A stretch of DNA of 64,000 nt from the NCBI GenBank assembly GCA_035691485.1, contig DASSIZ010000117.1:1-64000 (forward strand), in the 5' to 3' direction. The notes below the pieces were generated by a model that saw only the letters and a list, made by a program, of their open reading frames with translations, had not been told where the DNA came from and made no database searches. This document shows positions 1 through 64,000 of the stretch, piece by piece. How positions within the stretch are numbered: the first letter of the stretch is position 1; each line of letters begins with the position of its first letter. The DNA is from Terriglobales bacterium (GTDB lineage Bacteria; Acidobacteriota; Terriglobia; Terriglobales; Acidobacteriaceae). Made by a program: the position numbers and the translations under genes.

Positions 1-805
1 AGTGCGGCACGATGCCGAGGTGCTCGGGCGTGAAGCACAGGGTAAGGGTCGTATCGAACTCGGCGAGAGAACTCATCTGCCGGTCAAACCAAGCTTCAGC
101 GTTGGGGCGGAAAGAATCGGCCCAACTCATGCCGGTGCGCAAGTAACGCACCCTGAGACGGCGAAGCCATTCCACACCGGCGTCGAGGCGGTGGTCCTCG
201 AAGTGGAACCACTGGCAGATGCCAAGGCCGCGGGGGAACTCCGCGGCGGCCAGCTTGGCGCTTCCATCTTCGCGCACCAAGCCCATGTAGTAATGCCGGT
301 AATAGGCGCTGCCCTCGGACTCCTTGTGGCGGGTGGTGGCGGTCCAGGTAGCAGGGAGATCGAACAAGCTGTACCAGTGCACGCGATCGACGATGGGCAA
401 CAGCAGCTCCGCGGTTTTGCGAAGCCCGAAGAGCTGAATTTCTTCCGCACCGAAGGAAGAAGCGCCGGCTTCGGAAACCCAGATGGGTTTGGAAGTGACC
501 TGGCGGATTTCGTCGATCTTCTTCGGCCAGTCGTGAATGCTCCAGTGGTTCCAGTCGAGAGGAAACCCATGGAGGGCGACGACGTCCACGTGCTCGAGGA
601 CGCCATAGGAGCCGATAAGCTGAATGAAGTTGGGATCGATGGGGGAAATGCCGCCGAGCACAATCGGCAGCTCGGAATTCACCCGGCGGATGGCGCGGGC
701 AGCCGCAATCGCCAACTCGGCGAACCTCTTCCAGTCCGGGTCGGCGTGAAAGTCCCAGTGGGAGAGATTGTTCGGCTCATTCCAGAGCATCACCGCTTCG
801 ACCAT
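1..805 (-). CDS. Clan-A glycoside hydrolase (beta-xylosidase-like), 3' end cut by window edge
   Basis: Open frame running off the left edge, 268 codons visible. It begins MVEAVMLWNEPNN, where Glu10 in the NEP motif fits the acid/base of clan GH-A (GH39/GH5-like) enzymes. WVSEAG around Glu112 fits the nucleophile. After the second catalytic strand come residues that look like the first strands of a TIM barrel (GLGICQWFHFED, then RYLRTGMSWADSFRP), so the barrel halves appear in swapped order. I see no signal peptide, which suggests a cytoplasmic enzyme. The frame stays open about 27 codons upstream, but ATG 805 starts right at the conserved part. It follows the methyltransferase by 80 bases on the same strand and is probably cotranscribed with it. 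The substrate is unknown. Confidence 0.75.
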   Translation of the reverse strand, partial: MVEAVMLWNEPNNLSHWDFHADPDWKRFAELAIAAARAIRRVNSELPIVLGGISPIDPNFIQLIGSYGVLEHVDVVALHGFPLDWNHWSIHDWPKKIDEIRQVTSKPIWVSEAGASSFGAEEIQLFGLRKTAELLLPIVDRVHWYSLFDLPATWTATTRHKESEGSAYYRHYYMGLVREDGSAKLAAAEFPRGLGICQWFHFEDHRLDAGVEWLRRLRVRYLRTGMSWADSFRPNAEAWFDRQMSSLAEFDTTLTLCFTPEHLGIVPH

Positions 806-885
806 CGGGCGATCTTCCTTTCTCTTTCCGCGAACTGATGTTGCAGTCAGCCGGCGGCGCAGACCGGTGCGGCCGGAGATTGGGA

Positions 886-1698
886 CTACAGAGTGCCGGC
901 CAGCTCCAACTCCTGGATGTACCGGCCGTCGCGCGCCACGTTGCGTGGGTTGCAAATCCAGGTTTCAGGCTCCGGATGGGCTTCGATCTGAAGCCCGGAG
1001 CTGCGCAGCATGCCCTCGGCGGCAGCACGGTTCGGAATCCACCAGTTGGTGGGATCGTTGGCGTAGCTGTGCTCGATGAAGTACATGCAGGGGAATTCCG
1101 GAGAATCGAAAATTTCCTTGTTCCAGAAGTGGTAATTGTCTTCCCAGCGGCGCAGCTGTTCGGAACCGCGGATCATGGTCTGGAAGACGAGCTTGCCTTT
1201 CACTTTCTTCACCACCTTGTCGAGAGCATAGAGCGGGTAACGCAGGTGATAGAACACTCCCATAAAAAAGACGTAATCAAATTGGCCGGCCAACTGGTCG
1301 ACCTCGTACACCGATCGTTTTTCAAAGTCGATCTCGAGGTTGAGCACCTCGGCAGCAAAGCGGCCCTGGGCGAGATAACGGTCGTCGACGTCAATGCCGA
1401 GCACCCGCGAGGCCCCACGGCGCTTCATCTGGATGGAATAGAAGCCGCCATTGCAGCCGATGTCGAGCACGGCGGCGCCGGTCAGGTCCTGGGGGATGGA
1501 CGCCGCCAAGTGCTTCCACTTGACGTTGGGAAAATCGCCGAGGAAATGGTTGGGGGCAGTCGGCACCCCGAAGAGATCGAGATTATGAAACCACTCGCCC
1601 AGTTCGCCGATGCGGCGGGCCAGAGTTTCACGATCAAGCCTCGCAGGATGGTGAGGAATCTCCAGGATCGGGCTTGGAGTATGGAGCGGAACGTTCAT
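886..1698 (-). CDS. CmoB-like SAM-dependent methyltransferase (TIGR04290-type)
   Basis: 270 residues. SAM-binding motif I is VLDIGCNGGFYS at about residues 77-88, with an acidic motif II, GIDVDD, at 101-106. The N-terminal stretch with HNLDLFGV and the C-terminal WWIPN and TWICNPRN blocks resemble the CmoB/DUF1698 methyltransferases that modify tRNA wobble uridine. The protein is shorter than CmoB and closer to the uncharacterised TIGR04290-like branch. That branch, as I recall, lies beside sugar-active enzymes, as it does here with the glycoside hydrolase downstream. The substrate may therefore be a sugar or small metabolite rather than tRNA. The fold call is firm; the substrate is not known. 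Confidence 0.8.
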   Translation of the reverse strand: MNVPLHTPSPILEIPHHPARLDRETLARRIGELGEWFHNLDLFGVPTAPNHFLGDFPNVKWKHLAASIPQDLTGAAVLDIGCNGGFYSIQMKRRGASRVLGIDVDDRYLAQGRFAAEVLNLEIDFEKRSVYEVDQLAGQFDYVFFMGVFYHLRYPLYALDKVVKKVKGKLVFQTMIRGSEQLRRWEDNYHFWNKEIFDSPEFPCMYFIEHSYANDPTNWWIPNRAAAEGMLRSSGLQIEAHPEPETWICNPRNVARDGRYIQELELAGTL

Positions 1699-1895
1699 TC
1701 GTTCGTGGAGGACCCTGAGTGCCGGTCCATGCCGAGGTTAGAAGTGGGAGTGAGCACTTTGGATGCCTCTGCAGGGGAGGCAAGAGTTTTACTTCCAACA
1801 GCATTGCGCGAATTCGCGGAGCTGGCCGCAAGGTTGAAACGAAATGGAGGCGCAGAGCTTCCGGCGCGCCAGCGGGCCGCCAGTGTAGTGCCGGC

Positions 1896-2384
1896 TTAAG
1901 CGGTAACGCCCAGCCGGGCCCGCATCTTGTCCGCAGCTTCGTAGACGGACTTCAGCTTCGATTCCGCTACCGAGGGCAGAGCCGGAGTCTCCAGCGCCTG
2001 CTGTGTCCAGAGCAGGATCCCGGTCAGCTCGCCTTTCAACTGGCTGCGCAACTCGGATTCGACCGCGTGCCGAGCCATGGAACGTTCCTGTTCAGCCCGG
2101 CGAAGCGCGGCCTGGACGTCGCGAACCACCCGCTCCATGCGGCTTACCGCGAGGTTGACGAAGATGGGGATGGCCCTTCCCAGGTGCTTGACCAGCATGT
2201 CAAGCGACTTGGCGCTGGGCTCGAGCAGGCTTTCGTCAATCACCACGGCGGTGAATTCCTGGTCACTCAGGCGGGTGAGCGCGGTGCGAATATCGGAAGC
2301 AAATTCCGTCTTGATGCGAGTAGCGGCCAGCAGTACCTTGGCGCACTCCTGGCCGTGAGACGAATTCGTGATTAGGAGAATCAT
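1896..2384 (-). CDS. Degenerate receiver domain fused to a kinase-like helical segment
   Basis: 162 residues from ATG 2384. The frame continues upstream, but that part lies in a palindromic repeat array and is not coding-like. Residues 1-90 follow a response-regulator receiver: a hydrophobic first strand (MILLITN) and Asp50 in VVIDES at the phosphoacceptor position. The acidic pair after strand 1 is missing, and strand 5 (PIFVNLAV) lacks the conserved Lys. Residues 105-160 look like the dimerisation helices of a histidine kinase (SQLKGELTGILLW) without the phosphorylatable His. It is transcribed in the same direction as the kinase/EBP pair upstream, separated from it by the repeat array. A regulatory or decoy partner for that pair is my inference. 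Confidence 0.55.
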   Translation of the reverse strand: MILLITNSSHGQECAKVLLAATRIKTEFASDIRTALTRLSDQEFTAVVIDESLLEPSAKSLDMLVKHLGRAIPIFVNLAVSRMERVVRDVQAALRRAEQERSMARHAVESELRSQLKGELTGILLWTQQALETPALPSVAESKLKSVYEAADKMRARLGVTA

Positions 2385-2546
2385 GCCGATGCTATTGCAC
2401 GTCGGAAGCCATGATCGGTGCAACTGAAAACACGCAAATTTGCCGAAGTTCGCGTCTTCTGACCTCCCGGAACGGGAGCCTGAAGCGGGAATTGGGAGAG
2501 AAGTGGCTAGTTCCCTCAGGGCTAAAGCCCGCATCAGAGGCGGCTC

Positions 2547-2700
2547 TGGCGGCACGGCTAAAGCCGTGCCCTGCCCAAAACGGTTGCTCCGGGCGGCACG
2601 GCCGAAACCGTGCCCTACCCAAACGGGTTGTTCTGGGCGGGCACCAGCGGCTACCCAAAACGGTTGCTCCTGGCGGCACGGCCGAAGCCGTGCCCTACCC
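2547..2700. repeat. Tandem palindromic element (GGCACGGC...GCCGTGCC), three to four units
   Basis: The gap 2385-2719 holds no gene. It carries 20-nt palindromes at 2551-2570, 2595-2614 and 2675-2694, each with arms GGCACGGC / GCCGTGCC (one arm base altered in the second). Between them lies a conserved linker (CCAAAACGGTTGCTCC at 2575-2590 and 2655-2670). A decayed unit lies near 2638-2655, giving a period of about 40-44 nt. A shorter GGGCTAAAGCCCG palindrome sits at 2519-2531. A matching palindrome occurs at 57152-57175, so the element is dispersed. It lies just past the stop of the EBP gene ending at 2720 and could act as a transcript end or a REP-like mRNA stabiliser. Confidence 0.8.
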
Positions 2701-2719
2701 ACACAACTAGCAGTTGTTT

Positions 2720-4126
2720 TCAGTCTTGCGACGCGTACTCCTTCAACTTCCGGTACAGGGTCGTCTTGCCGATGCCGAGCATGCGGGCGGCCAACAGCTT
2801 GTCGCCCTTGAGCTGGTCGATGGTGCGCAAGATGGCCTCCTTTTCCAGGTCGGCGATAGGAACGATCTTTCCGGCTTCGGCGGCCTCTGGAGGAATCGGA
2901 TGATTGGCGTTCTGGATAGGCGAGGGCAGGTCGCCAGTCTGGATGGTCGGGCCCGAGCTGAGGGCGCAGGCGCGCTCCAGGCAGTTTTCCAGTTCGCGAA
3001 CGTTGCCGGGCCAATCGTAGCCCATCATGACATTCAGAGCTTCTTCGCTCAACGAACGCTGCGCCCCAGTGTTGCGGGACAGCCGCTCCAGGAAGTGCTC
3101 CGCCAGCAGCGGGATGTCCTGCTTGCGGTCGCGCAGCGGCGGGATCCTCAAGCTGAGCACGTTGAGCCGGAAATAGAGATCGCGGCGGAAGGTGCCATCG
3201 GCGACGGCGGACTCCAGATCGCGGTTGCTGGCGGCGAGGATGCGAACGTTGATGCCGATGGGCTTGGTGCTGCCCACGGGACGGATTTCCTTCTCCTGGA
3301 TGGAGCGCAACAGCTTGGCCTGCAAATCGACCGGCAACTCGCCAATTTCATCGAGAAAAACGGTCCCGCCCTGGGCGATGGCCAGCAGGCCTTCCTTGGC
3401 GCGGACGGCGCCGGTGAAGGCGCCCCGCACGTAACCGAAAAGTTCGCTCTCAATCAGCGTCGGCACCAGCGAACCGCAATCCACCGGAATGAAGGGCTTG
3501 TCGTGGAATGGCCCGGAATAGTGGATGCAGCGCGCCACCAATTCCTTGCCGGTACCGCTCTCGCCCAGGATGAGCACGGGATGGGAGCTCTGCGCCGCCT
3601 TGGCGATGATGCGGTAGAGTTTTTCCATCTCCGGCGAGCGGCCAATGATGGAGCCGAAGCCGTGCTTGGAGCGCAGGCGTTCACGAAGCACGCGCTTCTC
3701 GGTGGTCAGCTTCAGCTCGTCAATGGCGCGCTCCAGCATCACGCGTAGCTCGTCAAGGGTGAAGGGTTTGCTGATGTAATCGAAGGCGCCCATCTTCATC
3801 GCCTGCACCGCGGAAGAAACCGTGGCGTAGCCGGTAATGATGATGATGATGGCGTTGGGCCGGCGCAGCTTGGCGGCGCGCAGGGCTTCCAATCCGCTGG
3901 CGCCGGGCAGCCTGAGATCGAGCAGGATGATGTCCACGTTCTGGGCGTCGAGGACCTTGTAAGCATGCTCGGCGGAATCAGCGACGAAGGTGTTGAAGCC
4001 GGCGGTTTGAGCGGCCTCCTTGCAACCTTCGCGCACGGCGCGTTCGTCATCCACGACCAGCAGGTTGAGCAGATTGGCGCCCGGGATTTCACGCGCGCCG
4101 TTGAGTACGTCCATTGAAGAGATCAT
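2720..4126 (-). CDS. NtrC-family sigma-54 response regulator
   Basis: 468 residues. The receiver domain (about 20-135) has Asp26/Asp27, phosphoacceptor Asp70 (IILLDLRLPG) and Lys120 followed by Pro. The AAA+ domain has Walker A GESGTGKE (188-195), the sigma-54 contact loop GAFTGA (235-240) and Walker B TVFLDE. The C-terminal Fis-type helix-turn-helix is LAARMLGIGKTTLYRKLKEY. The start ATG 4126 overlaps the upstream kinase stop as ATGA, so the two are translationally coupled and almost certainly form a cognate pair. It should drive RpoN-dependent promoters by ATP hydrolysis after phosphorylation. The target genes are not visible. Confidence 0.92.
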   Translation of the reverse strand: MISSMDVLNGAREIPGANLLNLLVVDDERAVREGCKEAAQTAGFNTFVADSAEHAYKVLDAQNVDIILLDLRLPGASGLEALRAAKLRRPNAIIIIITGYATVSSAVQAMKMGAFDYISKPFTLDELRVMLERAIDELKLTTEKRVLRERLRSKHGFGSIIGRSPEMEKLYRIIAKAAQSSHPVLILGESGTGKELVARCIHYSGPFHDKPFIPVDCGSLVPTLIESELFGYVRGAFTGAVRAKEGLLAIAQGGTVFLDEIGELPVDLQAKLLRSIQEKEIRPVGSTKPIGINVRILAASNRDLESAVADGTFRRDLYFRLNVLSLRIPPLRDRKQDIPLLAEHFLERLSRNTGAQRSLSEEALNVMMGYDWPGNVRELENCLERACALSSGPTIQTGDLPSPIQNANHPIPPEAAEAGKIVPIADLEKEAILRTIDQLKGDKLLAARMLGIGKTTLYRKLKEYASQD

Positions 4127-5685
4127 GGCAGTTCCCTTTCCGCTTGTGGAGCGCCGGCGGTGACCGGGACCGCCGCGCGATGATCGAGAATTTGGCGAAC
4201 CTTTTCGGCCAGCAAAGCGCGCGAGAAAGGTTTGCGCAGCAATTGGGCACCGGTCTCGGCTGCGCGGCCCTGGGCCGCATATCCGGAGATAAAGAGGACC
4301 TCGGTTTCGCGATGAATGTTCTTTACGTGTTGAGCAACGTCGTAGCCCGACATGCCGGGCATAACGACGTCGGTAATCAAGAGATCGAAACCGCCGGCGT
4401 GAGCACGAGCCAAGCGGAGGGCCTGATCGCCGTTGCGGGCCTGCAGCACGTGGTAACCCGCGCCGGTGAGCAGGTGAGCCATCGAGGCGCACACGGCGTG
4501 ATCGTCTTCGACCAACAGTATGGTTTCCGTTCCCGTGGGGGTGTCGGCGGAGGAAGCCGGTGAGGGTTCCGTGGCCGTGCCGGTCGCGGCGTGGCGTGGC
4601 AGGTGAATCGTGATCCGGGTCCCGGCGCCAGGCTTGCTGGAGACCGAAACTGCGCCGCCGCTTTGGGTGACGATGCCGTAGGTCATGGCCATGCCCAGTC
4701 CAACGCCCTGACCGGCCGGCTTAGTAGTGAAAAACGGCTCGAAGATGCGGGCACGAACGTTTTCGTCCATGCCGCAGCCGGTATCCACCACGGTCAGGGT
4801 CACGTACTGTCCGGGCCGAAGCCCGGGCTGACGCTGAGCGGGGCGGGCTTGGAGCGTGCAAGAACCGGTGGAGATCCGCACCTCGCCACCGCCAGGCATG
4901 GCGTCGCGCGCGTTCATGATCAGGTTCAGAATGACTTGCTGCAACTGGGCCGGATCGACGCGGACGGTATCGGACGCGGAATCGAAGTGGGTGATGAGCT
5001 TGATGTTTTCACCCAACAGCGGTTCCAGCATGCCGCGCATGGAGGCGACGATCTTGTGCAGCGACACCACCCTCGGGGCAAGCGGCTGTTGACGAGCGAA
5101 GGTCAGCAACTGCCGCACGATCGCGGTACCGCGCTGCGCAGCCAGGTGGATCTCTTCGGCTTCGCGCCGGCCACGCGCCTGCTCCATGAGCAGGTCGGAG
5201 TACAGGGTGATTGCGGTCAGGACATTGTTGAAGTCATGGGCGACGCCGCCGACCAGGCGGCCCAACGCTTCCATTTTTTCCGATTCGTGAAGGCGATGCT
5301 CCAAGCGCTTGCGCTCGGTCACGTCGAGTACGACATGCAGGCACAACCATTGGCGTCCGCGCCGGAACTTCATGGTCGTATTGGAAAATTCCGGCGCTCC
5401 ATTCGCGGTTTTCTCGGCCCGAGCGTTTGCAATCGACAAGCCCGCGACCCGTTTCCCGAGAACGGCCGCGGAGTTGGAGAATCCGGTCAGGCGGGCATAG
5501 GCGGGGTTGGCGTACACCACGCGCCCGGCCTGTTCGACCATAAGACCGTGCGGGCAGTCGTTGGCCGCGGCTTCCAGGAATTCACTCCCGGTAGGGTGGA
5601 GGATTGCGGCCCGGGATTTCGAAATGGAACGCGGCATCGCTGTGCCCACCTTCGGGTTGGGCCCAACTTGGTACGAGCGGACCAA
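4123..5685 (-). CDS. Hybrid PAS sensor histidine kinase with C-terminal receiver
   Basis: 520 residues with no membrane segment, so a cytosolic sensor. A PAS domain covers about 35-125. The HisKA-type block GGVAHDFNNVLTAI carries His150. HATPase motifs include NLIMNARDAMPGGG (N box), VDTGCGM (G1) and GVGLGMAMTYG (G2). A receiver domain follows (ILLVEDDHAV, phosphoacceptor in LLITDVVMPGMSG). The last codons overlap the start of the downstream EBP (ATGA). This gives an intramolecular relay feeding that regulator. ATG 5637 (MPRSISKS) is an alternative start 16 codons in; neither start has a strong ribosome site. The signal sensed is unknown. Confidence 0.9.
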   Translation of the reverse strand: MVRSYQVGPNPKVGTAMPRSISKSRAAILHPTGSEFLEAAANDCPHGLMVEQAGRVVYANPAYARLTGFSNSAAVLGKRVAGLSIANARAEKTANGAPEFSNTTMKFRRGRQWLCLHVVLDVTERKRLEHRLHESEKMEALGRLVGGVAHDFNNVLTAITLYSDLLMEQARGRREAEEIHLAAQRGTAIVRQLLTFARQQPLAPRVVSLHKIVASMRGMLEPLLGENIKLITHFDSASDTVRVDPAQLQQVILNLIMNARDAMPGGGEVRISTGSCTLQARPAQRQPGLRPGQYVTLTVVDTGCGMDENVRARIFEPFFTTKPAGQGVGLGMAMTYGIVTQSGGAVSVSSKPGAGTRITIHLPRHAATGTATEPSPASSADTPTGTETILLVEDDHAVCASMAHLLTGAGYHVLQARNGDQALRLARAHAGGFDLLITDVVMPGMSGYDVAQHVKNIHRETEVLFISGYAAQGRAAETGAQLLRKPFSRALLAEKVRQILDHRAAVPVTAGAPQAERELP

Positions 5686-5816
5686 GGATAGGTTTTTCCG
5701 TTTTGGAATGAAGTGACGTAAATCACAGAGGGAGCGGACTTAAGCAGCGGGTGGATGGGACGCGCCGGGGCTTGCCGGCAGAGCCGGGAAAGTTATTAGG
5801 AACCAGTAAGGTGCTG

Positions 5817-5845
5817 ATTGCATTCCATTTTGGGAATGATGCAAT
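5817..5845. promoter_or_regulatory. Imperfect inverted repeat upstream of the kinase/EBP operon
   Basis: Arms ATTGCATTCC and GGAATGATGCAAT flank ATTTTG, with a two-base bulge. It lies about 130 bases upstream of the kinase start in the only intergenic space available for that operon's promoter, so an operator role is plausible but unproven. Confidence 0.3.
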
Positions 5846-5870
5846 TACCGGAATTGCCGGCTTCGGAGCA

Positions 5871-5898
5871 AGAAAAAGGCGCGCCGCAGCGCGCCTTG
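5871..5898 (-). terminator. Intrinsic terminator of the glycine-zipper lipoprotein gene
   Basis: On the minus strand, AAGGCGCGC-TGCG-GCGCGCCTT is followed by a run of T. It sits 17 bases past the stop of the lipoprotein gene. Confidence 0.85.
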
Positions 5899-5914
5899 GG
5901 GGTAGCCATGAAAA

Positions 5915-6613
5915 TTATGATTTTGAGGAATTGGCTACCAAAGGTTGGGTCAAGCGGAATGTGAGACGGCGTTCCGACCCGAAGGAAACGTCCTTCTTGC
6001 CGGTCGCATACGCGCCCGCGGTTCCGGCGCCGGCGCCGACGGCGCCGCCAATGAGCGCTCCCTTGCCGCCGCCGGCGATTGCTCCAATCACCGCGCCGGT
6101 CCCCGCGCCTCCGCCGATCAGCGCCACGTTGCGCTTTTTGTGGGCGCCTCCGGAAGCGAATACGCTGGAGGTGTGAACGGGCACCGCTTTGCCGTTTAAT
6201 TCAACCGAAACCAAGGACAAGCGCAGATATCCGGAATTGCTCAACCGTCCTGAGGAACGCGCCGCCAGCACGCGGCCTTTGACAGCGGCTCCGCGCGGCG
6301 CAACCGTTTTTCCGTCCGCCATCAGCGGTTCATCGAGCACGGCGGTAAATTCGTCGCCGGTGCGGTTGGAAGCGCTCGAAATTGCATTCTGCAAGCGAAC
6401 CGAAATCGGGGTGCCGGCCTGTACCGTTACCCCGTCGGGAACCAGCGCATGAGCAGAAGGCGCGCCGGTTTTCCCGTTCGAGAATGGCAGACCCGAGTTA
6501 CCTTCCGCAGCGGGTTCCGCTGCCTTGACGCTGTCCGGAATTGAGCTGCATCCGGCTGCCAGGATTGCGAGCGCGACCAGCAGCAGCAAAGAAGCAGTAA
6601 GCTTGAACTTCAT
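5915..6613 (-). CDS. Glycine-zipper lipoprotein
   Basis: 232 residues. A signal peptide ends in the lipobox LAAGC (Cys22), so it is lipid-anchored in the envelope. Residues about 60-160 form a beta-rich domain (GTPISVRLQNAISS, GDEFTAVLDEPL, VKGRVLAARSSGRL). It resembles the all-beta module seen before glycine zippers in acidobacterial exported proteins. Residues about 163-205 are a long Gly/Ala zipper (GAVIGAIAGGGKGALIGGAV), which can insert in or span membranes. GGAGGG lies a few bases before ATG 6613. A paralogue with the same order of domains is at 40582-41586. The function is unknown; an envelope-structural role is inferred. Confidence 0.8.
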   Translation of the reverse strand: MKFKLTASLLLLVALAILAAGCSSIPDSVKAAEPAAEGNSGLPFSNGKTGAPSAHALVPDGVTVQAGTPISVRLQNAISSASNRTGDEFTAVLDEPLMADGKTVAPRGAAVKGRVLAARSSGRLSNSGYLRLSLVSVELNGKAVPVHTSSVFASGGAHKKRNVALIGGGAGTGAVIGAIAGGGKGALIGGAVGAGAGTAGAYATGKKDVSFGSERRLTFRLTQPLVANSSKS

Positions 6614-6764
6614 CAGTGACCCTCCTGTGGCTGGGCCTGCACAGAATCAGGGCACTCCAGATGCCAATGTTGATGGTTTGTAATCAACCACTTAGACCCG
6701 GTCATCCGAGACTGGTCGTGTAGTTTTTTCCGCGAGCAGGATGGCGTGAACAAAGCCCATGACT

Positions 6765-6802
6765 AAAAGCCAGGAGCTGCGGTCACCCGCGTAGCTCCTG
6801 GC
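6765..6802 (-). terminator. Intrinsic terminator after the BNR-repeat gene
   Basis: On the minus strand, GCCAGGAGCT and AGCTCCTGGC form a 10-bp stem around a GC-rich loop, followed by TTTT. It lies about 30 bases past the stop at 6831. Confidence 0.8.
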
Positions 6803-6830
6803 GATGAGAAGCAAGAATATCTCGATGTGG

Positions 6831-8876
6831 TTACTGCAAACCGCCGCCGGTCGCGCGCACTTCTTGTCCTGCAGGCGGTGCGACGATGCCGCGAAACGGG
6901 GTAATGCCGAGCAGTCGCCCGCCGGCGAAATTCACCGATCGCATGTGAATGCCGGCATCAGCAATCCGGTTCCAGTGGTTGTTGTCGACCGTGGAATAGA
7001 CTTCGCCGGAATGAGTCACCCCGAGCAACCGCTGGGAAACGGCGTCATAGCGGACTGAGGTCAGGTTCTGCGGCGGAGTTCCTACCAGCACGTGCTCCCA
7101 GTTGGCGCCGTCGTCCTTGCTGAAAAATACTCCCGCGTAGGCTGAAACCCACATGGCCGAGGGCGACATGGCAACGCTGGACACCGTGCCCACGAACGAA
7201 GGCAAGTTTACAGGCGTCCAAGCGACCCCGTGATTGTGTGAAACCGCAAGCGAGTTCGGCGTGGAAGCCACCACCTTTTCGCCATCCACGTCAACGGAGA
7301 AGAAGTTTCGCAGCTCACCGACGGGGCCACCGTGCCAGGAATGTCCCTGGTCATAGCTGGCAAAAACCCCTTCGCTGGTGGCCGCGTACCAGCGCTCGCC
7401 GGCAACCACGATACGCGCCACCCGGCCCTTCAGTTCTGCCCGCACGTATTCCTTGTGCGTGGCGTATTTTGCGTTCTTCAGCTTGGGACCGCGTGCGGGC
7501 GTGGAGATAATTTTTTCATTGACGATGAGATTAGTCGCGCGCCAACGTCCCGCCGGACGCTCGTAGATGTAGATACCCCGCTGCGTGCCCGCCAGCAAGT
7601 CGCCGTGCGAAGTCTGCGCGAGAGTGAAAATGTCGTGGCCGGAGAGGCCCGCGTTCATCTGCTGCCAGTGCGCGCCAGCATCGTGGCTGACGAAGACGCC
7701 GCCGAATTCCTTGTCGTTGATTACGCCCGCATAGAGCGTGGCCGGGTTGTTGCGGTCGGCCAGAACAGCGGACACCTGGCGGTGGGAGAAGCCGCGGTTG
7801 GAAGCGCGGACGCTCTGGGTGCCGTCTTCACTCGCCATTACGCCGCTGCGGTCGGTGGCCAGCAGGACGTGGGAGGGCTGACGCGGGTCAACATCCACGT
7901 CGTTGACGATCAGGTTCGGCGCGGTGGTGCGACGCCAAGTTTTGCCGCCGTCCAGCGTTCTCCATAAACCTTCGGTTGTGCCGGCATACACGATCGCCGA
8001 ATTCGTTGGATCCTGACGCAGCACCCGGGTGCGTCGCGCCGAGAAAGGGATGCTCTGGATTTTGTGGAACAAATCGCCGGCATTGTCGCTCTTGTAAATT
8101 CCGGAGCAGGCGCTCAGGTAGACCGTAGCGGGGTTCTGCGGATCCACGATGATGGAGAAGACGTCGGAATCGTCGACGATTCCCTGTTTCATCGATTGCC
8201 ACGTCGCACCGCCGTCAGTGGTCTTCCAGGGCAGATGCCAGGTACCGGCATAAATCACCTGCGGCGAGCGCGGATCGATGGCGATGGATTCGATGTTCTT
8301 GATCTCGGGGTGATTGGCGGGAGAGATGCGCTCCCAATTATTCCCGGCGTCGTTGCTACGAAAAACGCCATCCAGGGCGCCGGCGATCAGGGTGCGAGAG
8401 TCACCGGCGAAAACGGCGAAACTGCGCACCGACTTGCCGTGCATGCCAGGAAGCGGTTGCCAAGTGCTGCCTCCGTCGCGGGAACGGAAAATGTCTCCGC
8501 CGCTGTTTTCGATGCTCCAAGCCGCCACGTACACAGTATTCGGGTTGGCGGAGTCGACCACGATGTGGTCGAGCACGTAATCGTCGCTGCCGCCGAAATG
8601 CGCGAAGTGCGACCAGGTGGCGCCGGCATCGGTGGACAGGTACATTTCGCCGGCGCTGGTGCCCAGGAAAATGTGGCTGGGATCGTGCGGATCATGCGCC
8701 AGGCTGCGCACGTCGCCGCCTTCAGGCCCGATGGTAACCCAGCGCTGCTGGGAGTTTTGCCCCGCCGCAACCAGACTCACAACGAGCAGCAGCACGGCTA
8801 AGAAGCAGCGGCATATGCGCGCGGCGGTCATACCTGACTGTTCATTCGATGCGATGAAGTGGGTCGCGTTTTTCAT
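6831..8876 (-). CDS. Secreted BNR/Asp-box beta-propeller protein
   Basis: 681 residues. A hydrophobic signal segment (FLAVLLLVVSLVAAG, about 25-39) directs export. The rest is built from repeated Asp-box motifs of the form S-x-D-x-G-x-T-W (STDAGATW, SRDGGSTW, TTDGGATW, TLDGGKTW, SHDAGAHW), together with DP-x-NP-x-T/V-YAG loops. These are typical of sortilin/VPS10-like and sialidase-type propellers. No catalytic sialidase residues or hydrolase domain can be recognised, so it is probably a binding or scaffold protein. It could equally be a cell-surface carbohydrate-interacting protein. It stands alone, with its own terminator downstream. Confidence 0.8.
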   Translation of the reverse strand: MKNATHFIASNEQSGMTAARICRCFLAVLLLVVSLVAAGQNSQQRWVTIGPEGGDVRSLAHDPHDPSHIFLGTSAGEMYLSTDAGATWSHFAHFGGSDDYVLDHIVVDSANPNTVYVAAWSIENSGGDIFRSRDGGSTWQPLPGMHGKSVRSFAVFAGDSRTLIAGALDGVFRSNDAGNNWERISPANHPEIKNIESIAIDPRSPQVIYAGTWHLPWKTTDGGATWQSMKQGIVDDSDVFSIIVDPQNPATVYLSACSGIYKSDNAGDLFHKIQSIPFSARRTRVLRQDPTNSAIVYAGTTEGLWRTLDGGKTWRRTTAPNLIVNDVDVDPRQPSHVLLATDRSGVMASEDGTQSVRASNRGFSHRQVSAVLADRNNPATLYAGVINDKEFGGVFVSHDAGAHWQQMNAGLSGHDIFTLAQTSHGDLLAGTQRGIYIYERPAGRWRATNLIVNEKIISTPARGPKLKNAKYATHKEYVRAELKGRVARIVVAGERWYAATSEGVFASYDQGHSWHGGPVGELRNFFSVDVDGEKVVASTPNSLAVSHNHGVAWTPVNLPSFVGTVSSVAMSPSAMWVSAYAGVFFSKDDGANWEHVLVGTPPQNLTSVRYDAVSQRLLGVTHSGEVYSTVDNNHWNRIADAGIHMRSVNFAGGRLLGITPFRGIVAPPAGQEVRATGGGLQ

Positions 8877-8960
8877 GAGGGGAATAGTGCCGCGATTCCT
8901 GGCGACGCGCTATGGCGCAATAGTACCAACTCCGATGACCAAAGTAGCGGGACGAAAGGA

Positions 8961-9076
8961 AGGAGTTAGGAATCAGGAGTAACGGGTTGAGAGTTAGGTG
9001 GGGGTTGGGAGTTGGGAGTTAGGGGGCTGGGGGTTAGGAGCTAGGAGTCAGGAGTCGACGCTGACTCCTGACTCCT
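8961..9076. repeat. Degenerate 7-nt array ending in a perfect 14-bp hairpin
   Basis: From 8961 to 9056 nearly every 7 bases repeat the theme (A/G)G(T/C)(T/C)(A/G)GG, for example GTTGGGA, GTTGGGA, GTTAGGG, GGTTAGG, AGCTAGG, AGTCAGG. The last two units (9043-9056) pair perfectly with 9063-9076 over 14 bp across a 6-nt loop. It sits between the OmpA-like gene stop (9086) and the BNR gene start (8876). There is no T run, so an intrinsic terminator is not obvious. Confidence 0.75.
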
Positions 9077-9085
9077 TCAGCCGAC

Positions 9086-10648
9086 CTACTGCTTCGGAGG
9101 GGCGGGTCGCTTGCGCGCCGGCTTGGGGGCCGGAGCGTGCGGATACGCATTCACACCCGCCTTTATCTTGCTGGCGTCAAACGCTTGCGTGCCTTGGACG
9201 TCAGAGTTTGCTCCCGCGGGAACCAGATAAATTTCCGCCGTGCGACTGCCGGCACTGCCAGTGCGCAGATCAATGCGGCCGGGGTCGATTCCCTTTTCCT
9301 GCGTGAGGTATGCCTTGGTGTTGACGGCGCGTTGCTCGGCCAACTTCTGCCCGTTCTTCTCGGCGGGATCGAAGTTGCCCACAATGACGGCCCTGGCATC
9401 GGCTTCCCGTTGCAGGCGCAAGGCGACGTCGTCAAGGATGGCTTTGGCTTCATTGTCCACGCGCGCCGGCAGTTTCGGGTTCTTGAACTCGATCTGGTTC
9501 AACTTGCTGGTTGACGGCGGCGGCGGCGGAACCTCGACGCTCACGGTTGTGGTATTGCTGGCGCTGAGCCCGCGATCGTCGGTCGCGGTGCAGGTGACGG
9601 TGATTGGACCGGCAGGAGCGCCTGCGGTGTCCAGCGTGGCCTGTGCCCCGGTCGGAGAAAGGCGGCCGCCGGTGGCGGAGAAGTCATAGGTCAGCGTCCG
9701 GTTGTCGGGACTTTGGCCGGTCGCGGTAATGGCGGAAGGCGAACCCGCCTGCACCGTCGCCGGATTGGCGCTGCAGGAGACGGTGGGCGGATGCTTTGGC
9801 GGCTCCTGCACGGTGAAGTTCGAGCTGCAGGTGGCAGGCGCCATCTTCTTCGCCTTGGGGTCGGTCAAGGTGGCGTTGACGGTGTACTGTCCGGGAGCGA
9901 GGCCGGTGGTGTCGATGGCAACGTTGTTGTCCTTCGGGGTGGCCTTGCCGCCAGTGGATTTGAAATCGTAGGTGACGGTGTGGCCCTTCATCACATTACT
10001 GGCGGTGGCGGTCAAGGTGACAGGCTCGCCGGCCATCACCGAAGCCGGGTTAATCGAACAATTGGCAGCCAGCGGAGGCGCAGGCGCTTCGCCTCCGAAA
10101 TTCAGGACAATGCCGCTGCGGATGCGCGCGCCGGCAAAGTCCGAGATCTTGGGCACCGTGGGTCCGAAGTTGTGGTGAGCCCAGACGTAATCTCCCTCGA
10201 GCAGACGGAAGGTAAAACGGCGCGTCACCGGGAGATCAATGCCGCCGCCGAGCGCGGCGCCGATCCGATTGTCTGTACCGAGATTCTCCACCGACAGCCG
10301 GTGCAGCCCGACGAGCGCATGGATGAAAGGTTCAAAGTGTTCCTGGCGGGCCTTGAAGCGCGGTCCCGCCATGATGGTGCTGATGTTGGCCACGTCGCCG
10401 TAATGAGCTTCGGCGTCAAGGCTGAAACCGAACACGCGGTTGAAATTCCATGTCGGCGTAATTCCGAAACCGGGTGTGATGGAGGGCAGCTTGAGGGCCC
10501 CGATCTGCCCGCCGGGATTCATCCAGGAATAGCCGGCGAAGATGTCGACCTTGGGAACGGGCTCGTCCTGTGCCGACATATTGCAAGAGAGGAGGAGGAA
10601 AAAGGCGGCGAGTAATGAACGGCCAAGAAAATTAATGCGAAGTGACAT
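9086..10648 (-). CDS. OmpA-like outer-membrane protein with Ig-like repeats
   Basis: 520 residues. A signal peptide (about 1-26, ending MSA-Q) is followed by an outer-membrane beta-barrel-like N domain (DIFAGYSWMN, VFGFSLDAEAHYGD, about 30-190). Two Ig/PKD-like repeats follow (about 195-285 and 290-375), each opening with a Cys-containing strand (NCSINPASVMAGEP, SCSANPATVQAGSP). An OmpA-C-like domain (about 390-480: AKAILDDVALRLQ, QKLAEQRAVNTKAYL, RIDLRTGSAG) is followed by a Pro/Ala/Lys tail. The usual GHTD peptidoglycan loop reads VGNFDP, so wall binding may be altered. GGAGG precedes ATG 10648. A role in anchoring the outer membrane is likely. Confidence 0.8.
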   Translation of the reverse strand: MSLRINFLGRSLLAAFFLLLSCNMSAQDEPVPKVDIFAGYSWMNPGGQIGALKLPSITPGFGITPTWNFNRVFGFSLDAEAHYGDVANISTIMAGPRFKARQEHFEPFIHALVGLHRLSVENLGTDNRIGAALGGGIDLPVTRRFTFRLLEGDYVWAHHNFGPTVPKISDFAGARIRSGIVLNFGGEAPAPPLAANCSINPASVMAGEPVTLTATASNVMKGHTVTYDFKSTGGKATPKDNNVAIDTTGLAPGQYTVNATLTDPKAKKMAPATCSSNFTVQEPPKHPPTVSCSANPATVQAGSPSAITATGQSPDNRTLTYDFSATGGRLSPTGAQATLDTAGAPAGPITVTCTATDDRGLSASNTTTVSVEVPPPPPSTSKLNQIEFKNPKLPARVDNEAKAILDDVALRLQREADARAVIVGNFDPAEKNGQKLAEQRAVNTKAYLTQEKGIDPGRIDLRTGSAGSRTAEIYLVPAGANSDVQGTQAFDASKIKAGVNAYPHAPAPKPARKRPAPPKQ

Positions 10649-10806
10649 CCTGATCCTCCGGAATTGCCGGCACGGACTGCATAAGAATTGAAGTAGGTAG
10701 AAACGACGTTAAGCTCGCCGCCGCAGGGTGCAAGCTCATTTTTGAGTCGCGAGATTGTATCGCATCGCGCGATCAGGTCCAACCTCCCACGCAAGCCCTT
10801 AATGGG

Positions 10807-10843
10807 GCACCCTGGGGGCTGGGAGTTGGGAGTCAGGAATCGT
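10807..10843. repeat. Short copy of the G-rich 7-nt array
   Basis: GGGGCTG, GGAGTTG, GGAGTCA and GGAATCG in tandem are the same words as the array at 8961-9056. The enclosing gap 10649-11051 (about 400 bases) holds no convincing gene. It also contains an inverted pair CTTGTCT / AGACAAG (10843-10876), an unused ribosome-site-like AAAGGAGGT at 10906-10914, and a weak 5-bp stem with T5 at 10974-10993. Confidence 0.6.
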
Positions 10844-11051
10844 CTTGTCTGGTTTTCATCGGCAATGACAAGACAAGTTACTGCCGGCCGGAAACCCGCA
10901 TCTATAAAGGAGGTACTCGGGACCGGGCCGCGCAGACGCATCAAGTCACATTCCATCGCTGAACGGAGTGAAGTCCGCCGATCGCGGATTTTTGTTTCGG
11001 CCACGGTTGCCGAATGTGTGGCAAGCCTGAATAATGGAGTCAGACCCTTCT

Positions 11052-12446
11052 ATGACCCAGGAAAAGGTACTCATCGTCGAGGATGAGGAAAACGAACGCA
11101 CCGGTCTGGCCGAGCTGGTCTCGCTGTGGGGCTTCAGGTGCGAAACCGCGCGGGACGGCATGGAGGCGCTGGAAAAGCTGGATTCTTGGTCGCCTTCGAT
11201 CGTGGTCACCGACCTGATGATGCCGCGGCTGGACGGGATGGAATTGCTGCGGCGGGTGGCCGAACTGCCGCAGGAGTGCAAGGTGATCGTGATGACTGCC
11301 CATGGCAGCGTGGACAGCGCGGTGGAAGCGATGAAGATAGGGGCCTACGATTACATCCAGAAAGGCGGCGACCCGACCCGGTTGCGCACCATTCTGCGGC
11401 ACGCCGTCAGCCAGGGCGAAACCGAGCGCGAGTTGGAACTGACGCGGCGGACGCTGCGCGACAAGGGCGTCATGGGCCCGCTGGTCGGCACTTCGCGGAA
11501 AATGCAGGAGATTTTTCACCTGATCGAAATGGTGGCGCCGAGCACAGCGGCCGTGCTGATCACCGGCGAGAGCGGAACCGGAAAAGAGCTGGTCGCGCGG
11601 ACCATCCACGACCTGAGCCCGCGCAAGGGCAAGCCATTTGTGGCCATCAACTGCGCCGCGATTCCGGAGACGCTGATTGAGAGCGAAGTGTTCGGCCACG
11701 AGAAGGGCGCATTCACGGGGGCGGTGGAACGCCGGGTGGGCTGCTTCGAACTGGCCGAGGGGGGCACGCTGCTGCTGGATGAGATTGGGGAAATGCCGGT
11801 CGGGACGCAGGCCAAGCTGCTGCGCGTGCTGGAAGACCGCAAGCTGCGCCGCCTGGGCAGCAAAATGGAAACCTCGGTGGACGTGCGCGTGCTCGCCGCC
11901 ACCAATAAGATCCCGGAAGAAGCGGTGGCACAGGGCTACCTGCGCAACGACCTTTATTATCGGCTGAATGTGTTCAGTGTCGGCATGCCTCCGCTGCGCG
12001 ATCACAAGGAAGACCTGCCGGAGTTGGTGACGACGCTGCTGGCGGAGATGAACGAGAAGCACGGGCGCAAGGTGCAGATGGTGAGCGACTCGGTGATGTC
12101 GGTGTTCCGTGCCTACGCCTGGCCGGGGAACGTGCGCGAACTGCGCAACACGCTGGAGCGCGCGGTGATCGTTTGCGACGGGGGCGTGGTCGAGACCAAG
12201 CACCTGCCGCCGGGATTCGGACAGGTGACGCCCCGCGCCCCGGTGCAGGAAGCCAACGCGGTGCGGCTCGGCGTCGGAACGACGGTGGGCGAAGCGGAAA
12301 AACTGCTGATCCTGAAAACGCTGGAAGCGACCAACAACAACAAGACGCGCGCCGCCGAAATTTTAGGGATCAGCCTAAAGACGCTGCACAACAAGCTCAA
12401 GGAATACGGAGGCAACCAGGTGGCCACCGCGGATGTGGGACAGTAA
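11052..12446 (+). CDS. NtrC-family sigma-54 response regulator
   Basis: 464 residues from ATG 11052. An ATG 18 bases earlier is also in frame, but GGAG at 11036-11039 favours the later start. The receiver has an acidic pair in IVEDEEN, phosphoacceptor Asp54 (IVVTDLMMP) and Lys in YIQKGGD, where the usual Pro after Lys is absent. The AAA+ domain has GESGTGKE, GAFTGA and TLLLDE. The Fis-type HTH is RAAEILGISLKTLHNKL. A membrane-bound histidine kinase follows after 164 bases and is the likely partner. The pair resembles the acidobacterial EBP/kinase modules linked to stress or envelope control, but no target is visible. Confidence 0.92.
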   Translation: MTQEKVLIVEDEENERTGLAELVSLWGFRCETARDGMEALEKLDSWSPSIVVTDLMMPRLDGMELLRRVAELPQECKVIVMTAHGSVDSAVEAMKIGAYDYIQKGGDPTRLRTILRHAVSQGETERELELTRRTLRDKGVMGPLVGTSRKMQEIFHLIEMVAPSTAAVLITGESGTGKELVARTIHDLSPRKGKPFVAINCAAIPETLIESEVFGHEKGAFTGAVERRVGCFELAEGGTLLLDEIGEMPVGTQAKLLRVLEDRKLRRLGSKMETSVDVRVLAATNKIPEEAVAQGYLRNDLYYRLNVFSVGMPPLRDHKEDLPELVTTLLAEMNEKHGRKVQMVSDSVMSVFRAYAWPGNVRELRNTLERAVIVCDGGVVETKHLPPGFGQVTPRAPVQEANAVRLGVGTTVGEAEKLLILKTLEATNNNKTRAAEILGISLKTLHNKLKEYGGNQVATADVGQ

Positions 12447-12447
12447 A

Positions 12448-12546
12448 AGGTTGCGGAAGGTTCGGCGGTTTCGGAGGTTTCGAAAATTTCAGAGGTTTGG
12501 CTAGAACGCGGACTGTTTTTCCGAAAACTCCAAACTCAGCGAGCTG
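12448..12546. repeat. GGTTTCG-type degenerate array with opposing arm
   Basis: Between EBP and kinase, units such as AAGGTTCGGC, GGTTTCGGA and GGTTTCGAAA repeat at 9-10 nt spacing (12448-12501). A roughly complementary arm (CCGAAAACTCCAAACTC) lies near 12521-12537. It is similar in style to the 7-nt arrays elsewhere in the window but uses different words. Confidence 0.45.
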
Positions 12547-12610
12547 ACCGGCGACAGCAGACTTTTGGACAACCCGGCCCTCGACCAACGATCGTCGACC
12601 GCCGACTGAC

Positions 12611-14506
12611 ATGCGGCTCAAGCTCAAAACCAAACTGGTGATTGCCATCAGCGCCATGGTCGTGGCGCTGGTAGCGACGCTTTCCTATATCTACGTCGCG
12701 CAATTGCTGCGGCAGAGGGTGACGGAGGCGTACCAGAGCGCCGACTTCACCGCGCACCAGATCTACCACGGGGCGCGCGAGGCGCTGGAACTGGACCTGA
12801 CCAACTCGCGCGTCGATGCCGACGACCCGGCGGCCGTGGAAGCTGCCATCGAAGACAGCCTGCAGACCGATCCCGGCCTTAATTCCCTGCTGCAATCGAT
12901 TGTTGGCTACTCGCCGACGATTTACGACGCCGCCATCATCGACGCCACCGGGCGGGCGCTGCTGCACACCGACTCCGACGCGCAGGGCAAGCCGGTTTCG
13001 GTGCGACCCGATTTCTCCACGGTGGTGAAAGGCGGCTTCCGTCAGCAAATGCGAGTGGTCTTCGGCAAGCCCGAGGTTTACGAGGTACGGTTGCCGCTCA
13101 GCCGCGCGGGAAAACCGTTTGGACAAATCCGCGTCGGGCTCTCCACTGTCTTTCTTAAAAGCGAATTGCAGCCGCAGGTCACGCATGCGCTGGAATTTAC
13201 CGCGCTCTCGATCCTGGTTTCGATGCTGCTGGCGGCGGCGCTCTCCAACTTCGCGTTGCGGCCGCTGGAGGCGATCGCACGGCGACTGGACCGAATGACG
13301 GCGGGGGAAATCGAGCCGGCGCCCGCCCTGCGCCCGGCGCGCCATGACGAATACGGCGTTGTCACCACCAAAATCGACCGCCTGGGCCAGCAGATGCGCG
13401 ATGTGAAAGAGGTCTTCTCGGCGTTGAAAGAGAACCTCGACCAGATCATGGGCAACCTGCAAGACGGCCTGATGCTGTTCACGCAGGACGCGCGCGCGGT
13501 GCTGGTGAGCGCTTCAGCCGAACAGTTTGTCGGCCAGAAGCGCAGCAACATGCTGGGCTGCCACGTCTCCAACATTTTCACCCGCGACACGCGGCTGGGC
13601 CGCGCCGTTCTGGAGGCCTTCGAACAGCACCGCTCCCTCACCCAGCGCGAACTGGCCGGGGACAATGGGGGCCGGGTGCAGGTCTCGCTGGATTTCATCG
13701 AAGAAGGCGGACAAAAAATCGGAGCGCTGCTGACCATGCGCGATGCCGAGTCAGTGCGCCGGATCGAGGATGAGATCGAACTCTCGCGGCGGCTGGCGGC
13801 CATCGGCAGGCTCACCTCCGGGGTGGCGCATGAAGTGCGCAATCCGATCAATGCCATCATGGTGCACCTGGAGGTGCTGCGGGAGAAGATCAAGCAGATC
13901 GACCCGGAATCCAGGCGCCACATGGACGTAATCAGCAGCGAGATTCAGCGTCTGGACCGGGTGGTGCAAACGCTGGTCGATTTCACCAAGCCGGTGGAAC
14001 TGCGGCTCAGCGACGCCGACCTGCGCCGCATCGTCGAAGACGTTTCCGTGCTGGCGGCGCCGGAGGCCTCGCGCCAGGGCGTCACCGTGAGGTGCGACCT
14101 GCCGCCGGACCCGCTTACCATCAAGGCGGATGCCGACCTGGTCAAGCAGGCGGTGCTCAATATCGCGCTCAACGGCATCCAGGCGATGCCGGGCGGCGGC
14201 GCGCTGCAACTGGTGGCGCGGCGCGATGACCACCTGATCGAGGTGGAGGTCCGCGACCAAGGGCCGGGAATTCCGCCCGAGATCAGGGACAAAATTTTCA
14301 ATCTGTATTTCACGACCAAGAAAACGGGCAGCGGCATCGGACTGGCCATGAGCTACCGCGTCATGCAATTGCATAACGGGTCCATGGAATTCGAGTCGCA
14401 ACCCGGACAAGGAACAACTTTCCATCTCCGCTTTCCGGCCGCCGAGCACGCCCGCTCAGCGTCTTCGGGGATGGGGGCCGACGCGCAACAAGTCACCGCG
14501 TCGTGA
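12611..14506 (+). CDS. Membrane sensor histidine kinase (CACHE-HAMP-PAS-HisKA)
   Basis: 631 residues. TM1 is about 8-30; a periplasmic sensor region of about 160 residues (CACHE-like) follows; TM2 is about 194-218. Next come a HAMP linker (LRPLEAIARRLDRMTAGEI) and a PAS-like domain (about 275-380). The HisKA motif GVAHEVRNPINAI carries His407. ATPase boxes include ALNGIQAMPGGG, DQGPGIPPEI and TGSGIGLAMSYRV. It should autophosphorylate in response to a periplasmic ligand and feed the EBP encoded just upstream. The C-terminal tail after the ATPase is short and unstructured. The ligand is unknown. Confidence 0.92.
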   Translation: MRLKLKTKLVIAISAMVVALVATLSYIYVAQLLRQRVTEAYQSADFTAHQIYHGAREALELDLTNSRVDADDPAAVEAAIEDSLQTDPGLNSLLQSIVGYSPTIYDAAIIDATGRALLHTDSDAQGKPVSVRPDFSTVVKGGFRQQMRVVFGKPEVYEVRLPLSRAGKPFGQIRVGLSTVFLKSELQPQVTHALEFTALSILVSMLLAAALSNFALRPLEAIARRLDRMTAGEIEPAPALRPARHDEYGVVTTKIDRLGQQMRDVKEVFSALKENLDQIMGNLQDGLMLFTQDARAVLVSASAEQFVGQKRSNMLGCHVSNIFTRDTRLGRAVLEAFEQHRSLTQRELAGDNGGRVQVSLDFIEEGGQKIGALLTMRDAESVRRIEDEIELSRRLAAIGRLTSGVAHEVRNPINAIMVHLEVLREKIKQIDPESRRHMDVISSEIQRLDRVVQTLVDFTKPVELRLSDADLRRIVEDVSVLAAPEASRQGVTVRCDLPPDPLTIKADADLVKQAVLNIALNGIQAMPGGGALQLVARRDDHLIEVEVRDQGPGIPPEIRDKIFNLYFTTKKTGSGIGLAMSYRVMQLHNGSMEFESQPGQGTTFHLRFPAAEHARSASSGMGADAQQVTAS

Positions 14507-14547
14507 TGAACTTGCGTCCGGAGCATCGAGGGATTTAGAACAACACA

Positions 14548-15168
14548 ATGCGAATCGCGCGCGCCACGTTCGCCGGTGTTCTGCTTGCGTCGGTCCTCGT
14601 CCTGGGGGGATGCAAGAAGAAGAAGCCCGCGGTGCCGCCGCCGCAAGCGCAGGCGCCCACGATCACGCAGCCCCAGCCGGAGACGGCGCCGACGCCGCCT
14701 CCCGTCGCCGCCGAGCCCAATCGTCCAGAGCCGGAGGCACAGCCGGAAACCACCACCGCGCCGCCACCTCCAGCGCCGAAGCCGAAGCCCAAGCGCGCCC
14801 ACGCCAAGCCGAAACCGCCGGTTCCCGCGCCGTCGCCGGAAAAACCGCCGGAGAAAACCGCGGAAAACAAGCCGAAAACCGTGGTTTCTGACGGCAGCAC
14901 GCAACCGGCCACGCCAGGGCTTTCGCCCGCCATGACCAACGATCAGGCGATCCACCAGAAGCTGAACACCAACCAGCTGCTGGAAACCACCGATTACAAC
15001 CTGAAGAACCTTACCCGGGCGCTCAGTTCGGGCGAACAATCGATGGTGCAGACCATCCGCAGCTACATGCAACAGTCCCGCCAGGCGAGCAAGGAAGGCG
15101 ACAACGACCTTGCCTACCGCCTCGCCTTCAAAGCCCACCAACTCTCCGAGGAGCTGATAAAACGTTAG
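14548..15168 (+). CDS. Proline-rich lipoprotein
   Basis: 206 residues. The signal peptide ends in the lipobox VLGGC (Cys22), followed by KKKK. Residues about 27-115 are dominated by Pro, Ala, Lys and Glu (for example APKPKPKRAHAKPKPP), a flexible linker long enough to reach across the periplasm. The C-terminal 80 residues are helical and hydrophilic (DQAIHQKLNTNQLLETTDYN to the end), TPR-like in character. The gene starts 41 bases after the kinase and may be cotranscribed with it, so it could be an envelope accessory of that sensor. No family recognised. Confidence 0.7.
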   Translation: MRIARATFAGVLLASVLVLGGCKKKKPAVPPPQAQAPTITQPQPETAPTPPPVAAEPNRPEPEAQPETTTAPPPPAPKPKPKRAHAKPKPPVPAPSPEKPPEKTAENKPKTVVSDGSTQPATPGLSPAMTNDQAIHQKLNTNQLLETTDYNLKNLTRALSSGEQSMVQTIRSYMQQSRQASKEGDNDLAYRLAFKAHQLSEELIKR

Positions 15169-15231
15169 TCCCAAATTGACTGACCCGCATCCAACCCGCT
15201 AGAGTTCGGGTACTTGGGTGGAGGATGGCGT

Positions 15232-16863
15232 ATGCGCAAAGGTCTTGTGGGCCTCCTCATTTCTGTCTGCTTTCTCCTGTCAACTTCAGCGTTCGCCGAT
15301 GATCCGCATGCTGGCGACGATCCGCATGCCGGGCATCACCTCGGCATGGACAAGGTGGGGACTGTATTTTTTGACGTGAGCTGTACCGCTCCGGCGCGAC
15401 GAGCGTTTCCGCATGCGGTCGCGCTGCTGCACTCCTTCGCCTACGAAGAAGCGCTCGCCGAGTTCACGGCCATTGCCACGCAAGATCCGAAGTGCGCCAT
15501 GGCCTATTGGGGCCAGGCGATGACGTGGTGGCGTCCGCTGTGGTACTTGCCTGACGCCACAGCGCTGCAAAATGGGGCGGCGGCAATCAAGAAGGCTGCC
15601 GCACTGGAGGTTCCCACCGGACGCGAAAGAGGCTACATCGACGCGTTGCATGCCTTCTACACCGATTACGACAAGATTGACCACCGCGCGCGCGCCATGA
15701 CGTACCGTGTCGCGATGGAGGGGCTGCACCGTTTGTTCCCGAAGGACAATGAGGTGGCGGCGTTTTACGCGCTGTCGCTGCTGGCCACCGCCTCTCCCAC
15801 CGACAAGACGTTCCGGGACCAGCACGAGGCGGGAGCGATCCTGGAAAAGGTCTTTGCCGAGCAGCCGGACCATCCCGGCGCGGCGCACTACATCATCCAC
15901 AGCTTCGACAATCCGGCGCTGGCCAAGGACGCGCTCCTGGCGGCGCGCAGTTACGCCCGCATCGCGCCCTCCGTTCCGCACGCGCTGCATATGCCTTCCC
16001 ACATCTTCACGCGGCTGGGGCTGTGGAACGACTCCATCGCTTCCAACCTGGCCTCGGAAAAAGCGGCAAAAGATTTCCAACAAAGAAACCACATGGCGTC
16101 GAGCTGGGACCAGCAACTGCACGCCATGGACTATCTGATCTACGCCTACCTGCAACAAGGCCACGATCGCCAGGCGGAGGGCGTGCTGAAAGAACTGGGG
16201 GAGATCAAGGCGGTGCAGCCGACCCTGGTTTCTTTCTATGCCGAGGCGGCGATACCGGCGCGCTATGCGGTGGAACGCGGCGACTGGAAGACGGCTTTGT
16301 CGTTGCAGCCGGTCCCGTCGGGCACCCCGGAAACGCAAGCCATCACGCACTGGGCCCGAGCGATGGGCGCGGTTCACGCCGGGCAACTCGATGTCGCGCG
16401 CGCTGAAATCAAGCAACTGGAGGCGATTCGCGATCAATTGGCGGCGAACAAGCGCGGGTACGACTGGTCGGTGCAGGTGGAGGTGCAACGGCGCGAGGCG
16501 GCAGCGTGGCTGGCTCACGCGGAGAAAGATGATGGGGTTGCCGTGCCGCTCATGCGCTCCGCCGCCGAACTGGAAGACTCGACCGATAAACATCCGGTCA
16601 CGCCGGGGCCGGTGCTGCCGGCGCGCGAACTGCTGGCCGACCTGCTGATGGAAGCGGGGAATCCGGGGCAGGCGTTCCAGGAATACGAAGCCGACCTCAA
16701 GGTCGCGCCGCACCGGTTTCGTGGCGTGCGCGGGGCAGCGCGGGCCGCCGAAGCCACCGGAAAACACGATGACGCGCTGCGCTACCAGCGCGAGTTGAGG
16801 GAGTTGATGGGTCCCGAGGCAAAAGTAGTGACCGCCGAGCGAATGATGTTGACCTTGCGCTGA
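15232..16863 (+). CDS. Secreted TPR-repeat protein
   Basis: 543 residues from ATG 15232, chosen because GGAGGA lies 8 bases upstream; an in-frame TTG at 15214 is less likely. The signal peptide is LVGLLISVCFLLSTSAFA. A tandem DPHAGDDPHAGHH segment (a possible metal-binding His/Asp cluster) opens the mature protein. Helical TPR-like repeats follow throughout (FAYEEALAEFTAIATQDPKCAMAYWGQAM is the first). The family is common in acidobacteria as an uncharacterised tetratricopeptide protein. A periplasmic scaffold is likely; the partners are unknown. Confidence 0.75.
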   Translation: MRKGLVGLLISVCFLLSTSAFADDPHAGDDPHAGHHLGMDKVGTVFFDVSCTAPARRAFPHAVALLHSFAYEEALAEFTAIATQDPKCAMAYWGQAMTWWRPLWYLPDATALQNGAAAIKKAAALEVPTGRERGYIDALHAFYTDYDKIDHRARAMTYRVAMEGLHRLFPKDNEVAAFYALSLLATASPTDKTFRDQHEAGAILEKVFAEQPDHPGAAHYIIHSFDNPALAKDALLAARSYARIAPSVPHALHMPSHIFTRLGLWNDSIASNLASEKAAKDFQQRNHMASSWDQQLHAMDYLIYAYLQQGHDRQAEGVLKELGEIKAVQPTLVSFYAEAAIPARYAVERGDWKTALSLQPVPSGTPETQAITHWARAMGAVHAGQLDVARAEIKQLEAIRDQLAANKRGYDWSVQVEVQRREAAAWLAHAEKDDGVAVPLMRSAAELEDSTDKHPVTPGPVLPARELLADLLMEAGNPGQAFQEYEADLKVAPHRFRGVRGAARAAEATGKHDDALRYQRELRELMGPEAKVVTAERMMLTLR

Positions 16864-16871
16864 ACCTCGGG

Positions 16872-17990
16872 CTATTGCTTTGCGCGCGCGGCCTTGATTT
16901 TCGCCAGCAAATCCTGCGACGGTTGCTGATATGGCCCCCTGATGTTGCCGGCTTGCGTGAGGGCGCCGATGGCGTCGGAGGCGCGTTCCATCTTGGCGTA
17001 GGTGAAGCCGAGAAAATACCAGGCGCCGGCAAGATCGTCGGGAGAATCCCGCAACAGCGTGGTCGCGGTTTTCAACTCGGTGGCGGCGGCCGGGAATTTC
17101 CCTTCCTGCAACAAGGTGCGGCCCAGCACAGAATGCGCCACCCCGGCCAGCTTGCGGTCATCGGGGGTGGCGGAGGCGGCAGTCTTCTGCAATTCGATAG
17201 CGCGCCGTGCATAACTGCCCGCTTGAGCCATGTGCGCCGGATCGCTGGCGTAGGCGCTGGCGAGTACGGTGAGCAGCCTCATGTCTTTGGGTTTCTGCGC
17301 CAGCATTTTATCGCCGAAGGCGGCCAGGCCGGCGGAATCCTTCATCTCCTGGAAGGTCACAATCGCCAGCGTCGCCATTGACTCACCGAATTGCGATGCG
17401 GGAAACGCGGCAAGAAATTTCTCGATTTCCGGCATGCGGGTGCGCGCGACCTTCTCGCCGGTGATGGCGTTGTAGGCGGCAACTTCCATGTACTGGTAGC
17501 TCGGCTTGAGAGCCTCCTTTTGATCGGCAATCTGCGAAGCGTAAGCCTGCTCCGGCATGTCGGCCGGTTTGGGCGGCTTGCCGACACTGTCGATGATGGT
17601 GGCGCCACGCACGGCATAGTCCACGACCTTGGTGGAATCCTTGAGCTGCTGCGCGAAGTCGGTCTGCGAGACCAGGATTTCGACCGCATCCGGCATGGCG
17701 GCCAGCGCCTTGTCGCCGTATTCCAGGGCCTTCTGAGGATCGTTGGCGGCGCCATACTGCTGGGACAATTGCCAATTGCCAAACGCGGCGGCGGCGGGAT
17801 TGGAGGCAAACTTTTGCACGAATTCCTGCAGCATGGCCGTACGCTTCTGCGCGTCCGCCTCGTTGGAGATGCGCTGCAACTCCAGGTCTTCGGGCGTGCC
17901 GGCCGCAATCACGATTTTGGATTGTGCCACGGCAAGCGGCGCCAGCAGCGCAAGGACGAGCGTCAATGCCGGAAAACGGAGATTCTTCAT
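16872..17990 (-). CDS. Periplasmic TPR-like protein
   Basis: 372 residues with a clear signal peptide (LTLVLALLAPLAVAQS). The mature part is all-helical, with TPR-type units: about 60-100 (FGNWQLSQQYGAANDPQKALEYGDKAL), 225-265 and 290-350 (GAWYFLGFTYAKMERASDAIGALTQA). GGAGGG lies just before ATG 17990. It converges on the preceding TPR gene with only 8 bases between the stops. A protein-protein interaction role in the envelope is inferred. No enzymatic motif is visible. Confidence 0.75.
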   Translation of the reverse strand: MKNLRFPALTLVLALLAPLAVAQSKIVIAAGTPEDLELQRISNEADAQKRTAMLQEFVQKFASNPAAAAFGNWQLSQQYGAANDPQKALEYGDKALAAMPDAVEILVSQTDFAQQLKDSTKVVDYAVRGATIIDSVGKPPKPADMPEQAYASQIADQKEALKPSYQYMEVAAYNAITGEKVARTRMPEIEKFLAAFPASQFGESMATLAIVTFQEMKDSAGLAAFGDKMLAQKPKDMRLLTVLASAYASDPAHMAQAGSYARRAIELQKTAASATPDDRKLAGVAHSVLGRTLLQEGKFPAAATELKTATTLLRDSPDDLAGAWYFLGFTYAKMERASDAIGALTQAGNIRGPYQQPSQDLLAKIKAARAKQ

Positions 17991-18121
17991 GAGACCCTCC
18001 CGGAATCAGGAAAACCCTCGACCTGTCCTGCAACAGAGGATCGGGGGACGAGCTGATTTTCAGGGGAATGCTATCTCCGAAGCGGGAGCTCAGCAAGCAG
18101 GAGGATCACAGGCAACGCACG

Positions 18122-18155
18122 CAAAAAAAAGCTGCCTTCGATGGACGAAGGCAGC
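18122..18155 (-). terminator. Intrinsic terminator of the receiver-less EBP
   Basis: On the minus strand, GCTGCCTTCG-TCCAT-CGAAGGCAGC is followed by eight T. It sits 27 bases past the stop at 18182. Confidence 0.92.
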
Positions 18156-18181
18156 GGCGCAAACAGAGAGACGGAGGCGGT

Positions 18182-19237
18182 TTAGACTTCGGGCGGCGCA
18201 GGCGGCGTTATTTCGACGCGGCTACGTCCGCGGATGGCCGGTAGTCCGACATCGCGGATCTTGTAGAGCAGGGCGCGATAACTAATGTTCAAGGCCCGGG
18301 CGGCACGCTTACGGTTCCAATGGTTCGCCTGCAGGACTTTGAAGATGATCTTACGTTCCAGCTCCAACACCGCCTGGCGCGTGACCTTTTTCAGCGAGAT
18401 CGGTCCGTCGACGGGGAAATCGTCGTCGAACATCTCTTGCTTGCGCGGCAATAATTCGGAGGTGATCGCCTCCTCGGTACCGAGGATGGAGTAACGGCGC
18501 ATCAGGTTCTCCAGCTCGCGGATATTACCCGGCCAGTGGTAGTGCTGGAGCTGGGTAAGCAGCTGCGACGAAGGCGTACGGGCACGGGAGTTGTATTTTT
18601 CGTTGTAGAGTTCGAGAAAGTAATGCACCAGCACGGGGATGTCGACGGCGCGCTCGCGCAACGGCGGCATTTGAATGTTGACGACGTTGATGCGATAGAA
18701 GAGGTCCTGGCGGAAGCGCCCGGCTTCCACTTCGTTCTCCAGAACCCGGTTGGTTGCGCAGACGACGCGGACTTCAACCTTCTTGTCCTCTTGCGCGCCG
18801 ATGCTGCAAAACTGTCCGTCCTGCAGCAACTGGAGCAGCTTGGATTGCAGGCTGTAGTCGAGTTCGGAGATTTCGTCCAAGAACAGAGTGCCGCGGTTGG
18901 CGAGTTCGACGCGCCCCGGCTTGGAGCCATAAGCTCCGGTGAATGCTCCCTTTTCGTAGCCGAACAGTTCGCTCTCCAGCAAGGTGCCGGGGATAGCAGG
19001 ACAGTTCACTTTCACCCAGGGGCCATTGCACCAGGCGGACAGGTTGTGGATGATACGCGCGATGATGTCCTTGCCGGTGCCGCTCTCCCCTTGAATGAGG
19101 ACGGGGAGGTTGGCGCTGGCGATTTTTTGTACGCGTTCGCGTACCGCCTGCATGGCGCGGGTACTGCCAAACAGGACCGAATCCGGAGGCACCGGCGACG
19201 AGCGATCGGTTGAAAAAGTGGCTCCAGCTACTGCCAT
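18182..19237 (-). CDS. Sigma-54 enhancer-binding protein lacking a receiver domain
   Basis: 351 residues. There is only a 20-residue leader before the AAA+ domain: Walker A GESGTGKD (50-57), GAFTGA (97-102), Walker B TLFLDE. The C-terminal Fis-type HTH is NRKRAARALNISYRALLYKI. With no receiver, control must be by expression or by a partner protein, as in PspF-like EBPs. The HTH is nearly the same as that of the EBP at 21044-22444, so the two may share DNA sites. A good sigma-54 promoter match lies 42 bases upstream, and AGGAGAGG precedes the ATG. Confidence 0.92.
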   Translation of the reverse strand: MAVAGATFSTDRSSPVPPDSVLFGSTRAMQAVRERVQKIASANLPVLIQGESGTGKDIIARIIHNLSAWCNGPWVKVNCPAIPGTLLESELFGYEKGAFTGAYGSKPGRVELANRGTLFLDEISELDYSLQSKLLQLLQDGQFCSIGAQEDKKVEVRVVCATNRVLENEVEAGRFRQDLFYRINVVNIQMPPLRERAVDIPVLVHYFLELYNEKYNSRARTPSSQLLTQLQHYHWPGNIRELENLMRRYSILGTEEAITSELLPRKQEMFDDDFPVDGPISLKKVTRQAVLELERKIIFKVLQANHWNRKRAARALNISYRALLYKIRDVGLPAIRGRSRVEITPPAPPEV

Positions 19238-19278
19238 CGTGAAGACCTCTCCTGAAATCTGTGGCTACTCACGTATAT

Positions 19279-19295
19279 TGCACTCTATTTGCCAA
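19279..19295 (-). promoter_or_regulatory. Candidate sigma-54 promoter of the receiver-less EBP
   Basis: The minus strand reads TTGGCAAATAGAGTGCA, with GG and GC spaced by 10 bases. This agrees well with the YTGGCACGNNNNTTGCW consensus. Transcription would begin near 19267, giving a leader of about 30 bases. It implies RpoN-dependent, possibly autogenous, control. Confidence 0.55.
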
Positions 19296-19435
19296 AGTTT
19301 GCACCCACCTTAGTGGGGCATAGTATGCCCTGGCTCTTGGCCGAGAAACTAAAGGCTAATGTATTTTCAGCAACTTACACGATATTCGAATTCTTGAGCC
19401 GCAGGGGAGGACATGAAATATGGGAAATTACTTTC

Positions 19436-19789
19436 CTATGCGGAAGCAATTTTCCCTTTTGCTGTTTCATGCAGGGGGCGATGAAACTTGAGGCCAAGCA
19501 GATGGCAGCGCTCGCCATGGGTAATACGAACCAGCTTGGCTTTAAGGCTACGTACTGATTGGGGGGAGACGGTATTGGGGGGAAGAGGAGCTACAGGAAT
19601 TTCCAGGGACAGATTGGCGGAACGCGGCAAACTGCGCCTGGTTGCCAACAAAATACCTCCGGCGCTGATGTTGAGAGCGGTAGCAAATTCCAGAAACTCT
19701 TTGCCATCCTGATCGACGCCGCGGACAAAAACGGGGATCGATAATGGCAAACGCTGATGCTTCCGTCGCTCGGAGGGTGGCTTCTGCAT
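19436..19789 (-). CDS. PilZ-domain protein (c-di-GMP receptor)
   Basis: 117 residues from ATG 19789 (MQKPPSERRKHQR). The frame extends 15 codons to a GTG, but that part is not PilZ-like. Both c-di-GMP signatures are present: RxxxR as RKHQR (9-13) and NxSxxG as NISAGG (40-45). The rest fits a single PilZ beta-barrel with strands such as LSLEIPVAPL and HLLGLKFHRP. It stands alone between two regulatory loci and probably links c-di-GMP to motility or polysaccharide export. Confidence 0.82.
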   Translation of the reverse strand: MQKPPSERRKHQRLPLSIPVFVRGVDQDGKEFLEFATALNISAGGILLATRRSLPRSANLSLEIPVAPLPPNTVSPQSVRSLKAKLVRITHGERCHLLGLKFHRPLHETAKGKIASA

Positions 19790-20086
19790 TAAGCGTTTTC
19801 CCGTGCATCTGGGGGCACATGATGTGCCAAACACCTTAGACCACGAATCTAACGTGGAAAACTACGCTAAGCGATTATCAGCTCAGTATTTACGCGTGGT
19901 CGTGGGCAATGTTTACAATAAAATTCGGCGGCATCCGCCCAGCAAATGCAGCAACCTTTTGCGACTATCGAGGAAATTACTTGCACCACTTCCTTGACTT
20001 CATCCTGCGGCTCTCCTATCATCGAGACACCCGAGTAGGCTACCTGCGTCGCTTTCTCCCCTCAGAGTGCCGACCTGAGAATTGCC

Positions 20087-20995
20087 ATGCCTGAACACTC
20101 CGAGAACGCGGCTGCAGCCGCATCGACAAGGCGGGCCATCGAAAAGGCATTTCTTGCCGCCGCCGACGGGAAGAAGAACGAAGTCGTGCAAGACGATCTG
20201 CTCCGGGCCTATCAACAACTGGAGATCGATTACCAGCGTTGCGCGCAAGCGCTGGCCACGGCGGCGCACGATTTGCGCACGCCGCTGGCGGTGGTTTCCG
20301 GATACATCGAACTGATGATGAGCGGCAAGCTCGGCCCTCTGACAGAGCTTCAAAACCGCTGCCTTGAGGACATGCATTCCAGCAGCCAGCGTCTGCACCG
20401 CCTGATCACCGACTTCCTCACCTTCAGCGCGCTGCAGACCGGCAATTTGAATCTGCAACTGGATGAGCCGCGCGATCTGCACGGCTGCCTCACGGAAATC
20501 TGTGGCTTCTGGATGCCCCGCTTTCAATCCAAAGGGATCGCTTTTTACTACCTGGCGAGCGAACATCTGCAGCCATTTGCCTTCGACTACGACCGCATCC
20601 AGCGCGTCGTATCCAACCTGCTGGAGAACGCGTTGAAGTTTACGCCGCAGGGGGGGACGGTGTGGCTGAACGCGGAGCCTCAATTGTGGGAACGGCGTGT
20701 ACTGGAAGTTCGGCCGCAGGCGCGGGAACGACGCAAGCATGCAGTGGGAGCGCCGAACGCGGTGCGGGTCAGCGTGGCCGACACCGGCCCGGGGATACCG
20801 CCTGAGTACCACCAGGAAATTTTTGGAGACTTTTTCCAGATCCCGAACAACCGGGAACTGAATAGCGGTGGAATGGGACTGGGCCTCGGCATCGCGCGGC
20901 GGCTGGTGCAGGCCCACGGCGGGAAAATCTGGGTGGAAAGCGAACCCAGTTGCGGAAGTAAATTCTCTTTCCTGCTTCCGCTAAAGCACGGATAG
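20087..20995 (+). CDS. Soluble histidine kinase
   Basis: 302 residues with no membrane helix or recognisable sensor domain. An N-terminal helix of about 50 residues leads into HisKA, ATAAHDLRTPLAVVSGY, with His61. The ATPase domain has NLLENALKFTPQGG, ADTGPGIPPEY and GMGLGLGIARRLVQAHGG. An insertion rich in Arg (RRVLEVRPQARERRKH) lies between the N and G1 boxes. The EBP gene begins 48 bases downstream on the same strand and is the probable substrate. The input is likely another protein or a co-expressed sensor. Confidence 0.9.
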   Translation: MPEHSENAAAAASTRRAIEKAFLAAADGKKNEVVQDDLLRAYQQLEIDYQRCAQALATAAHDLRTPLAVVSGYIELMMSGKLGPLTELQNRCLEDMHSSSQRLHRLITDFLTFSALQTGNLNLQLDEPRDLHGCLTEICGFWMPRFQSKGIAFYYLASEHLQPFAFDYDRIQRVVSNLLENALKFTPQGGTVWLNAEPQLWERRVLEVRPQARERRKHAVGAPNAVRVSVADTGPGIPPEYHQEIFGDFFQIPNNRELNSGGMGLGLGIARRLVQAHGGKIWVESEPSCGSKFSFLLPLKHG

Positions 20996-21043
20996 CCGGA
21001 TAATCAATCATCCATTCAACGAACCGAAAGGCAGATCGCGGAA

Positions 21044-22444
21044 GTGACTGGAAACTCGCCGAAGATCCTTGTCGTTGACGACGAACCGAGCATGCTGCGC
21101 TACTTGCAGACGCTGCTCGAGGTCGAATCCTACAACGTGGACACCGCCGCCAGCGGTGAAGTGGCGCTGGAGAAGCTAAAGCAAGCGACGCCGGACGTGG
21201 TATTGCTCGACGTGCTCATGCCCGGCGGCATGGACGGGCTGCAAACGCTGGAGCAGATGCGCGAACGTTGTCCGCAGCTGAAAGTCATCATGCTGTCCTG
21301 CGTCAGCGACACCCGCAAAGTGGTGCAGGCGATCCGGCTGGGCGCGCAGGATTATTTGACCAAGCCCTTCCAGAAAAACGATCTGGAAGCAGTGATCCAG
21401 CAATGTATCGGCGGAAAAGCGACGGTAACCGCGCCGCAGGGCGAGATCGAAGACCTGGGCGACGACGTGTTCTTCGTGTGCGGCAGCCCGGCCATGCGGC
21501 AGATCCGCTCGCAGGCCAAGCTGGTGGCGAACGTAGACATCCCGGTGCTGATCCTGGGGGAGAGCGGTGTCGGCAAGGAAGTGATCGCCAAGATGATTCA
21601 CAAGTATTCGCCGCGATCGCACCGCACGTTCCTGAAAGTGAACTGCGCCGCCGTACCCGCCGACCTGCTGGAAAGCGAGCTGTTCGGCTACGAGCCCGGC
21701 GCGTTCACCGGAGCCACGCACGCCAAGCCGGGAAAATTCGAGCTCTGCAACAAAGGCACGATCATGCTGGATGAAATCGGCGAGATGCCGGCTCCGTTGC
21801 AGGCCAAGCTGCTGCACGTGCTGCAGGACCAGACGTTTTCCCGACTGGGCAGCCGCACCGTGCAGAAGGTGGATGTGCGCGTGCTGGCGGCGACCAACAT
21901 CAACATCCAGGAAGCGATCGCGGAGAAGAAACTGCGCGAGGACCTTTATTACCGACTCAACGGTTTCACCATCAACCTTCCGCCGCTGCGCGACCGCAGA
22001 GAAGAAATTGCGCTGCTGCTGAAGCACTTCATGGGCCAGGTAGCGGAGCGCTTTGCGCGCCCGGCGCTGCCGCTGACTCCGTCGCTGATCCAGGCCTGCG
22101 AGCGGTACGGCTGGCCAGGAAACCTGCGCGAGCTGGGAAATTTCATCAAGCGCTACATGGTGCTCGGCGACGAGGAACTGGCGATCGCTGAATTGACACC
22201 GCACGCTGAAAAAGTGCTGGCGGCCGCCTCCGGAGCGGGAGTTGGAGGCAACGCCGGCGGCAGTGGGCTGAAGGGCCTGGTGCGCAGCGTCAAAGATGAA
22301 GCGGAAATGGAAGCGATCAGCCGCGCGCTGACGGAAACTAACTGGAACCGGAAGAAAGCAGCGGCGCTGCTGAAAATCAGTTACAAGGCGTTGCTGTACA
22401 AGATCCGGCAGTACGACATCCAGCCCTCGTCCAACCTCAACTGA
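21044..22444 (+). CDS. NtrC-family sigma-54 response regulator
   Basis: 466 residues from GTG 21044. The receiver has the acidic pair in VVDDEPS, the phosphoacceptor in VVLLDVLMPGG and Lys in YLTKPF. The AAA+ domain has GESGVGKE, GAFTGA and TIMLDE. A Gly-rich linker (SGAGVGGNAGGSG) precedes the Fis-type HTH NRKKAAALLKISYKALLYKI, almost identical to that of the EBP at 18182-19237. It is probably paired with the soluble kinase upstream. Acidobacterial relatives of this EBP are often linked to exopolysaccharide regulation; that link is inference here. Confidence 0.92.
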   Translation: MTGNSPKILVVDDEPSMLRYLQTLLEVESYNVDTAASGEVALEKLKQATPDVVLLDVLMPGGMDGLQTLEQMRERCPQLKVIMLSCVSDTRKVVQAIRLGAQDYLTKPFQKNDLEAVIQQCIGGKATVTAPQGEIEDLGDDVFFVCGSPAMRQIRSQAKLVANVDIPVLILGESGVGKEVIAKMIHKYSPRSHRTFLKVNCAAVPADLLESELFGYEPGAFTGATHAKPGKFELCNKGTIMLDEIGEMPAPLQAKLLHVLQDQTFSRLGSRTVQKVDVRVLAATNINIQEAIAEKKLREDLYYRLNGFTINLPPLRDRREEIALLLKHFMGQVAERFARPALPLTPSLIQACERYGWPGNLRELGNFIKRYMVLGDEELAIAELTPHAEKVLAAASGAGVGGNAGGSGLKGLVRSVKDEAEMEAISRALTETNWNRKKAAALLKISYKALLYKIRQYDIQPSSNLN

Positions 22445-22520
22445 ACTTCACCAAGAGCGCAAAGCCAGACCTTGGACGCCGGATTTTCTGGGGAATGAGC
22501 ACGCCGGCCGGGCGTCACAT

Positions 22521-22874
22521 CTACTGGTCCTTCATTTTTTCCTTGATCGAGTGGGCAAGTTTTTCGATCTCGTCGGCCTTGCGCACAACGTCGACGGAGA
22601 GAACATTCTCGTTCGTTTTGTCCACGTACTCTTTTAACTCGGTGGCAACCGCTAACAACTTATCGGTATCGCGCTTGAGCTTCGCCTGCCGCTGCTTGTT
22701 GCGTTCTTTCAAGCGCTCGCGCTCCATCCGTTGCTCATCCTCAATGCGCTGCCGCCCGAACTGGGGATCGACGCTGCGGTTGTCCCCAGGGCCGGCGAGG
22801 TCGCCATGGGTTCGAGGAAGAACGCACAAACAAAACAACACCACGAGAAATGATACGAGGATAGCTAGCCTCAC
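22521..22874 (-). CDS. Small exported coiled-coil protein
   Basis: 117 residues from GTG 22874, preceded by GAGG six bases upstream. The frame extends further, but without a better start. An N-terminal hydrophobic segment (LAILVSFLVVLFCLCVL) is a signal or anchor. The remainder is highly charged and helical (RMERERLKERNKQRQAKLKRD, then VATELKEYVDKTNENVL), a probable coiled coil. A TATAAT box read on the minus strand at 22903-22908 could drive it. Family not recognised; a periplasmic structural role is possible. Confidence 0.65.
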   Translation of the reverse strand: MRLAILVSFLVVLFCLCVLPRTHGDLAGPGDNRSVDPQFGRQRIEDEQRMERERLKERNKQRQAKLKRDTDKLLAVATELKEYVDKTNENVLSVDVVRKADEIEKLAHSIKEKMKDQ

Positions 22875-22902
22875 GATGACCTCATGAGCATGGAGTGCGC
22901 TG

Positions 22903-22936
22903 ATTATAAAAGAGCCGTGCTTGGCGCTGCTATAAT
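22903..22936. promoter_or_regulatory. Divergent -10 boxes for the coiled-coil gene and mscS
   Basis: Plus strand: extended -10 TGCTATAAT at 22928-22936, which would start transcription about 8 bases before the mscS ATG. Minus strand: TATAAT at 22908-22903, about 29 bases before the GTG of the coiled-coil gene. No clear -35 for either. Confidence 0.45.
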
Positions 22937-22950
22937 CGCGCACTTATACG

Positions 22951-23844
22951 ATGTCTGAGCCTTCCATACAGACTGCCGGGCAGGTCTGGGAGCACTGGCG
23001 CGCCGACGCGCTGAATTTCGTGCGCGTGGACCTTCCCAAAATCCTCTTCATCGTGGTGGTAACGTTCGTCCTGGTCCGCCTGCTCAAAGCGGTGACGCGC
23101 CGCCTGCGAGCGTTCGGCGAATCCAAGGAATTGCCCAGCGGCTTTCGCGCGCAGCAACTTCGGACATTGAGTGGAGTGGTGTACAGCGCGGGCACGTTCG
23201 TGCTCGTGTTCCTGGCCCTGCTGCAGGTCCTGCCGGTGCTGGGGATCAACATGGGACCGTTGCTGGCGAGCGCGGGGATAGCGGGGCTGGCCATCGGGTT
23301 TGGCGCGCAAACCCTGGTACACGACGTGATCAATGGCTTCTTCATCCTGATGGAAAACCAGTACGAGGTTGGGGACACGGTGCGCGTAGGCGGCATCACC
23401 GGCGTGGTCGAGCGCATGACCTTGCGCGCCACTTTGTTGCGCGACGACCAAGGCGCGCTCTCCACGGTTCCCAACAGTAAGATCGATATTGTCTCCAATC
23501 TGACGCGCGACTGGGCGCAGGTGGCGCTGCACGTGTCGGTCGCCTACAACGAGAGCAGCGACAAGGTGATCAGCGTGCTGAAGGAAGTCGGGCAGGAAAT
23601 CCGGGCGGACGAAAACATCGCCTCCCTGCTCGTTTCCGACCCGCAGGTGCCGGGCATCGAGCGCGTCAGCGGCAACGAAGTGGATTACGTAATGCTGGTA
23701 AAAACGCGCCCGGGCGCGCAGTACGCGGTGACGCGGGAACTTCGCCGCCGGATCAAGGAGTGCTTCGAGAAGAACCACATTCAACCCGGGGGTCCGGGCG
23801 GGATGTTCCTGGTGCAGACCGGGCCCGGGAAGACGGCAGGGTAA
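22951..23844 (+). CDS. MscS-family mechanosensitive channel
   Basis: 297 residues. Three membrane helices at about 28-48, 75-97 and 103-125. The last is the Gly/Ala-rich pore helix (LLASAGIAGLAIGFGAQTLVHDVINGFFI) typical of MscS. A beta domain follows with EVGDTVRVGGITGVVERMTLR and TVPNSKI, then an alpha/beta C-terminal domain. The family gates on membrane tension to release solutes on osmotic downshift. The size and arrangement match small YkuT/MscS-like channels. Confidence 0.9.
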   Translation: MSEPSIQTAGQVWEHWRADALNFVRVDLPKILFIVVVTFVLVRLLKAVTRRLRAFGESKELPSGFRAQQLRTLSGVVYSAGTFVLVFLALLQVLPVLGINMGPLLASAGIAGLAIGFGAQTLVHDVINGFFILMENQYEVGDTVRVGGITGVVERMTLRATLLRDDQGALSTVPNSKIDIVSNLTRDWAQVALHVSVAYNESSDKVISVLKEVGQEIRADENIASLLVSDPQVPGIERVSGNEVDYVMLVKTRPGAQYAVTRELRRRIKECFEKNHIQPGGPGGMFLVQTGPGKTAG

Positions 23845-23943
23845 TTTAGTAATCTAGTAATTTGAAATTGGAAATTTGAGAATTTGAAGTCTTTCCGGAC
23901 CGCTCGCCACGTTTCAAATTCTCGAGTTTCAAATTTCAAATTC
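23842..23943. repeat. AATTTGA-type 7-nt array with complementary arm
   Basis: AT-rich against its surroundings. Left part 23842-23889 repeats TAATTTG/AAATTTG-like units every 7-8 bases. Right part 23911-23943 repeats TTTCAAA/AATTTCA. GAGAATTTGAA (23878-23888) pairs perfectly with TTCAAATTCTC (23913-23923), giving an 11-bp stem. It fills the whole gap between mscS and the reductase and ends at the reductase ATG. Confidence 0.65.
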
Positions 23944-24732
23944 ATGGAAACAGGTCTGAAAGATCGGGTGGTGATTGTTGCCGCTTCCGCCCAGGGGATG
24001 GGTCGGGCGACGGCAGAAGCGTTCGCCGCCGAAGGCTGCCGGCTGGCAATTTGCGCGCGCAGCACGCAAAGCTTGCGCCTGGCTGCGGCCTCGATTGCCG
24101 GCAAGCATCGTGTGCCGGTACATTGCGAAGGGTTGGATGTCGCCGATGCCGGAGCGGTGCGCCAATTTGTCGCCGGTGTCGTGGAGCGGTACGGAGGAGT
24201 GGACGTCTGTGTCACCAACGCGGGAGGCCCGCCCGCAAAAACTTTTCTGGATACCAGCGATGAAGACTGGCACAGCGCGGTCGAGATGAACCTGCTCAGC
24301 GTGGTTTATTTCGCTCGCGCCGTGATCCCGCACATGCAGAAGAAAAAATGGGGGCGGCTGATTACCATCACCTCGCTCACCGTCAAGCAACCGGTAGAAC
24401 ACCTCGTGCTTTCCAACGCGGTGCGCACCGGGGTGGCCGGACTGGTGAAGAGCCTGGCGAATGAGTTCGGAAAGGACGGGATCCTGGTCAACAACGTCGG
24501 GCCGGGGTATACCGCCACCGAGCGACTAAAACAACTGGCAAAGGCGCAGGCGGCGGCAAGGGGCGTTTCCGAAGAAAGTATTTATCAGGGCTGGGCCGCA
24601 AGTTCTCCGCTGGGGAGAATTGCGCGACCTGAAGAAGTTGCCGAAACCATCGTGTGGCTGGCTTCGGAACGCGCGTCGTTCATCACCGGCCAGACGATTC
24701 TGGTGGACGGTGGCGCGTACAAAGGCTTGTAG
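23944..24732 (+). CDS. SDR-family oxidoreductase lacking the classical catalytic Tyr/Lys
   Basis: 262 residues from ATG 23944, just inside the upstream AT-rich array. The Rossmann Gly motif is AASAQGMG (13-20), the NAG motif VTNAGG is near 90-95, and Ser144 sits in TITSLTV. The positions expected for the catalytic Tyr and Lys (Ser+13 and +17) are Ser157 and Arg161 (HLVLSNAVRT). The C-terminal signature ASFITGQTILVDGG is intact. This SxNxxR subgroup of 3-oxoacyl-reductase-like SDRs is known, but its chemistry is not standard. Substrate unknown. Confidence 0.82.
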   Translation: METGLKDRVVIVAASAQGMGRATAEAFAAEGCRLAICARSTQSLRLAAASIAGKHRVPVHCEGLDVADAGAVRQFVAGVVERYGGVDVCVTNAGGPPAKTFLDTSDEDWHSAVEMNLLSVVYFARAVIPHMQKKKWGRLITITSLTVKQPVEHLVLSNAVRTGVAGLVKSLANEFGKDGILVNNVGPGYTATERLKQLAKAQAAARGVSEESIYQGWAASSPLGRIARPEEVAETIVWLASERASFITGQTILVDGGAYKGL

Positions 24733-24846
24733 CTGGGCCGGCAAGCCTCTCCATCGAATCCCGAGCATCGTAGTTGTGCCAACGGCAGGAAAAGTGTCGA
24801 ACCCTCCGCCGGTGACATCTGCGGTCGGGGGGCAACGCATCTTTAT

Positions 24847-25509
24847 ATGGCAGGGGTTATGGTGGGCTCGACTGTTGTTGCCGTCATCGCCGGGATGGTG
24901 CTGGTGCTCGGGTGGTACCTGTGGTTCCGGCGGCACAATCGCCGCAAGTCCATCGAGGTCCTGCAAAGGATCAAGAACGCTTTTGCGGGGCACGCCCAGA
25001 TCATCGGCGTGCGCTGGGCGGGCGCGTCGCGCTTTTCGGTGCGCCTGCGGGTATTGAGCGCGTTGTTCCAGCACGCATCGGTGCTGGTGGACCTTCATCC
25101 TCGAGAGCTGCCCCTGAACTGGCTATGGGCGCGCTTTCGCAGGCGGAAAGAAACGCTGACCTTCGAGGCCGACCTGGAGTGCCCGCCCGCCTTTAATCTG
25201 CAGGTTTACAACCACCGCTGGTGCGGCCGCACGCGTCACTTCCCCAGGAGCCGCGGACGAGTTGCAGTGGAGCACTGCGAGCCGTTCGTGCTGACCACGC
25301 GCAATGACTGGCAGCGGGAGATCACGACCATGATGACGGCGCTGGTCGCATCCCGAGATTGCGATTTTCTCAACGTGAATTTCCGCCGCAGTTCGCCCCA
25401 CTTTTCGGCTTCCGTGCCGCTGGAGTCGCTCGCCGATTCGCAGTACGAAGTGGAGATCTTCGACGTGCTGCGTGAACTGGCATCGTGCGCCTCCGCCTCG
25501 CGGTTCTGA
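24847..25509 (+). CDS. Uncharacterised membrane-anchored protein
   Basis: 220 residues. One N-terminal membrane helix (VVAVIAGMVLVLGWYLWF) with RRHNRRK after it predicts N-out topology with a cytosolic body. The body is basic and beta-rich (GVRWAGASRFSVRLRVLS, LTFEADLECPPAFNLQVYN) and ends in a conserved-looking segment (LNVNFRRSSPHFSASVPLESL). No catalytic motif or family recognised. It starts 114 bases after the reductase on the same strand and converges on the symporter gene. The start is uncertain; ATG 24859 is the alternative. Confidence 0.6.
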   Translation: MAGVMVGSTVVAVIAGMVLVLGWYLWFRRHNRRKSIEVLQRIKNAFAGHAQIIGVRWAGASRFSVRLRVLSALFQHASVLVDLHPRELPLNWLWARFRRRKETLTFEADLECPPAFNLQVYNHRWCGRTRHFPRSRGRVAVEHCEPFVLTTRNDWQREITTMMTALVASRDCDFLNVNFRRSSPHFSASVPLESLADSQYEVEIFDVLRELASCASASRF

Positions 25510-25560
25510 GCATTCTGGGTTACGAGCCCTGGTCGTAGGCGGTCCTGCTTCTTTCAGTAT

Positions 25561-27006
25561 TCAGAACTGCTCAGAAGACCTGCCCTCCGGCGCCGGCGAG
25601 AGCAGGCTTACGGCCGCGGAAACGGCGAAGTTCAGACACAGGGCGCAAAACCCGGCGTTCAGCCCATGAAACGGGTCGTGCTTGCTGAGCATCAAGGCCG
25701 CCACCGTTCCTACACCAACGATCAGACCGGCGAACACGCCTGCCGCGGTCACTCTCCGCGAATACAGCCCCAGCACCACGCCGGGAAAAAACTGCGTGAC
25801 CCCGGCATAGCCCAACAACAGCAGCGAGACCAGTGTGGTTGAGCTGTAAATTGCGAAATAGAGCGCGATCGCGGTAATCACCAGCACCATGATCTTCGCC
25901 AACCGGGCAACCTGCGCGTCGCTGGTGTCGGGCGCAAAGACAGGACGATATAAGTTCTTGGCAAACAAGGTGGACGCGGTCAGGATCTGGATGGCCGCGG
26001 GGACCATTGCGGTGAGCGCGCCCGCACCGCCGATCAGTCCCAGGAACCATGCGGGAAAAGTTTGCCGGACCACGGTGAGCAGCGAGAGGTCGCCGTTCTT
26101 CAAGCCGGGCACCACCAGGATTGCGGCATAGCCGGCGAAAAAAATCAGCGGCAGCGTGATGCCGTAGAGCGACATCACCACGGCATTGCGGCGCAGCGTG
26201 TTGCCGCTCTTGGCGGTATAGGCGCTGCCGAACGCGTGCGGCCACATATAAAAACCAAACGAGGTAAGCAACACGGTCGAGATGTACCAGGAGTGACCCA
26301 GGTTCAATGTCGAACCCGGCATGGTGAGGTGGTGCGGCTTGGCCTTGATCAAAGCCGCGAACATGGGGCCGATGCCGCCGAAGTAGTGATAGGGCACGCC
26401 GATGCCGACGGTGAATGCCGCCGCGAGCAGCAGGATATCCTTCAAGACGCTGACCCAGGCCACGGCGCGGATGCCGCTGGTGAATACGAATGCCGCCACC
26501 AGGGCGAAGGCAATCAGCATCGCCGGAGTGCGGCTGATCCCCTCGAAGCTGGCCACCTCCACGATGATTCCCAAACCCGTTAATTGCAGTTGCAGATAAG
26601 GGACCATGAACACGACGCCCACCAGGGAGACGAACGCGGCCAGGTGGGTGCTGCCGTACCGTTGGCGAAAGAAATCCGCTTCCGTCTGCAGCGAGTGCCG
26701 CCGGCCTACCTCCCAAATCTGTGGCAGGATGAAGAACGAGACGACGTAAGCCAGGGTAAGGTAGCCGAGGATGTAGAGTGTCGGTCCACCACGGGCATAG
26801 GCCCAGCCGCTGGCGCCCAAGAAGGCAAAGGTGGTGTAGATTTCGCCCGCCATCAGCAGCCAGACCAGCAGCAAGCCGAAGCCGCGGCCGGCGACCGTCC
26901 ATTGTTCCAGGTCCATCTTGTAGCGCGCCCCGGCGTAGAAGCCAATCCCCGAGCCCAGGGCCACGATGCCGAAGATCAGTGTCAGGGCCACCGCGCTCGG
27001 GCTCAT
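25561..27006 (-). CDS. SSS-family sodium:solute symporter (monocarboxylate type)
   Basis: 481 residues from ATG 27006, which overlaps the stop of the small DUF3311 gene (ATGA). About 13 membrane helices; the family-typical segments GRGFGLLLVWLLMAGEIYTTFAFLG and AGALTAMVPAAIQILTASTL are visible. A DUF3311 protein immediately upstream is the hallmark of monocarboxylate/MctP-like permeases of this family. It sits in an operon behind a beta-hydroxyacid dehydrogenase, so a small hydroxy- or ketoacid substrate is likely. The exact solute is inference. Confidence 0.88.
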   Translation of the reverse strand: MSPSAVALTLIFGIVALGSGIGFYAGARYKMDLEQWTVAGRGFGLLLVWLLMAGEIYTTFAFLGASGWAYARGGPTLYILGYLTLAYVVSFFILPQIWEVGRRHSLQTEADFFRQRYGSTHLAAFVSLVGVVFMVPYLQLQLTGLGIIVEVASFEGISRTPAMLIAFALVAAFVFTSGIRAVAWVSVLKDILLLAAAFTVGIGVPYHYFGGIGPMFAALIKAKPHHLTMPGSTLNLGHSWYISTVLLTSFGFYMWPHAFGSAYTAKSGNTLRRNAVVMSLYGITLPLIFFAGYAAILVVPGLKNGDLSLLTVVRQTFPAWFLGLIGGAGALTAMVPAAIQILTASTLFAKNLYRPVFAPDTSDAQVARLAKIMVLVITAIALYFAIYSSTTLVSLLLLGYAGVTQFFPGVVLGLYSRRVTAAGVFAGLIVGVGTVAALMLSKHDPFHGLNAGFCALCLNFAVSAAVSLLSPAPEGRSSEQF

Positions 27007-27227
27007 GGCAGCGTGCCCTGGTCGCGGGTGTTTCCGCGACGCCTCTCCAGCCGGTACGCACCCCACAAGCACAGCGGGGTCAGCGCCACCCAGGAGATCA
27101 GCCAGAACATGTTGAATGGAATCCCCAGGACCATGGGTTCCAGCCGATCCCAGAGAGAAACGGAGAAACAAACGCCGAGGAAAGGAGCCAGGCCAAACAG
27201 CAGCGCGCCCAGCGAGGGCCGTTTCAC
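27003..27227 (-). CDS. DUF3311 small membrane partner of the symporter
   Basis: 74 residues with two membrane helices (LFGLAPFLGVCFSV and MFWLISWVALTPLCLWGAY). GTG 27227 is chosen because GGAGG lies 5 bases upstream. Proteins of this family are encoded directly before SSS permeases and are thought to assist them. The stop overlaps the permease ATG, so the two are translationally coupled. The upstream gene ends 42 bases before. Confidence 0.85.
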   Translation of the reverse strand: MKRPSLGALLFGLAPFLGVCFSVSLWDRLEPMVLGIPFNMFWLISWVALTPLCLWGAYRLERRRGNTRDQGTLP

Positions 27228-27269
27228 GCCTGCCTCCGTGAAACTGGTGAATTTGGAAGGGCCTTTACG

Positions 27270-28151
27270 TCACGCCGTGGTGGTTTGGCGATCGAACCCG
27301 GCCCACTTTTCCAATAATGCCAATGTCGCCGCGTAGTCCAGGTCGGCCTGGCCTTCCTCGGTGGCAATTTCGTAAATCTCTTCCACCGTCTCCAAGCCGG
27401 GCAATTTCACACGCGCTTCGCGCGCGGCGTCAAGCATGAGATGAATGTCCTTATGCATGAGGCGGAGAGGAAAGTTGGGGGAAAAGTCGCGGCGCAGGAC
27501 GAAGGGCGCCTTGTAGTCGGAGACGCCGGAACGGATCATGGACGCATTCACCAGTTCCATGAAGCGCTCGCGCGGCACACCAAGCTTGCTGGTGAGGGTG
27601 AGAGCTTCGGCGAAGCCTTCGAACATGAGAGCGATCATCAGGTTGCCGCCGAGCTTGGCCGATTCGCCGCTGCCGGTCGGGCCCATGTGGATGACTTTTT
27701 TCCCCATGACGCTGAACAGAGGTTCGAGGCGGGCGACGGTGGCATCTTCGCCGCCGACGATAAAAATCAGCTGCCCGGTCTCGGCGCCGACCTTGGAACC
27801 GGTGATGGGAGCATCCACGAAATCGGCGCCCTTGGCGCGCGCGCGCTCGGCAAACTTGCGCGTGGCCGAAGGCGCAATGGTGCTGGAATCGGCAATGATC
27901 ATGCCCGGCTCCAGAACGCTGTCGACGCCATCGCTGGCGAACAACAGGCGCTCGACCGCGGCGGTGTCGGCGACGCACATCCACACCACTTCAGCACCGC
28001 GCGCGGCATCGGCCGGGCTGACCGCTACCCGCGCCCCATCCACGTGCTTGCCGGCGGACCGGTTCCATACCGCGACCTCATGTCCTGCCTTGACCAGGTT
28101 CGCCGCCATCGGGCGACCCATGATTCCCAATCCCAAAAAAGCAACCCGCAT
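27270..28151 (-). CDS. Beta-hydroxyacid dehydrogenase (glyoxylate/succinate-semialdehyde reductase type)
   Basis: 293 residues. The N-terminal Rossmann motif is FLGLGIMGRPMAANL (4-18) with NRS after strand 2, suggesting NADP(H). The substrate loop DAPITGSKVGAETGQL contains the GSK pattern that marks the GLYR1/gamma-hydroxybutyrate branch rather than the SGG pattern of hydroxyisobutyrate dehydrogenase. Lys166 in GESAKLGGN is the expected catalytic lysine. Followed by the DUF3311 and symporter genes, it likely interconverts a small aldehyde acid (glyoxylate or tartronate semialdehyde) and its hydroxyacid. Confidence 0.85.
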   Translation of the reverse strand: MRVAFLGLGIMGRPMAANLVKAGHEVAVWNRSAGKHVDGARVAVSPADAARGAEVVWMCVADTAAVERLLFASDGVDSVLEPGMIIADSSTIAPSATRKFAERARAKGADFVDAPITGSKVGAETGQLIFIVGGEDATVARLEPLFSVMGKKVIHMGPTGSGESAKLGGNLMIALMFEGFAEALTLTSKLGVPRERFMELVNASMIRSGVSDYKAPFVLRRDFSPNFPLRLMHKDIHLMLDAAREARVKLPGLETVEEIYEIATEEGQADLDYAATLALLEKWAGFDRQTTTA

Positions 28152-28304
28152 GTCTGCCTCACTGTCTCGAAAAAGAACCGCAAGTGATTATACAAAGTCG
28201 CGCGTTGCGAGCGACCCTTGTGAGCGACGGAGCGCCCCGGCCGCGCTTAAACATCGCCCGTCGGGTCAGAATCATCATCGCCTGGTTGCGCGTCTAATAG
28301 GCAA

Positions 28305-29189
28305 ATGATCAATGTCACACTCCGACGGCGGGCCCGGCAGTTCAGCAAACTGGTGCGCCACTCCGCGCTAACGCGGCGCACCGGACAGGTGCGAAAACCG
28401 GTTCTGGCCCGCAACGGGCAGCTCGGGCTCACGTTTATTGGACACTCCAGTTTTTTCGTGCAGATTGCCGGCCGCAACCTCATCATCGATCCGAACTTCG
28501 CCCGCTGGCTGTTCGTGCTCAAGCGACTGCGGCGTCCCGGGCTGATGATCCGGGATCTGCCGGCGCTGGACCTGGTGCTGGTAACCCACGCACACTTTGA
28601 CCACCTGCATCGGGCATCGCTGCGAGCGCTGGTCCGCCACACGCAACGGCTGCACAGGCCCGCGCCCGCCATCGTGATTCCGCGCAATGTGGCCGACCTG
28701 GTTTCCGATCTCGGTTTCCGCGAGATCATCGAGCTCGACTTGTGGAGCGAATACGAGCACGATGGCGTCAGCATCGTGCACACGCCATCGCGCCACTGGG
28801 GAGCGCGTATCGTGCGCGACATGCACCGCGGCTTCGGAGGTTACGTGATCCGCTCGCGGCGCGAATCCCTGTACCATGCCGGGGACACCGCCTACTTTGA
28901 GGGATTTCGCGAAATCGGCGAGCGCCTGCGGCCCGACGTGGCCATGCTGCCGATCGGCGCCTACGATCCTCCGTCGTTCCGCAACGTGCACACCTCGCCG
29001 GCGGATGCGGTGCGCGCGTTCCTGGATTTGCGGGCGCGCTACATGGTGCCGATGCACTACGGCACTTTCCGCTTGTCACACGAACCCATGGACGAGCCGC
29101 TGCACTTCCTCGCCTCCGAAGCGAAGAAGCACGGAATCGAAGAAAAGGTGCTGGTGTTACAAGAGGGTGTGACGCAGGTGTTTGAGTGA
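28305..29189 (+). CDS. Metallo-beta-lactamase-fold hydrolase (UlaG/NAPE-PLD-like)
   Basis: 294 residues. The zinc motif THAHFDH gives the HxHxDH ligands. Further ligands are probably the His of HWGARI, Asp of YHAGDTAYF and the final His of VPMHYGTF. GHSSFFVQIAGRNLIIDP near the N terminus is typical of the L-ascorbate-lactonase/NAPE-PLD-like branch. A basic N-terminal extension of about 35 residues precedes the fold. Likely a cytosolic phosphodiesterase or lactonase; substrate unknown. It diverges from the dehydrogenase operon across 153 bases with no other recognised feature. Confidence 0.82.
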   Translation: MINVTLRRRARQFSKLVRHSALTRRTGQVRKPVLARNGQLGLTFIGHSSFFVQIAGRNLIIDPNFARWLFVLKRLRRPGLMIRDLPALDLVLVTHAHFDHLHRASLRALVRHTQRLHRPAPAIVIPRNVADLVSDLGFREIIELDLWSEYEHDGVSIVHTPSRHWGARIVRDMHRGFGGYVIRSRRESLYHAGDTAYFEGFREIGERLRPDVAMLPIGAYDPPSFRNVHTSPADAVRAFLDLRARYMVPMHYGTFRLSHEPMDEPLHFLASEAKKHGIEEKVLVLQEGVTQVFE

Positions 29190-29410
29190 GTCAGGACTAT
29201 TTAGTGCTTAGTCAATAGCCATCCGCGCTTGTTTTCAGGATAATTTTGCGTTTGCGATGAATTCCTGCTTGATAGTTACCAGTTATGAACTACTGGTTCT
29301 ACTTATGGTGGGCATCGGAATTATGAGTTTCCCTTTTCCAGATACCACGCCCACAATCCGCGGATAGGAGCCGCTGCAGGTTTCCACATTCGCGGCGGCG
29401 GAGCGGAACC

Positions 29411-29569
29411 ATGCTGTGCCCGTACTGTCATACCGAGTACAACCACGATCATCCCTGCTTCTGCCATCCTTCGACCCAAGCCCAGGCACCCGAGGAACAA
29501 CCGACGCCTTTTCCTGAAACCTTTCCCAGCATTGCGTGGAATTCGCACCGGGGTGTGCGGCTGGATTAG
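29411..29569 (+). CDS. 52-residue Cys/His-rich mini-protein
   Basis: Small gene. ATG 29411 has GGAG 7 bases upstream and the frame closes at 29569. The N-terminal half has CPYC at 3-6, then alternating His and Cys ending CFCHP (CHTEYNHDHPCFCH), a dense potential zinc site. The second half is acidic and Pro-rich (AQAPEEQPTPFPETFP). It sits between a metallo-hydrolase and a convergent glycerate kinase. Function unknown; a zinc-ribbon-like adaptor is the simplest idea. Confidence 0.5.
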   Translation: MLCPYCHTEYNHDHPCFCHPSTQAQAPEEQPTPFPETFPSIAWNSHRGVRLD

Positions 29570-29619
29570 AAACGGGAGCCGCGGAGCAGGAGCTGCGAGC
29601 CTGGCCTGCCGGCCCTTCT

Positions 29620-30969
29620 TCACCACGCCATCAGGACGCGGAGATCGCGAAGGTTGTTCCCGGTCGGCCCGGTGACAATGGCGTCTCCCAGGCGATCGAA
29701 AAAAGGGAACGCGTCGAAAGCGGCGAGCGCCGCGGGCGCGCTCAATCCCATCGCTTCGGCGCGCGCGAGGGTGGTTCCATCAGCAACCGCTCCGGCGGCA
29801 GCGCTGTTGCCGTCAATGCCGTCGGTGCCGGCGCTGAGCACGGTAATGTTTTCGCCCGCAATTTTCTCGGCGCAATAAAGGCCAAAGTGTGAATTGCGTC
29901 CGCCGCTGCCGTGCTTGGCTTTGACCTTGACCGTTACTTCCCCGCCGGAAATGATGCACGCCCGCGACACACCCTTGCGAAGTTTGCGCAGCCGGTTGAG
30001 CAGGTGATCGGCGGCCTTGGCGTAATCCCAGTCGTCGCAGGAATTATCCACCTCGACCGCGAAGCCGTGCGCGGCTGCCTTCGCCGCCGCCGTCTGGAGG
30101 ACGGAACTGTTGGAGAGGACCGGCCACCAGCGCGCGCTCACGAAGGCGGGGTCGTCCGACTTTGGAGTCTCTTCCAGCATTCGTTTGGTAAACAGCTCGC
30201 GCACCTGGGGAGGAAATTCATCCACCATGGCATGACGCTCAGCAATCCGATAGCAGTCTTCGACGGTGGTGGAATCGGGCATGGTCAGTCCCGAGGAGAG
30301 CGAGTCGAGCGCCTTGTCGGGCACGTCGGAAACCAGGATCGAGACCTGCTGCGCGGGCGCCGCAGCCTGCGCCAGCCGCCCGCCCTTGATCGCGGACAGG
30401 TGCTTGCGAATGGTATTGATCTCAGCGATGGGCGCCCCGGAATGAACCAGTACCTCGTAGGTTTTGACGATGTCGTCGAGCGAGATGTCCTGGTCGATAG
30501 GATATTCCACGCACGCCGAGCCGCCGCCGCTGATCAGGAAAATTACAAGATTGTCGGAGGAACCGTGACCGACATGGCGCAGGATGGTCCTGCCTGCGGC
30601 CAGCGATTCACGATTGGGCAGCGGATGGCCGCCGTGAAAGTAACGAAATCCGCGCAGCTGAGTGCCGGCCTGGGTGGAACCGGCGACAATACCGCCGAAG
30701 CTTTCCCCGACCTGGCCGACCAGCGCCTCGGCCATGCTTTGCGCTCCCTTGCCGATGGACACCACGGAAACGCGCTCGTAGGCGGCAAGAGAATACAGGT
30801 CGTCGCAGATGCGCAGCGCGCCCGGGTCGTAGTTGACGTGACGCGCGAATGCTTCCCGGATGGTGCTCTGCGCCAGGGCTTCCTGGAAGATCTGGCGCGC
30901 CGCCGCGCGCAATTCGCGGGCCTCGCGTTCCAGATCGGAGGTGGTGTTCGCTGGCGTCCGCCGTGGCAT
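29620..30969 (-). CDS. Glycerate 2-kinase (MOFRL/DUF4147 type)
   Basis: 449 residues, the usual length for type-II glycerate kinases. The N domain (DUF4147) shows SIGKGAQSMAEAL and the phosphate/ATP loop FLISGGGSACVEYP. NTIRKHLSAIKGGRLA and VSDVPDKALDSLSSGL follow. The C-terminal MOFRL domain has GGRNSHFGLY and SAGTDGIDGNSAAAGAV. It phosphorylates D-glycerate to 2-phosphoglycerate, feeding lower glycolysis. It lies between the hydroxyacid dehydrogenase/symporter operon and glcDEF, supporting a glycolate/glycerate catabolic neighbourhood. Confidence 0.9.
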   Translation of the reverse strand: MPRRTPANTTSDLEREARELRAAARQIFQEALAQSTIREAFARHVNYDPGALRICDDLYSLAAYERVSVVSIGKGAQSMAEALVGQVGESFGGIVAGSTQAGTQLRGFRYFHGGHPLPNRESLAAGRTILRHVGHGSSDNLVIFLISGGGSACVEYPIDQDISLDDIVKTYEVLVHSGAPIAEINTIRKHLSAIKGGRLAQAAAPAQQVSILVSDVPDKALDSLSSGLTMPDSTTVEDCYRIAERHAMVDEFPPQVRELFTKRMLEETPKSDDPAFVSARWWPVLSNSSVLQTAAAKAAAHGFAVEVDNSCDDWDYAKAADHLLNRLRKLRKGVSRACIISGGEVTVKVKAKHGSGGRNSHFGLYCAEKIAGENITVLSAGTDGIDGNSAAAGAVADGTTLARAEAMGLSAPAALAAFDAFPFFDRLGDAIVTGPTGNNLRDLRVLMAW

Positions 30970-30974
30970 TAAGG

Positions 30975-31009
30975 TAGTTTCCAGTTTCCGGTATTCAGTT
31001 GCAAGTGCC
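30975..31009. repeat. Short AGTTTCC-type 7-nt array
   Basis: Consecutive units AGTTTCC, AGTTTCC, GGTATTC, AGTTGCA and AGTGCCG sit directly upstream of the glycerate kinase start. A similar fragment (CCAGCTTTCAGTTTCTTG) lies upstream of argF near 54690-54710. Confidence 0.35.
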
Positions 31010-31060
31010 GGCTTGCCAGGGCAAAAGCAGCCGTCATTTATGCAGGCGGCAACATAGACG

Positions 31061-31726
31061 TCAAGATGGGTTCATCCGCGGCAACGAACGGACCCAGTCT
31101 TCGATGGCTTTTCGCATCTCGGCGAGGTGGCCGGCGAAGAAGTGGTCGGCACCGTCGATGATCATCAACTTCCTGGGTTCCGGCACGCGCGACACCAGCA
31201 GCTCCAACTCATGATGCGGTCCGAACTGGTCCTGGCCTCCGCTGACGAACAGCTTCGGCTTGGCGCAATCGGCAAGAAACTTGTATTCGTAGCTGCGATC
31301 GTCGCCGCGAGCGGGCGTCCCAAGCAAGATGAGGGCATCGATCCGGGGATCGGGACAACCCGCCTGCAGCCCGGTTGCCGCGCCGAACGAGAACCCGGCC
31401 AGCACCATCGGCAAATGGAATTGCTGGTCAAGCCAGGCCAGCGCTGCCCGAACGTCTTCGACTTCCCCACGTCCGTTGTCATGCCTGCCTTCGCTCAAGC
31501 CGGCGCCCCGGAAATTGAAACGCAGCACCGGAAAGCCAAAGCTGTTCAGCGCCTTCATGGCGTGGAACACAACCTTGTTGTGCATGGTGCCGCCGAACAG
31601 CGGATGAGGATGGCAGACGAGCGCGGCGTGGGTGGCGGCAGGCACGCCTTCATTGAGTAGCGCCTCGAGCCGGCCGGCCGGACCGTTCAAGAACAGAGAT
31701 TGGATGGCACTGGAAGGTGTGGTCAC
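31061..31726 (-). CDS. Alpha/beta hydrolase (COG2945-like)
   Basis: 221 residues from GTG 31726. The opening CHPHPLFGGTMHNKVV and the nucleophile elbow GFSFGA are diagnostic of the short COG2945-type hydrolases. Acid and base are probably Asp in GGQDQFGPH and His in GADHFFAGH. No signal peptide. The gene starts 13 bases after the small membrane protein and is likely in one transcript with it. The natural substrate of this family is not established. Confidence 0.82.
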   Translation of the reverse strand: MTTPSSAIQSLFLNGPAGRLEALLNEGVPAATHAALVCHPHPLFGGTMHNKVVFHAMKALNSFGFPVLRFNFRGAGLSEGRHDNGRGEVEDVRAALAWLDQQFHLPMVLAGFSFGAATGLQAGCPDPRIDALILLGTPARGDDRSYEYKFLADCAKPKLFVSGGQDQFGPHHELELLVSRVPEPRKLMIIDGADHFFAGHLAEMRKAIEDWVRSLPRMNPS

Positions 31727-31741
31727 CGGAGCATTCGATGC

Positions 31742-31954
31742 CTAGACCTGACGCTTGGGCTCATCGCGGTGGCGGCGAGCGCCGCTGGCCCGCCCATATA
31801 CGTAAATCAGCATCAGCAGCGCATAGAACGCGATGCACAGCTTGCCGTGGCCCCACTGCGCCATGAAGGGACATCCCCAAAGGAACAAGAATACCGCGGC
31901 GGCCGCGACGCATAGCGCCAGGATGAGGTTCTGCCGCTGAATCCGAATGGCCAC
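31742..31954 (-). CDS. Small two-helix membrane protein
   Basis: 70 residues from GTG 31954. Two membrane helices (LILALCVAAAAVFLFLWG and LCIAFYALLMLIYVYG) with a short loop, and a basic tail (GARRHRDEPKRQV) that should be cytosolic. No family recognised. Position and strand suggest cotranscription with the hydrolase that follows. No good ribosome site is visible, so the start is uncertain. Confidence 0.5.
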   Translation of the reverse strand: MAIRIQRQNLILALCVAAAAVFLFLWGCPFMAQWGHGKLCIAFYALLMLIYVYGRASGARRHRDEPKRQV

Positions 31955-32095
31955 GTCTGGTTCGATGCGGGCAGAGCTGCTTCAGTTTATTCAAATTCTG
32001 CTGGATAACTCTGCCCTATGTGGCCAGAGGAGGACGAAACCGCGAATAGAGCGGCGGGAACAGAAACGGAAAGCGAAACTGATATTCTTCTGGGC

Positions 32096-33097
32096 ATGGA
32101 CGTGGTCGCGCTAACGCGGGAGCTGGTGGACATTGAGTCGATCACCGGCAATGAAAGGGGAGTCGGTGAGTTTCTGCACCGGCGCTTGCGCGAGCTCGGC
32201 TATGAGGTACGCCTGGACCCAGTGGAGACGGGACGTTTCAACGTGTTCGCCGTGCCGCCGAAGCAGCCGCGGCCCGAAATCTTCTTGTCGACCCACATGG
32301 ACACGGTCCCTCCCCACTTCCCTTCCCGCGAAGACGAGAGCCGCATTTACGGGCGCGGCGCATGCGACGCCAAGGGAATCATTGCCGCACAGATCGCCGC
32401 CGCGGAAAAGCTGCGGCAGGATGGTCCGGCGGTGGGGCTGCTGTTCCTGGTGGGAGAAGAGCGCAACAGCGCGGGCGCGCAGCACGCCAACCAGCGGCCC
32501 GCGGGTGGCCGCTTCCTGATCAATGGCGAGCCCACCGGCAATCGCCTGGCAACCGCGACCAAGGGAGCGATGCGGGTCGAACTGTTCGCCGAAGGACGCA
32601 TGGCACACTCCGCCTACCCGGAGCTGGGGGAGTCGGCGATCGAGAAACTGCTGGACGCGCTGCAACGCATCCGCCAAATTTCTTTGCCCAGCGATCCGCA
32701 GCTGGGAGCGTGCACTCTCAATATCGGGCTGATCGATGGCGGCCGCGCGCCGAACGTGATCCCCGACCACGCCCATGCCGAGCTGATGTACCGGCTGATT
32801 GGGGCTTCCGATGAGCTGAAACGCCAACTGGTGGCCGCGGCGGGGGAGCAGGTGCGGGTGAAATGGGGACTGGAGCTGCCGTTCGTGCGCCTGCGCACGC
32901 TCGACGGCATTCCCACCATGATGGCGGCATTCGCAACCGATATTCCGTCACTGACGAAGTGGGGCGAACCGCTGCTGCTGGGGCCTGGGTCAATCCATGT
33001 GGCGCACACGCCCGAGGAGCACATCGAGAAGAAAGAACTGCTGGCAGCGGTGGATCTCTATGCCGAAGTCGCGCGGCGGTTGGTAGGGAGTAGCTAG
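32096..33097 (+). CDS. M20-family metallopeptidase (ArgE/DapE-like)
   Basis: 333 residues from ATG 32096; the frame reaches back to ATG 32018, but those 26 residues are non-conserved in character. Metal-binding motifs: STHMDTVPP (His, Asp), GACDAKG, and the catalytic Glu pair in VGEERNS. The dimerisation domain begins near TKGAMRVELFAEGRMAHSAYP. The last zinc His is in GPGSIHVAHTPEE. It cleaves an N-acyl amino acid or a dipeptide. ArgE-type acetylornithine deacetylase activity is possible but not decided by sequence. The next gene begins within 50 bases. Confidence 0.85.
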   Translation: MDVVALTRELVDIESITGNERGVGEFLHRRLRELGYEVRLDPVETGRFNVFAVPPKQPRPEIFLSTHMDTVPPHFPSREDESRIYGRGACDAKGIIAAQIAAAEKLRQDGPAVGLLFLVGEERNSAGAQHANQRPAGGRFLINGEPTGNRLATATKGAMRVELFAEGRMAHSAYPELGESAIEKLLDALQRIRQISLPSDPQLGACTLNIGLIDGGRAPNVIPDHAHAELMYRLIGASDELKRQLVAAAGEQVRVKWGLELPFVRLRTLDGIPTMMAAFATDIPSLTKWGEPLLLGPGSIHVAHTPEEHIEKKELLAAVDLYAEVARRLVGSS

Positions 33098-33141
33098 TGT
33101 TGTCGCATCTTGCCCGGCAACGGAGTACTCTAACCACTGCC

Positions 33142-35268
33142 ATGCCAGACCAGACGAACTCCCTTGCCCAGGCCTCCTCCGCATACCTGCGCTCCGCCAT
33201 GCATCAGCCCATCCGCTGGTATCAATGGGGCGAGGACGCGTTCGCCGCGGCGCAGCGCGAGAATAAGCCAATGTTGCTGGACATCGGCGCAGTCTGGTGT
33301 CACTGGTGCCACGTGATGGATCGCGAGTCCTATGACGATCCGGAAGTGGCGCGCATCATCAACGAGAATTTCATCGCGATGAAGGTGGACCGCGACGAGC
33401 GTCCTGACATCGACAGCCGCTATCAATCGGCAGTGCAGGCGATGGCAGGCCAGGGGGGCTGGCCGCTGACCGCGTTCCTCACTCCCGAAGGCAAGCCCTT
33501 TTATGGCGGCACCTATTTTCCTCCTGACGATCAGTGGGGGCGGCCCGGTTTCAAGCGCGTGCTGATGGCCATCGCGGACGCGTTTCGCGGCAAACGTGAC
33601 GAAGTTTTACAGCAAGCCGACATGGTGCTCAGCTCGATCAGCCAAGCGGAGTCATTCGCCGGGCGCAGCGCGAGTATTCCGCCAACCATCGTGCGCAGCG
33701 TGATCGCGTCGGCGCTGAAGACTTACGATTCCGAGCATGGGGGCTTTGGCAGCGCGCCCAAGTTTCCGCATCCCTCGACCATGGACCTGCTCATTCACCT
33801 GTACTCGCGCAGCGGCGACGAGAGGCTGCGGGAGGTGATCGCCAACACGCTGGAGCGCATGGCGCGCGGTGGCGTATATGACCAGCTTGGCGGCGGGTTT
33901 CATCGCTACTCGGTGGACGAGCGCTGGGTGGTGCCGCACTTCGAAAAAATGTCGTACGACAACTCGGAGCTGCTCAAGAATTATGTCCACGGCTACCAGG
34001 CGACCGGCAATTCGTTGTTTGCCGCGGTGGCGCGCGACATCATCCGCTGGATGGATGCGTGGCTGAGCGACCGCAGCGAGGGCGGTTTTTACGCTTCGCA
34101 GGACGCCGACATCAATCTCGACGATGACGGCGACTACTTCACCTGGACCCTGGAGGAAGCGCGGGCCGCGCTGACCGAGGAAGAGCTGAAGGTTGCGCAG
34201 CCCTATTATGACATCAACGAAGCCGGCGAGATGCATCACAACCCGGCCAAGAACGTGCTCTTCGTGCACGCCTCGGTGGAAGAGATCGGTGTGCGAACCG
34301 GCATGCAGCGCGACCGCATTTCCGCACTGCTCGATGCGGCAAAAGACAAGATGTACGCGGCGCGCCTGAAGCGAGCCACGCCGTTTGTCGACAAGACTGT
34401 TTACGTCGGCTGGAACGCGCTGTGCGTCTCCGCCTATCTCGAGGCTGCGCGCGTGCTCTCGCTGGAGGATGCGCGGCACTTTGCGCTGCGCTCGCTGGAC
34501 CGAATTCTTTCCCACGGGTTCACCGCCGAAGGCGGACTGAAGCACGTCATCGCCTATGCCGATCCCCAGGCGCCCAAGCGGAACGTGGCGGGCGTGCTGG
34601 ACGACTACGCTTTCACCGCGCTTGCCTGCCTCGATGGGTACGAGGCGACGGCCGACCTCAGCTACTTCACCTTTGCCCGCAAGATCGTGGACGCCATGAT
34701 CGAGCGCTTGTACGACCAGACTTCGGGCGGCTTTTTCGACTCCGAAAACAAAGCGGTGCTGGGCGCGCTCACCGCCCGTCGCAAACCGTTCCAGGACTCT
34801 CCGACTCCGGCGGGAAATTCCGCCGCCGCGATCGCGCTGTTCCGCATGCACGCCTACACCCATGAAGACAGCTACCGTGAAAAGGCTGAAGACACGCTTG
34901 AGGTTTTCGCCGGAATGGCTGAGCAATATGGGATGTTCGCGGCTACCTACGCGCTGGCCGCAGTGTGGCTGCTGGAGGGTCACACGCAGGTGGTCGTGGT
35001 CGGCAACGACGAGCGCGCACGCGAGCTTTACGCCGCGGCGGTCGCGCCTTTCGCAGTGAACAAGGCGGTGGTCAAGGTGAGCGACAGCGCCGCCGCCCCG
35101 CAAAACCTGCCGCCTGTGATCGCCGAAACCGTGCCCAACATTCCGGCGGTGAAGGACGGTAAGTCGACGGCGGTGCTGTGCTCAAACTTCACTTGCCGGC
35201 CGCCCATCAGCGATCCCGATGAGCTGGCTAAGGTTTTACATGAGACATTGGTGGCGAAAGCGGCGTGA
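33142..35268 (+). CDS. YyaL/SSP411-type thioredoxin-domain protein (DUF255)
   Basis: 708 residues from ATG 33142 (MPDQTNSL); an earlier in-frame GTG at 33097 overlaps the previous stop. The N-terminal thioredoxin-like domain carries the family hallmark GAVWCHWCHVMDRESY and QGGWPLTAFLTP. The large C-terminal part is an (alpha/alpha)6 barrel like N-acylglucosamine 2-epimerases (GGVYDQLGGGFHRYSVD, WVVPHFEKMSYDNSE, FYASQDAD). These cytosolic proteins are widespread and their reaction is unsettled. Length is full for the family. Confidence 0.9.
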   Translation: MPDQTNSLAQASSAYLRSAMHQPIRWYQWGEDAFAAAQRENKPMLLDIGAVWCHWCHVMDRESYDDPEVARIINENFIAMKVDRDERPDIDSRYQSAVQAMAGQGGWPLTAFLTPEGKPFYGGTYFPPDDQWGRPGFKRVLMAIADAFRGKRDEVLQQADMVLSSISQAESFAGRSASIPPTIVRSVIASALKTYDSEHGGFGSAPKFPHPSTMDLLIHLYSRSGDERLREVIANTLERMARGGVYDQLGGGFHRYSVDERWVVPHFEKMSYDNSELLKNYVHGYQATGNSLFAAVARDIIRWMDAWLSDRSEGGFYASQDADINLDDDGDYFTWTLEEARAALTEEELKVAQPYYDINEAGEMHHNPAKNVLFVHASVEEIGVRTGMQRDRISALLDAAKDKMYAARLKRATPFVDKTVYVGWNALCVSAYLEAARVLSLEDARHFALRSLDRILSHGFTAEGGLKHVIAYADPQAPKRNVAGVLDDYAFTALACLDGYEATADLSYFTFARKIVDAMIERLYDQTSGGFFDSENKAVLGALTARRKPFQDSPTPAGNSAAAIALFRMHAYTHEDSYREKAEDTLEVFAGMAEQYGMFAATYALAAVWLLEGHTQVVVVGNDERARELYAAAVAPFAVNKAVVKVSDSAAAPQNLPPVIAETVPNIPAVKDGKSTAVLCSNFTCRPPISDPDELAKVLHETLVAKAA

Positions 35269-35352
35269 AGTCCGCGGCGGGGCGGTGAGTGGCCAGCAGC
35301 CGATATTCTCAGGTATAAAGCTGGATTCCGAATCCTGACCACCGGAGTCTAT

Positions 35353-35739
35353 ATGGGGCGCATTACGCAACTCGTCATCGAGGCCGAGGATAAGCCCGGC
35401 ATGCTTGCGACCATCTGCTCGGAGATGGCCGCCAAAGCCGTGAACATCACCGCCATCATGGCGGCCTACGACCAGCCGGGTGGACGCATCCGCATGGTGG
35501 CAACGCCGCACGCAGCGGCCCGCAAAGTTCTGGACGCGATCCATTTGACGTACGACGAAGAGGAGGCGGTCGCCATTCGGGTCACCGATCGCCCGGGCGC
35601 GCTGGGTCGTGCCACGCGCAAGCTAGCCGACCGCGGCATCAACGTGCTCTATGCCTACGGTTCGATCGTGAAAGGCAGCGAGCGCGCGCTGATTATCGTG
35701 GGAGTCCACGACATCGAGAAGGCGGAAGGCGTTCTATGA
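35353..35739 (+). CDS. Tandem ACT-domain protein
   Basis: 128 residues forming two ACT domains: 3-65 (TQLVIEAEDKPGMLATICSEMA) and 72-128 (VAIRVTDRPGALGRATRKLADRGINVLYAYG). Each has the D-x-PG-x-L turn that binds amino acids at the ACT interface. There is no fused catalytic domain, so it is a free-standing sensor, probably for an amino acid. It ends 16 bases from the convergent glcF stop. Confidence 0.85.
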   Translation: MGRITQLVIEAEDKPGMLATICSEMAAKAVNITAIMAAYDQPGGRIRMVATPHAAARKVLDAIHLTYDEEEAVAIRVTDRPGALGRATRKLADRGINVLYAYGSIVKGSERALIIVGVHDIEKAEGVL

Positions 35740-35755
35740 CGGCAGTGCCCCGCCG

Positions 35756-37084
35756 CTAGGAGTTGCGATAGGATTCGTCCAGCAATTCAACCACGTGCGC
35801 CACGCGCATCTTCAGCCCGCGCGCTTTCACTCCCGCCCGCAGTTGCAGCATGCATCCGGTGTTCGCGGTGGCGATGATTTCGGCGCGCGCGGCCGTGACC
35901 TCGTCCATCTTCTGCTCCAGGATGTCCATTGACAGCCGGTTTTGCGTTACGTTGTAGGTGCCGGCGCTGCCGCAGCAGTAATCGGGATGTGCCATCTCGA
36001 CCAGTTCCGCGCCGATGGCCTTCAACAATTCGCGAGGCGCGGATCGAATGCCCTGCGCATGCGCCAGGTGGCAGGGATCCTGGTAGGTGACGCGCGCCTT
36101 CAGTTTCCGCTTGGGCGGCCGCAACCCCGCCTGGGCCAGGAACTCGGTAATGTCCTTCACCTGCGCGGCAAATTCGCACGCCCGCTTCGCTTCCGTGCCA
36201 GCCTCCAGCAGTTCGCCGTATTCCTTCATCATTGCGCCGCAGCCGGCAGAGTTGGTGACCACCGGGTCGCGCGTTGACTCCATGATTGCGGCTATGTTTC
36301 CCCGCGCCAAGGCCCGCGCCTCTTGGCGATAGCCCGCGTGCGCCGGTAAAGCGCCGCAGCAAAGCTGGCCCTTGGGTACGAAGACGTCGAATCCATTCGC
36401 ATTCAGCACGCGGACGGTGGCCTCATTCAACGCGGAAAAGGCAACACTGCCGATGCACCCGGCATGGAAGAGGACGCGCCCGCGAGCCTCGCCGGCGCCG
36501 CGATAGGTGGCGCCGAGCTGTGAAAAGAAAAACTTTTCGTCAATCGAGGGCGCCAGCGCCTCCACTTTGTCCATTCCCATGAGTTTCAAAATGCCGCTGG
36601 AGCGCGCCAGGCCCTGGAGTCCCGACCGCTGGTAGAACCGCAGCCGGCTTGCCCAGCGCGCAAGATTTCTGTGGTCGTGGAGCATGGCCCCGAAGAACCA
36701 GGCGCGCAGCCGCTGCTCGAGCCAGGGCCGTTTGAAATTTGACTCGATCTCGGCCCGTGCCCGCTCCAAGATGCGGCCGTATTTCACGCCCGAGGGGCAG
36801 GCCGTTTCACAGGCGCGACATCCGAGGCAGCGATCCAAGTGTGTAGCGAAGGAGTCACCAATCTGCAATCGCCCGGCATCCACTTGCAGGACCTGGTAAA
36901 TACGGCCGCGGGGCGAATCCGCTTCCCGCCCGAGCACGCGGTAGGTCGGACACTGCTGCAGGCACAAGCCGCAGTGAATGCACTTGGAGTACAACTCCCA
37001 GGACGGCCGATCGGGCGTGGTGAAATTCGATGGCAGCGCGGCGCTACCGGTTCCGTGCTCCGCATTGACGGTGGTGGCACTCAG
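35756..37084 (-). CDS. glcF: Glycolate oxidase iron-sulfur subunit
   Basis: 442 residues if started at CTG 37084. Two [4Fe-4S] motifs, CIHCGLCLQQCP and CLGCRACETACPSG, and two CCG cysteine motifs (GQLCCGALP, YCCGSAG) define GlcF. It accepts electrons from the GlcD flavin and passes them to the quinone pool. No ATG or GTG exists in frame near the expected start; TTG 36994 would cut 30 residues. CTG 37084 overlaps the glcE stop as CTGA and has GGGAGG 8 bases upstream, mirroring the ATGA coupling of glcD-glcE. A base error in a true ATG is the alternative. Confidence 0.88.
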   Translation of the reverse strand: MSATTVNAEHGTGSAALPSNFTTPDRPSWELYSKCIHCGLCLQQCPTYRVLGREADSPRGRIYQVLQVDAGRLQIGDSFATHLDRCLGCRACETACPSGVKYGRILERARAEIESNFKRPWLEQRLRAWFFGAMLHDHRNLARWASRLRFYQRSGLQGLARSSGILKLMGMDKVEALAPSIDEKFFFSQLGATYRGAGEARGRVLFHAGCIGSVAFSALNEATVRVLNANGFDVFVPKGQLCCGALPAHAGYRQEARALARGNIAAIMESTRDPVVTNSAGCGAMMKEYGELLEAGTEAKRACEFAAQVKDITEFLAQAGLRPPKRKLKARVTYQDPCHLAHAQGIRSAPRELLKAIGAELVEMAHPDYCCGSAGTYNVTQNRLSMDILEQKMDEVTAARAEIIATANTGCMLQLRAGVKARGLKMRVAHVVELLDESYRNS

Positions 37085-38424
37085 AACAGGAACCTCCCGC
37101 GGTTGAGGATGTTCTTGCCGTCGAATGCCTGCTTGATTGCCTTCATGGTCTCGACATCATTTGGGGTGCTGCCCCAGACGCTGCAGCGCCGCTTGGCTTC
37201 GAGCGGGCAGCGCAGCACGATTGCCGACCCCTGGCGCGGCACCGCGCCGCGCAGGAATGAAATCGCGTTGACGTATTGCATCGCGGAGGGCGGATCCACC
37301 GCGACCGGCACCAACCCGACCAGCAGAGATCCGACGCCGATCCTGCCTGAGACAGCGCACACAAAATTATTGTCCGTCGCCGCGCGTTCTGCCGCTTCCA
37401 GCACCGGGCCCGCGTCCTGCAATGCAACATCCACTCGCAACAGCATGGCGTTCCGGCTGCGCTCGAACAGCGCGTGGGGAAATTCCGGGAGCGCGCGCCA
37501 GATCTCGCGCTCATCATCGCCAGCGGCTTCGCTTGCCACCGCCGCGCCCAACTCCGCGCGATAACGGGCCAGCACGGCGTCACTGCCGGCGGCGCGCAGC
37601 AGGACCCGCCAGGGTTCGGTTTTGGCGGCGTGCGAATCTCCGTGGATGATCTCGGCCGCGTGCGGCGAAACAATTTCCAGGCAAAGCGGCGTCAACGGTG
37701 AAGCGAGTACGCGGTCACGGAAGTCCAGCGCCTCTTTCAAGTTCGCAAACCTGGCAATGAAAGTACGCGTCTGCCGCGGGCGGGGAAACAACTTGAAGCT
37801 CGCGCCGGTAATCACCGCAATGGTTCCATAGCTGCCGATCAGCAGCTTCATCAGGTCATATCCGGCAACGTTCTTCACCACCCGCGCGCCGGCTTTTGCG
37901 ACCTTACCGTCGGCGGTGACAAAGCGCACCCCGGTGCAGTAATCCCGCAGGCCGCCGTAGGAGTGCTTGAGCGGTCCATGCGCCGCCGACGCCAGCGCTC
38001 CGCCCATGGTGCTCCGCTGAGGCTGCGCGGCATCGAGCGGTAGCATCTGTCCATGCGGCCCGCATACTGCCTCCACCTCGGCCGGCGTCGTACCGGCGCC
38101 GACGCCGATCATCAAGTCGCCGGCATCGTAGTGTTCCAAGGCTTTCAGGCGACTCGTGCGCAGCAAGATATCGATCTTCGCGGGAACCATCCCGGTGAAC
38201 TGGTGAGTGAACCCGCCGGCCGGCACGACGACCAGATCTTCAGCGTGCGCCAACTTCATGATCGCCGCCACCTCTTCCGCGGATGCGGGCGAGACCACCG
38301 CGCGCGGCGAGACCTCGTCGATGGCGAATTCCGCCGTGCGCGCCGGATCCTCGGTGGTGTGCTGCTCGCCGGCGATTGCCGCCAGCTCACGCGCCAGTCC
38401 CGCCGCTGTCGAGGTCGCGCTCAT
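37081..38424 (-). CDS. glcE: Glycolate oxidase FAD-binding subunit
   Basis: 447 residues from ATG 38424, which overlaps the glcD stop (ATGA). FAD-binding PCMH-type features: VVPAGGFTHQF, LMIGVGAGTTPAEVEA, STMGGALASAAHGPLKHSYGG, and VKNVAGYDLMKLLIGSYGT, the last being characteristic of GlcE. The C-terminal half is shorter and more divergent than in GlcD, as in the family. It ends in NILNRGRFLF, the conserved tail. It forms the glycolate oxidase complex with GlcD and GlcF. Confidence 0.92.
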   Translation of the reverse strand: MSATSTAAGLARELAAIAGEQHTTEDPARTAEFAIDEVSPRAVVSPASAEEVAAIMKLAHAEDLVVVPAGGFTHQFTGMVPAKIDILLRTSRLKALEHYDAGDLMIGVGAGTTPAEVEAVCGPHGQMLPLDAAQPQRSTMGGALASAAHGPLKHSYGGLRDYCTGVRFVTADGKVAKAGARVVKNVAGYDLMKLLIGSYGTIAVITGASFKLFPRPRQTRTFIARFANLKEALDFRDRVLASPLTPLCLEIVSPHAAEIIHGDSHAAKTEPWRVLLRAAGSDAVLARYRAELGAAVASEAAGDDEREIWRALPEFPHALFERSRNAMLLRVDVALQDAGPVLEAAERAATDNNFVCAVSGRIGVGSLLVGLVPVAVDPPSAMQYVNAISFLRGAVPRQGSAIVLRCPLEAKRRCSVWGSTPNDVETMKAIKQAFDGKNILNRGRFLF

Positions 38425-39848
38425 CGCGGAACTCCACTGCTGCGCACGATGTTGGTCTCGCGACAGCTGCGCGGAGTCGGAAAAAGTTTTTGCGGATTGA
38501 AGATGGATTTCGGATTGAAGGCGTCGTGCACGAGGGCCATGACTTCCAGATCGTTGTCGGTGAACAGCAGCGGCATGAGTTCGTTCTTTTCCATGCCGAC
38601 GCCATGCTCGCCGGTAATGGTGCCTCCGGCATCGACGCAATATTGAAGAATCATGCGGCCGGCCTGGTGGGTGCGCTCCACCTGGTCCGGATCGCGCATA
38701 TCAAACAGGATGCACGGATGCAGGTTGCCGTCGCCGGCGTGGAAGATGTTGCCGATCTCCAGCTTGCATTGCTGGGCCACGCTCTCGATGTAGCGCAGCA
38801 CCTTGGGAATGTGGCTGCGCGGGACGACGCCATCCTGGGTGTAGTAGGCCGGCGCCAAGCGCCCGAGCGCAGCGAAAGCCGTCTTGCGTCCCTTCCACAA
38901 CAGTTGGCGCTCGGCATCGTTGGCGGCGCGCCGGACCTCGCGCGCACTGTGACGCTGGCAAACCGCGCGCACGGCATCGGCCTGGTCGGTCACCATTTCG
39001 CGCAGTCCTTCCAGCTCAATCAGCAGCACCGCGCCGGAATCCATCGGGTAACCGGCATGGGTAGCTTCCTCGACGCAGCGCAGGGTCTTGCCATCCAGCA
39101 TTTCCAGCGCGACCGGCGTGATGCCTTCCGAAGTGATGGAGGCAACGGTGTTGGCCGCATCGTCCACGGTGTTGAAAATGGCGAGCAGCGTTTCCACCGC
39201 TTCGGCAATCTTGGTGAGCTTGACGGTAATCGCGGTCACGATCGCCACCGTGCCTTCGGTTCCGACGAACAAGCCGGTGAGGTCGTAGCCGCAGGAGTCC
39301 ACGGCTTTGCCGCCCATGTGCGCCACGCGCCCGTCAGGCAGCACGACCTCCAGCCCGGTGATGTGGTTCACGGTGACGCCGTGGGCCAGGGTGTGCGCGC
39401 CGCCGGAATTTTCCGCGACGTTGCCGCCGATGGTGGAGGCGCGCTGGCTGGCTGGATCAGGCGCGAAGTACAACCCGTGCTGCGCGACGGCGGCCGAGAG
39501 GTCCGCGTTCACTACGCCCGGTTGCACCACGGCGCGGCGGTTGGCGGCATCGATTTCCAGAATCGATGTCATGCGCGTGAACACCAGCACGATGCCGCCG
39601 GCTCGCGGAATGGAGCCGCCGCTCAAACCGGTTCCCGCTCCCCGGGGCACCAGCGGCACATTCATGCGCGAGGCGGTTCGCGCGATCTGCGATACCTGCT
39701 CGGTGGTGCTGGGAAATACGATCACTTCAGGCGTACCGGTGGATAGTCCGGCGTCGTACTCATAGATCATGCGGTCTTCGGGACGGTCGAGTACCGCTTC
39801 GGAGCCGACGATCTTTCGCAGTTCTCGCGCAATCGGTGAGGAGGGCAT
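38421..39848 (-). CDS. glcD: Glycolate oxidase catalytic flavoprotein subunit
   Basis: 475 residues, full length. The FAD-binding domain shows LVPRGAGTGLSGGSIP, ASTIGGNVAENSGGAH and CGYDLTGLFVGTEGT. The C-terminal FAD-oxidase domain has IGNIFHAGDGNLHP and GTITGEHGVGMEKN. It oxidises glycolate (or D-lactate) to the 2-oxoacid. First gene of glcDEF. D-lactate dehydrogenase is the main alternative activity, but the E and F partners favour glycolate oxidase. Confidence 0.93.
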   Translation of the reverse strand: MPSSPIARELRKIVGSEAVLDRPEDRMIYEYDAGLSTGTPEVIVFPSTTEQVSQIARTASRMNVPLVPRGAGTGLSGGSIPRAGGIVLVFTRMTSILEIDAANRRAVVQPGVVNADLSAAVAQHGLYFAPDPASQRASTIGGNVAENSGGAHTLAHGVTVNHITGLEVVLPDGRVAHMGGKAVDSCGYDLTGLFVGTEGTVAIVTAITVKLTKIAEAVETLLAIFNTVDDAANTVASITSEGITPVALEMLDGKTLRCVEEATHAGYPMDSGAVLLIELEGLREMVTDQADAVRAVCQRHSAREVRRAANDAERQLLWKGRKTAFAALGRLAPAYYTQDGVVPRSHIPKVLRYIESVAQQCKLEIGNIFHAGDGNLHPCILFDMRDPDQVERTHQAGRMILQYCVDAGGTITGEHGVGMEKNELMPLLFTDNDLEVMALVHDAFNPKSIFNPQKLFPTPRSCRETNIVRSSGVPR

Positions 39849-39927
39849 GGGCCACGAAGTCAGCGGGCTTGGTAATGACCAGTTTACCTGCCCGCAATGC
39901 GGAAGTTCCCGCTATTTTACGATGGTC

Positions 39928-39958
39928 AAAAAATAAGGCCGCGGAAATCGCCGCGGCC
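39928..39958 (-). terminator. Intrinsic terminator of the CBS-domain gene
   Basis: On the minus strand, GGCCGCGG-CGATTT-CCGCGGCC is followed by TTATTTTTT. It lies 22 bases past the stop at 39980 and before the glcD start, so it insulates the glc operon. Confidence 0.88.
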
Positions 39959-39979
39959 ATGGAAGTGCGGATGCTGCGG

Positions 39980-40408
39980 TCAGGTGCTCTGGGAGATGTA
40001 GGCGCGCATCATTTGAACTTCGCCGTCCTTTTCGACCACGGCGTGCGCCAGCAGGTCGCGCAAAGAGATCACGCCGCGCAGTTGTTTTCCCTGGCACACA
40101 GGCAAGTGCCGGAAGCCACGCTCGCGCATCAGTTCCAGGCAATCTTCCAGACTGCGGTCGGGCGCGACCGTCACCACGTCGCGGGTCATGACCTCGAAAA
40201 TCTTTGTGACGCGGGGGTCTCTGCCCTCGTGCACCACGCGCTTCATCAGGTCGCGTTCGGAAAAAAGGCCGGCCAGTTCTCCTTGGCGGATAACCGCGAC
40301 GGCGCCGACATTTTTCGACACCATCAGGCTGACCACGTCAACCACCAGCTCGTCGGCCTCGACTTGGTAAGTTTCCCGGTCGCGAATCAGGCTGTCTACG
40401 GATGCCAT
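39980..40408 (-). CDS. CBS-domain pair protein
   Basis: 142 residues from ATG 40408, with GGGAGGG upstream. Two CBS motifs: 5-60 (VVSLMVSKNVGAVAVIRQGELAGLFSERDLMKRV) and 70-128 (SLEDCLELMRERGFRHLPVCQGKQLRGVISLRDLL). A free-standing Bateman module typically senses adenine nucleotides or SAM and regulates a partner. Single-gene transcript with its own terminator. Partner not identifiable. Confidence 0.88.
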   Translation of the reverse strand: MASVDSLIRDRETYQVEADELVVDVVSLMVSKNVGAVAVIRQGELAGLFSERDLMKRVVHEGRDPRVTKIFEVMTRDVVTVAPDRSLEDCLELMRERGFRHLPVCQGKQLRGVISLRDLLAHAVVEKDGEVQMMRAYISQST

Positions 40409-40581
40409 GAGCCCTCCCGCCCTGCGGGGCAGCAAGTGTAGAGACCGCCGAGTATATGCCTGAAAAGATGTCTCGCCAAGCCCGGTTGGCTGCCCGGAAA
40501 ACGCGGGAATGCGCTTTAACAGCCGCCCAGGGCTGGTCGCAAGGCGGCCGGGCAGGATAAGTCTCGCCGCCAAGCACGTAC

Positions 40582-41586
40582 TTATTCGTCGTCGTCCAGG
40601 CTGAACAGGTCAGTGATGCGGCTGTCAGGGTCGAGCAGGAGCACGCGACGTCCGAGCACCACGCGGCTCCAGTCCACCGGCAGCCTGGGCAAGCGCGCGC
40701 TGCAGGACCCGGGAAGCGGCTGGGCGCGGTTTAGCAGGCCGGGAGGCAGGGTGCCGTCGCGCTGGATCTGTTTTTCCAGTCCGGGAGGAAGGTTGTCGCG
40801 CTCGGCCAGTCCCGGCGGCAGACTTGAGCTGTCGGCGAAGCATCCGCGTATGTTCTGCCGGTCATAGTTGGTGAACACCGAGCGGAATGGGCGCGGCCGC
40901 GCATTGTCATAGGAACGATATTCCGGCTCACGACCTTCGGGAGAGCGAAGCTCGGGCTCCCGCTGTGCCGCCGGCGTGCCGGCATATTGCGCGGCGGCCG
41001 GTGCGGCAGTGATGAAGTTCAGCACTGCCTCTGACTCGATTTTCGCTTCCTTCTTGCCGGAGGCCGCAGCGACTCCGGTTCCGGCGCCGGCACCCACACC
41101 GGCACCGATCGCCGCGCCCTTGCCGCCGCCTGCCACTGCGCCAATAATCGCGCCCAGTGCCGCCCCACCGCCGATCTTCGTGGTGTTGCTCTTGGTGTGC
41201 GACTGGCCCTTGGTCAGCCAGGGCTGCGTGTTCACCGGATAAGAGCGGCCGCCGGCGGTAATCGCAGTGAGCGTCAGCTCCAGTTCACCGGGATCACTGA
41301 GCCGCCCAGAAGGGTGCGCTCGCAGCACGCGACCGTCCACGTCGGCATCCTTGGGATAAAGCGTGCGTCCGTCGGGGTCGAGAATGGGCTGCTCCAACGA
41401 CGCATGAAAGGTGTCGCCCTGGCGTGCGGTCTCGCTGCTCAGGTTGTCAATCATCCGGATTGTCACCTGCGTGCCTTCGGGAATTGGACCGCCCATTCCG
41501 CCGGCGTGGCGGTGCTCCTGCGCCAAACAAAGGGAAGAAACAATGACGATCGAGATAAGAGCGGCAAGCGCCCGCTGTGCCTTCAT
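40582..41586 (-). CDS. Exported glycine-zipper protein with LPPGL repeats
   Basis: 334 residues from ATG 41586; the signal peptide ends near SLCLAQ. Residues about 35-130 repeat the beta module seen in the lipoprotein at 5915-6613 (GTQVTIRMIDNLSSETARQGDTF, VDGRVLRAHPSGRLSDPG). A Gly/Ala zipper follows (ALGAIIGAVAGGGKGAAIGAG). The C-terminal part adds three LPPGL units (SLPPGLAERDNLPPGLEKQ, TLPPGLLNR) and an acidic end (LFSLDDDE). It lacks a lipobox Cys. GGAGGAGG lies about 12 bases before the ATG. Probably an envelope protein; function unknown. Confidence 0.8.
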   Translation of the reverse strand: MKAQRALAALISIVIVSSLCLAQEHRHAGGMGGPIPEGTQVTIRMIDNLSSETARQGDTFHASLEQPILDPDGRTLYPKDADVDGRVLRAHPSGRLSDPGELELTLTAITAGGRSYPVNTQPWLTKGQSHTKSNTTKIGGGAALGAIIGAVAGGGKGAAIGAGVGAGAGTGVAAASGKKEAKIESEAVLNFITAAPAAAQYAGTPAAQREPELRSPEGREPEYRSYDNARPRPFRSVFTNYDRQNIRGCFADSSSLPPGLAERDNLPPGLEKQIQRDGTLPPGLLNRAQPLPGSCSARLPRLPVDWSRVVLGRRVLLLDPDSRITDLFSLDDDE

Positions 41587-41705
41587 GAGAGACTGCCTCC
41601 TCCAACGAGTTCCTGGACCGAAGAGAATCGTATGACGGCTAACTTCAGAGTACAAGGGCGGCGAAAGACCGGGGGTTGTGGATAACGGTACCAGGATTTC
41701 ATCCG

Positions 41706-43100
41706 TTACTTCTGCTCGCCGAAGAAGAGGAAGTACGAGCACGCCCACAGCTCGGTGGGAATGCTGCCGCGCGGTCGAGCAGTGAAGATGACGTTATAGT
41801 CGGCGGTGAGGTGCAGGCCGTCGAGAATTGATTGGGAAGCCTCCTGCTGCGGCCGGGGCCCAACCAATGCGAGGTAGCGCAAGAAATCGTAAATATCACC
41901 GGCGCCGGCGTAACCGGGAGCGGCAAACGAGAGATCGGTGTCCTCGCCCGCGAAATGCCATGCCAGCGAAGCCGCCAGCGCGATTCCGCGCTCGTAGTCG
42001 GCGCCTTTCACCGCGGCAGAGGAAGGATTATCGAAGACAACGCGTAGCTTGCGTTCGTCCTCGCGAGTGAATTCGCGCACCTTCAGCGATCCCGTCCGTG
42101 CCGACGACTTCCAGTCCACATGGCGCGCCGAATCTTCCGGCAGGTATTCGCGGATGCGGTAGAGGTCGTGCCCGCGCCCGCGCAGGAAAGCCTCAAACTC
42201 GCCCGTAATCATGGGCAGGACTTCGAACAGTTCATCGGTCGGCTGCACCGGCGGATAGACCACAACCTCGCGCGTCAGAGGGACCTTGCGCGTCTTGACC
42301 AGGAAGGAAAATGGAAAACGGGTGGAGAGTCCGAAACCGTCCTGCACGTACCGTCCGCGGCGGTGAAAGTCGAGTTCGAGTTCGCGGCTGACCGTGTTGC
42401 GCGCCGGCAGAAAGGGAAAATAGGCGCGCCCATTGAAAATTTCGGGCGTGCTCTCCCGCCCGGTAACCACGCGCAACGATAGATCGGGCAGGTGCACCCA
42501 TTGTTTTTCGCGCGGCGCCTTCGCGGGGTACACGAACACTGAGCGCTCCCACTTCAGCCGTTTGTGCGCCCGCCCGGACTTGGCGGGAACCACGCTCACC
42601 GACAGCGACGGCAACACGCGCCGCAGGTTTCTCAGGCTCAGCCGCGCCAGCACGGCTTCCCCAGCAAAGACATGCTCGGGGAAGCCGATGTCGAGTTCCA
42701 AGCCGCGCAGTATTGCCGCCGAGGCCACGCCGGAAACAATAATCGCGGCCAGCATCGCGGAAACAACAATGAACAACAGGTTGTTCCCGGTATTCAGGGC
42801 GGCGACACCGATCATCAGCACAATCGCCAGATAAACCAGGCCTTCGCGGGTCACATCGTAATCGAATGCCTCGCGCACGCGGTACAGCGCGACCCGCCGC
42901 GCCAGGTAGGGCACGATGGTCAGCCCAACCACACCCGCCAGCAACAGGGCCGCGGAGGCAAGGACCGCAGTGGCCCAGACGTTTCCGGCTTGGCGGGTAA
43001 CGGTAGAGAAAATAGCAGCGCCGAAAGCCAACGACAGTCCGGCGATCGCTACAAAGAAGCGGACCCAGGCTTCTCTCTCGATGTGGAATGATTTGAACAA
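41706..43100 (-). CDS. DUF58-domain membrane protein
   Basis: 464 residues. N-terminal membrane helices at about 15-35, 42-65, 90-110 and 112-132. A beta-rich part (about 140-290) precedes the DUF58 core GRGHDLYRIREYLPEDSARHVDWKSSAR and a vWA-like C-terminal half. DUF58 proteins usually work with MoxR AAA ATPases and transglutaminase-type partners. Neither is adjacent here, which is unusual. It may act in envelope protein maturation. Confidence 0.87.
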   Translation of the reverse strand: MFKSFHIEREAWVRFFVAIAGLSLAFGAAIFSTVTRQAGNVWATAVLASAALLLAGVVGLTIVPYLARRVALYRVREAFDYDVTREGLVYLAIVLMIGVAALNTGNNLLFIVVSAMLAAIIVSGVASAAILRGLELDIGFPEHVFAGEAVLARLSLRNLRRVLPSLSVSVVPAKSGRAHKRLKWERSVFVYPAKAPREKQWVHLPDLSLRVVTGRESTPEIFNGRAYFPFLPARNTVSRELELDFHRRGRYVQDGFGLSTRFPFSFLVKTRKVPLTREVVVYPPVQPTDELFEVLPMITGEFEAFLRGRGHDLYRIREYLPEDSARHVDWKSSARTGSLKVREFTREDERKLRVVFDNPSSAAVKGADYERGIALAASLAWHFAGEDTDLSFAAPGYAGAGDIYDFLRYLALVGPRPQQEASQSILDGLHLTADYNVIFTARPRGSIPTELWACSYFLFFGEQK

Positions 43101-43173
43101 GCTGCTTAAGTCCCGACGGCTCCGATTTCGTGAACGGCGGAATGAATTCCGCCGCTACCCATGCCACACAAAA

Positions 43174-43803
43174 CTACTTCTTGCCAGCCAGAATCGGCTT
43201 GCGCTTGCGTGCCCGAGCACGCTTTCTATTTTTCCACAACAAGTAAAGCCCTCCCATCACGACGATGATCAGGACAACGAATTCCGTTTCCTTCAGCGCG
43301 CCAGCAAACTGCCGGCCGAAAAAATATCCGGCGCAGGCGATTACGGTGACCCAAACCACAGCGCCGGCGGCATTGGCGACCAGGAATTGCTTCCACTCCA
43401 TGTTCAGAACGCCAGCCAGCGGTCCGGCAACAATGCGCAGGCCGGCGATAAACCGCGCCAGGAAGATTGCAGCCCATCCGCGTCGCTGCAGGAATTCTTC
43501 ACCGGTGCGGATTGTCTCCTCGCTGATGTGAAAAAAATTCCTGTAGCGATTCAGCAGAGGACGGCCGCCGCGCCGCCCGATCCAGTAGCCGATGTTGTCA
43601 CCGATGGTGCAGGCGCAGACCGCGACCAGTATCAGCCACGGCAGCTTCAAGTGATGTCCGCGATAAGCAGCAATGCTGGCGAGAATCAGGATGGTTTCGC
43701 CGGGAAGGGGTAGTCCCGCGTTTTCCCCGAGCAGCGCAATGGCGACCGCCCAGTAGCCGTAATGTTGAAGATAATAGCGGGCGGTTTCGACGATCCAGTG
43801 CAT
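43174..43803 (-). CDS. DedA-family membrane protein
   Basis: 209 residues. The signature segments ENAGLPLPGETILILAS and FLARFIAGLRIVAGPLAGVLNMEWKQFLVANAAGAVVW place it in the DedA/VTT family, thought to be lipid scramblases or undecaprenyl-phosphate flippases. About five hydrophobic segments, and a very basic C terminus (RKRARARKRKP). It follows 70 bases beyond the DUF58 start, in the same direction. Confidence 0.9.
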   Translation of the reverse strand: MHWIVETARYYLQHYGYWAVAIALLGENAGLPLPGETILILASIAAYRGHHLKLPWLILVAVCACTIGDNIGYWIGRRGGRPLLNRYRNFFHISEETIRTGEEFLQRRGWAAIFLARFIAGLRIVAGPLAGVLNMEWKQFLVANAAGAVVWVTVIACAGYFFGRQFAGALKETEFVVLIIVVMGGLYLLWKNRKRARARKRKPILAGKK

Positions 43804-43903
43804 GAAAGGAGCAGCCAGCGCCTACGGTTAGAACGTGACGGCATCAGGACGGCTGCCCGATGGTAAACCAAATCGCGAGCGGGCCAGCGCGAATTGCTGG
43901 TTG

Positions 43904-44785
43904 CTAATCGCCGCGAAGAAATTCCAGCAGCACGCGATTGAATTCCTCGGGCGACTCCTCATACGGCAGGTGGCCGGTTTTGGACATCATCACCAGCTTC
44001 GAATCGGCAATGGCGCGTTGCACGTGCTTGGCCGAGCCCGGCAATACGGCGGTGTCGCTATCGCCCCATACCAACAGCGTGGGCGCGTGGATTTGCGCGT
44101 AGAGGGGTTCGAGCATGGAGATATCGCTCTGCCAGCAACGGACCACGCCAAGCAGGTAATCGACTGATCCCGCGATGCGGAGCGGCTTGGCGTAGGCTTC
44201 AAACATTCCGGGCGGGATTTTTCCGGGATCGGCAAAAAGCCGCTGCAGGACCCAGTTGTTCAGAGCATCGAGGCGCAGGAATGAGTGGCGGAACAACATT
44301 CCTCCGACCGCGGTTGAAAACACTGCAATGCGCTTACGACCGGCGCGCGACCAGGGATTGACCGGCGCGACCAGCACCAGGCGGCGAATCCGCCGGCCCA
44401 GTTCGGCCGCGATAATGGTGGAGAGGGCGCCACCGTGAGAGGTACCGACAAGATCGAATTCGCGCAGCCCAAGTGCGTCGAGGAAGGCGATCAACCGCTG
44501 GGCGGAGGCGCGCATGCTGCAGTCGAGGTCTTTCACCCGATCGCTGAAGCCGGTTCCTAATAGATCTGGGGCAAAGACGGAGAAGTGGCGCGCCAGCGCA
44601 GGAATGGTGTGCCGCCAGGAAAAGGAGTACGCCAGCAGTCCATGGACAAGCACAACCGGAAAACCCGATCCACTTTGTAGGAAATGAACGCGAAGTCCTT
44701 GAATCGTGAGATCAGCTTCCTGAGTGATGGAATTCGCAGTTTCATTGAAAAGCTTGGCAACCGAATTGTGATCGCGGGATTCCAA
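43904..44785 (-). CDS. Alpha/beta hydrolase
   Basis: 293 residues. The fold markers VVLVHGLLAYSFSW (oxyanion HG), nucleophile GTSHGG, acid in LVWGDSDT and base in KTGHLPYEESPEEFN form a full catalytic triad. An N-terminal extension of about 25 residues precedes LTIQGLRVHFLQ. No signal peptide. Soluble epoxide-hydrolase or haloalkane-dehalogenase-like enzymes are the nearest groups; substrate unknown. Confidence 0.87.
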   Translation of the reverse strand: MESRDHNSVAKLFNETANSITQEADLTIQGLRVHFLQSGSGFPVVLVHGLLAYSFSWRHTIPALARHFSVFAPDLLGTGFSDRVKDLDCSMRASAQRLIAFLDALGLREFDLVGTSHGGALSTIIAAELGRRIRRLVLVAPVNPWSRAGRKRIAVFSTAVGGMLFRHSFLRLDALNNWVLQRLFADPGKIPPGMFEAYAKPLRIAGSVDYLLGVVRCWQSDISMLEPLYAQIHAPTLLVWGDSDTAVLPGSAKHVQRAIADSKLVMMSKTGHLPYEESPEEFNRVLLEFLRGD

Positions 44786-45167
44786 ACCGTCTGATATCGC
44801 CTCTGTCGCTTCTGTGGGGAGCCAATTCGGCTCCCCCTTTTTGTTAAGTACTCGACATTTCCGCTGCGGTAAGTCTCAGCCTACTGCCTTAACAGCGATC
44901 TCAATCGAATCAGGTACTTAGAACCGAATACCCTTAGCTGTCGCGAAGGCCGCGTCCGGTCCAGAATCAGAATACGCCGGGAGGTCAGAGAAACAAATTC
45001 TTGAAAATGTCAGAACTGCGTTTCAAGAGGCTTGCAGCAGCCCTAGCGCCGGGTATATGAGGAATGAGAGGCGGCTTCCATATTTTGTATTTCGTTCGGG
45101 CTCAGGCTATGATGATTTTGTAAGTACCGGATAGGGTGGAGGATAAGGCACGCCGGGTACAAGGGCC
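44786..45167. other. Divergent intergenic region without a supported gene
   Basis: 382 bases between the hydrolase and the PDZ-type kinase. It holds a plus-strand terminator-like hairpin at 44816-44842 and a sigma-54-like element at its right edge. Two tiny frames (45007-45060 and 45057-45134) lack ribosome sites and recognisable sequence, so I do not call them. Confidence 0.5.
44816..44842 (+). terminator. Orphan terminator-like hairpin on the plus strand
   Basis: GGGGAGCC-AATTC-GGCTCCCC-C followed by TTTTT. No plus-strand gene ends upstream; the neighbouring hydrolase is transcribed away from it. It could end an antisense or small RNA, or act as an attenuator. Confidence 0.7.
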
Positions 45168-48086
45168 ATGGCACCTCAGTTGCTGTCGAAGTCGAAAAGT
45201 GTTTCTCTGCCCGCAGTTCCCCAAAAGGGAACGATTGAGGAGAAGTTTCGGCAGCCCCCGATGACAAGGGACATCCAAGTCCGGTTTGTGGCCGTGGTGT
45301 TGGCGTTGCTGACCACCGCTGCGGGCGTCTTCGGCTGGATTAATTTCCAAAAAGAAAGGCAATTCCAGATTCCCTACGACGGCGTTTGGTGGGTGGAGCA
45401 CAACCGCCACCTGGTCGCCGAACGAGTGGACCCCGAAGGACCGGGTGCCCGGGCCGGAATCAAGAACGGCGACGAACTGCAAGGCATCAGCGACCACGAC
45501 ATTCATAATTTCTCCGAGCTGAGCCGGCAGATGTACCGGACCGGGAGCTGGTCGAAGGCTACCTACAACCTGCGGCGCGGGGGCGTCACGGTCAATGTTC
45601 CGGTCGTGCTCGTGCCTTTCGATAAGTCGTTGTACGTCGGGCTGCGCTTCATTTCACTGATCTATCTAGGCATCGGACTGTACGTCCTGCTGCGTCGCTG
45701 GACGGCGCCCAAGTCGACGCACTTCTACCTGTTCTGCCTGGTCTCCTATATCTTCTACGCTTTCCACTACACCGGGAAGCTGAACCAGTTCGACTGGATC
45801 GTGTACTGGGCCAACGTGGTGGCGGAACTTTTGCAGCCAGCCCTGTTCCTGCACTTCGTGCTCACCTTCCCGGAGGTCAAGGATTCGGTCAAGCGGCGGC
45901 CGTGGCTGGTGCCGGTCTGCTACGTGCCTGGCCTGCTGTTATTGCTGGCACACATCCTTTCGCTGCAACTGCTGGTGCCGAGCGAATTGCTGCGGTTCAA
46001 CCTGGATCGGCTGGAGATGTTGTACCTGGCCGCATTCTTCGTTGTGGCGGCGGGGGTTCTGTGGCACAGCTACAAACACGCGTCGACCCCGATACTGCGC
46101 CAGCAGATGAAGTGGGTGACGCGGGGCACGATCCTGGCGATTGCGCCGTTTACGCTGTTCTACGTGATCCCCTATATGAACGGGACGCAGGCGACAGTGC
46201 TGATGAAGGTGTCGGTGCTGTCGCTGGTTTTCCTGCCGCTGACGTTCGGATATGCCATCTTCCGATACCGGCTGATGGACGTGGACGTGATCTTCAAGCG
46301 CGGCATGGCCTACACGCTGGCGGCGGCGTCGATCGCCGGGGTGTACTTCGCGACGATTGGGCTGGCGGCGGTGCTGCTGAACCGGCACCTGCCCAGCAGC
46401 GGGCCGACCGGCATGATCGCGGTAATCGTGGTCACTGCGCTGCTGTTCGACCCGGTAAGGAAGTGGTTCCAGGAGAAATTGGACCGCTTCTTCTACCGCA
46501 AGAGATATGACTACCGGAAAACGCTGATCGAGTTCGGACGCGAGTTGAGTTCGCAGCTCGACCTGGACAAGATGCTGAGTTCGATCGTGGACCGCATCGC
46601 GCGCACGTTGCTGGTGGACCGGATGGCGATCTTTTTGGCGTCAGCGGATTCGCCGAACCGCTTTACCCTCTCCAAGTCGTTCGGAATATCCGATCTTCCG
46701 CCCAACCTCGACCTCAGCTTCCTGGGAGAAGAGCGGCCGGAGATGGCGGCCGGGCACCTGTTCTTCGACAACACGCGCGCGGTGGTGCGGGAGACCCCGG
46801 GTGCGCAGTACTCGATTGCGCAGCTCGACATGAACTATTTCATTCCTTGCTCGGTGCAGGGACGCACCATCGCGATGATGGGCCTGGGCAAGACCAGCGA
46901 AGGGGATTTCCTATCCAGCGAAGATGTCGAACTGCTGGAAGCGCTGGCAGGATACGTCGGCATCGCCATCCAGAACGCACGCCTGTACGCCTCGCTGGAG
47001 CAGAAGGTCAGCGAGTACGAGCGGCTCAAGGATTTCAACGAGAACATCGTGGAATCCATCAGCGTCGGGGTATTTGCGGTGGACTTGGATGACCGCGTCG
47101 AGTTCTGGAACTCGCAGATGGAAGTGATGTATGCGCTGCCGCGCTGGCAGGCGCTGGGAAAGAAGCTGACCGAGGTCTTCCCTGCCGGGTTCCTGGAAGA
47201 GTTCTACCGGGTGCGCACCAACCCGGGCATCCACAATCTGTACAAGTATCGGCTGAATACGCCGGCGGGCGAGACGCGGATGACCAACATCGCCATCGCT
47301 CCGCTGGTGACCAAGAAATTCAACGTGATCGGGCGGCTGGTGCTGGTGGACGACATCACGGAACGGATCGAGCTGGAGTCGCAACTGAGCCAGGCGGAAA
47401 AGATGTCGTCGATTGGGCTGCTGGCGGCGGGCGTGGCGCACGAGGTCAACACCCCGCTGGCGGTGATTTCCTCCTACGCGCAGATGCTCTCCAAACAATT
47501 GCAGGGCGACGAGCAGCGCTCGTCACTGTTGGAGAAGATTACCAAGCAGACCTTCCGGGCCTCGGAAATTGTGAACAACCTGCTGAACTTTTCGCGCACC
47601 AGCGGCACCGAGTTTGGCGAGGTGGACCTGAACAAGGTGATTCGCGAAACCCTCAACCTGCTGGAGCACCAGCTCAAAACGGCGCGGGTGAAGGTACAGG
47701 CGGAAATGTGCGAGAAGCTGCCGACCATCCAGGGCAACTCCGGCAAGCTGCAACAGGTTTTCCTGAACCTGTTCCTGAATGCCAAGGACGCGATGCCGGA
47801 TGGAGGCACACTGGAGGTGCGCACGGCGAACGGCAACGGCGTGAACGTCACCGTGTCGGATACCGGGTCGGGCATCGCACAGGAGCACATCGACCGCATT
47901 TACGATCCATTTTTCACCACCAAGAACACGCCGCACGACGGGCGGCGGGGCACCGGCCTGGGATTATCGGTGACCTACGGAATCATCCAGGAGCACGCCG
48001 GAAAAATCCGCGTCGAGAGCCGGATGGGGAGCGGGACAACGTTCCATTTGGAGTTTCCACTGATGAGGAAAGCAGTCAATGTGTGA
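45168..48086 (+). CDS. Large membrane sensor histidine kinase (PDZ, 7TM-like, GAF, PAS)
   Basis: 972 residues from ATG 45168. Order: a TM helix near 40-60; a periplasmic PDZ-like domain (about 75-145, AERVDPEGPGARAGIKNGDEL); seven or so membrane helices (about 155-420); GAF (about 455-600); PAS (about 625-735); HisKA GVAHEVNTPLAVI with His758; ATPase boxes NLFLNAKDAMPDGG, SDTGSGIA and GTGLGLSVTYG. It is followed by its likely EBP partner. A strong sigma-54-like promoter overlaps the first codons, so translation may instead begin at ATG 45261 (MTRDIQVRF). Neither ATG has a good ribosome site. Confidence 0.88.
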   Translation: MAPQLLSKSKSVSLPAVPQKGTIEEKFRQPPMTRDIQVRFVAVVLALLTTAAGVFGWINFQKERQFQIPYDGVWWVEHNRHLVAERVDPEGPGARAGIKNGDELQGISDHDIHNFSELSRQMYRTGSWSKATYNLRRGGVTVNVPVVLVPFDKSLYVGLRFISLIYLGIGLYVLLRRWTAPKSTHFYLFCLVSYIFYAFHYTGKLNQFDWIVYWANVVAELLQPALFLHFVLTFPEVKDSVKRRPWLVPVCYVPGLLLLLAHILSLQLLVPSELLRFNLDRLEMLYLAAFFVVAAGVLWHSYKHASTPILRQQMKWVTRGTILAIAPFTLFYVIPYMNGTQATVLMKVSVLSLVFLPLTFGYAIFRYRLMDVDVIFKRGMAYTLAAASIAGVYFATIGLAAVLLNRHLPSSGPTGMIAVIVVTALLFDPVRKWFQEKLDRFFYRKRYDYRKTLIEFGRELSSQLDLDKMLSSIVDRIARTLLVDRMAIFLASADSPNRFTLSKSFGISDLPPNLDLSFLGEERPEMAAGHLFFDNTRAVVRETPGAQYSIAQLDMNYFIPCSVQGRTIAMMGLGKTSEGDFLSSEDVELLEALAGYVGIAIQNARLYASLEQKVSEYERLKDFNENIVESISVGVFAVDLDDRVEFWNSQMEVMYALPRWQALGKKLTEVFPAGFLEEFYRVRTNPGIHNLYKYRLNTPAGETRMTNIAIAPLVTKKFNVIGRLVLVDDITERIELESQLSQAEKMSSIGLLAAGVAHEVNTPLAVISSYAQMLSKQLQGDEQRSSLLEKITKQTFRASEIVNNLLNFSRTSGTEFGEVDLNKVIRETLNLLEHQLKTARVKVQAEMCEKLPTIQGNSGKLQQVFLNLFLNAKDAMPDGGTLEVRTANGNGVNVTVSDTGSGIAQEHIDRIYDPFFTTKNTPHDGRRGTGLGLSVTYGIIQEHAGKIRVESRMGSGTTFHLEFPLMRKAVNV
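45169..45184 (+). promoter_or_regulatory. Candidate sigma-54 promoter
   Basis: TGGCAC-CTCAG-TTGCT matches the consensus TGGCACG-N4-TTGCW at all fixed positions but one. Transcription would begin near 45195, inside the longest version of the kinase frame and 66 bases before ATG 45261. Confidence 0.6.
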
Positions 48087-48090
48087 CAAC

Positions 48091-48162
48091 CGTCGATGGC
48101 GGATGGTCGATGGCCGGTGCTGATTCGTTTGGCCATCAACCATCGACCATGGACCATCGACC
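48091..48162. repeat. GATGGTC-type 7-nt array forming a hairpin between kinase and EBP
   Basis: Left arm CGATGGC, GGATGGT, CGATGGC (48094-48114); right arm GGCCATCAACCATC then GACCATGGACCATCGACC (48131-48162). GATGGTCGATGGCC (48102-48115) pairs with 48131-48144 at 13 of 14 positions across a 15-nt loop. It lies inside a likely operon. Confidence 0.65.
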
Positions 48163-48184
48163 TCGGGCGAAATGAGGAAACGCA

Positions 48185-49621
48185 TTGAGTGAAGCAGCTG
48201 TCATAACCCGCCGTAGCGCGATGAAGGAGCAAGGCACGGCGAGGGGTTCGATTTTGATCGTTGACGACGAAGCCTCGATCCGCGAGTCGCTGCAGACACT
48301 GCTAGAGTTGGAAGGGTTCAAGGTGGAGACCGCGTCGACCGGAGAAGAAGGCTTGGCAAGAATGGCCGAGCAGCCGATGGACCTGGTGCTGCTGGACTTC
48401 GCGCTGCCCGATCGCAACGGCCTCGAGATCCTGCGCGATATCCGCGATCGCGAGCCGGAGCTGGGGGTCATCATGATCACCGCCTATGGCACCGTGGAAA
48501 ACGCGGTAGCGGCGATGCAGGCGGGAGCGACCAACTTTATCCAGAAGCCATGGGACAACGAGAAGCTGCTGGCCGACGTGCGGGCGGTGGTGGCCCGGCG
48601 CCACGCCGAAGAAGAAAACGTGCAGTTGAAGCGCGCCCTCAAGCAGCGCTATAACTTCGAAAACATCGTCGGCAAGAGCGAGCCGATGCTGAAAATCTTC
48701 GACCTGGTCGCCCAGATCGCGCCCAGCCGCTCCACGGTGCTGCTGCAGGGGGAAAGCGGAACCGGAAAAGAACTGATCGCCAAGGCGATCCACATGAATT
48801 CGCCGCGCAAGGACCGCCCCTTTGTGCCGGTGAACACCGGATCGATGCCGGCGGACCTGTTGGAATCCACGCTGTTTGGCCACGTCAAAGGCGCCTTCAC
48901 CAGCGCCATCGCCTCCAAGAAGGGCTTGTTCGAAATTGCCGACCGCGGCACCCTGTTCCTGGATGAGATCGGCACCATGAGCATGGAGACGCAGGCCAAG
49001 ATCCTGCGGGTGTTGCAGGACCGGAAGTTCATGCACCTGGGCGGCGTACAGGAACTGCAGGTGGACGTACGCATCATCGCCGCGACCAATGTGGACCTGC
49101 GGCAAATGGCGCGGGAGGGAAGATTCCGCGAGGATTTGTACTACCGGCTGAACGTGATCACTATCGACTTGCCGCCCATGCGGCAACGGCGGGAGGACAT
49201 TCCGCTGCTGGTGGAACATTTCATCAGCAAATTTGCCGAGGAGAACGAGCGGCCGGTGCGGCAGATTGCGCCGGAAGCGCTGCGCGCCCTGATCGAATAT
49301 GGCTGGCCGGGCAATGTTCGCGAATTGGAAAACGTTGTCGAGCGCGCGGTGGTGTTGTCCTCGGGCCCGACGGTGACGCTGGACCTGCTGCCTGACCACA
49401 TCGCTGGCCGCGGCGCCGGACTGAGCATGCTGGAGCACCGGGCGGACGCTTCCCTGTTCGAGATCGTGGAAGAATGCGAGCGGCGAATCATCGTCGACAT
49501 GCTGGAGCGCTGCAACTGGAACCAGACGGAAGCGGCGGAGAAGTTCAAGATCCCGCTGTCCACACTGAACCAGAAGATCAAGCGCTTGAGCATTGAGATC
49601 AAGAAGAGGGCGAGGGAATAG
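48185..49621 (+). CDS. NtrC-family sigma-54 response regulator with GAFTSA loop
   Basis: 478 residues from TTG 48185, chosen because GAGG lies 7 bases upstream; ATG 48221 has no ribosome site. The receiver has the acidic pair in IVDDEAS, phosphoacceptor Asp71 (LVLLDFALPD) and Lys-Pro in IQKPW. The AAA+ domain has GESGTGKE and TLFLDE. The sigma-54 contact loop reads GAFTSA (236-241), with Ser240 replacing the nearly invariant Gly. The Fis-type HTH is NQTEAAEKFKIPLSTLNQKI. It is the cognate regulator of the large kinase and ends at a good terminator. Confidence 0.9.
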   Translation: MSEAAVITRRSAMKEQGTARGSILIVDDEASIRESLQTLLELEGFKVETASTGEEGLARMAEQPMDLVLLDFALPDRNGLEILRDIRDREPELGVIMITAYGTVENAVAAMQAGATNFIQKPWDNEKLLADVRAVVARRHAEEENVQLKRALKQRYNFENIVGKSEPMLKIFDLVAQIAPSRSTVLLQGESGTGKELIAKAIHMNSPRKDRPFVPVNTGSMPADLLESTLFGHVKGAFTSAIASKKGLFEIADRGTLFLDEIGTMSMETQAKILRVLQDRKFMHLGGVQELQVDVRIIAATNVDLRQMAREGRFREDLYYRLNVITIDLPPMRQRREDIPLLVEHFISKFAEENERPVRQIAPEALRALIEYGWPGNVRELENVVERAVVLSSGPTVTLDLLPDHIAGRGAGLSMLEHRADASLFEIVEECERRIIVDMLERCNWNQTEAAEKFKIPLSTLNQKIKRLSIEIKKRARE

Positions 49622-49680
49622 GAACAACCCAGGAACCAGAGAGTGAAAAGCAGGAAGTAATCAAAACTAAACGACGGTTT

Positions 49681-49704
49681 CGGGGCCAGAGGCCCCGTTT
49701 TTTT
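49681..49704 (+). terminator. Intrinsic terminator after the GAFTSA regulator
   Basis: CGGGGCC-AGA-GGCCCCG followed by seven T, 60 bases past the stop at 49621. Confidence 0.92.
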
Positions 49705-49761
49705 CTTGCCCGACGGACCCGCCGGGCCCCCGGCGACCATACCTGGAGGTCGGCGTGCGGC

Positions 49762-50472
49762 ATGTTCGCCAAGGATGCCAGGTACTACTCTGGCGAGCTA
49801 CAATGGATTTCGATGGCGGCGGGGCGCAACATCCTATTCGTTGCATCGAGGCATTCACTGTCCAAGACACGGCGGTGGGTCCTGGAACACGCCGGATACC
49901 GCGTGCAACGCGCCGAGACGGCAACGGAGATAAACCAGGCCCTGCAGCGCAATACGGTGGACCTGGTGCTGGTGGGATGGACCGACAAGAAAGCTACAGC
50001 AGAACAGGTCGTAAGCCTGGTGCGGAAGATTTCCCCCCGTATTCCGATCGTGTCGATGACTGGGCATGGAACGGCCTGTGATGCGATCGTACTGCCGCTG
50101 GCGGGGCCGGAAGGGCTGCTGCGGGTTGTCGGGGAAACCCTGGTCAAGGCGCACGGGCACCGGGTGTCCAAGAACGAACGCGTGCTGTTCGTAGACCAGG
50201 ACCGCAGATACTTTCACGTCTCCGACGCAGCCGCGGAATTGCTGGGCTATGAGCGTGAAGAACTGCTGGGGCGGAAAATCGACGACATTACTGTGCCGGA
50301 GGTGGACGTGCCGGGCAAGTTCGCGGCCTACGTTCGCGATGGAGTGCAGAACGGAATTATCAGCTTGCGGCATAAGACCGGCGGAGTGGTGACGGTGCGT
50401 TATGCCGCCAGGGTGCTGGAGGACGGATGCATGGTGTCACGTCTGACCAGGGTTTATAACAACGCGGCGTAG
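49762..50472 (+). CDS. Pseudo-receiver plus PAS protein
   Basis: 236 residues from ATG 49762, with GGAGG 13 bases upstream; ATG 49813 (MAAGRNILF) starts exactly at the first strand and is the alternative. Residues about 22-130 fold like a receiver (NILFVASRHS, VDLVLVGWTDKK, IPIVSMTGHG). The acidic pocket is VASRHS, and the phosphoacceptor position is Gly or Trp, so it cannot be phosphorylated in the usual way. Residues about 135-225 form a PAS domain (ERVLFVDQDRRYFHVSDAAAELLGYEREELLGRKI). It is separated from the kinase/EBP pair by a terminator. A protein-interaction sensor is likely. Confidence 0.65.
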   Translation: MFAKDARYYSGELQWISMAAGRNILFVASRHSLSKTRRWVLEHAGYRVQRAETATEINQALQRNTVDLVLVGWTDKKATAEQVVSLVRKISPRIPIVSMTGHGTACDAIVLPLAGPEGLLRVVGETLVKAHGHRVSKNERVLFVDQDRRYFHVSDAAAELLGYEREELLGRKIDDITVPEVDVPGKFAAYVRDGVQNGIISLRHKTGGVVTVRYAARVLEDGCMVSRLTRVYNNAA

Positions 50473-50498
50473 CGCGATCGGCAGCGCAACGATCTCGC

Positions 50499-50540
50499 AA
50501 AAGGAAAGCCCGGTCGATGGCGACCGGGCTGAAGTTTTTG
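50499..50540. terminator. Bidirectional intrinsic terminator
   Basis: AGCCCGGTC-GATGGC-GACCGGGCT flanked by AAAAGGAA on the left and GAAGTTTTT on the right. It serves the converging PAS gene and rho. Confidence 0.8.
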
Positions 50541-50550
50541 CGAACCGGTT

Positions 50551-51801
50551 TCAGAGCGAGCTCATATTGGCGAGGAACTGGCCGTTGCTCTGGGTCTTGC
50601 TGAGCTTGTCAATGAGAAGCTCCATCGCCTCCACCGGTGACAACGGGTTCAGCACCTTGCGCAGCACCCAGATACGCGCCAAATCTTCCTTGGGAATCAG
50701 CAGCTCTTCCTTGCGGGTGCCGGAGCGTTGGATGTCGATGGCCGGGAAGGTTCGCTTGTCCACCAGCTTGCGGTCGAGAATGATTTCGCAGTTGCCGGTG
50801 CCCTTGAACTCTTCGAAGATCACATCGTCCATGCGCGATCCGGTATCGACCAGCGCGGTGGCGATGATGGTGAGCGAACCGCCCTCTTCGATGTTGCGGG
50901 CGGCGCCAAAGAAGCGCTTCGGACGCTGCAAGGCGTTGGAGTCCACGCCGCCGGAAAGGACCTTGCCGGAAGGCGGAACGATGGTGTTGTAGGCGCGGGC
51001 CAGACGGGTGATGGAGTCGAGCAGGATGACGTCGTCGCGCTTGTGCTCGACCAGGCGCTTGGCCTTTTCGATCACCATCTCGGTGACCTGCACGTGGCGG
51101 GCGGCGGGCTCGTCAAAGGTGGAGCTGATCACCTCGCCCTTAACGGAGCGCTGCATGTCGGTGACTTCTTCCGGGCGCTCGTCGATGAGCAGGACGATCA
51201 GAACGATTTCCGGATGATTGGTGGTGATGCTGTTGGCGACGTTCTGCAACAGCATGGTCTTGCCGGTGCGCGGCGGAGAAACAATCAGGCCGCGTTGTCC
51301 TTTGCCCAGTGGTGTCAACAGATCCATGACGCGGGCGGAGATGTTGTCCTTGACCGTCTCCAGCTTGACGCGCTCCTGGGGATACAGCGGGGTCAAGTTG
51401 TCGAACAGGATCTTGTTGCGCGCTTCCTCGGGCGACTCGAAGTTGACCGCCTCGATTTTTACCAGCGCGAAATACTTTTCGCCTTCATGCGGAGGGCGGA
51501 CCTGGCCAGAGATGGTGTCGCCGGTTTTGAGATCGAATTTCCTGATCTGCGAGGGAGAGACGTAAATATCGTCCGGGCCGGGCAAATAGTTGTAGTCCGG
51601 AGAACGCAGGAAGCCGTAGCCATCGGGCAGGATTTCCAGCACACCTTCGGCGAAGATGTGTCCTTCTTTTTCGCTCTGCGCCTGCAGGATTTTGAAGATG
51701 AGGTCCTGCTTGCGGAGCCCGGAGGCTCCCGGCAAGTCGAGCGTCCGAGCAATGCGGGTAAGCTCGGTAATGTTTTTTTCTTTTAGTTCAGCGATGGTCA
51801 T
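50551..51801 (-). CDS. rho: Transcription termination factor Rho
   Basis: 416 residues from ATG 51801 ([10 protein letters not shown]), with AGGTG upstream. The N-terminal helical Rho_N region and the OSB RNA-binding domain ([22 protein letters not shown]) are followed by the ATPase core: Walker [12 protein letters not shown] (about 175-185), Walker [18 protein letters not shown] and R loops [27 protein letters not shown]. Hexameric RNA-dependent ATPase that ends transcripts. No N-terminal insertion, so a compact Rho. The Walker A has Arg-Thr where E. coli has Lys-Ala, as in many other phyla. Confidence 0.97.
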
Positions 51802-51878
51802 ATTCACCTACGGAGAGATGTTCAAGGGGGGTCAGAAGACGTGCTGCGCGCAACGAAGAGGCGCGCTGGGAAGCTGTA

Positions 51879-52097
51879 TTATGCAGCCCGACGCTGCGCC
51901 TCTGCAACTTTTTCCGGTTCCGCCAGGACTTGCGCCCGGTCAGCCACCCCGATCCGCTCCAATACCTCGTTCATGGTTTCCTGAATGCGGGTATTGGGCC
52001 GGTGAAATCGGCGCGTGGCCTTGGAGGCAAGCTGGCAAAGCATATACCGGTTCCGGAGCGTGTGTAAAGCGTCGAAAACCAGATTAGAGCGTTGCAT
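51879..52097 (-). CDS. Small helical protein, possible RNA polymerase omega subunit
   Basis: 72 residues from ATG 52097, with GGAG upstream. The sequence FDALHTLRNRYMLCQLASKATRRFHRP resembles the omega pattern NR-x-L-x(3)-A-x-(K/R)A near its start, and TRIQETMNEVL follows. Size and position (first gene upstream of rho) suit a core transcription gene, but the omega match is only partial. If not RpoZ, it is a conserved-looking basic protein of unknown role. Confidence 0.45.
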   Translation of the reverse strand: MQRSNLVFDALHTLRNRYMLCQLASKATRRFHRPNTRIQETMNEVLERIGVADRAQVLAEPEKVAEAQRRAA

Positions 52098-52439
52098 CCT
52101 ATAATCTCCTGTACCGTCAGACCCGCGGCGGAACCATGAGTTCCGGTTCCAAACTGCCAACCTCGTAAATTTTGGGGAGGTGGGATGAGTGTGGCGGATC
52201 TACTACCGTAACTTGTAGATGCCGAACAGGCCTCCAAAGTTGCTCATTTTTTAGCGGGCCCGGTGGTTGGATGAGCCAGACTAGCAGGGGGAACCTCCGG
52301 GACGAAGAAATATTTGCCAGGATGCGGCAAGTTGACGGTTAACAGCCCTGGCAGGCTGGTGATCGGCGCAGGGGCCGAGGGTCGAAGCCCATTTTTTGCG
52401 GGCCAAAGGCCCAGGACATAGTGGGAACCTTAGCGCCGG
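52098..52439. other. Intergenic region with a spaced direct repeat
   Basis: 342 bases without a gene. CATTTTTTAGCGGGCC (52245-52260) recurs as CATTTTTTGCGGGCC (52390-52404), 145 bases apart. AGCGCCGG / CCGGCGCT (52432-52456) spans the rocD stop and may be a weak terminator without a T run. Confidence 0.4.
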
Positions 52440-53657
52440 TCACATCGGCCGGCGCTCAATCACCTTTTGAAGACGCGGGAAAGCCCAGTCGATCTGGTCA
52501 CGGGTGATGACCAGCGGCGGGGCCAAACGGATGACCTTTTCGTGCGTCTCCTTGCACAGGATTCCCTGCTCCTTCAGGGCCTCGCAATAGGGACGCGCCG
52601 GGCCGAGGAGTTCAATGGCGATCCAAAGGCCGCGGCCGCGGATTTCGCGGATCTCAGGCTTGCTGAGGGTGCGCAGGCGATCGAGGAAGTAAGCTCCGAG
52701 TTCGGCCGAGTTACGCACCATGTTTTCTTCCGCGAGCACCCGCAGCGCAGTACGTGCGACGGCACAGGCCAGCGGGTTTCCGCCGAAGGTGGAACCATGG
52801 TCGCCGGGACGGAAGACGCCGAGCACTTCTTTCGACGCCAGCACGGCGGATACGGGATAGAAGCCGCCGGCGAGCGCCTTGCCGATGATCAGCACGTCGG
52901 GAGTGACGCGCTCGTGCATGCAGGCGAACAGTTTGCCGGTGCGGCCGAGGCCGGACTGGATCTCGTCGCATATCAGCAGCACCTGGTTGAGCCGGCAGAC
53001 ACGGGCGGCGTCGCGCAGAAAACCGTCGGCGGGAATGATGATGCCCGCTTCACCCTGGATGGGCTCCACCAGGAAGGCGCAGGTGTTCGGGGTGATGGCC
53101 GCCTGCAGCGCGGCGGCGTCGCCGAACGGTATGACTTTGAAGCCGGGCGTGAACGGACCGAAGCCGTGGCGATACTGCTCGTCGGTGGAGAAGCTGACTA
53201 CGGTGGTGGTGCGGCCATGAAAATTGTTGGCGCAGACGATGATGTCTGCCTGGCCGTCGGGAATACCTTTCACGGTATAGCCCCACTTGCGGGCGGCCTT
53301 GATAGCGGTCTCGACCGCCTCGGCGCCGGTGTTCATGGGCAGTGCCATGTCATAGCCGGTAAGTTCGTGGAGTTCCTTGAGTAGTAACGGGAGCTGGTCA
53401 TTGCGGAAGGCGCGCGAGGTGAGGGTGACGCGGTGGGCCTGGTCGATGAGCGTTTCCAGGATCCGCGGGTGGCAATGTCCCTGGTTGACCGCGGAATACG
53501 ATGCCAGGCAGTCGAGGTACCTCCTGCCTTCGGTGTCATAAACCCAGACCCCTTGCCCGCGATGAATGACGACATCCAGGGGGTGATAGTTGTGGGCGCC
53601 GTACTGCTCTTCGAGAGCGATAAATTCGTCGCTTTTACTGAGTTCTGCCGTTAACAT
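52440..53657 (-). CDS. rocD: Ornithine aminotransferase
   Basis: 405 residues. Class-III aminotransferase: [54 protein letters not shown], and the PLP lysine in IIGKALAGG (Lys260), then [17 protein letters not shown]. The [15 protein letters not shown] and [10 protein letters not shown] blocks are typical of ornithine delta-aminotransferase rather than ArgD. It converts ornithine plus 2-oxoglutarate to glutamate semialdehyde plus glutamate. Last gene of a COG2403-argF-rocD operon. Confidence 0.92.
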
Positions 53658-53681
53658 TTTTCCTCCCTCTGGACTTAGGGG

Positions 53682-54677
53682 CTAGCCCCTTTCCGCCAGC
53701 TCCAACTCTTGAACAGGTTGCCCACGCACCACTCTCCTGGGACGCAAAACCACCTCCCCTTTCATGAGCTCGTACAGGATCGCCTTCTGCGCGTGGAGGC
53801 GATTTTCCGCTTGCTGAAAAACTGCGGATTGAGCGCAGTCGATGACCTCGTCGGTGACCTCTTCACCGCGGTGAGCGGGGAGGCAGTGCATGAAGATGGC
53901 ATCGCGCTTGGCGTTGCTGAAAAGCCGGGCGTCGACCTGGAAGGGATGGAAAGCGCGAGCCCGTTTTTCGGCTTCGTTTTCCTGCCCCATGCTGGTCCAG
54001 ACATCGGTGTAGACGACATCGGCATCGAACGCGGCTTCGACGGGGTCGTTGGTCAAGGTGATGATGGCGCCGGTCTGCAGGCTGCGTTCACGCGCCCAAT
54101 GCACCGCCTGCGGGTTGGGTTCGTAACCGTCAGGGGTTGAGATCCAGACGTTCGCGCCCAGTTGTGCTCCGGCGAACATCAGGGAATGCGCCACGTTGTT
54201 GCCGTCGCCCAGGAATGCAACCTTCAGTCCCGCAATGTGTCCCTTACGTTCTTCGATCGTCAGGAAGTCGGCCATGGCCTGGCAGGGATGGCTGAAATCG
54301 GTCAGGCCGTTGATGACGGGAATGGAAGCGTACTCGGCCAAACGCTCGACGATGTCGTGGGCAAAGGTGCGGATCATGATCGCCTGCACCATGCGCTCCA
54401 GGTTCTTGGCCACGTCGTACACGGACTCGCGCTTGCCGAGGCTGATTTCGGCGGGGGAAAGATAAAGCGAGAAGCCGCCGAGCTGCTGGATGCCGACGTC
54501 GAAAGTAACCCGAGTGCGGAGGGAGGGCTTCTCGAAAATCATGGCCAGCGTCTTGCCCTTGAGCGAATCCGCGTAAGTGCTCGGGCTGGCCTTGATATCG
54601 GCGGCCAAGTCGAGAAGTTCGCGGATTCGGAAGGGCGAAAAGTCGCGGATGGAAAGGAAATCATTACGGTGATCCAT
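53682..54677 (-). CDS. argF: Ornithine carbamoyltransferase
   Basis: 331 residues. Carbamoyl-phosphate site SLRTR (52-56); HPCQ at 130-133; FLGDGNNVAHSL; ornithine site DVWTSMGQE; MHCLPAHRGEE near the C terminus. Interconverts ornithine plus carbamoyl phosphate and citrulline. It starts 43 bases after the COG2403 gene and is followed 24 bases later by rocD. The direction could be anabolic (arginine synthesis) or catabolic. The rocD neighbour hints at ornithine breakdown. Confidence 0.94.
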   Translation of the reverse strand: MDHRNDFLSIRDFSPFRIRELLDLAADIKASPSTYADSLKGKTLAMIFEKPSLRTRVTFDVGIQQLGGFSLYLSPAEISLGKRESVYDVAKNLERMVQAIMIRTFAHDIVERLAEYASIPVINGLTDFSHPCQAMADFLTIEERKGHIAGLKVAFLGDGNNVAHSLMFAGAQLGANVWISTPDGYEPNPQAVHWARERSLQTGAIITLTNDPVEAAFDADVVYTDVWTSMGQENEAEKRARAFHPFQVDARLFSNAKRDAIFMHCLPAHRGEEVTDEVIDCAQSAVFQQAENRLHAQKAILYELMKGEVVLRPRRVVRGQPVQELELAERG

Positions 54678-54720
54678 GACGTTGCCTCGTTCCAGCTTTC
54701 AGTTTCTTGATCCAATACGT

Positions 54721-56067
54721 TCAGTCCGCGAACACGGCCGAGTGCTTCACCTGGTGTTGGGTGGTGAAGTCGGACAGCAGGTCCGCCAGGTTCGGTTTGG
54801 TCAGTTCTTCAACTTCATATCCGACACGCACGCAGGGCTTGTTCAGTTGCAGAATTCGCCCCAGGTCGACCGGGGTGGCCAGGACCACCAGGTCGCAGGG
54901 CGTGCGGTTGATCGTGTCCTGCAATTCCTGCCGCTGGTTTTGGCTGTATCCCATGGCCGGCAGCAGGTCACGCAGATGCAGATATTTTTCAAATGTCTGG
55001 CGGATGGAGCCGACGGCATGGGGACGCGGATCGACGCGCGAAGCTGCCCAGTACTGGGCCGTTGCGACCACGCCGGCGCCGTAAGGCATCTCGCCGTGGG
55101 TAAGCGTGGGACCGTCCTCGACCACCAGCACGTGTTTCCCCTTGATCAATTCGGGATTCTCCACCGTGACGCGGCAAGCGGCCTCAATCACCGTCGCCTT
55201 GGGGTTCGCGGCGGTGATGTTGTTGCGGACGATGTCCACGTTTGCCGCCGCGGCGGTGTTGACCTTGTTAATGACAATGACGTCGGCGCGACGGAAGTTG
55301 ACTTCGCCGGGGAAGTAGCTCACTTCGTGGCCGGCACGATGCGGATCGGCAACCACAATCTCCAGATCGGAATGGAAAAACGGGGTGTCGTTATTGCCGC
55401 CATCCCAGAGAACGAGGTCGGCTTCCTTTTCGGCGCGGCGGAGAATGGCTTCGTAGTCCACGCCCGCGTAAACGACGGTGCCGTTGACGAGGTGCGGTTC
55501 GTACTCCTCACGCTCTTCGATGGTGCACTGGTGGCGCTGCAGGTCCTCCAGCGTGGCGAAGCGCTGCACCGCCTGGCGCGCGAGATCACCGTAGGGCATG
55601 GGATGGCGGACGACCACAGGGTTCCACCCGAGGTTGCGGAGTTCGGCCAGGACGCGGCGCGCGACGGGACTCTTGCCGCATCCAGTGCGCACGGCGCAGA
55701 TGGAGATCACCGGCACGTTGGCTTTCAGCTCGGTGTGGCGTCCGCCGGCCAGCCAGAAATCAGCCCCTGCCGCCAGCGCCCGGGAAGCGACATGCATGAG
55801 GTTGGCGTGCGAAATGTCACTGTAGGAAAAGACCACCACATCGACGGCGCGATCGGCGACGAGCGATTCAAACTCCTTCTCCGCGACGATGGGAATGCCG
55901 TCGGGATAGAGCGGGCCGGCCAGTTCCGCCGGATAACGGCGCCCGTCGATGTCGGGAATCTGGGTGGCGGTGAATGCGACCACCTCGAACTCGGGATTGT
56001 TGCGAAACAAAGTGTTGAAATCGTGGAAATCGCGGCCGGCTGCGCCGAGGATGACAACGCGTTTCAT
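54721..56067 (-). CDS. COG2403 GTPase-like protein (cyclic 2,3-diphosphoglycerate synthetase family)
   Basis: 448 residues. An N-terminal Rossmann-like domain (VVILGAAGRDFHDF) leads to a P-loop, AVRTGCGKS (125-133). Then VLWDGGNNDTPFF and VIVINKVNTA (an NKxD-like guanine or adenine site), and EDGPTLTHGEMPYGAGVVA. Archaeal members make cyclic 2,3-diphosphoglycerate as a thermoprotectant, an unlikely job here. Leading an operon with argF and rocD suggests a role tied to carbamoyl phosphate or ornithine. No signal peptide, full length. Function in bacteria unproven. Confidence 0.82.
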   Translation of the reverse strand: MKRVVILGAAGRDFHDFNTLFRNNPEFEVVAFTATQIPDIDGRRYPAELAGPLYPDGIPIVAEKEFESLVADRAVDVVVFSYSDISHANLMHVASRALAAGADFWLAGGRHTELKANVPVISICAVRTGCGKSPVARRVLAELRNLGWNPVVVRHPMPYGDLARQAVQRFATLEDLQRHQCTIEEREEYEPHLVNGTVVYAGVDYEAILRRAEKEADLVLWDGGNNDTPFFHSDLEIVVADPHRAGHEVSYFPGEVNFRRADVIVINKVNTAAAANVDIVRNNITAANPKATVIEAACRVTVENPELIKGKHVLVVEDGPTLTHGEMPYGAGVVATAQYWAASRVDPRPHAVGSIRQTFEKYLHLRDLLPAMGYSQNQRQELQDTINRTPCDLVVLATPVDLGRILQLNKPCVRVGYEVEELTKPNLADLLSDFTTQHQVKHSAVFAD

Positions 56068-56283
56068 GGTTCCTCCCAGGCTAACCTTCAGTGTTGGACT
56101 GGACGGGACATCCGCGAAGTGAGGCGCGTCACAGCGAGGGGTAGCCTGGTCCCAAAATGGGTTGTGTCGCAGAACGATATGAATATTTATCCAGAACTTG
56201 GAATGAAAAGTTCGCGGTTGCCGGGGGGAAATCGGAATTAAGGAGCGGATTCAAGAAGCCGAGCAACTGGCCGCCGGGTCCGC

Positions 56284-57105
56284 CTACGCCGCGAGCATGG
56301 CGGTGATGTCCTGGTATTTGACCGCTTCCTCGGCGAAGGTAAAGGTGCCATGCTCCCGCATCTCGCGCGCGGCGCGCAGGAAAGCGCCCAGCGCAACCCG
56401 GGAAAGCGCGCTGCCGACGCTCACGCGTTTGACTCCGAGTTCCGACAGTTCTGCCAGGCTCAGCTGCACACCCTGTAATCCCATAATCACGTTGATGGGC
56501 CGGTCGACCGAGCGCGCTACGGTGGCGATGTCTTCCCTGCTTTTCAGGCCAGGCGCGAACAGCACGTCGGCGCCCGCTTCCTGGAAGGCCTGCAGGCGAG
56601 CGATGGTGTCGCGCAGGTCGGGACGGCCGATAATGAAGTTTTCGGCGCGCGCGGTCAGCGTGAACGGGAAAGGCTGCGCATGCGCGACCTCGACCGCGGC
56701 ACGAACCCGGTCCTTCGCAAGCGAGATTTCATACGGTTCGTGTTGCGCTCGCGCAGCAATATCTTCGATCGAACAACCTGCAAGTCCCGTCTTCACGGCC
56801 AGACGAACGGTTTCAGCGACCGCGGAGGGATCGTCCGCGTAGCAGTTTTCCAGATCGGCGCTGACAGGCAGGTCGGTAGCGGCGGCGAGGGCGGCGGCAT
56901 GGGCAATCATGGTATCGCGGTCGATGGCGCCGTCAGGCTTACCCAGGGAAAATGCAAAACCGGCGCTGGTGGTGGCTAGCGCCTCGAATCCCAGCATTTG
57001 CAGCAGACGCGCACTGCCTACGTCCCAGGGATTGGGAATGATGAAAGCCCGGTCGCGGTGGTGCAAGTCGCGAAACAAATTTCCTTTTTCTGCTGGCGTG
57101 CGCAT
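56284..57105 (-). CDS. Isocitrate lyase/PEP-mutase family enzyme
   Basis: 273 residues from ATG 57105; the longer frame upstream crosses a palindromic repeat and is rejected. Family motifs: FIIPNPWDVGSARLLQMLGFEALATTSAGFA, DLENCYAD (metal site), GCSIEDI, LTARAENF and ADVLFAPGLKS. Members cleave or mutate C-C or C-P bonds beside a carboxylate (2-methylisocitrate lyase, oxaloacetate hydrolase, PEP mutase). The short GLQGVQLSLAEL C-terminal type is usually of undefined specificity. Confidence 0.87.
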   Translation of the reverse strand: MRTPAEKGNLFRDLHHRDRAFIIPNPWDVGSARLLQMLGFEALATTSAGFAFSLGKPDGAIDRDTMIAHAAALAAATDLPVSADLENCYADDPSAVAETVRLAVKTGLAGCSIEDIAARAQHEPYEISLAKDRVRAAVEVAHAQPFPFTLTARAENFIIGRPDLRDTIARLQAFQEAGADVLFAPGLKSREDIATVARSVDRPINVIMGLQGVQLSLAELSELGVKRVSVGSALSRVALGAFLRAAREMREHGTFTFAEEAVKYQDITAMLAA

Positions 57106-57151
57106 AGGGGTTAGATTGTGGAAGCGAGGAAATGATTCCGCCAGAACGAAA

Positions 57152-57175
57152 TGGCACGGCGGTTGAGCCGTGCCA
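57152..57175. repeat. Solo copy of the GGCACGGC palindrome
   Basis: TGGCACGGC-GGTTGA-GCCGTGCCA, a 9-bp stem identical in its core to the tandem elements at 2551-2694. It lies just past the ferredoxin reductase stop. Confidence 0.8.
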
Positions 57176-57201
57176 CTCCGATCATGATTTTGCAAAGCGG
57201 G

Positions 57202-58557
57202 CTAGTCGGCCCCGGCCATGGCGGGCGTGTTAGTCGAGTTCTTTTCACGCGTGATCGCCCGCAGCATGGAAGTATCGTCGGAATACTTGAAATAGGTAAG
57301 GTTCCGCGCTTGCGCTTCTTTCTCTTCTGCCTTGCCCAGCAGCGCCAGTTCGGCTTTATTCACCAGCTGGATACCACGCGCCCGCAGCGTGCTCTCGATT
57401 GTTTCCACCGCCGCCCCACGCTTATCCTGCTTCCCTTCCAGGTACTGGAGGACGTGCGTGGCCCCCACCTCGGCGTCATGGCGCGCGATGCCAACCAGGC
57501 CATCGCTGGCGCGGCGGGCCCAGCCGACCACGAAGTGGCCGTCCATCTCGGCGCCGGTGACGGGATCTGCCACCTGGTATAGCGAACGCTCGTCGCCCTC
57601 TTTTGGCTTGGTGCTGTAGCCCTCCGGGCCCATGGGCAGCCCGAGGTTGGGATCATGCACGTCGCCAATGGCGAAGATCATGGTGTCGAGGTCGAGCTCG
57701 GCAGTCTGGTCGGTGGCTTTGGCGGCGGTGCCTTCGCCTTTTTTCACCAGGTTGTTCTCGGTGACGATCAGCTTGCAGATGCGGCCGTCAGGGCCTTTCA
57801 CGATCTCCTTCGGCGAGCACAGGAAACGGAACTTCATCACCGGTGTGGTCTGCGGGTCGGTCTTCTTGAGGACGGTGAAAATCTCATCCGCCTTGCTGAT
57901 GTCCTGGCCGACGCTGGCGACCTTGGCGGCGACCCGCTGCAGTTCCGCTTTCAGAAGCTCGCGATCAAGATTCGCTTCGAGGTACTTGATCTCTTTCTCA
58001 TCGAACTTGGCTTCGAAGGGACCGCGGCGGGCGACGATGGTCAATTCTTCCGTCTTGCGGTCAGGGCAATCGAGCAGCACCCAGCGGGCGATGTCCACCA
58101 TGACGTTGCCCATGCCGACGATGGCAATCTTCTTGCCGATGGAGAAATCCTGTCTGGCGAACGGCGGCAGCTGGTTGTAGAAGTAAACGAAATCTTTGGC
58201 GGAATAGACGCCCTTGGCGTCCTCGCCGGGGAGGCCGAGTTTCTTGGTCCCCTGGGCGCCGACGGAAAAGACGATGGCGTCAGGGTTGAAGGCGCGGAGA
58301 TCGTCGACGGTGATCTTCTGGGTTGCGCCCACCGGCGCGTGGCCGAAGTAATGCACGTTGGGCAGCGACAGGACTTTGGCGAACTGCTTGCGCAGGCCGC
58401 TTTTCATCTTGTCTTTCACCAGGTAAATTCCATACTCGGCCAGGCCACCGTGCTTGATGTCGCGATTAAAGATGACCACCTGGTGGCCGGCGAGGGCGAT
58501 TTTCTGCGCGGCGAACATGCCGGCGGGTCCCGCCCCAACGACAAAAACGGTCTTCAT
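57202..58557 (-). CDS. Ferredoxin--NADP+ reductase-type FAD oxidoreductase
   Basis: 451 residues from ATG 58557, with AGGAGG about 10 bases upstream. The N-terminal FAD motif is VVGAGPAGMFAA; the second dinucleotide motif AIVGMGNVMVDIARW binds NADP(H). GGLAEYGIYLVKDKMKSGL and FAIGDVHDPNLG complete the adrenodoxin-reductase/FprA-like pattern. Transfers electrons between NADPH and ferredoxin. No partner ferredoxin is adjacent. Confidence 0.88.
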   Translation of the reverse strand: MKTVFVVGAGPAGMFAAQKIALAGHQVVIFNRDIKHGGLAEYGIYLVKDKMKSGLRKQFAKVLSLPNVHYFGHAPVGATQKITVDDLRAFNPDAIVFSVGAQGTKKLGLPGEDAKGVYSAKDFVYFYNQLPPFARQDFSIGKKIAIVGMGNVMVDIARWVLLDCPDRKTEELTIVARRGPFEAKFDEKEIKYLEANLDRELLKAELQRVAAKVASVGQDISKADEIFTVLKKTDPQTTPVMKFRFLCSPKEIVKGPDGRICKLIVTENNLVKKGEGTAAKATDQTAELDLDTMIFAIGDVHDPNLGLPMGPEGYSTKPKEGDERSLYQVADPVTGAEMDGHFVVGWARRASDGLVGIARHDAEVGATHVLQYLEGKQDKRGAAVETIESTLRARGIQLVNKAELALLGKAEEKEAQARNLTYFKYSDDTSMLRAITREKNSTNTPAMAGAD

Positions 58558-58665
58558 AGTGTGCTGCCTCCTGCCATCGTTGACTGCCACGACAGGGTAG
58601 CTTTCTCACGCACACCCAGACTGTGACGCTGGTCTCATGGGCGTGTGACGTAGGTACATTATGCC

Positions 58666-58720
58666 AGCTTTTAGCTCTTAGCTCCTGGCTCTTAGCTGTT
58701 GGCTCTTGGCTTCTTAGCTA
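58666..58720. repeat. TTAGCTC 7-nt array
   Basis: Seven consecutive 7-nt units from 58671: TTAGCTC, TTAGCTC, CTGGCTC, TTAGCTG, TTGGCTC, TTGGCTT, CTTAGCT. Read on the other strand it resembles the words of the array at 8961-9056. Confidence 0.7.
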
Positions 58721-58725
58721 CCGGT

Positions 58726-58872
58726 CACCACAGAGGCACAGAGGCGCGTAACCGCATTGCTGATTGCAGCGGTCCACGAATAGGCAATCGAAAATGTCTT
58801 TGTTTGGCCGCATCCTGTGTGGCTCGCTGGGATCCTTCGACTCGGGCATGCGCCCTCGCCCAGGATGACAAC
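58726..58872. repeat. Two further short repeat-like sequences
   Basis: The 345-base gap 58558-58902 holds no gene. ACCACAGAGGCACAGAGGCG (58727-58746) and a GATCCTTCGACTC...AGGATGACA element (58831-58869) resemble interspersed intergenic words that I recall from several bacterial phyla. The second is partly self-complementary (ATCCTT / AGGAT). Confidence 0.4.
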
Positions 58873-58902
58873 AACTGAGGGCATGGCAGGCGCGGACTGC
58901 AT

Positions 58903-60450
58903 TTACGCCCAATAAGTGCGGTCGAGGGTGCGATATTGGATGGCTTCGGCGATGTGCTTGGAATCGAGGTGGGGGGCACCTTCCAGATCGGCGATGGTGC
59001 GCCCGACCTTCAGAATTCGGTCGTGAGCGCGGGCGCTGAGTCCCTGCTGGTTGATGGCGCGCTCCAGCAGGCGCTCGCAGTCCGGGGAAAGCTCGCAGAA
59101 CTGGCGGATCTGGCTGGTCTGCATCTGGGCATTGCAAAAGATGCGCGGACGGGCCCCGGCAAAGCGCTGCAATTGAACTTCGCGGGCGCGGACCACGCGC
59201 TCGCGAATGTGGGCGGAGGTCTCAGGGCTGGCGCCGCCGCGTAGCTCCTTGTAATTCACCGCGGGTACGTCCATATGAATATCAATACGGTCGAGAAGAG
59301 GGCCGCTGATCTTGGCCACGTAGCGCTGGATCATGGGCTGCGTGCAGTGACACTCGCGGGTGCGGTCGTTGAAGTAGCCGCAGGGGCAGGGATTCATGGC
59401 GGCGGCCAGCATGAAGCGCGCGGGGAAGGTCAGCGACATGGAGGCGCGGGCGATGCAGACGGTCCCGTCTTCCAGCGGCTGGCGCATGACTTCGAGCACG
59501 TTGCGCGGGAACTCCGGCAGTTCATCAAGAAAGAGAACGCCGTGATGGGCGAGTGACACCTCGCCGGGGCGCGGCACAACGCCGCCGCCGATCAGGCCGG
59601 CATCGGAGATGGTGTGGTGCGGGGCGCGGAACGGACGCGTTCCGACCAGGCCGGCCCTGGCATCAAGCACCCCGGCGACGCTGTGAATCTTGGTGGTCTC
59701 CAGCGCCTCTTCAAAGGTCAACGGCGGCATGATGGTCGGCATGCGTTTTGCCAGCATCGTCTTGCCGGAGCCGGGTGGCCCGATCATCAGGATGTTATGA
59801 CCGCCGGCACAGGAGACCTCGAGCGCGCGCTTGGCAGTGTGCTGCCCGCGAACGTCCTTGAAGTCAACGGTGAACTGCTGGGCCTCGCTGAGCAACGCAC
59901 CGGTGTCCACTTTCATGGGGACGATGCCGTTGCCGCCATTGAGCAGGCTGACAACATCCATCAGCGATGTGACTGGGAACACATTGACGCCGCTCACCAC
60001 TGCGGCTTCACGCGCGTTGATGACAGGAACGACCAGATTGGCGATCTTGCCGCTGCGGGCCGCGACGGCAATAGGAAGAGCGCCGCGGACGCCCCGCACG
60101 CCGCCGTCGAGGGAAAGTTCGCCGACCAGCACGTAATCCGGAACTTGCTTGCGGGCAATGCCGCCGTAGGCTCCCAAGATGCCGAGCGCGATGGGGAGGT
60201 CGTAGCCGGAGCCCTCCTTCTTTATGTCGGCGGGAGCGAGGTTGACGGTGATGTCGGTGGGCGGGATGTCGTAGCCGCAGTTGCGCAGGGCGGCGCGGAT
60301 ACGTTCGCGGCTTTCGCGGACCGCGGCGTCGGGCAGGCCGACGGTCATGAAGTGATCTTCGTTGCGGCGAATACCGGAGACGTCCACCTCCACTTCGATC
60401 ACGGCGGCGTCGATGCCATAAACCGCGGCACTGAGGGTCTTGTAAAGCAT
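58903..60450 (-). CDS. comM: ComM/YifB-type Mg-chelatase-like AAA ATPase
   Basis: 515 residues from ATG 60450 ([13 protein letters not shown]); the longer frame is not conserved-like. The N-terminal S5-like Lon fold covers [35 protein letters not shown]. The AAA core has Walker [28 protein letters not shown] and [16 protein letters not shown]. The C-terminal zinc or Cys segment is [19 protein letters not shown] hexameric helicase promoting branch migration during natural transformation. Presence suggests competence. Confidence 0.94.
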
Positions 60451-60612
60451 TCCACGGGCTAGTTGCCCAATCTGACAAAAGAACCGCGGAGTATAGCAAA
60501 GGGAGGAACTGAAAAGCGGTGATGTGCCGCCGCTATGGGCCACTCTTTACCCATGCGTGCCCAAAACGGATTTGATAGCTGACGCTATTCTGGACGACGC
60601 CACCGAGCGCCC

Positions 60613-61806
60613 TTAGCGTTCGATGGCCAAGCCCACGGCATTGCCGCCGCCAAGGCAGAGCGCGGCGATTCCCTTCTTCACGTCGCGGCGAATCATCTCG
60701 TAAAGCAGAGTGACCAGGATGCGCGCGCCGCTGGCGCCGATGGGGTGACCGAGCGCAACCGCGCCGCCGTTGACGTTCACCTTGTCGAGGTTGAGGCCGA
60801 GTTCGCGCGTCACGGCAATGGCAGCGACCGAGAACGCCTCGTTGATCTCGTAGAGATCGACCTCGCCCTTGTCCCAACCCGTCTTCTTCCAAAGCTGGCG
60901 AATGGCATCCACTGGGGCCATCATGACCCACTTGGGATCCACTCCGCTGGTGGCCTGCGCCACGATGCGCGCCATCGGCTTGGCGCCAAGCTTGGCGGCG
61001 GTGTGCGCGCCGGTAACCACAACCGCGGCGGCGCCATCATTGACGCCGGGAGCGTTGCCTGCCGTCACTGTGCCGTCCTTCTTGAATGCGGGCTTAAGGG
61101 CGCGCAGCGCCTCCGCAGTGGTGTCCTCGCGCGGCCCTTCGTCTTTTTCGAACAAGACAGTTTCGCCCTTCTTCTTGCCGGGAACTTCGACCGGGACAAT
61201 CTGCGCCTTGAAGCGGCACTCCTTGATCGCCGAAACAGCTCTGCGATGTGAATTGACGGCAAACTCGTCCTGCTCCTCGCGCGTGATGTGATACTTCTCG
61301 GCGACATTTTCGCCGGTGTTGCCCATGTGGTAATCCTCGTAGGCATCCCAGAGGCCGTCGTGGATCATTGAGTCCACCATGGTGACGTTGCCGAGGCGAA
61401 ACCCCTTCCGCGCATTGGGCAGCAGATAGGGAGCGTTGGTCATGGACTCCATCCCGCCGGCGACCACCACCTCGCTGTTGCCGGTTTGAATCGCCTGCGC
61501 CGCCAGCGCCACCGACTTCAATCCCGAGCCGCAGACTTTGTTCACGGTCATGGCCCCGACCTGTGGCGGCAGGCCGCCGAGGAGCGCCGCCTGTCGCGCC
61601 GGGTTCTGTCCCAGACCGGCCTGGACCACGTTGCCCATGATGCATTCATTGACCAGCTGCAGATCGGTGATGCCGGCGCGCTTCACCGCCTCGCGCACCA
61701 CGATGGCGCCGAGTTTGGGGGCGGAGAGTTCCGACAGCGAGCCCTGGAACTTGCCGATCGGAGTGCGAACTCCGGAGATGATGACTACATCCTCAACGCT
61801 GGCCAT
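60613..61806 (-). CDS. Acetyl-CoA C-acetyltransferase (thiolase)
   Basis: 397 residues, family length. Nucleophile Cys92 in [45 protein letters not shown] with the catalytic His; and the second Cys in [16 protein letters not shown]. Condenses two acetyl-CoA or cleaves acetoacetyl-CoA, in fatty-acid or polyhydroxybutyrate metabolism. No phaB or other partner is adjacent, so the pathway cannot be fixed. Confidence 0.95.
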
Positions 61807-61887
61807 AAGAGTGCTCCTGTGTGAATTACAAACTGTCCATTATAAGATGCCCCAGGAAGCGCCCCGCAAGATTTCCGGGAGGACAGG

Positions 61888-62637
61888 TTGCCAGCTGACG
61901 GAAACACCCTATATCAAATGGAAGCAGCGCACCCGGCGCCGCCATCACCCGCGCCGGTAGCGCCAGCGTGGCACACGGTGCTGTTCGTCGCGGTTGTCAT
62001 AGGAACCGCCGTCCTGGCAGCGCGTTCGCAGGGCGAAATGATCGCCCGCCACGGTCGCCTGACCACGTACCTTGTCACCATGTTCTGGGAATACGTGTTG
62101 GTCGGTTACATCTTGTGGGGCGCGCAAAAGAAGAACGTCACCTTGCGCGACCTGGCAGGCGGAAGGTGGAACACGCCGAAAGACTTCGCCAAAGACTGGG
62201 CGTTCGCATTCGGGTTCTGGATCCTCGCCGCGGGCATCCTGGCAGGATTGTCGTACGCGCTGGGCTTGGCTTCGCCGACGCAGATGGCGGAAGCAAAGAA
62301 GCACATCGGGCCGCTGTTGCCGGCCAACGGAGTGGAACTCGGAGTCTGGCTCGCGCTCAGCGCCACCGCCGGGTTCTGCGAGGAGATCATGTTCCGTGGC
62401 TACCTGCAAAAACAATTGTCCGCAGCTACGCGCAGCGAGGCCTGGGGAATTGTGCTGCAGGCGATTTTCTTCGGCATCGCACATTACTACCAGGGTCCCC
62501 GCCGCGTAGTCCTGATCGGAGTGTACGGCGCGATGTTCGGGATGCTCGCGGCGTGGAGGAGGAGCTTGCGGCCGGGAATGTTCGCTCACGCCCTGCAGGA
62601 TTCCGTCAGCGGCATCGCGTCACGGTTACTGAAGTAA
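61888..62637 (+). CDS. CPBP-family intramembrane metalloprotease
   Basis: 249 residues from TTG 61888, supported by GGGAGG 5 bases upstream; ATG 61918 lacks a site. Six or so hydrophobic segments. The catalytic motifs of the CAAX-protease/bacteriocin-processing family are all present: CEEIMFRG (EExxxR), FFGIAHYY (FxxxH) and HALQDS (HxxxD). A Pro-rich N terminus (HPAPPSPAPVAPA) precedes TM1. Substrate unknown. Confidence 0.87.
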   Translation: MPADGNTLYQMEAAHPAPPSPAPVAPAWHTVLFVAVVIGTAVLAARSQGEMIARHGRLTTYLVTMFWEYVLVGYILWGAQKKNVTLRDLAGGRWNTPKDFAKDWAFAFGFWILAAGILAGLSYALGLASPTQMAEAKKHIGPLLPANGVELGVWLALSATAGFCEEIMFRGYLQKQLSAATRSEAWGIVLQAIFFGIAHYYQGPRRVVLIGVYGAMFGMLAAWRRSLRPGMFAHALQDSVSGIASRLLK

Positions 62638-62720
62638 GCTTCCGCACGAAATTCGTGTTGCGAGGCGGCATGAAATCCCCGCGCGCGAATGTGCGATCTC
62701 TGGTTCCGTGGATTTTTTGC

Positions 62721-62749
62721 TTGACTTCGTTTTTGAATGACTCTATACA
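62721..62749 (+). promoter_or_regulatory. Sigma-70 promoter of the lysine-rich mini-gene
   Basis: TTGACT, 17 bases, TATACA (62721-62726 and 62744-62749). Start near 62757, immediately before a hairpin (GCAACA...TGTTGC, about 62761-62778) at the expected 5' end. Confidence 0.7.
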
Positions 62750-62810
62750 ATCAAGCAATTGCAACAGTACGTTGTTGCGAATCCATGAACAATGGAAGGG
62801 AGAATAGATC

Positions 62811-62864
62811 ATGGCAACGAAAAAGGGTGGCAAGAAGGCTGCAAAGAAAACCAAGAAGCACTAA
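62811..62864 (+). CDS. 17-residue lysine-rich mini-protein
   Basis: The frame encodes MATKKGGKKAAKKTKKH, nine Lys of 17, like a fragment of a histone-H1-type tail. AAGGGAG lies upstream of ATG 62811. A near-consensus promoter lies 54 bases before the ATG and a strong terminator 20 bases after the stop, making a self-contained transcript of about 160 bases. Probably a nucleic-acid-binding peptide. A small RNA with an incidental frame is the alternative. Confidence 0.6.
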   Translation: MATKKGGKKAAKKTKKH

Positions 62865-62883
62865 GCCTTCACACTGAAGCAAA

Positions 62884-62915
62884 GGGGGACGCCCAAAGCG
62901 TCCCCTAAGTTTTTT
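62884..62915 (+). terminator. Intrinsic terminator of the mini-gene
   Basis: GGGGACGC-CCAAA-GCGTCCCC then TAAG and six T. Strong by eye. Confidence 0.92.
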
Positions 62916-62930
62916 GTCCGCAAGTTTTGT

Positions 62931-64000
62931 TCAGCTCGTTCCTACCGCGCTCGAAATCACCCACAGCTTCTGCTCGGTTGCTGGACACAGGTTGCGAAAG
63001 TCGCAGCTGTGGCACCAGAAGCCCGGCTTGGCCTGAAAGTGTTCGGCGGCAATCCCCTCGGCAACGGTGACAATTTTGGCGCGAGTCTCCGCCATGGCAT
63101 CGCCGTCGCGCCGGGTCAGGACTTGGGAGTTGTCCTCGAGGTTGTGAATGACCAGTTCGCCGGCTTCTGCATCGAGCGTCTCGCGGGCGGCGATGGCGTA
63201 GATAGACAGTTGCAGACTGTCGTCCGCCTTCTTCTGATCAAATGCCGATCCGGTCTTGAAATCCACGATGCGCAGCCGGTGGTCGGCGGAGCGGTCTACG
63301 CGGTCCATGCGGCCACGCACACGTATCCCGTCAACTTTCATGTCGAAGGTTCGTTCCGCGTGCAAGACCGCCGGCGCCGGGCCTGCGGCGAGAGACGCGA
63401 GATAAGCGCTCAGATGTCGGGCGCCCTGCTGCTCGAACAGCCGGCGCTGATATTCGTCGTCGAAGCGGGCTTCCGCCATGCGCTCCCGGAATTGCTGCAG
63501 CACCTCGCCCTCGCTGCGCGGCCGTTCCGCGATGATGGCCTGGTGAATGTCGCGCAGGACATCGTGAACGATCTGTCCATAGACCATGGCTGCCGAAGCG
63601 GGCCCCGGAATGCGCCAGTCGTACATCAGCTTGTACTTCAGCGGGCAGGTATCGTAGGCGTCAATGGAAGTGGCGCTCAGGGGGCGCTGCCGGATGTCGG
63701 CACGCGGCTTCATCAGGAGCCAAGCCACGATCCCCGAAGTGTCCGCCGCAGCCGCAGCAAGGTTCGCGGTGAACGGACGCGCTCGGCGTTGCGTCCAACA
63801 GCCCTTGGCAAGATCGCTCCGCATCACCAGGCGCAGCAGGCCGGCGGGACTGATGTCCTTCCCGGTTCCAGGGCGGGCATAGACATGAAGCGAATCGCGG
63901 GCGCGCGTGAGGGCGACGTAAAACAGACGGCGCTCTTCCTCCTGCTGGATTTGCTTGCCGTCGTCGGTGCGCGGCATTTCGCGAAGCGCCTGCGGAAATT
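62931..64000 (-). CDS. UvrD-type helicase / RecB-family nuclease, 5' end beyond the window
   Basis: C-terminal 356 codons, open to the right edge. Helicase motif VI, EERRLFYVALTRARDSL, shows that a UvrD/AddA-like helicase core lies upstream. The C-terminal PD-(D/E)xK nuclease has GRMDRVDR, LRIVDFKTG and QLSIYAIAA. Cysteines in YDTCPLKY and FWCHSCDFRNLC form the pattern of an iron-sulfur staple, as in AddB/RecB-like nucleases. Likely acts in double-strand-break end processing. It stops 15 bases past the mini-gene terminator, on the opposite strand. Confidence 0.85.
   Translation of the reverse strand, partial: FPQALREMPRTDDGKQIQQEEERRLFYVALTRARDSLHVYARPGTGKDISPAGLLRLVMRSDLAKGCWTQRRARPFTANLAAAAADTSGIVAWLLMKPRADIRQRPLSATSIDAYDTCPLKYKLMYDWRIPGPASAAMVYGQIVHDVLRDIHQAIIAERPRSEGEVLQQFRERMAEARFDDEYQRRLFEQQGARHLSAYLASLAAGPAPAVLHAERTFDMKVDGIRVRGRMDRVDRSADHRLRIVDFKTGSAFDQKKADDSLQLSIYAIAARETLDAEAGELVIHNLEDNSQVLTRRDGDAMAETRAKIVTVAEGIAAEHFQAKPGFWCHSCDFRNLCPATEQKLWVISSAVGTS

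Follow-up and report, generated by a model that had tools for sequence, protein, structure and literature searches.

A heptamer array between two minus-strand genes

The window analyzed here is a 64,000-nt stretch of Terriglobales bacterium DNA, in which a G-rich array of near-7-nt units lies between two protein genes that are both on the minus strand. The gene that is upstream in the direction of transcription (positions 9086 to 10648) encodes a 520-aa PKD and OmpA-like protein, and its stop codon is located 10 bp from the hairpin that caps the array. The downstream gene (6831 to 8876) encodes a 681-aa protein with BNR/sortilin-like repeats. On the plus strand, the array forms a long 5′ arm (8961 to 9058) with the consensus GG[A/G]G[T/C][T/C][A/G], which can also be phased as [T/C][A/G]GG[A/G]G[T/C]. 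From position 8961, the units read GGAGTTA, GGAATCA, GGAGTAA, CGGGTTG, AGAGTTA, GGTGGG and GGTTG, followed directly by GGAGTTG, GGAGTTA, GGGGGCTG, GGGGTTA, GGAGCTA, GGAGTCA and GGAGTC. A preliminary description, made from the sequence alone, had counted about 13 units that drift through G-rich words. The count is closer to 14, with three register slips, and the period is indeed preserved while the letters drift, mostly by transitions.

Convergent with this arm is a short inverted copy, and the match between the two was correctly described as exact for the final two units. The hairpin arms AGGAGTCAGGAGTC (9043 to 9056) and GACTCCTGACTCCT (9063 to 9076) pair perfectly over 14 bp around a 6-nt loop (9057 to 9062). 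This helix can form on either strand, but only the minus-strand version, on the strand of both neighboring genes, is exceptionally stable (z = -5.1, with 0 of 200 shuffles equally stable, compared with z = -1.4 for the plus strand).

Several established identities do not apply to this structure. The minus strand carries no T-run after the hairpin, which rules out an intrinsic terminator, and the location between two protein genes rules out an intervening sequence (IVS) of 23S rRNA. Searches of the 64-kb window returned no Rfam match, no rRNA and no tRNA. As the preliminary description held, the array does not look like a classical REP: its unit is a drifting heptamer rather than a conserved palindrome of 20 to 40 nt. 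A DGR/Avd system, with its reverse transcriptase, Avd and template and variable repeats, was rejected as well, and reverse transcriptase was dropped as a general partner of the arrays: each congener genome has a single partial match, and the contigs concerned carry no PF05635 gene among the matches listed except for G003 contig C1, where the two are approximately 50 kb apart.

The GGAG-type word was said to recur at two other places in the window. This is true of a second, short array on the plus strand (10815 to 10842; GGGGCTG, GGAGTTG, GGAGTCA and GGAATCG), which has no inverted partner. The third array (58665 to 58719, minus strand) also has a period of 7 nt, but shares only this period and the frame; its word, AGCTCTT/AGAGCTA, differs from the GGAG type, and thus these are not the same words. 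Two hairpin arrays had been missed. One has an AATTTGA-type word (23841 to 23944, with arms at about 23841 to 23889 and 23911 to 23944) and fills the spacer between two plus-strand genes. The other (48090 to 48162, with arms at 48090 to 48119 and 48131 to 48162) has the word TCGATGG, which is also the arm word of an element in a congener (L293) that carries a PF05635 (IVP/S23) gene. A plus-strand relic, GGACTTAGGGGCTAGCCCC (53671 to 53690), is located between argD (52440 to 53657) and argF (53682 to 54677). Also present are 8-nt repeats, CACAGAGG (58729 to 58745); repeats of this type likewise form an imperfect hairpin in an orthologous spacer of G000 and G001 (L221/L250), and probably represent a period-8 branch of the heptamer class.

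These arrays exceed chance expectation at several scales. Two consecutive GGRGYYR units with one mismatch allowed match the window 18 times, versus a mean of 5.0 (maximum 10) in shuffled sequence, and four consecutive RRRRYYR units match 7 times versus 0.04. Genome-wide, three consecutive GGRGYYR units give 38 matches, whereas the reversed pattern gives 2, and about 18 further arrays with the word of the 8961 array are found elsewhere in the genome. The lag-7 autocorrelation scan proposed in the preliminary description revealed an excess in 456 kb, with six scan windows at 29/42 or above and four at 31/42 or above against 0 simulated; the other lags yielded few such windows, most of them at 8 and 21. 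Where arrays of the GGAG-type word are neighbors, 17 pairs are convergent and none is divergent; most arrays that lack an ORF have no inverted partner within reach. With tandem 7-nt units that occur above chance and mainly between genes, the array has the properties of the intergenic heptamer class.

Heptamer arms flanking PF05635 genes

In the congener G001, two GGAGTCA arms at the argF/argD site enclose an ORF of the PF05635 family. Complete IVP elements, whose arms read GGAGTCA and GTAGTCG, are present at this site in both G001 and G002. When the genus was searched for PF05635, nearly every such gene proved to be bordered by inverted 7-nt arrays, each pair with its own word, and the same arrangement is observed in cyanobacteria, Bacteroidota, Planctomycetota and Verrucomicrobiota. 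Because the cross-phylum loci had been picked for their heptamers, we added two sets chosen otherwise, namely other genomes of the family and plasmid records retrieved by IVP protein only. The complete elements consist of a PF05635 gene in the loop between convergent 7-nt arms.

Lag-7 arrays (threshold of at least 15/21) occur in at least one flank of 81% of 162 usable IVP genes and in both flanks of 52%, such that about a fifth of the genes have no clear array. The corresponding values are 17.6% and 2.1% for ordinary ORFs of G000 and G001 (n = 579), and 1.9% and 0% for ORFs of family genomes that are free of IVP (n = 207). When the left flank is compared with the reverse complement of the right flank, 47% of IVP genes but only 1.0% of controls score above the 99th percentile of mismatched pairs, and the direct orientation yields 10.7%. 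This inverted-arm signal is specific to lag 7, with some at lag 8. The arm words agree at 4.79 of 7 positions within the same element, compared with 3.14 between mismatched elements and 2.84 in direct orientation. The flanks are periodic at all 12 plasmid loci found by IVP protein only, the period being 7 nt at ten of them and 8 nt at the other two; the phage genomes searched for IVP gave no match.

Some of these loci have features of their own. In L312 (Okeania) and L328 (a Vicingaceae MAG), the arrays on the two sides of the gene seem to be in direct, not inverted, orientation. Complete elements with differing words reside between cas6 and cas4 on Anabaena sp. 90 pANA02 (L488) and Pseudanabaena galeata pPg_01 (L494). 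Certain spacers beside housekeeping genes carry IVP elements recurrently in several congeners, including those next to topA (L278, L281 and L286), prfA (L283, L285 and L293) and argF/argD (L275 and L282).

At the level of whole genomes, 28 of 40 family genomes with PF05635 have at least 10 net CAGYNNT arrays, compared with 1 of 9 without it (p = 0.002; genomes at least 90% complete). In 306 kb taken from five IVP-free genomes, whose G+C content is slightly lower (0.56 versus 0.60), there are 0 lag-7 arrays where 9.4 are expected under a Poisson model that ignores clustering within genomes. A strict rule by which genomes without IVP have no arrays is ruled out by G064, a family genome that is nearly complete and has no PF05635 match, yet contains about 140 net CAGYNNT arrays. 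Several IVP-bearing genomes have no net CAG arrays. Also ruled out is a strict rule by which any genome with a given word has an IVP with that word. Both G007 and G009 have many GGRGYYR matches, and their examined IVP loci carry other words; in G007, no PF05635 gene lies beside a GGRGYYR array among the matches listed. In a separate genome (G082), CAGYCGT arrays are repeated head to tail every 78 to 92 bases on one strand (C8:111162–111603 and C9:13664–13984), which looks like amplification of entire array units.

The GGAG-type word is carried by nine IVP elements, including L282 from the same genus and L414 from the same family, and the ORF is present in both of these. The array in the window has convergent inverted arms with the potential to form a stem and shares the YRG frame common to such elements. 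However, no PF05635 ORF lies between its arms, and therefore this copy is classed as ORF-less rather than as a full IVP/S23 element. Its genome, which is 98.5% complete, has two PF05635 matches, L276 with TTTGTAA arms and the partial L280. Both genes carry other words, and the search thus yielded no IVP of the GGAG type here.

Word identity, protein tracking and turnover

The 131 elements contain 106 distinct consensus words, most detected arrays having 5 to 6 units (the detector requires at least four). When phase-aligned, these words have [C/T][A/G]G in common, as well as a T in position 7, and this YRG frame has an information content of 2.73 bits versus 1.88 ± 0.05 for letter-permuted words. 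Words that lack G-runs, such as TTTGTAA, CAGTTCT and AGCTCTC, behave as the G-rich ones do. Transitions make up 42% of the unit differences over all IVP arrays, which rules out drift by transitions only as a general rule.

Word similarity increases with IVP identity at loci whose flanks are not homologous (r = 0.27, 0 of 500 permutations) and also within genomes (r = 0.28, 1 of 1000 permutations), with shared ancestry only partly corrected for in both comparisons. A CAGCA group (L388, L415, L416, L433 and L436), for example, comprises different loci in different genera. As judged from these sequence comparisons, the tracking of protein by word is consistent with a protein that recognizes its word; arms and ORF that are inherited together as a unit would also give rise to a correlation. 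The IVP genes are under purifying selection (dN/dS 0.05–0.17), and the word is kept beside them at dS values of 1.2 to 3, unlike at ORF-less sites.

Comparison with congeners illustrates the behavior of sites without an ORF. In three congeners, both genes around the 8961 array are conserved and the spacer between them has no array; it instead contains a terminator-like G+C hairpin with a T-run that serves the same upstream gene. At the L035 site, this genome has GGAGTTA, whereas the others have GTAGCTG, GTTATCG and AGCTCTC. At the L038 site, a GGAGTC hairpin in this genome corresponds to a GTTTCAG hairpin in two congeners. Thus, words are replaced rapidly at ORF-less sites. Alignment with the congeners revealed no target duplication.

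Arrays are also found within a long coding gene of G001 (L222; C57:23000–27200) that looks like an aminoacyl-tRNA synthetase. This gene contains in-frame GGAGTCA arrays and a GTCGACG array, at positions of about 1375, 2410 and 2770 and also at 825. At the corresponding sites of G000, the array is missing or is replaced by one with another word or by a palindromic repeat of a different kind.

Interpretation and relation to known repeats

The preliminary description knew of no feature type for such an array, but intergenic heptamer repeats are one (PMC4692102, PMC4679880, PMC6344855). Known examples are GGGNATC in Xanthomonas and GGGGAYT in Nostoc (Rehm 2015, PMC4692102), and TAACTGA in Beggiatoaceae, cyanobacteria and Bacteroidetes (MacGregor 2015, PMC4679880). 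In Xanthomonas the heptamers form convergent inverted pairs, 70 of them in Xcc, and no general association with mobile elements was noted (PMC4692102). Like the arrays described here, the known repeats have 7-nt units, few per array, and are mostly intergenic, and they fit the YRG frame when written as CGGGNAT, TGGGGAY and CAGTTAT. Cyanobacterial STRR, reportedly described by Mazel in 1990, are heptamer repeats as well. A Microcystis IVP gene (L314) has the right arm CAGTTAT, which is the reverse complement of TAACTGA. The papers on known heptamers name no partner gene, whereas a link to PF05635 was found here. This partner appears to be new, while the repeat class itself is already known. No earlier report of a link between IVP and heptamers was encountered in the literature searched, which covered only a minority of subscription journals and no bioRxiv preprints, and this negative result is therefore weak evidence of novelty.

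Proteins of the PF05635 (IVP/S23) family form a homopentameric ring of four-helix bundles and are relatives of the DGR protein Avd. The solved chain closest to IVP is 2GSC, which has 5 chains and is a homopentamer (PMC4990558). This protein, XCC0516, is from Xanthomonas campestris, and the GGGNATC arrays were described in that same species. The 23S rRNA IVS with an S23/IVP ORF, such as that of Coxiella (PMC4990558), is likewise a stem-loop with a PF05635-family protein in the loop. The elements examined here differ in that they are located between protein genes, also inside operons, have many copies and words, and often lack the ORF. In Azospirillum lipoferum 4B AZO_p2 (L496), an IVP gene lies inside a 23S rRNA gene (Rfam RF02541), and its stem is an inverted array of YRG heptamers (CAGAGGA, CGGATGA, CAGAGGA and CGGAGGA plus their inverse). 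This is a single 23S example, with no further rRNA-embedded IVP in scans of 40 other IVP loci. Because an IVP within 23S rRNA has the same stem, the classical 23S IVSs seem to be one case of the class. In other bacteria, IVS stems are cut by RNase III (PMC4990558).

We favor, at a probability of roughly 0.6, the explanation that the array in the window is an ORF-less member of this stem-loop family, in which the IVP ring would recognize the array of the element that encodes it. Each ring subunit would plausibly bind one unit, on a single-stranded transcript or on unpaired DNA. Such recognition would hold the period and the constant YRG letters at a 7-nt spacing, while the spacer letters would be free to drift. 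TRAP, an 11-mer ring whose sites are (G/U)AG repeats at a spacing of about 5 nt, offers an analogy only: a ring protein that reads regularly spaced triplets would explain both the fixed spacing and the free spacer letters. The ORF-less copies would be non-autonomous or left over, and would survive in intergenic positions, where a hairpin is tolerated in the manner of the 23S IVS that RNase III excises. Loss of the GGAG-type IVP from this genome seems to be the simplest account, given that only L276 with its TTTGTAA arms, the partial L280 and a mere relic at argF/argD are present. This apparent loss would leave the ORF-less arrays to decay and would explain the observed drift, and the array in the window is best read as a decaying member of this kind.

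The drift had first been attributed to slippage or templated copying. Slippage is insufficient alone because it leaves unexplained the convergent inverted pairs, the single protein family that they flank and the tracking of protein by word. Pressed further, neutral slippage would make all of the arrays, and IVP genes would be harmless passengers in pre-existing hairpin loops, with no recognition of words. We consider this unlikely, since the word correlates with the protein sequence even where the loci are not homologous, IVP genes retain their flanking word despite saturated synonymous divergence, neighboring arrays are always convergent (17:0), IVP-free relatives are nearly devoid of arrays and a common YRG frame is unexpected. 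Neutrality does agree with the fast turnover at ORF-less sites (four words in four congeners at L035 and two kinds at L038), with the lack of the window array at the orthologous site of three congeners and with the location of 23S IVSs in helix loops. Among the tandem repeats between prokaryotic genes, heptamers are also the most frequent (PMC6344855), and their connection with the polymerase footprint has been proposed in work relayed by two of the heptamer papers (PMC4679880, PMC4692102).

A role for the host appears improbable. The hairpin or the G-rich strand would then serve as a transcript 3′ end, an RNase barrier, a G-quadruplex or a regulator site, and the link to IVP would be secondary. 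The array hairpin does occupy the place of the classical G+C hairpin and T-run in the spacer of the three congeners, RNA hairpins are stable and related heptamers form G4 structures in vitro (PMC4692102). Yet the minus strand has no U-tract after the array hairpin, the flanking genes are functionally unrelated across arrays, words without G-runs behave alike and arrays also occur in frame inside the G001 coding gene. We regard as very improbable a conventional mobile element, either palindromes of the REP/REPIN type that a RAYT-like Y1 transposase mobilizes or the MITEs of an IS. The many intergenic, convergent inverted repeats and their sporadic distribution between species are what such an element would produce, but the recurring linked gene is PF05635 and no transposase, words vary between the elements of one genome as IS ends do not, and the congener alignments lack target duplications. 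The REPIN-RAYT system has many short inverted-repeat copies per genome and one or a few genes that possibly serve in trans, and the IVP elements resemble it in having many inverted copies and few genes. They differ in that the word varies within a genome and the gene product is a four-helix bundle for which no catalytic function is known.

A broader generalization from ring recognition of the element's own array is tentative. IVP/S23 pentamers might read 7-nt arrays in general, one unit per subunit, each with its own word and with YRG as the anchor. Many bacterial heptamer arrays and 23S IVS stems could then be cognate sites or non-autonomous copies of one selfish stem-loop family. To our knowledge, no function has been assigned to S23/IVP, a common protein whose ring structure has been solved. 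Heptamers are reported to be the most abundant tandem repeats between prokaryotic genes, and their function to be without a clear explanation (PMC6344855). Their tie to IVP supplies a testable candidate partner for both and a possible reason for the number 7, and it widens the 23S intervening-sequence class, which now takes in elements from several phyla that lie between protein genes.
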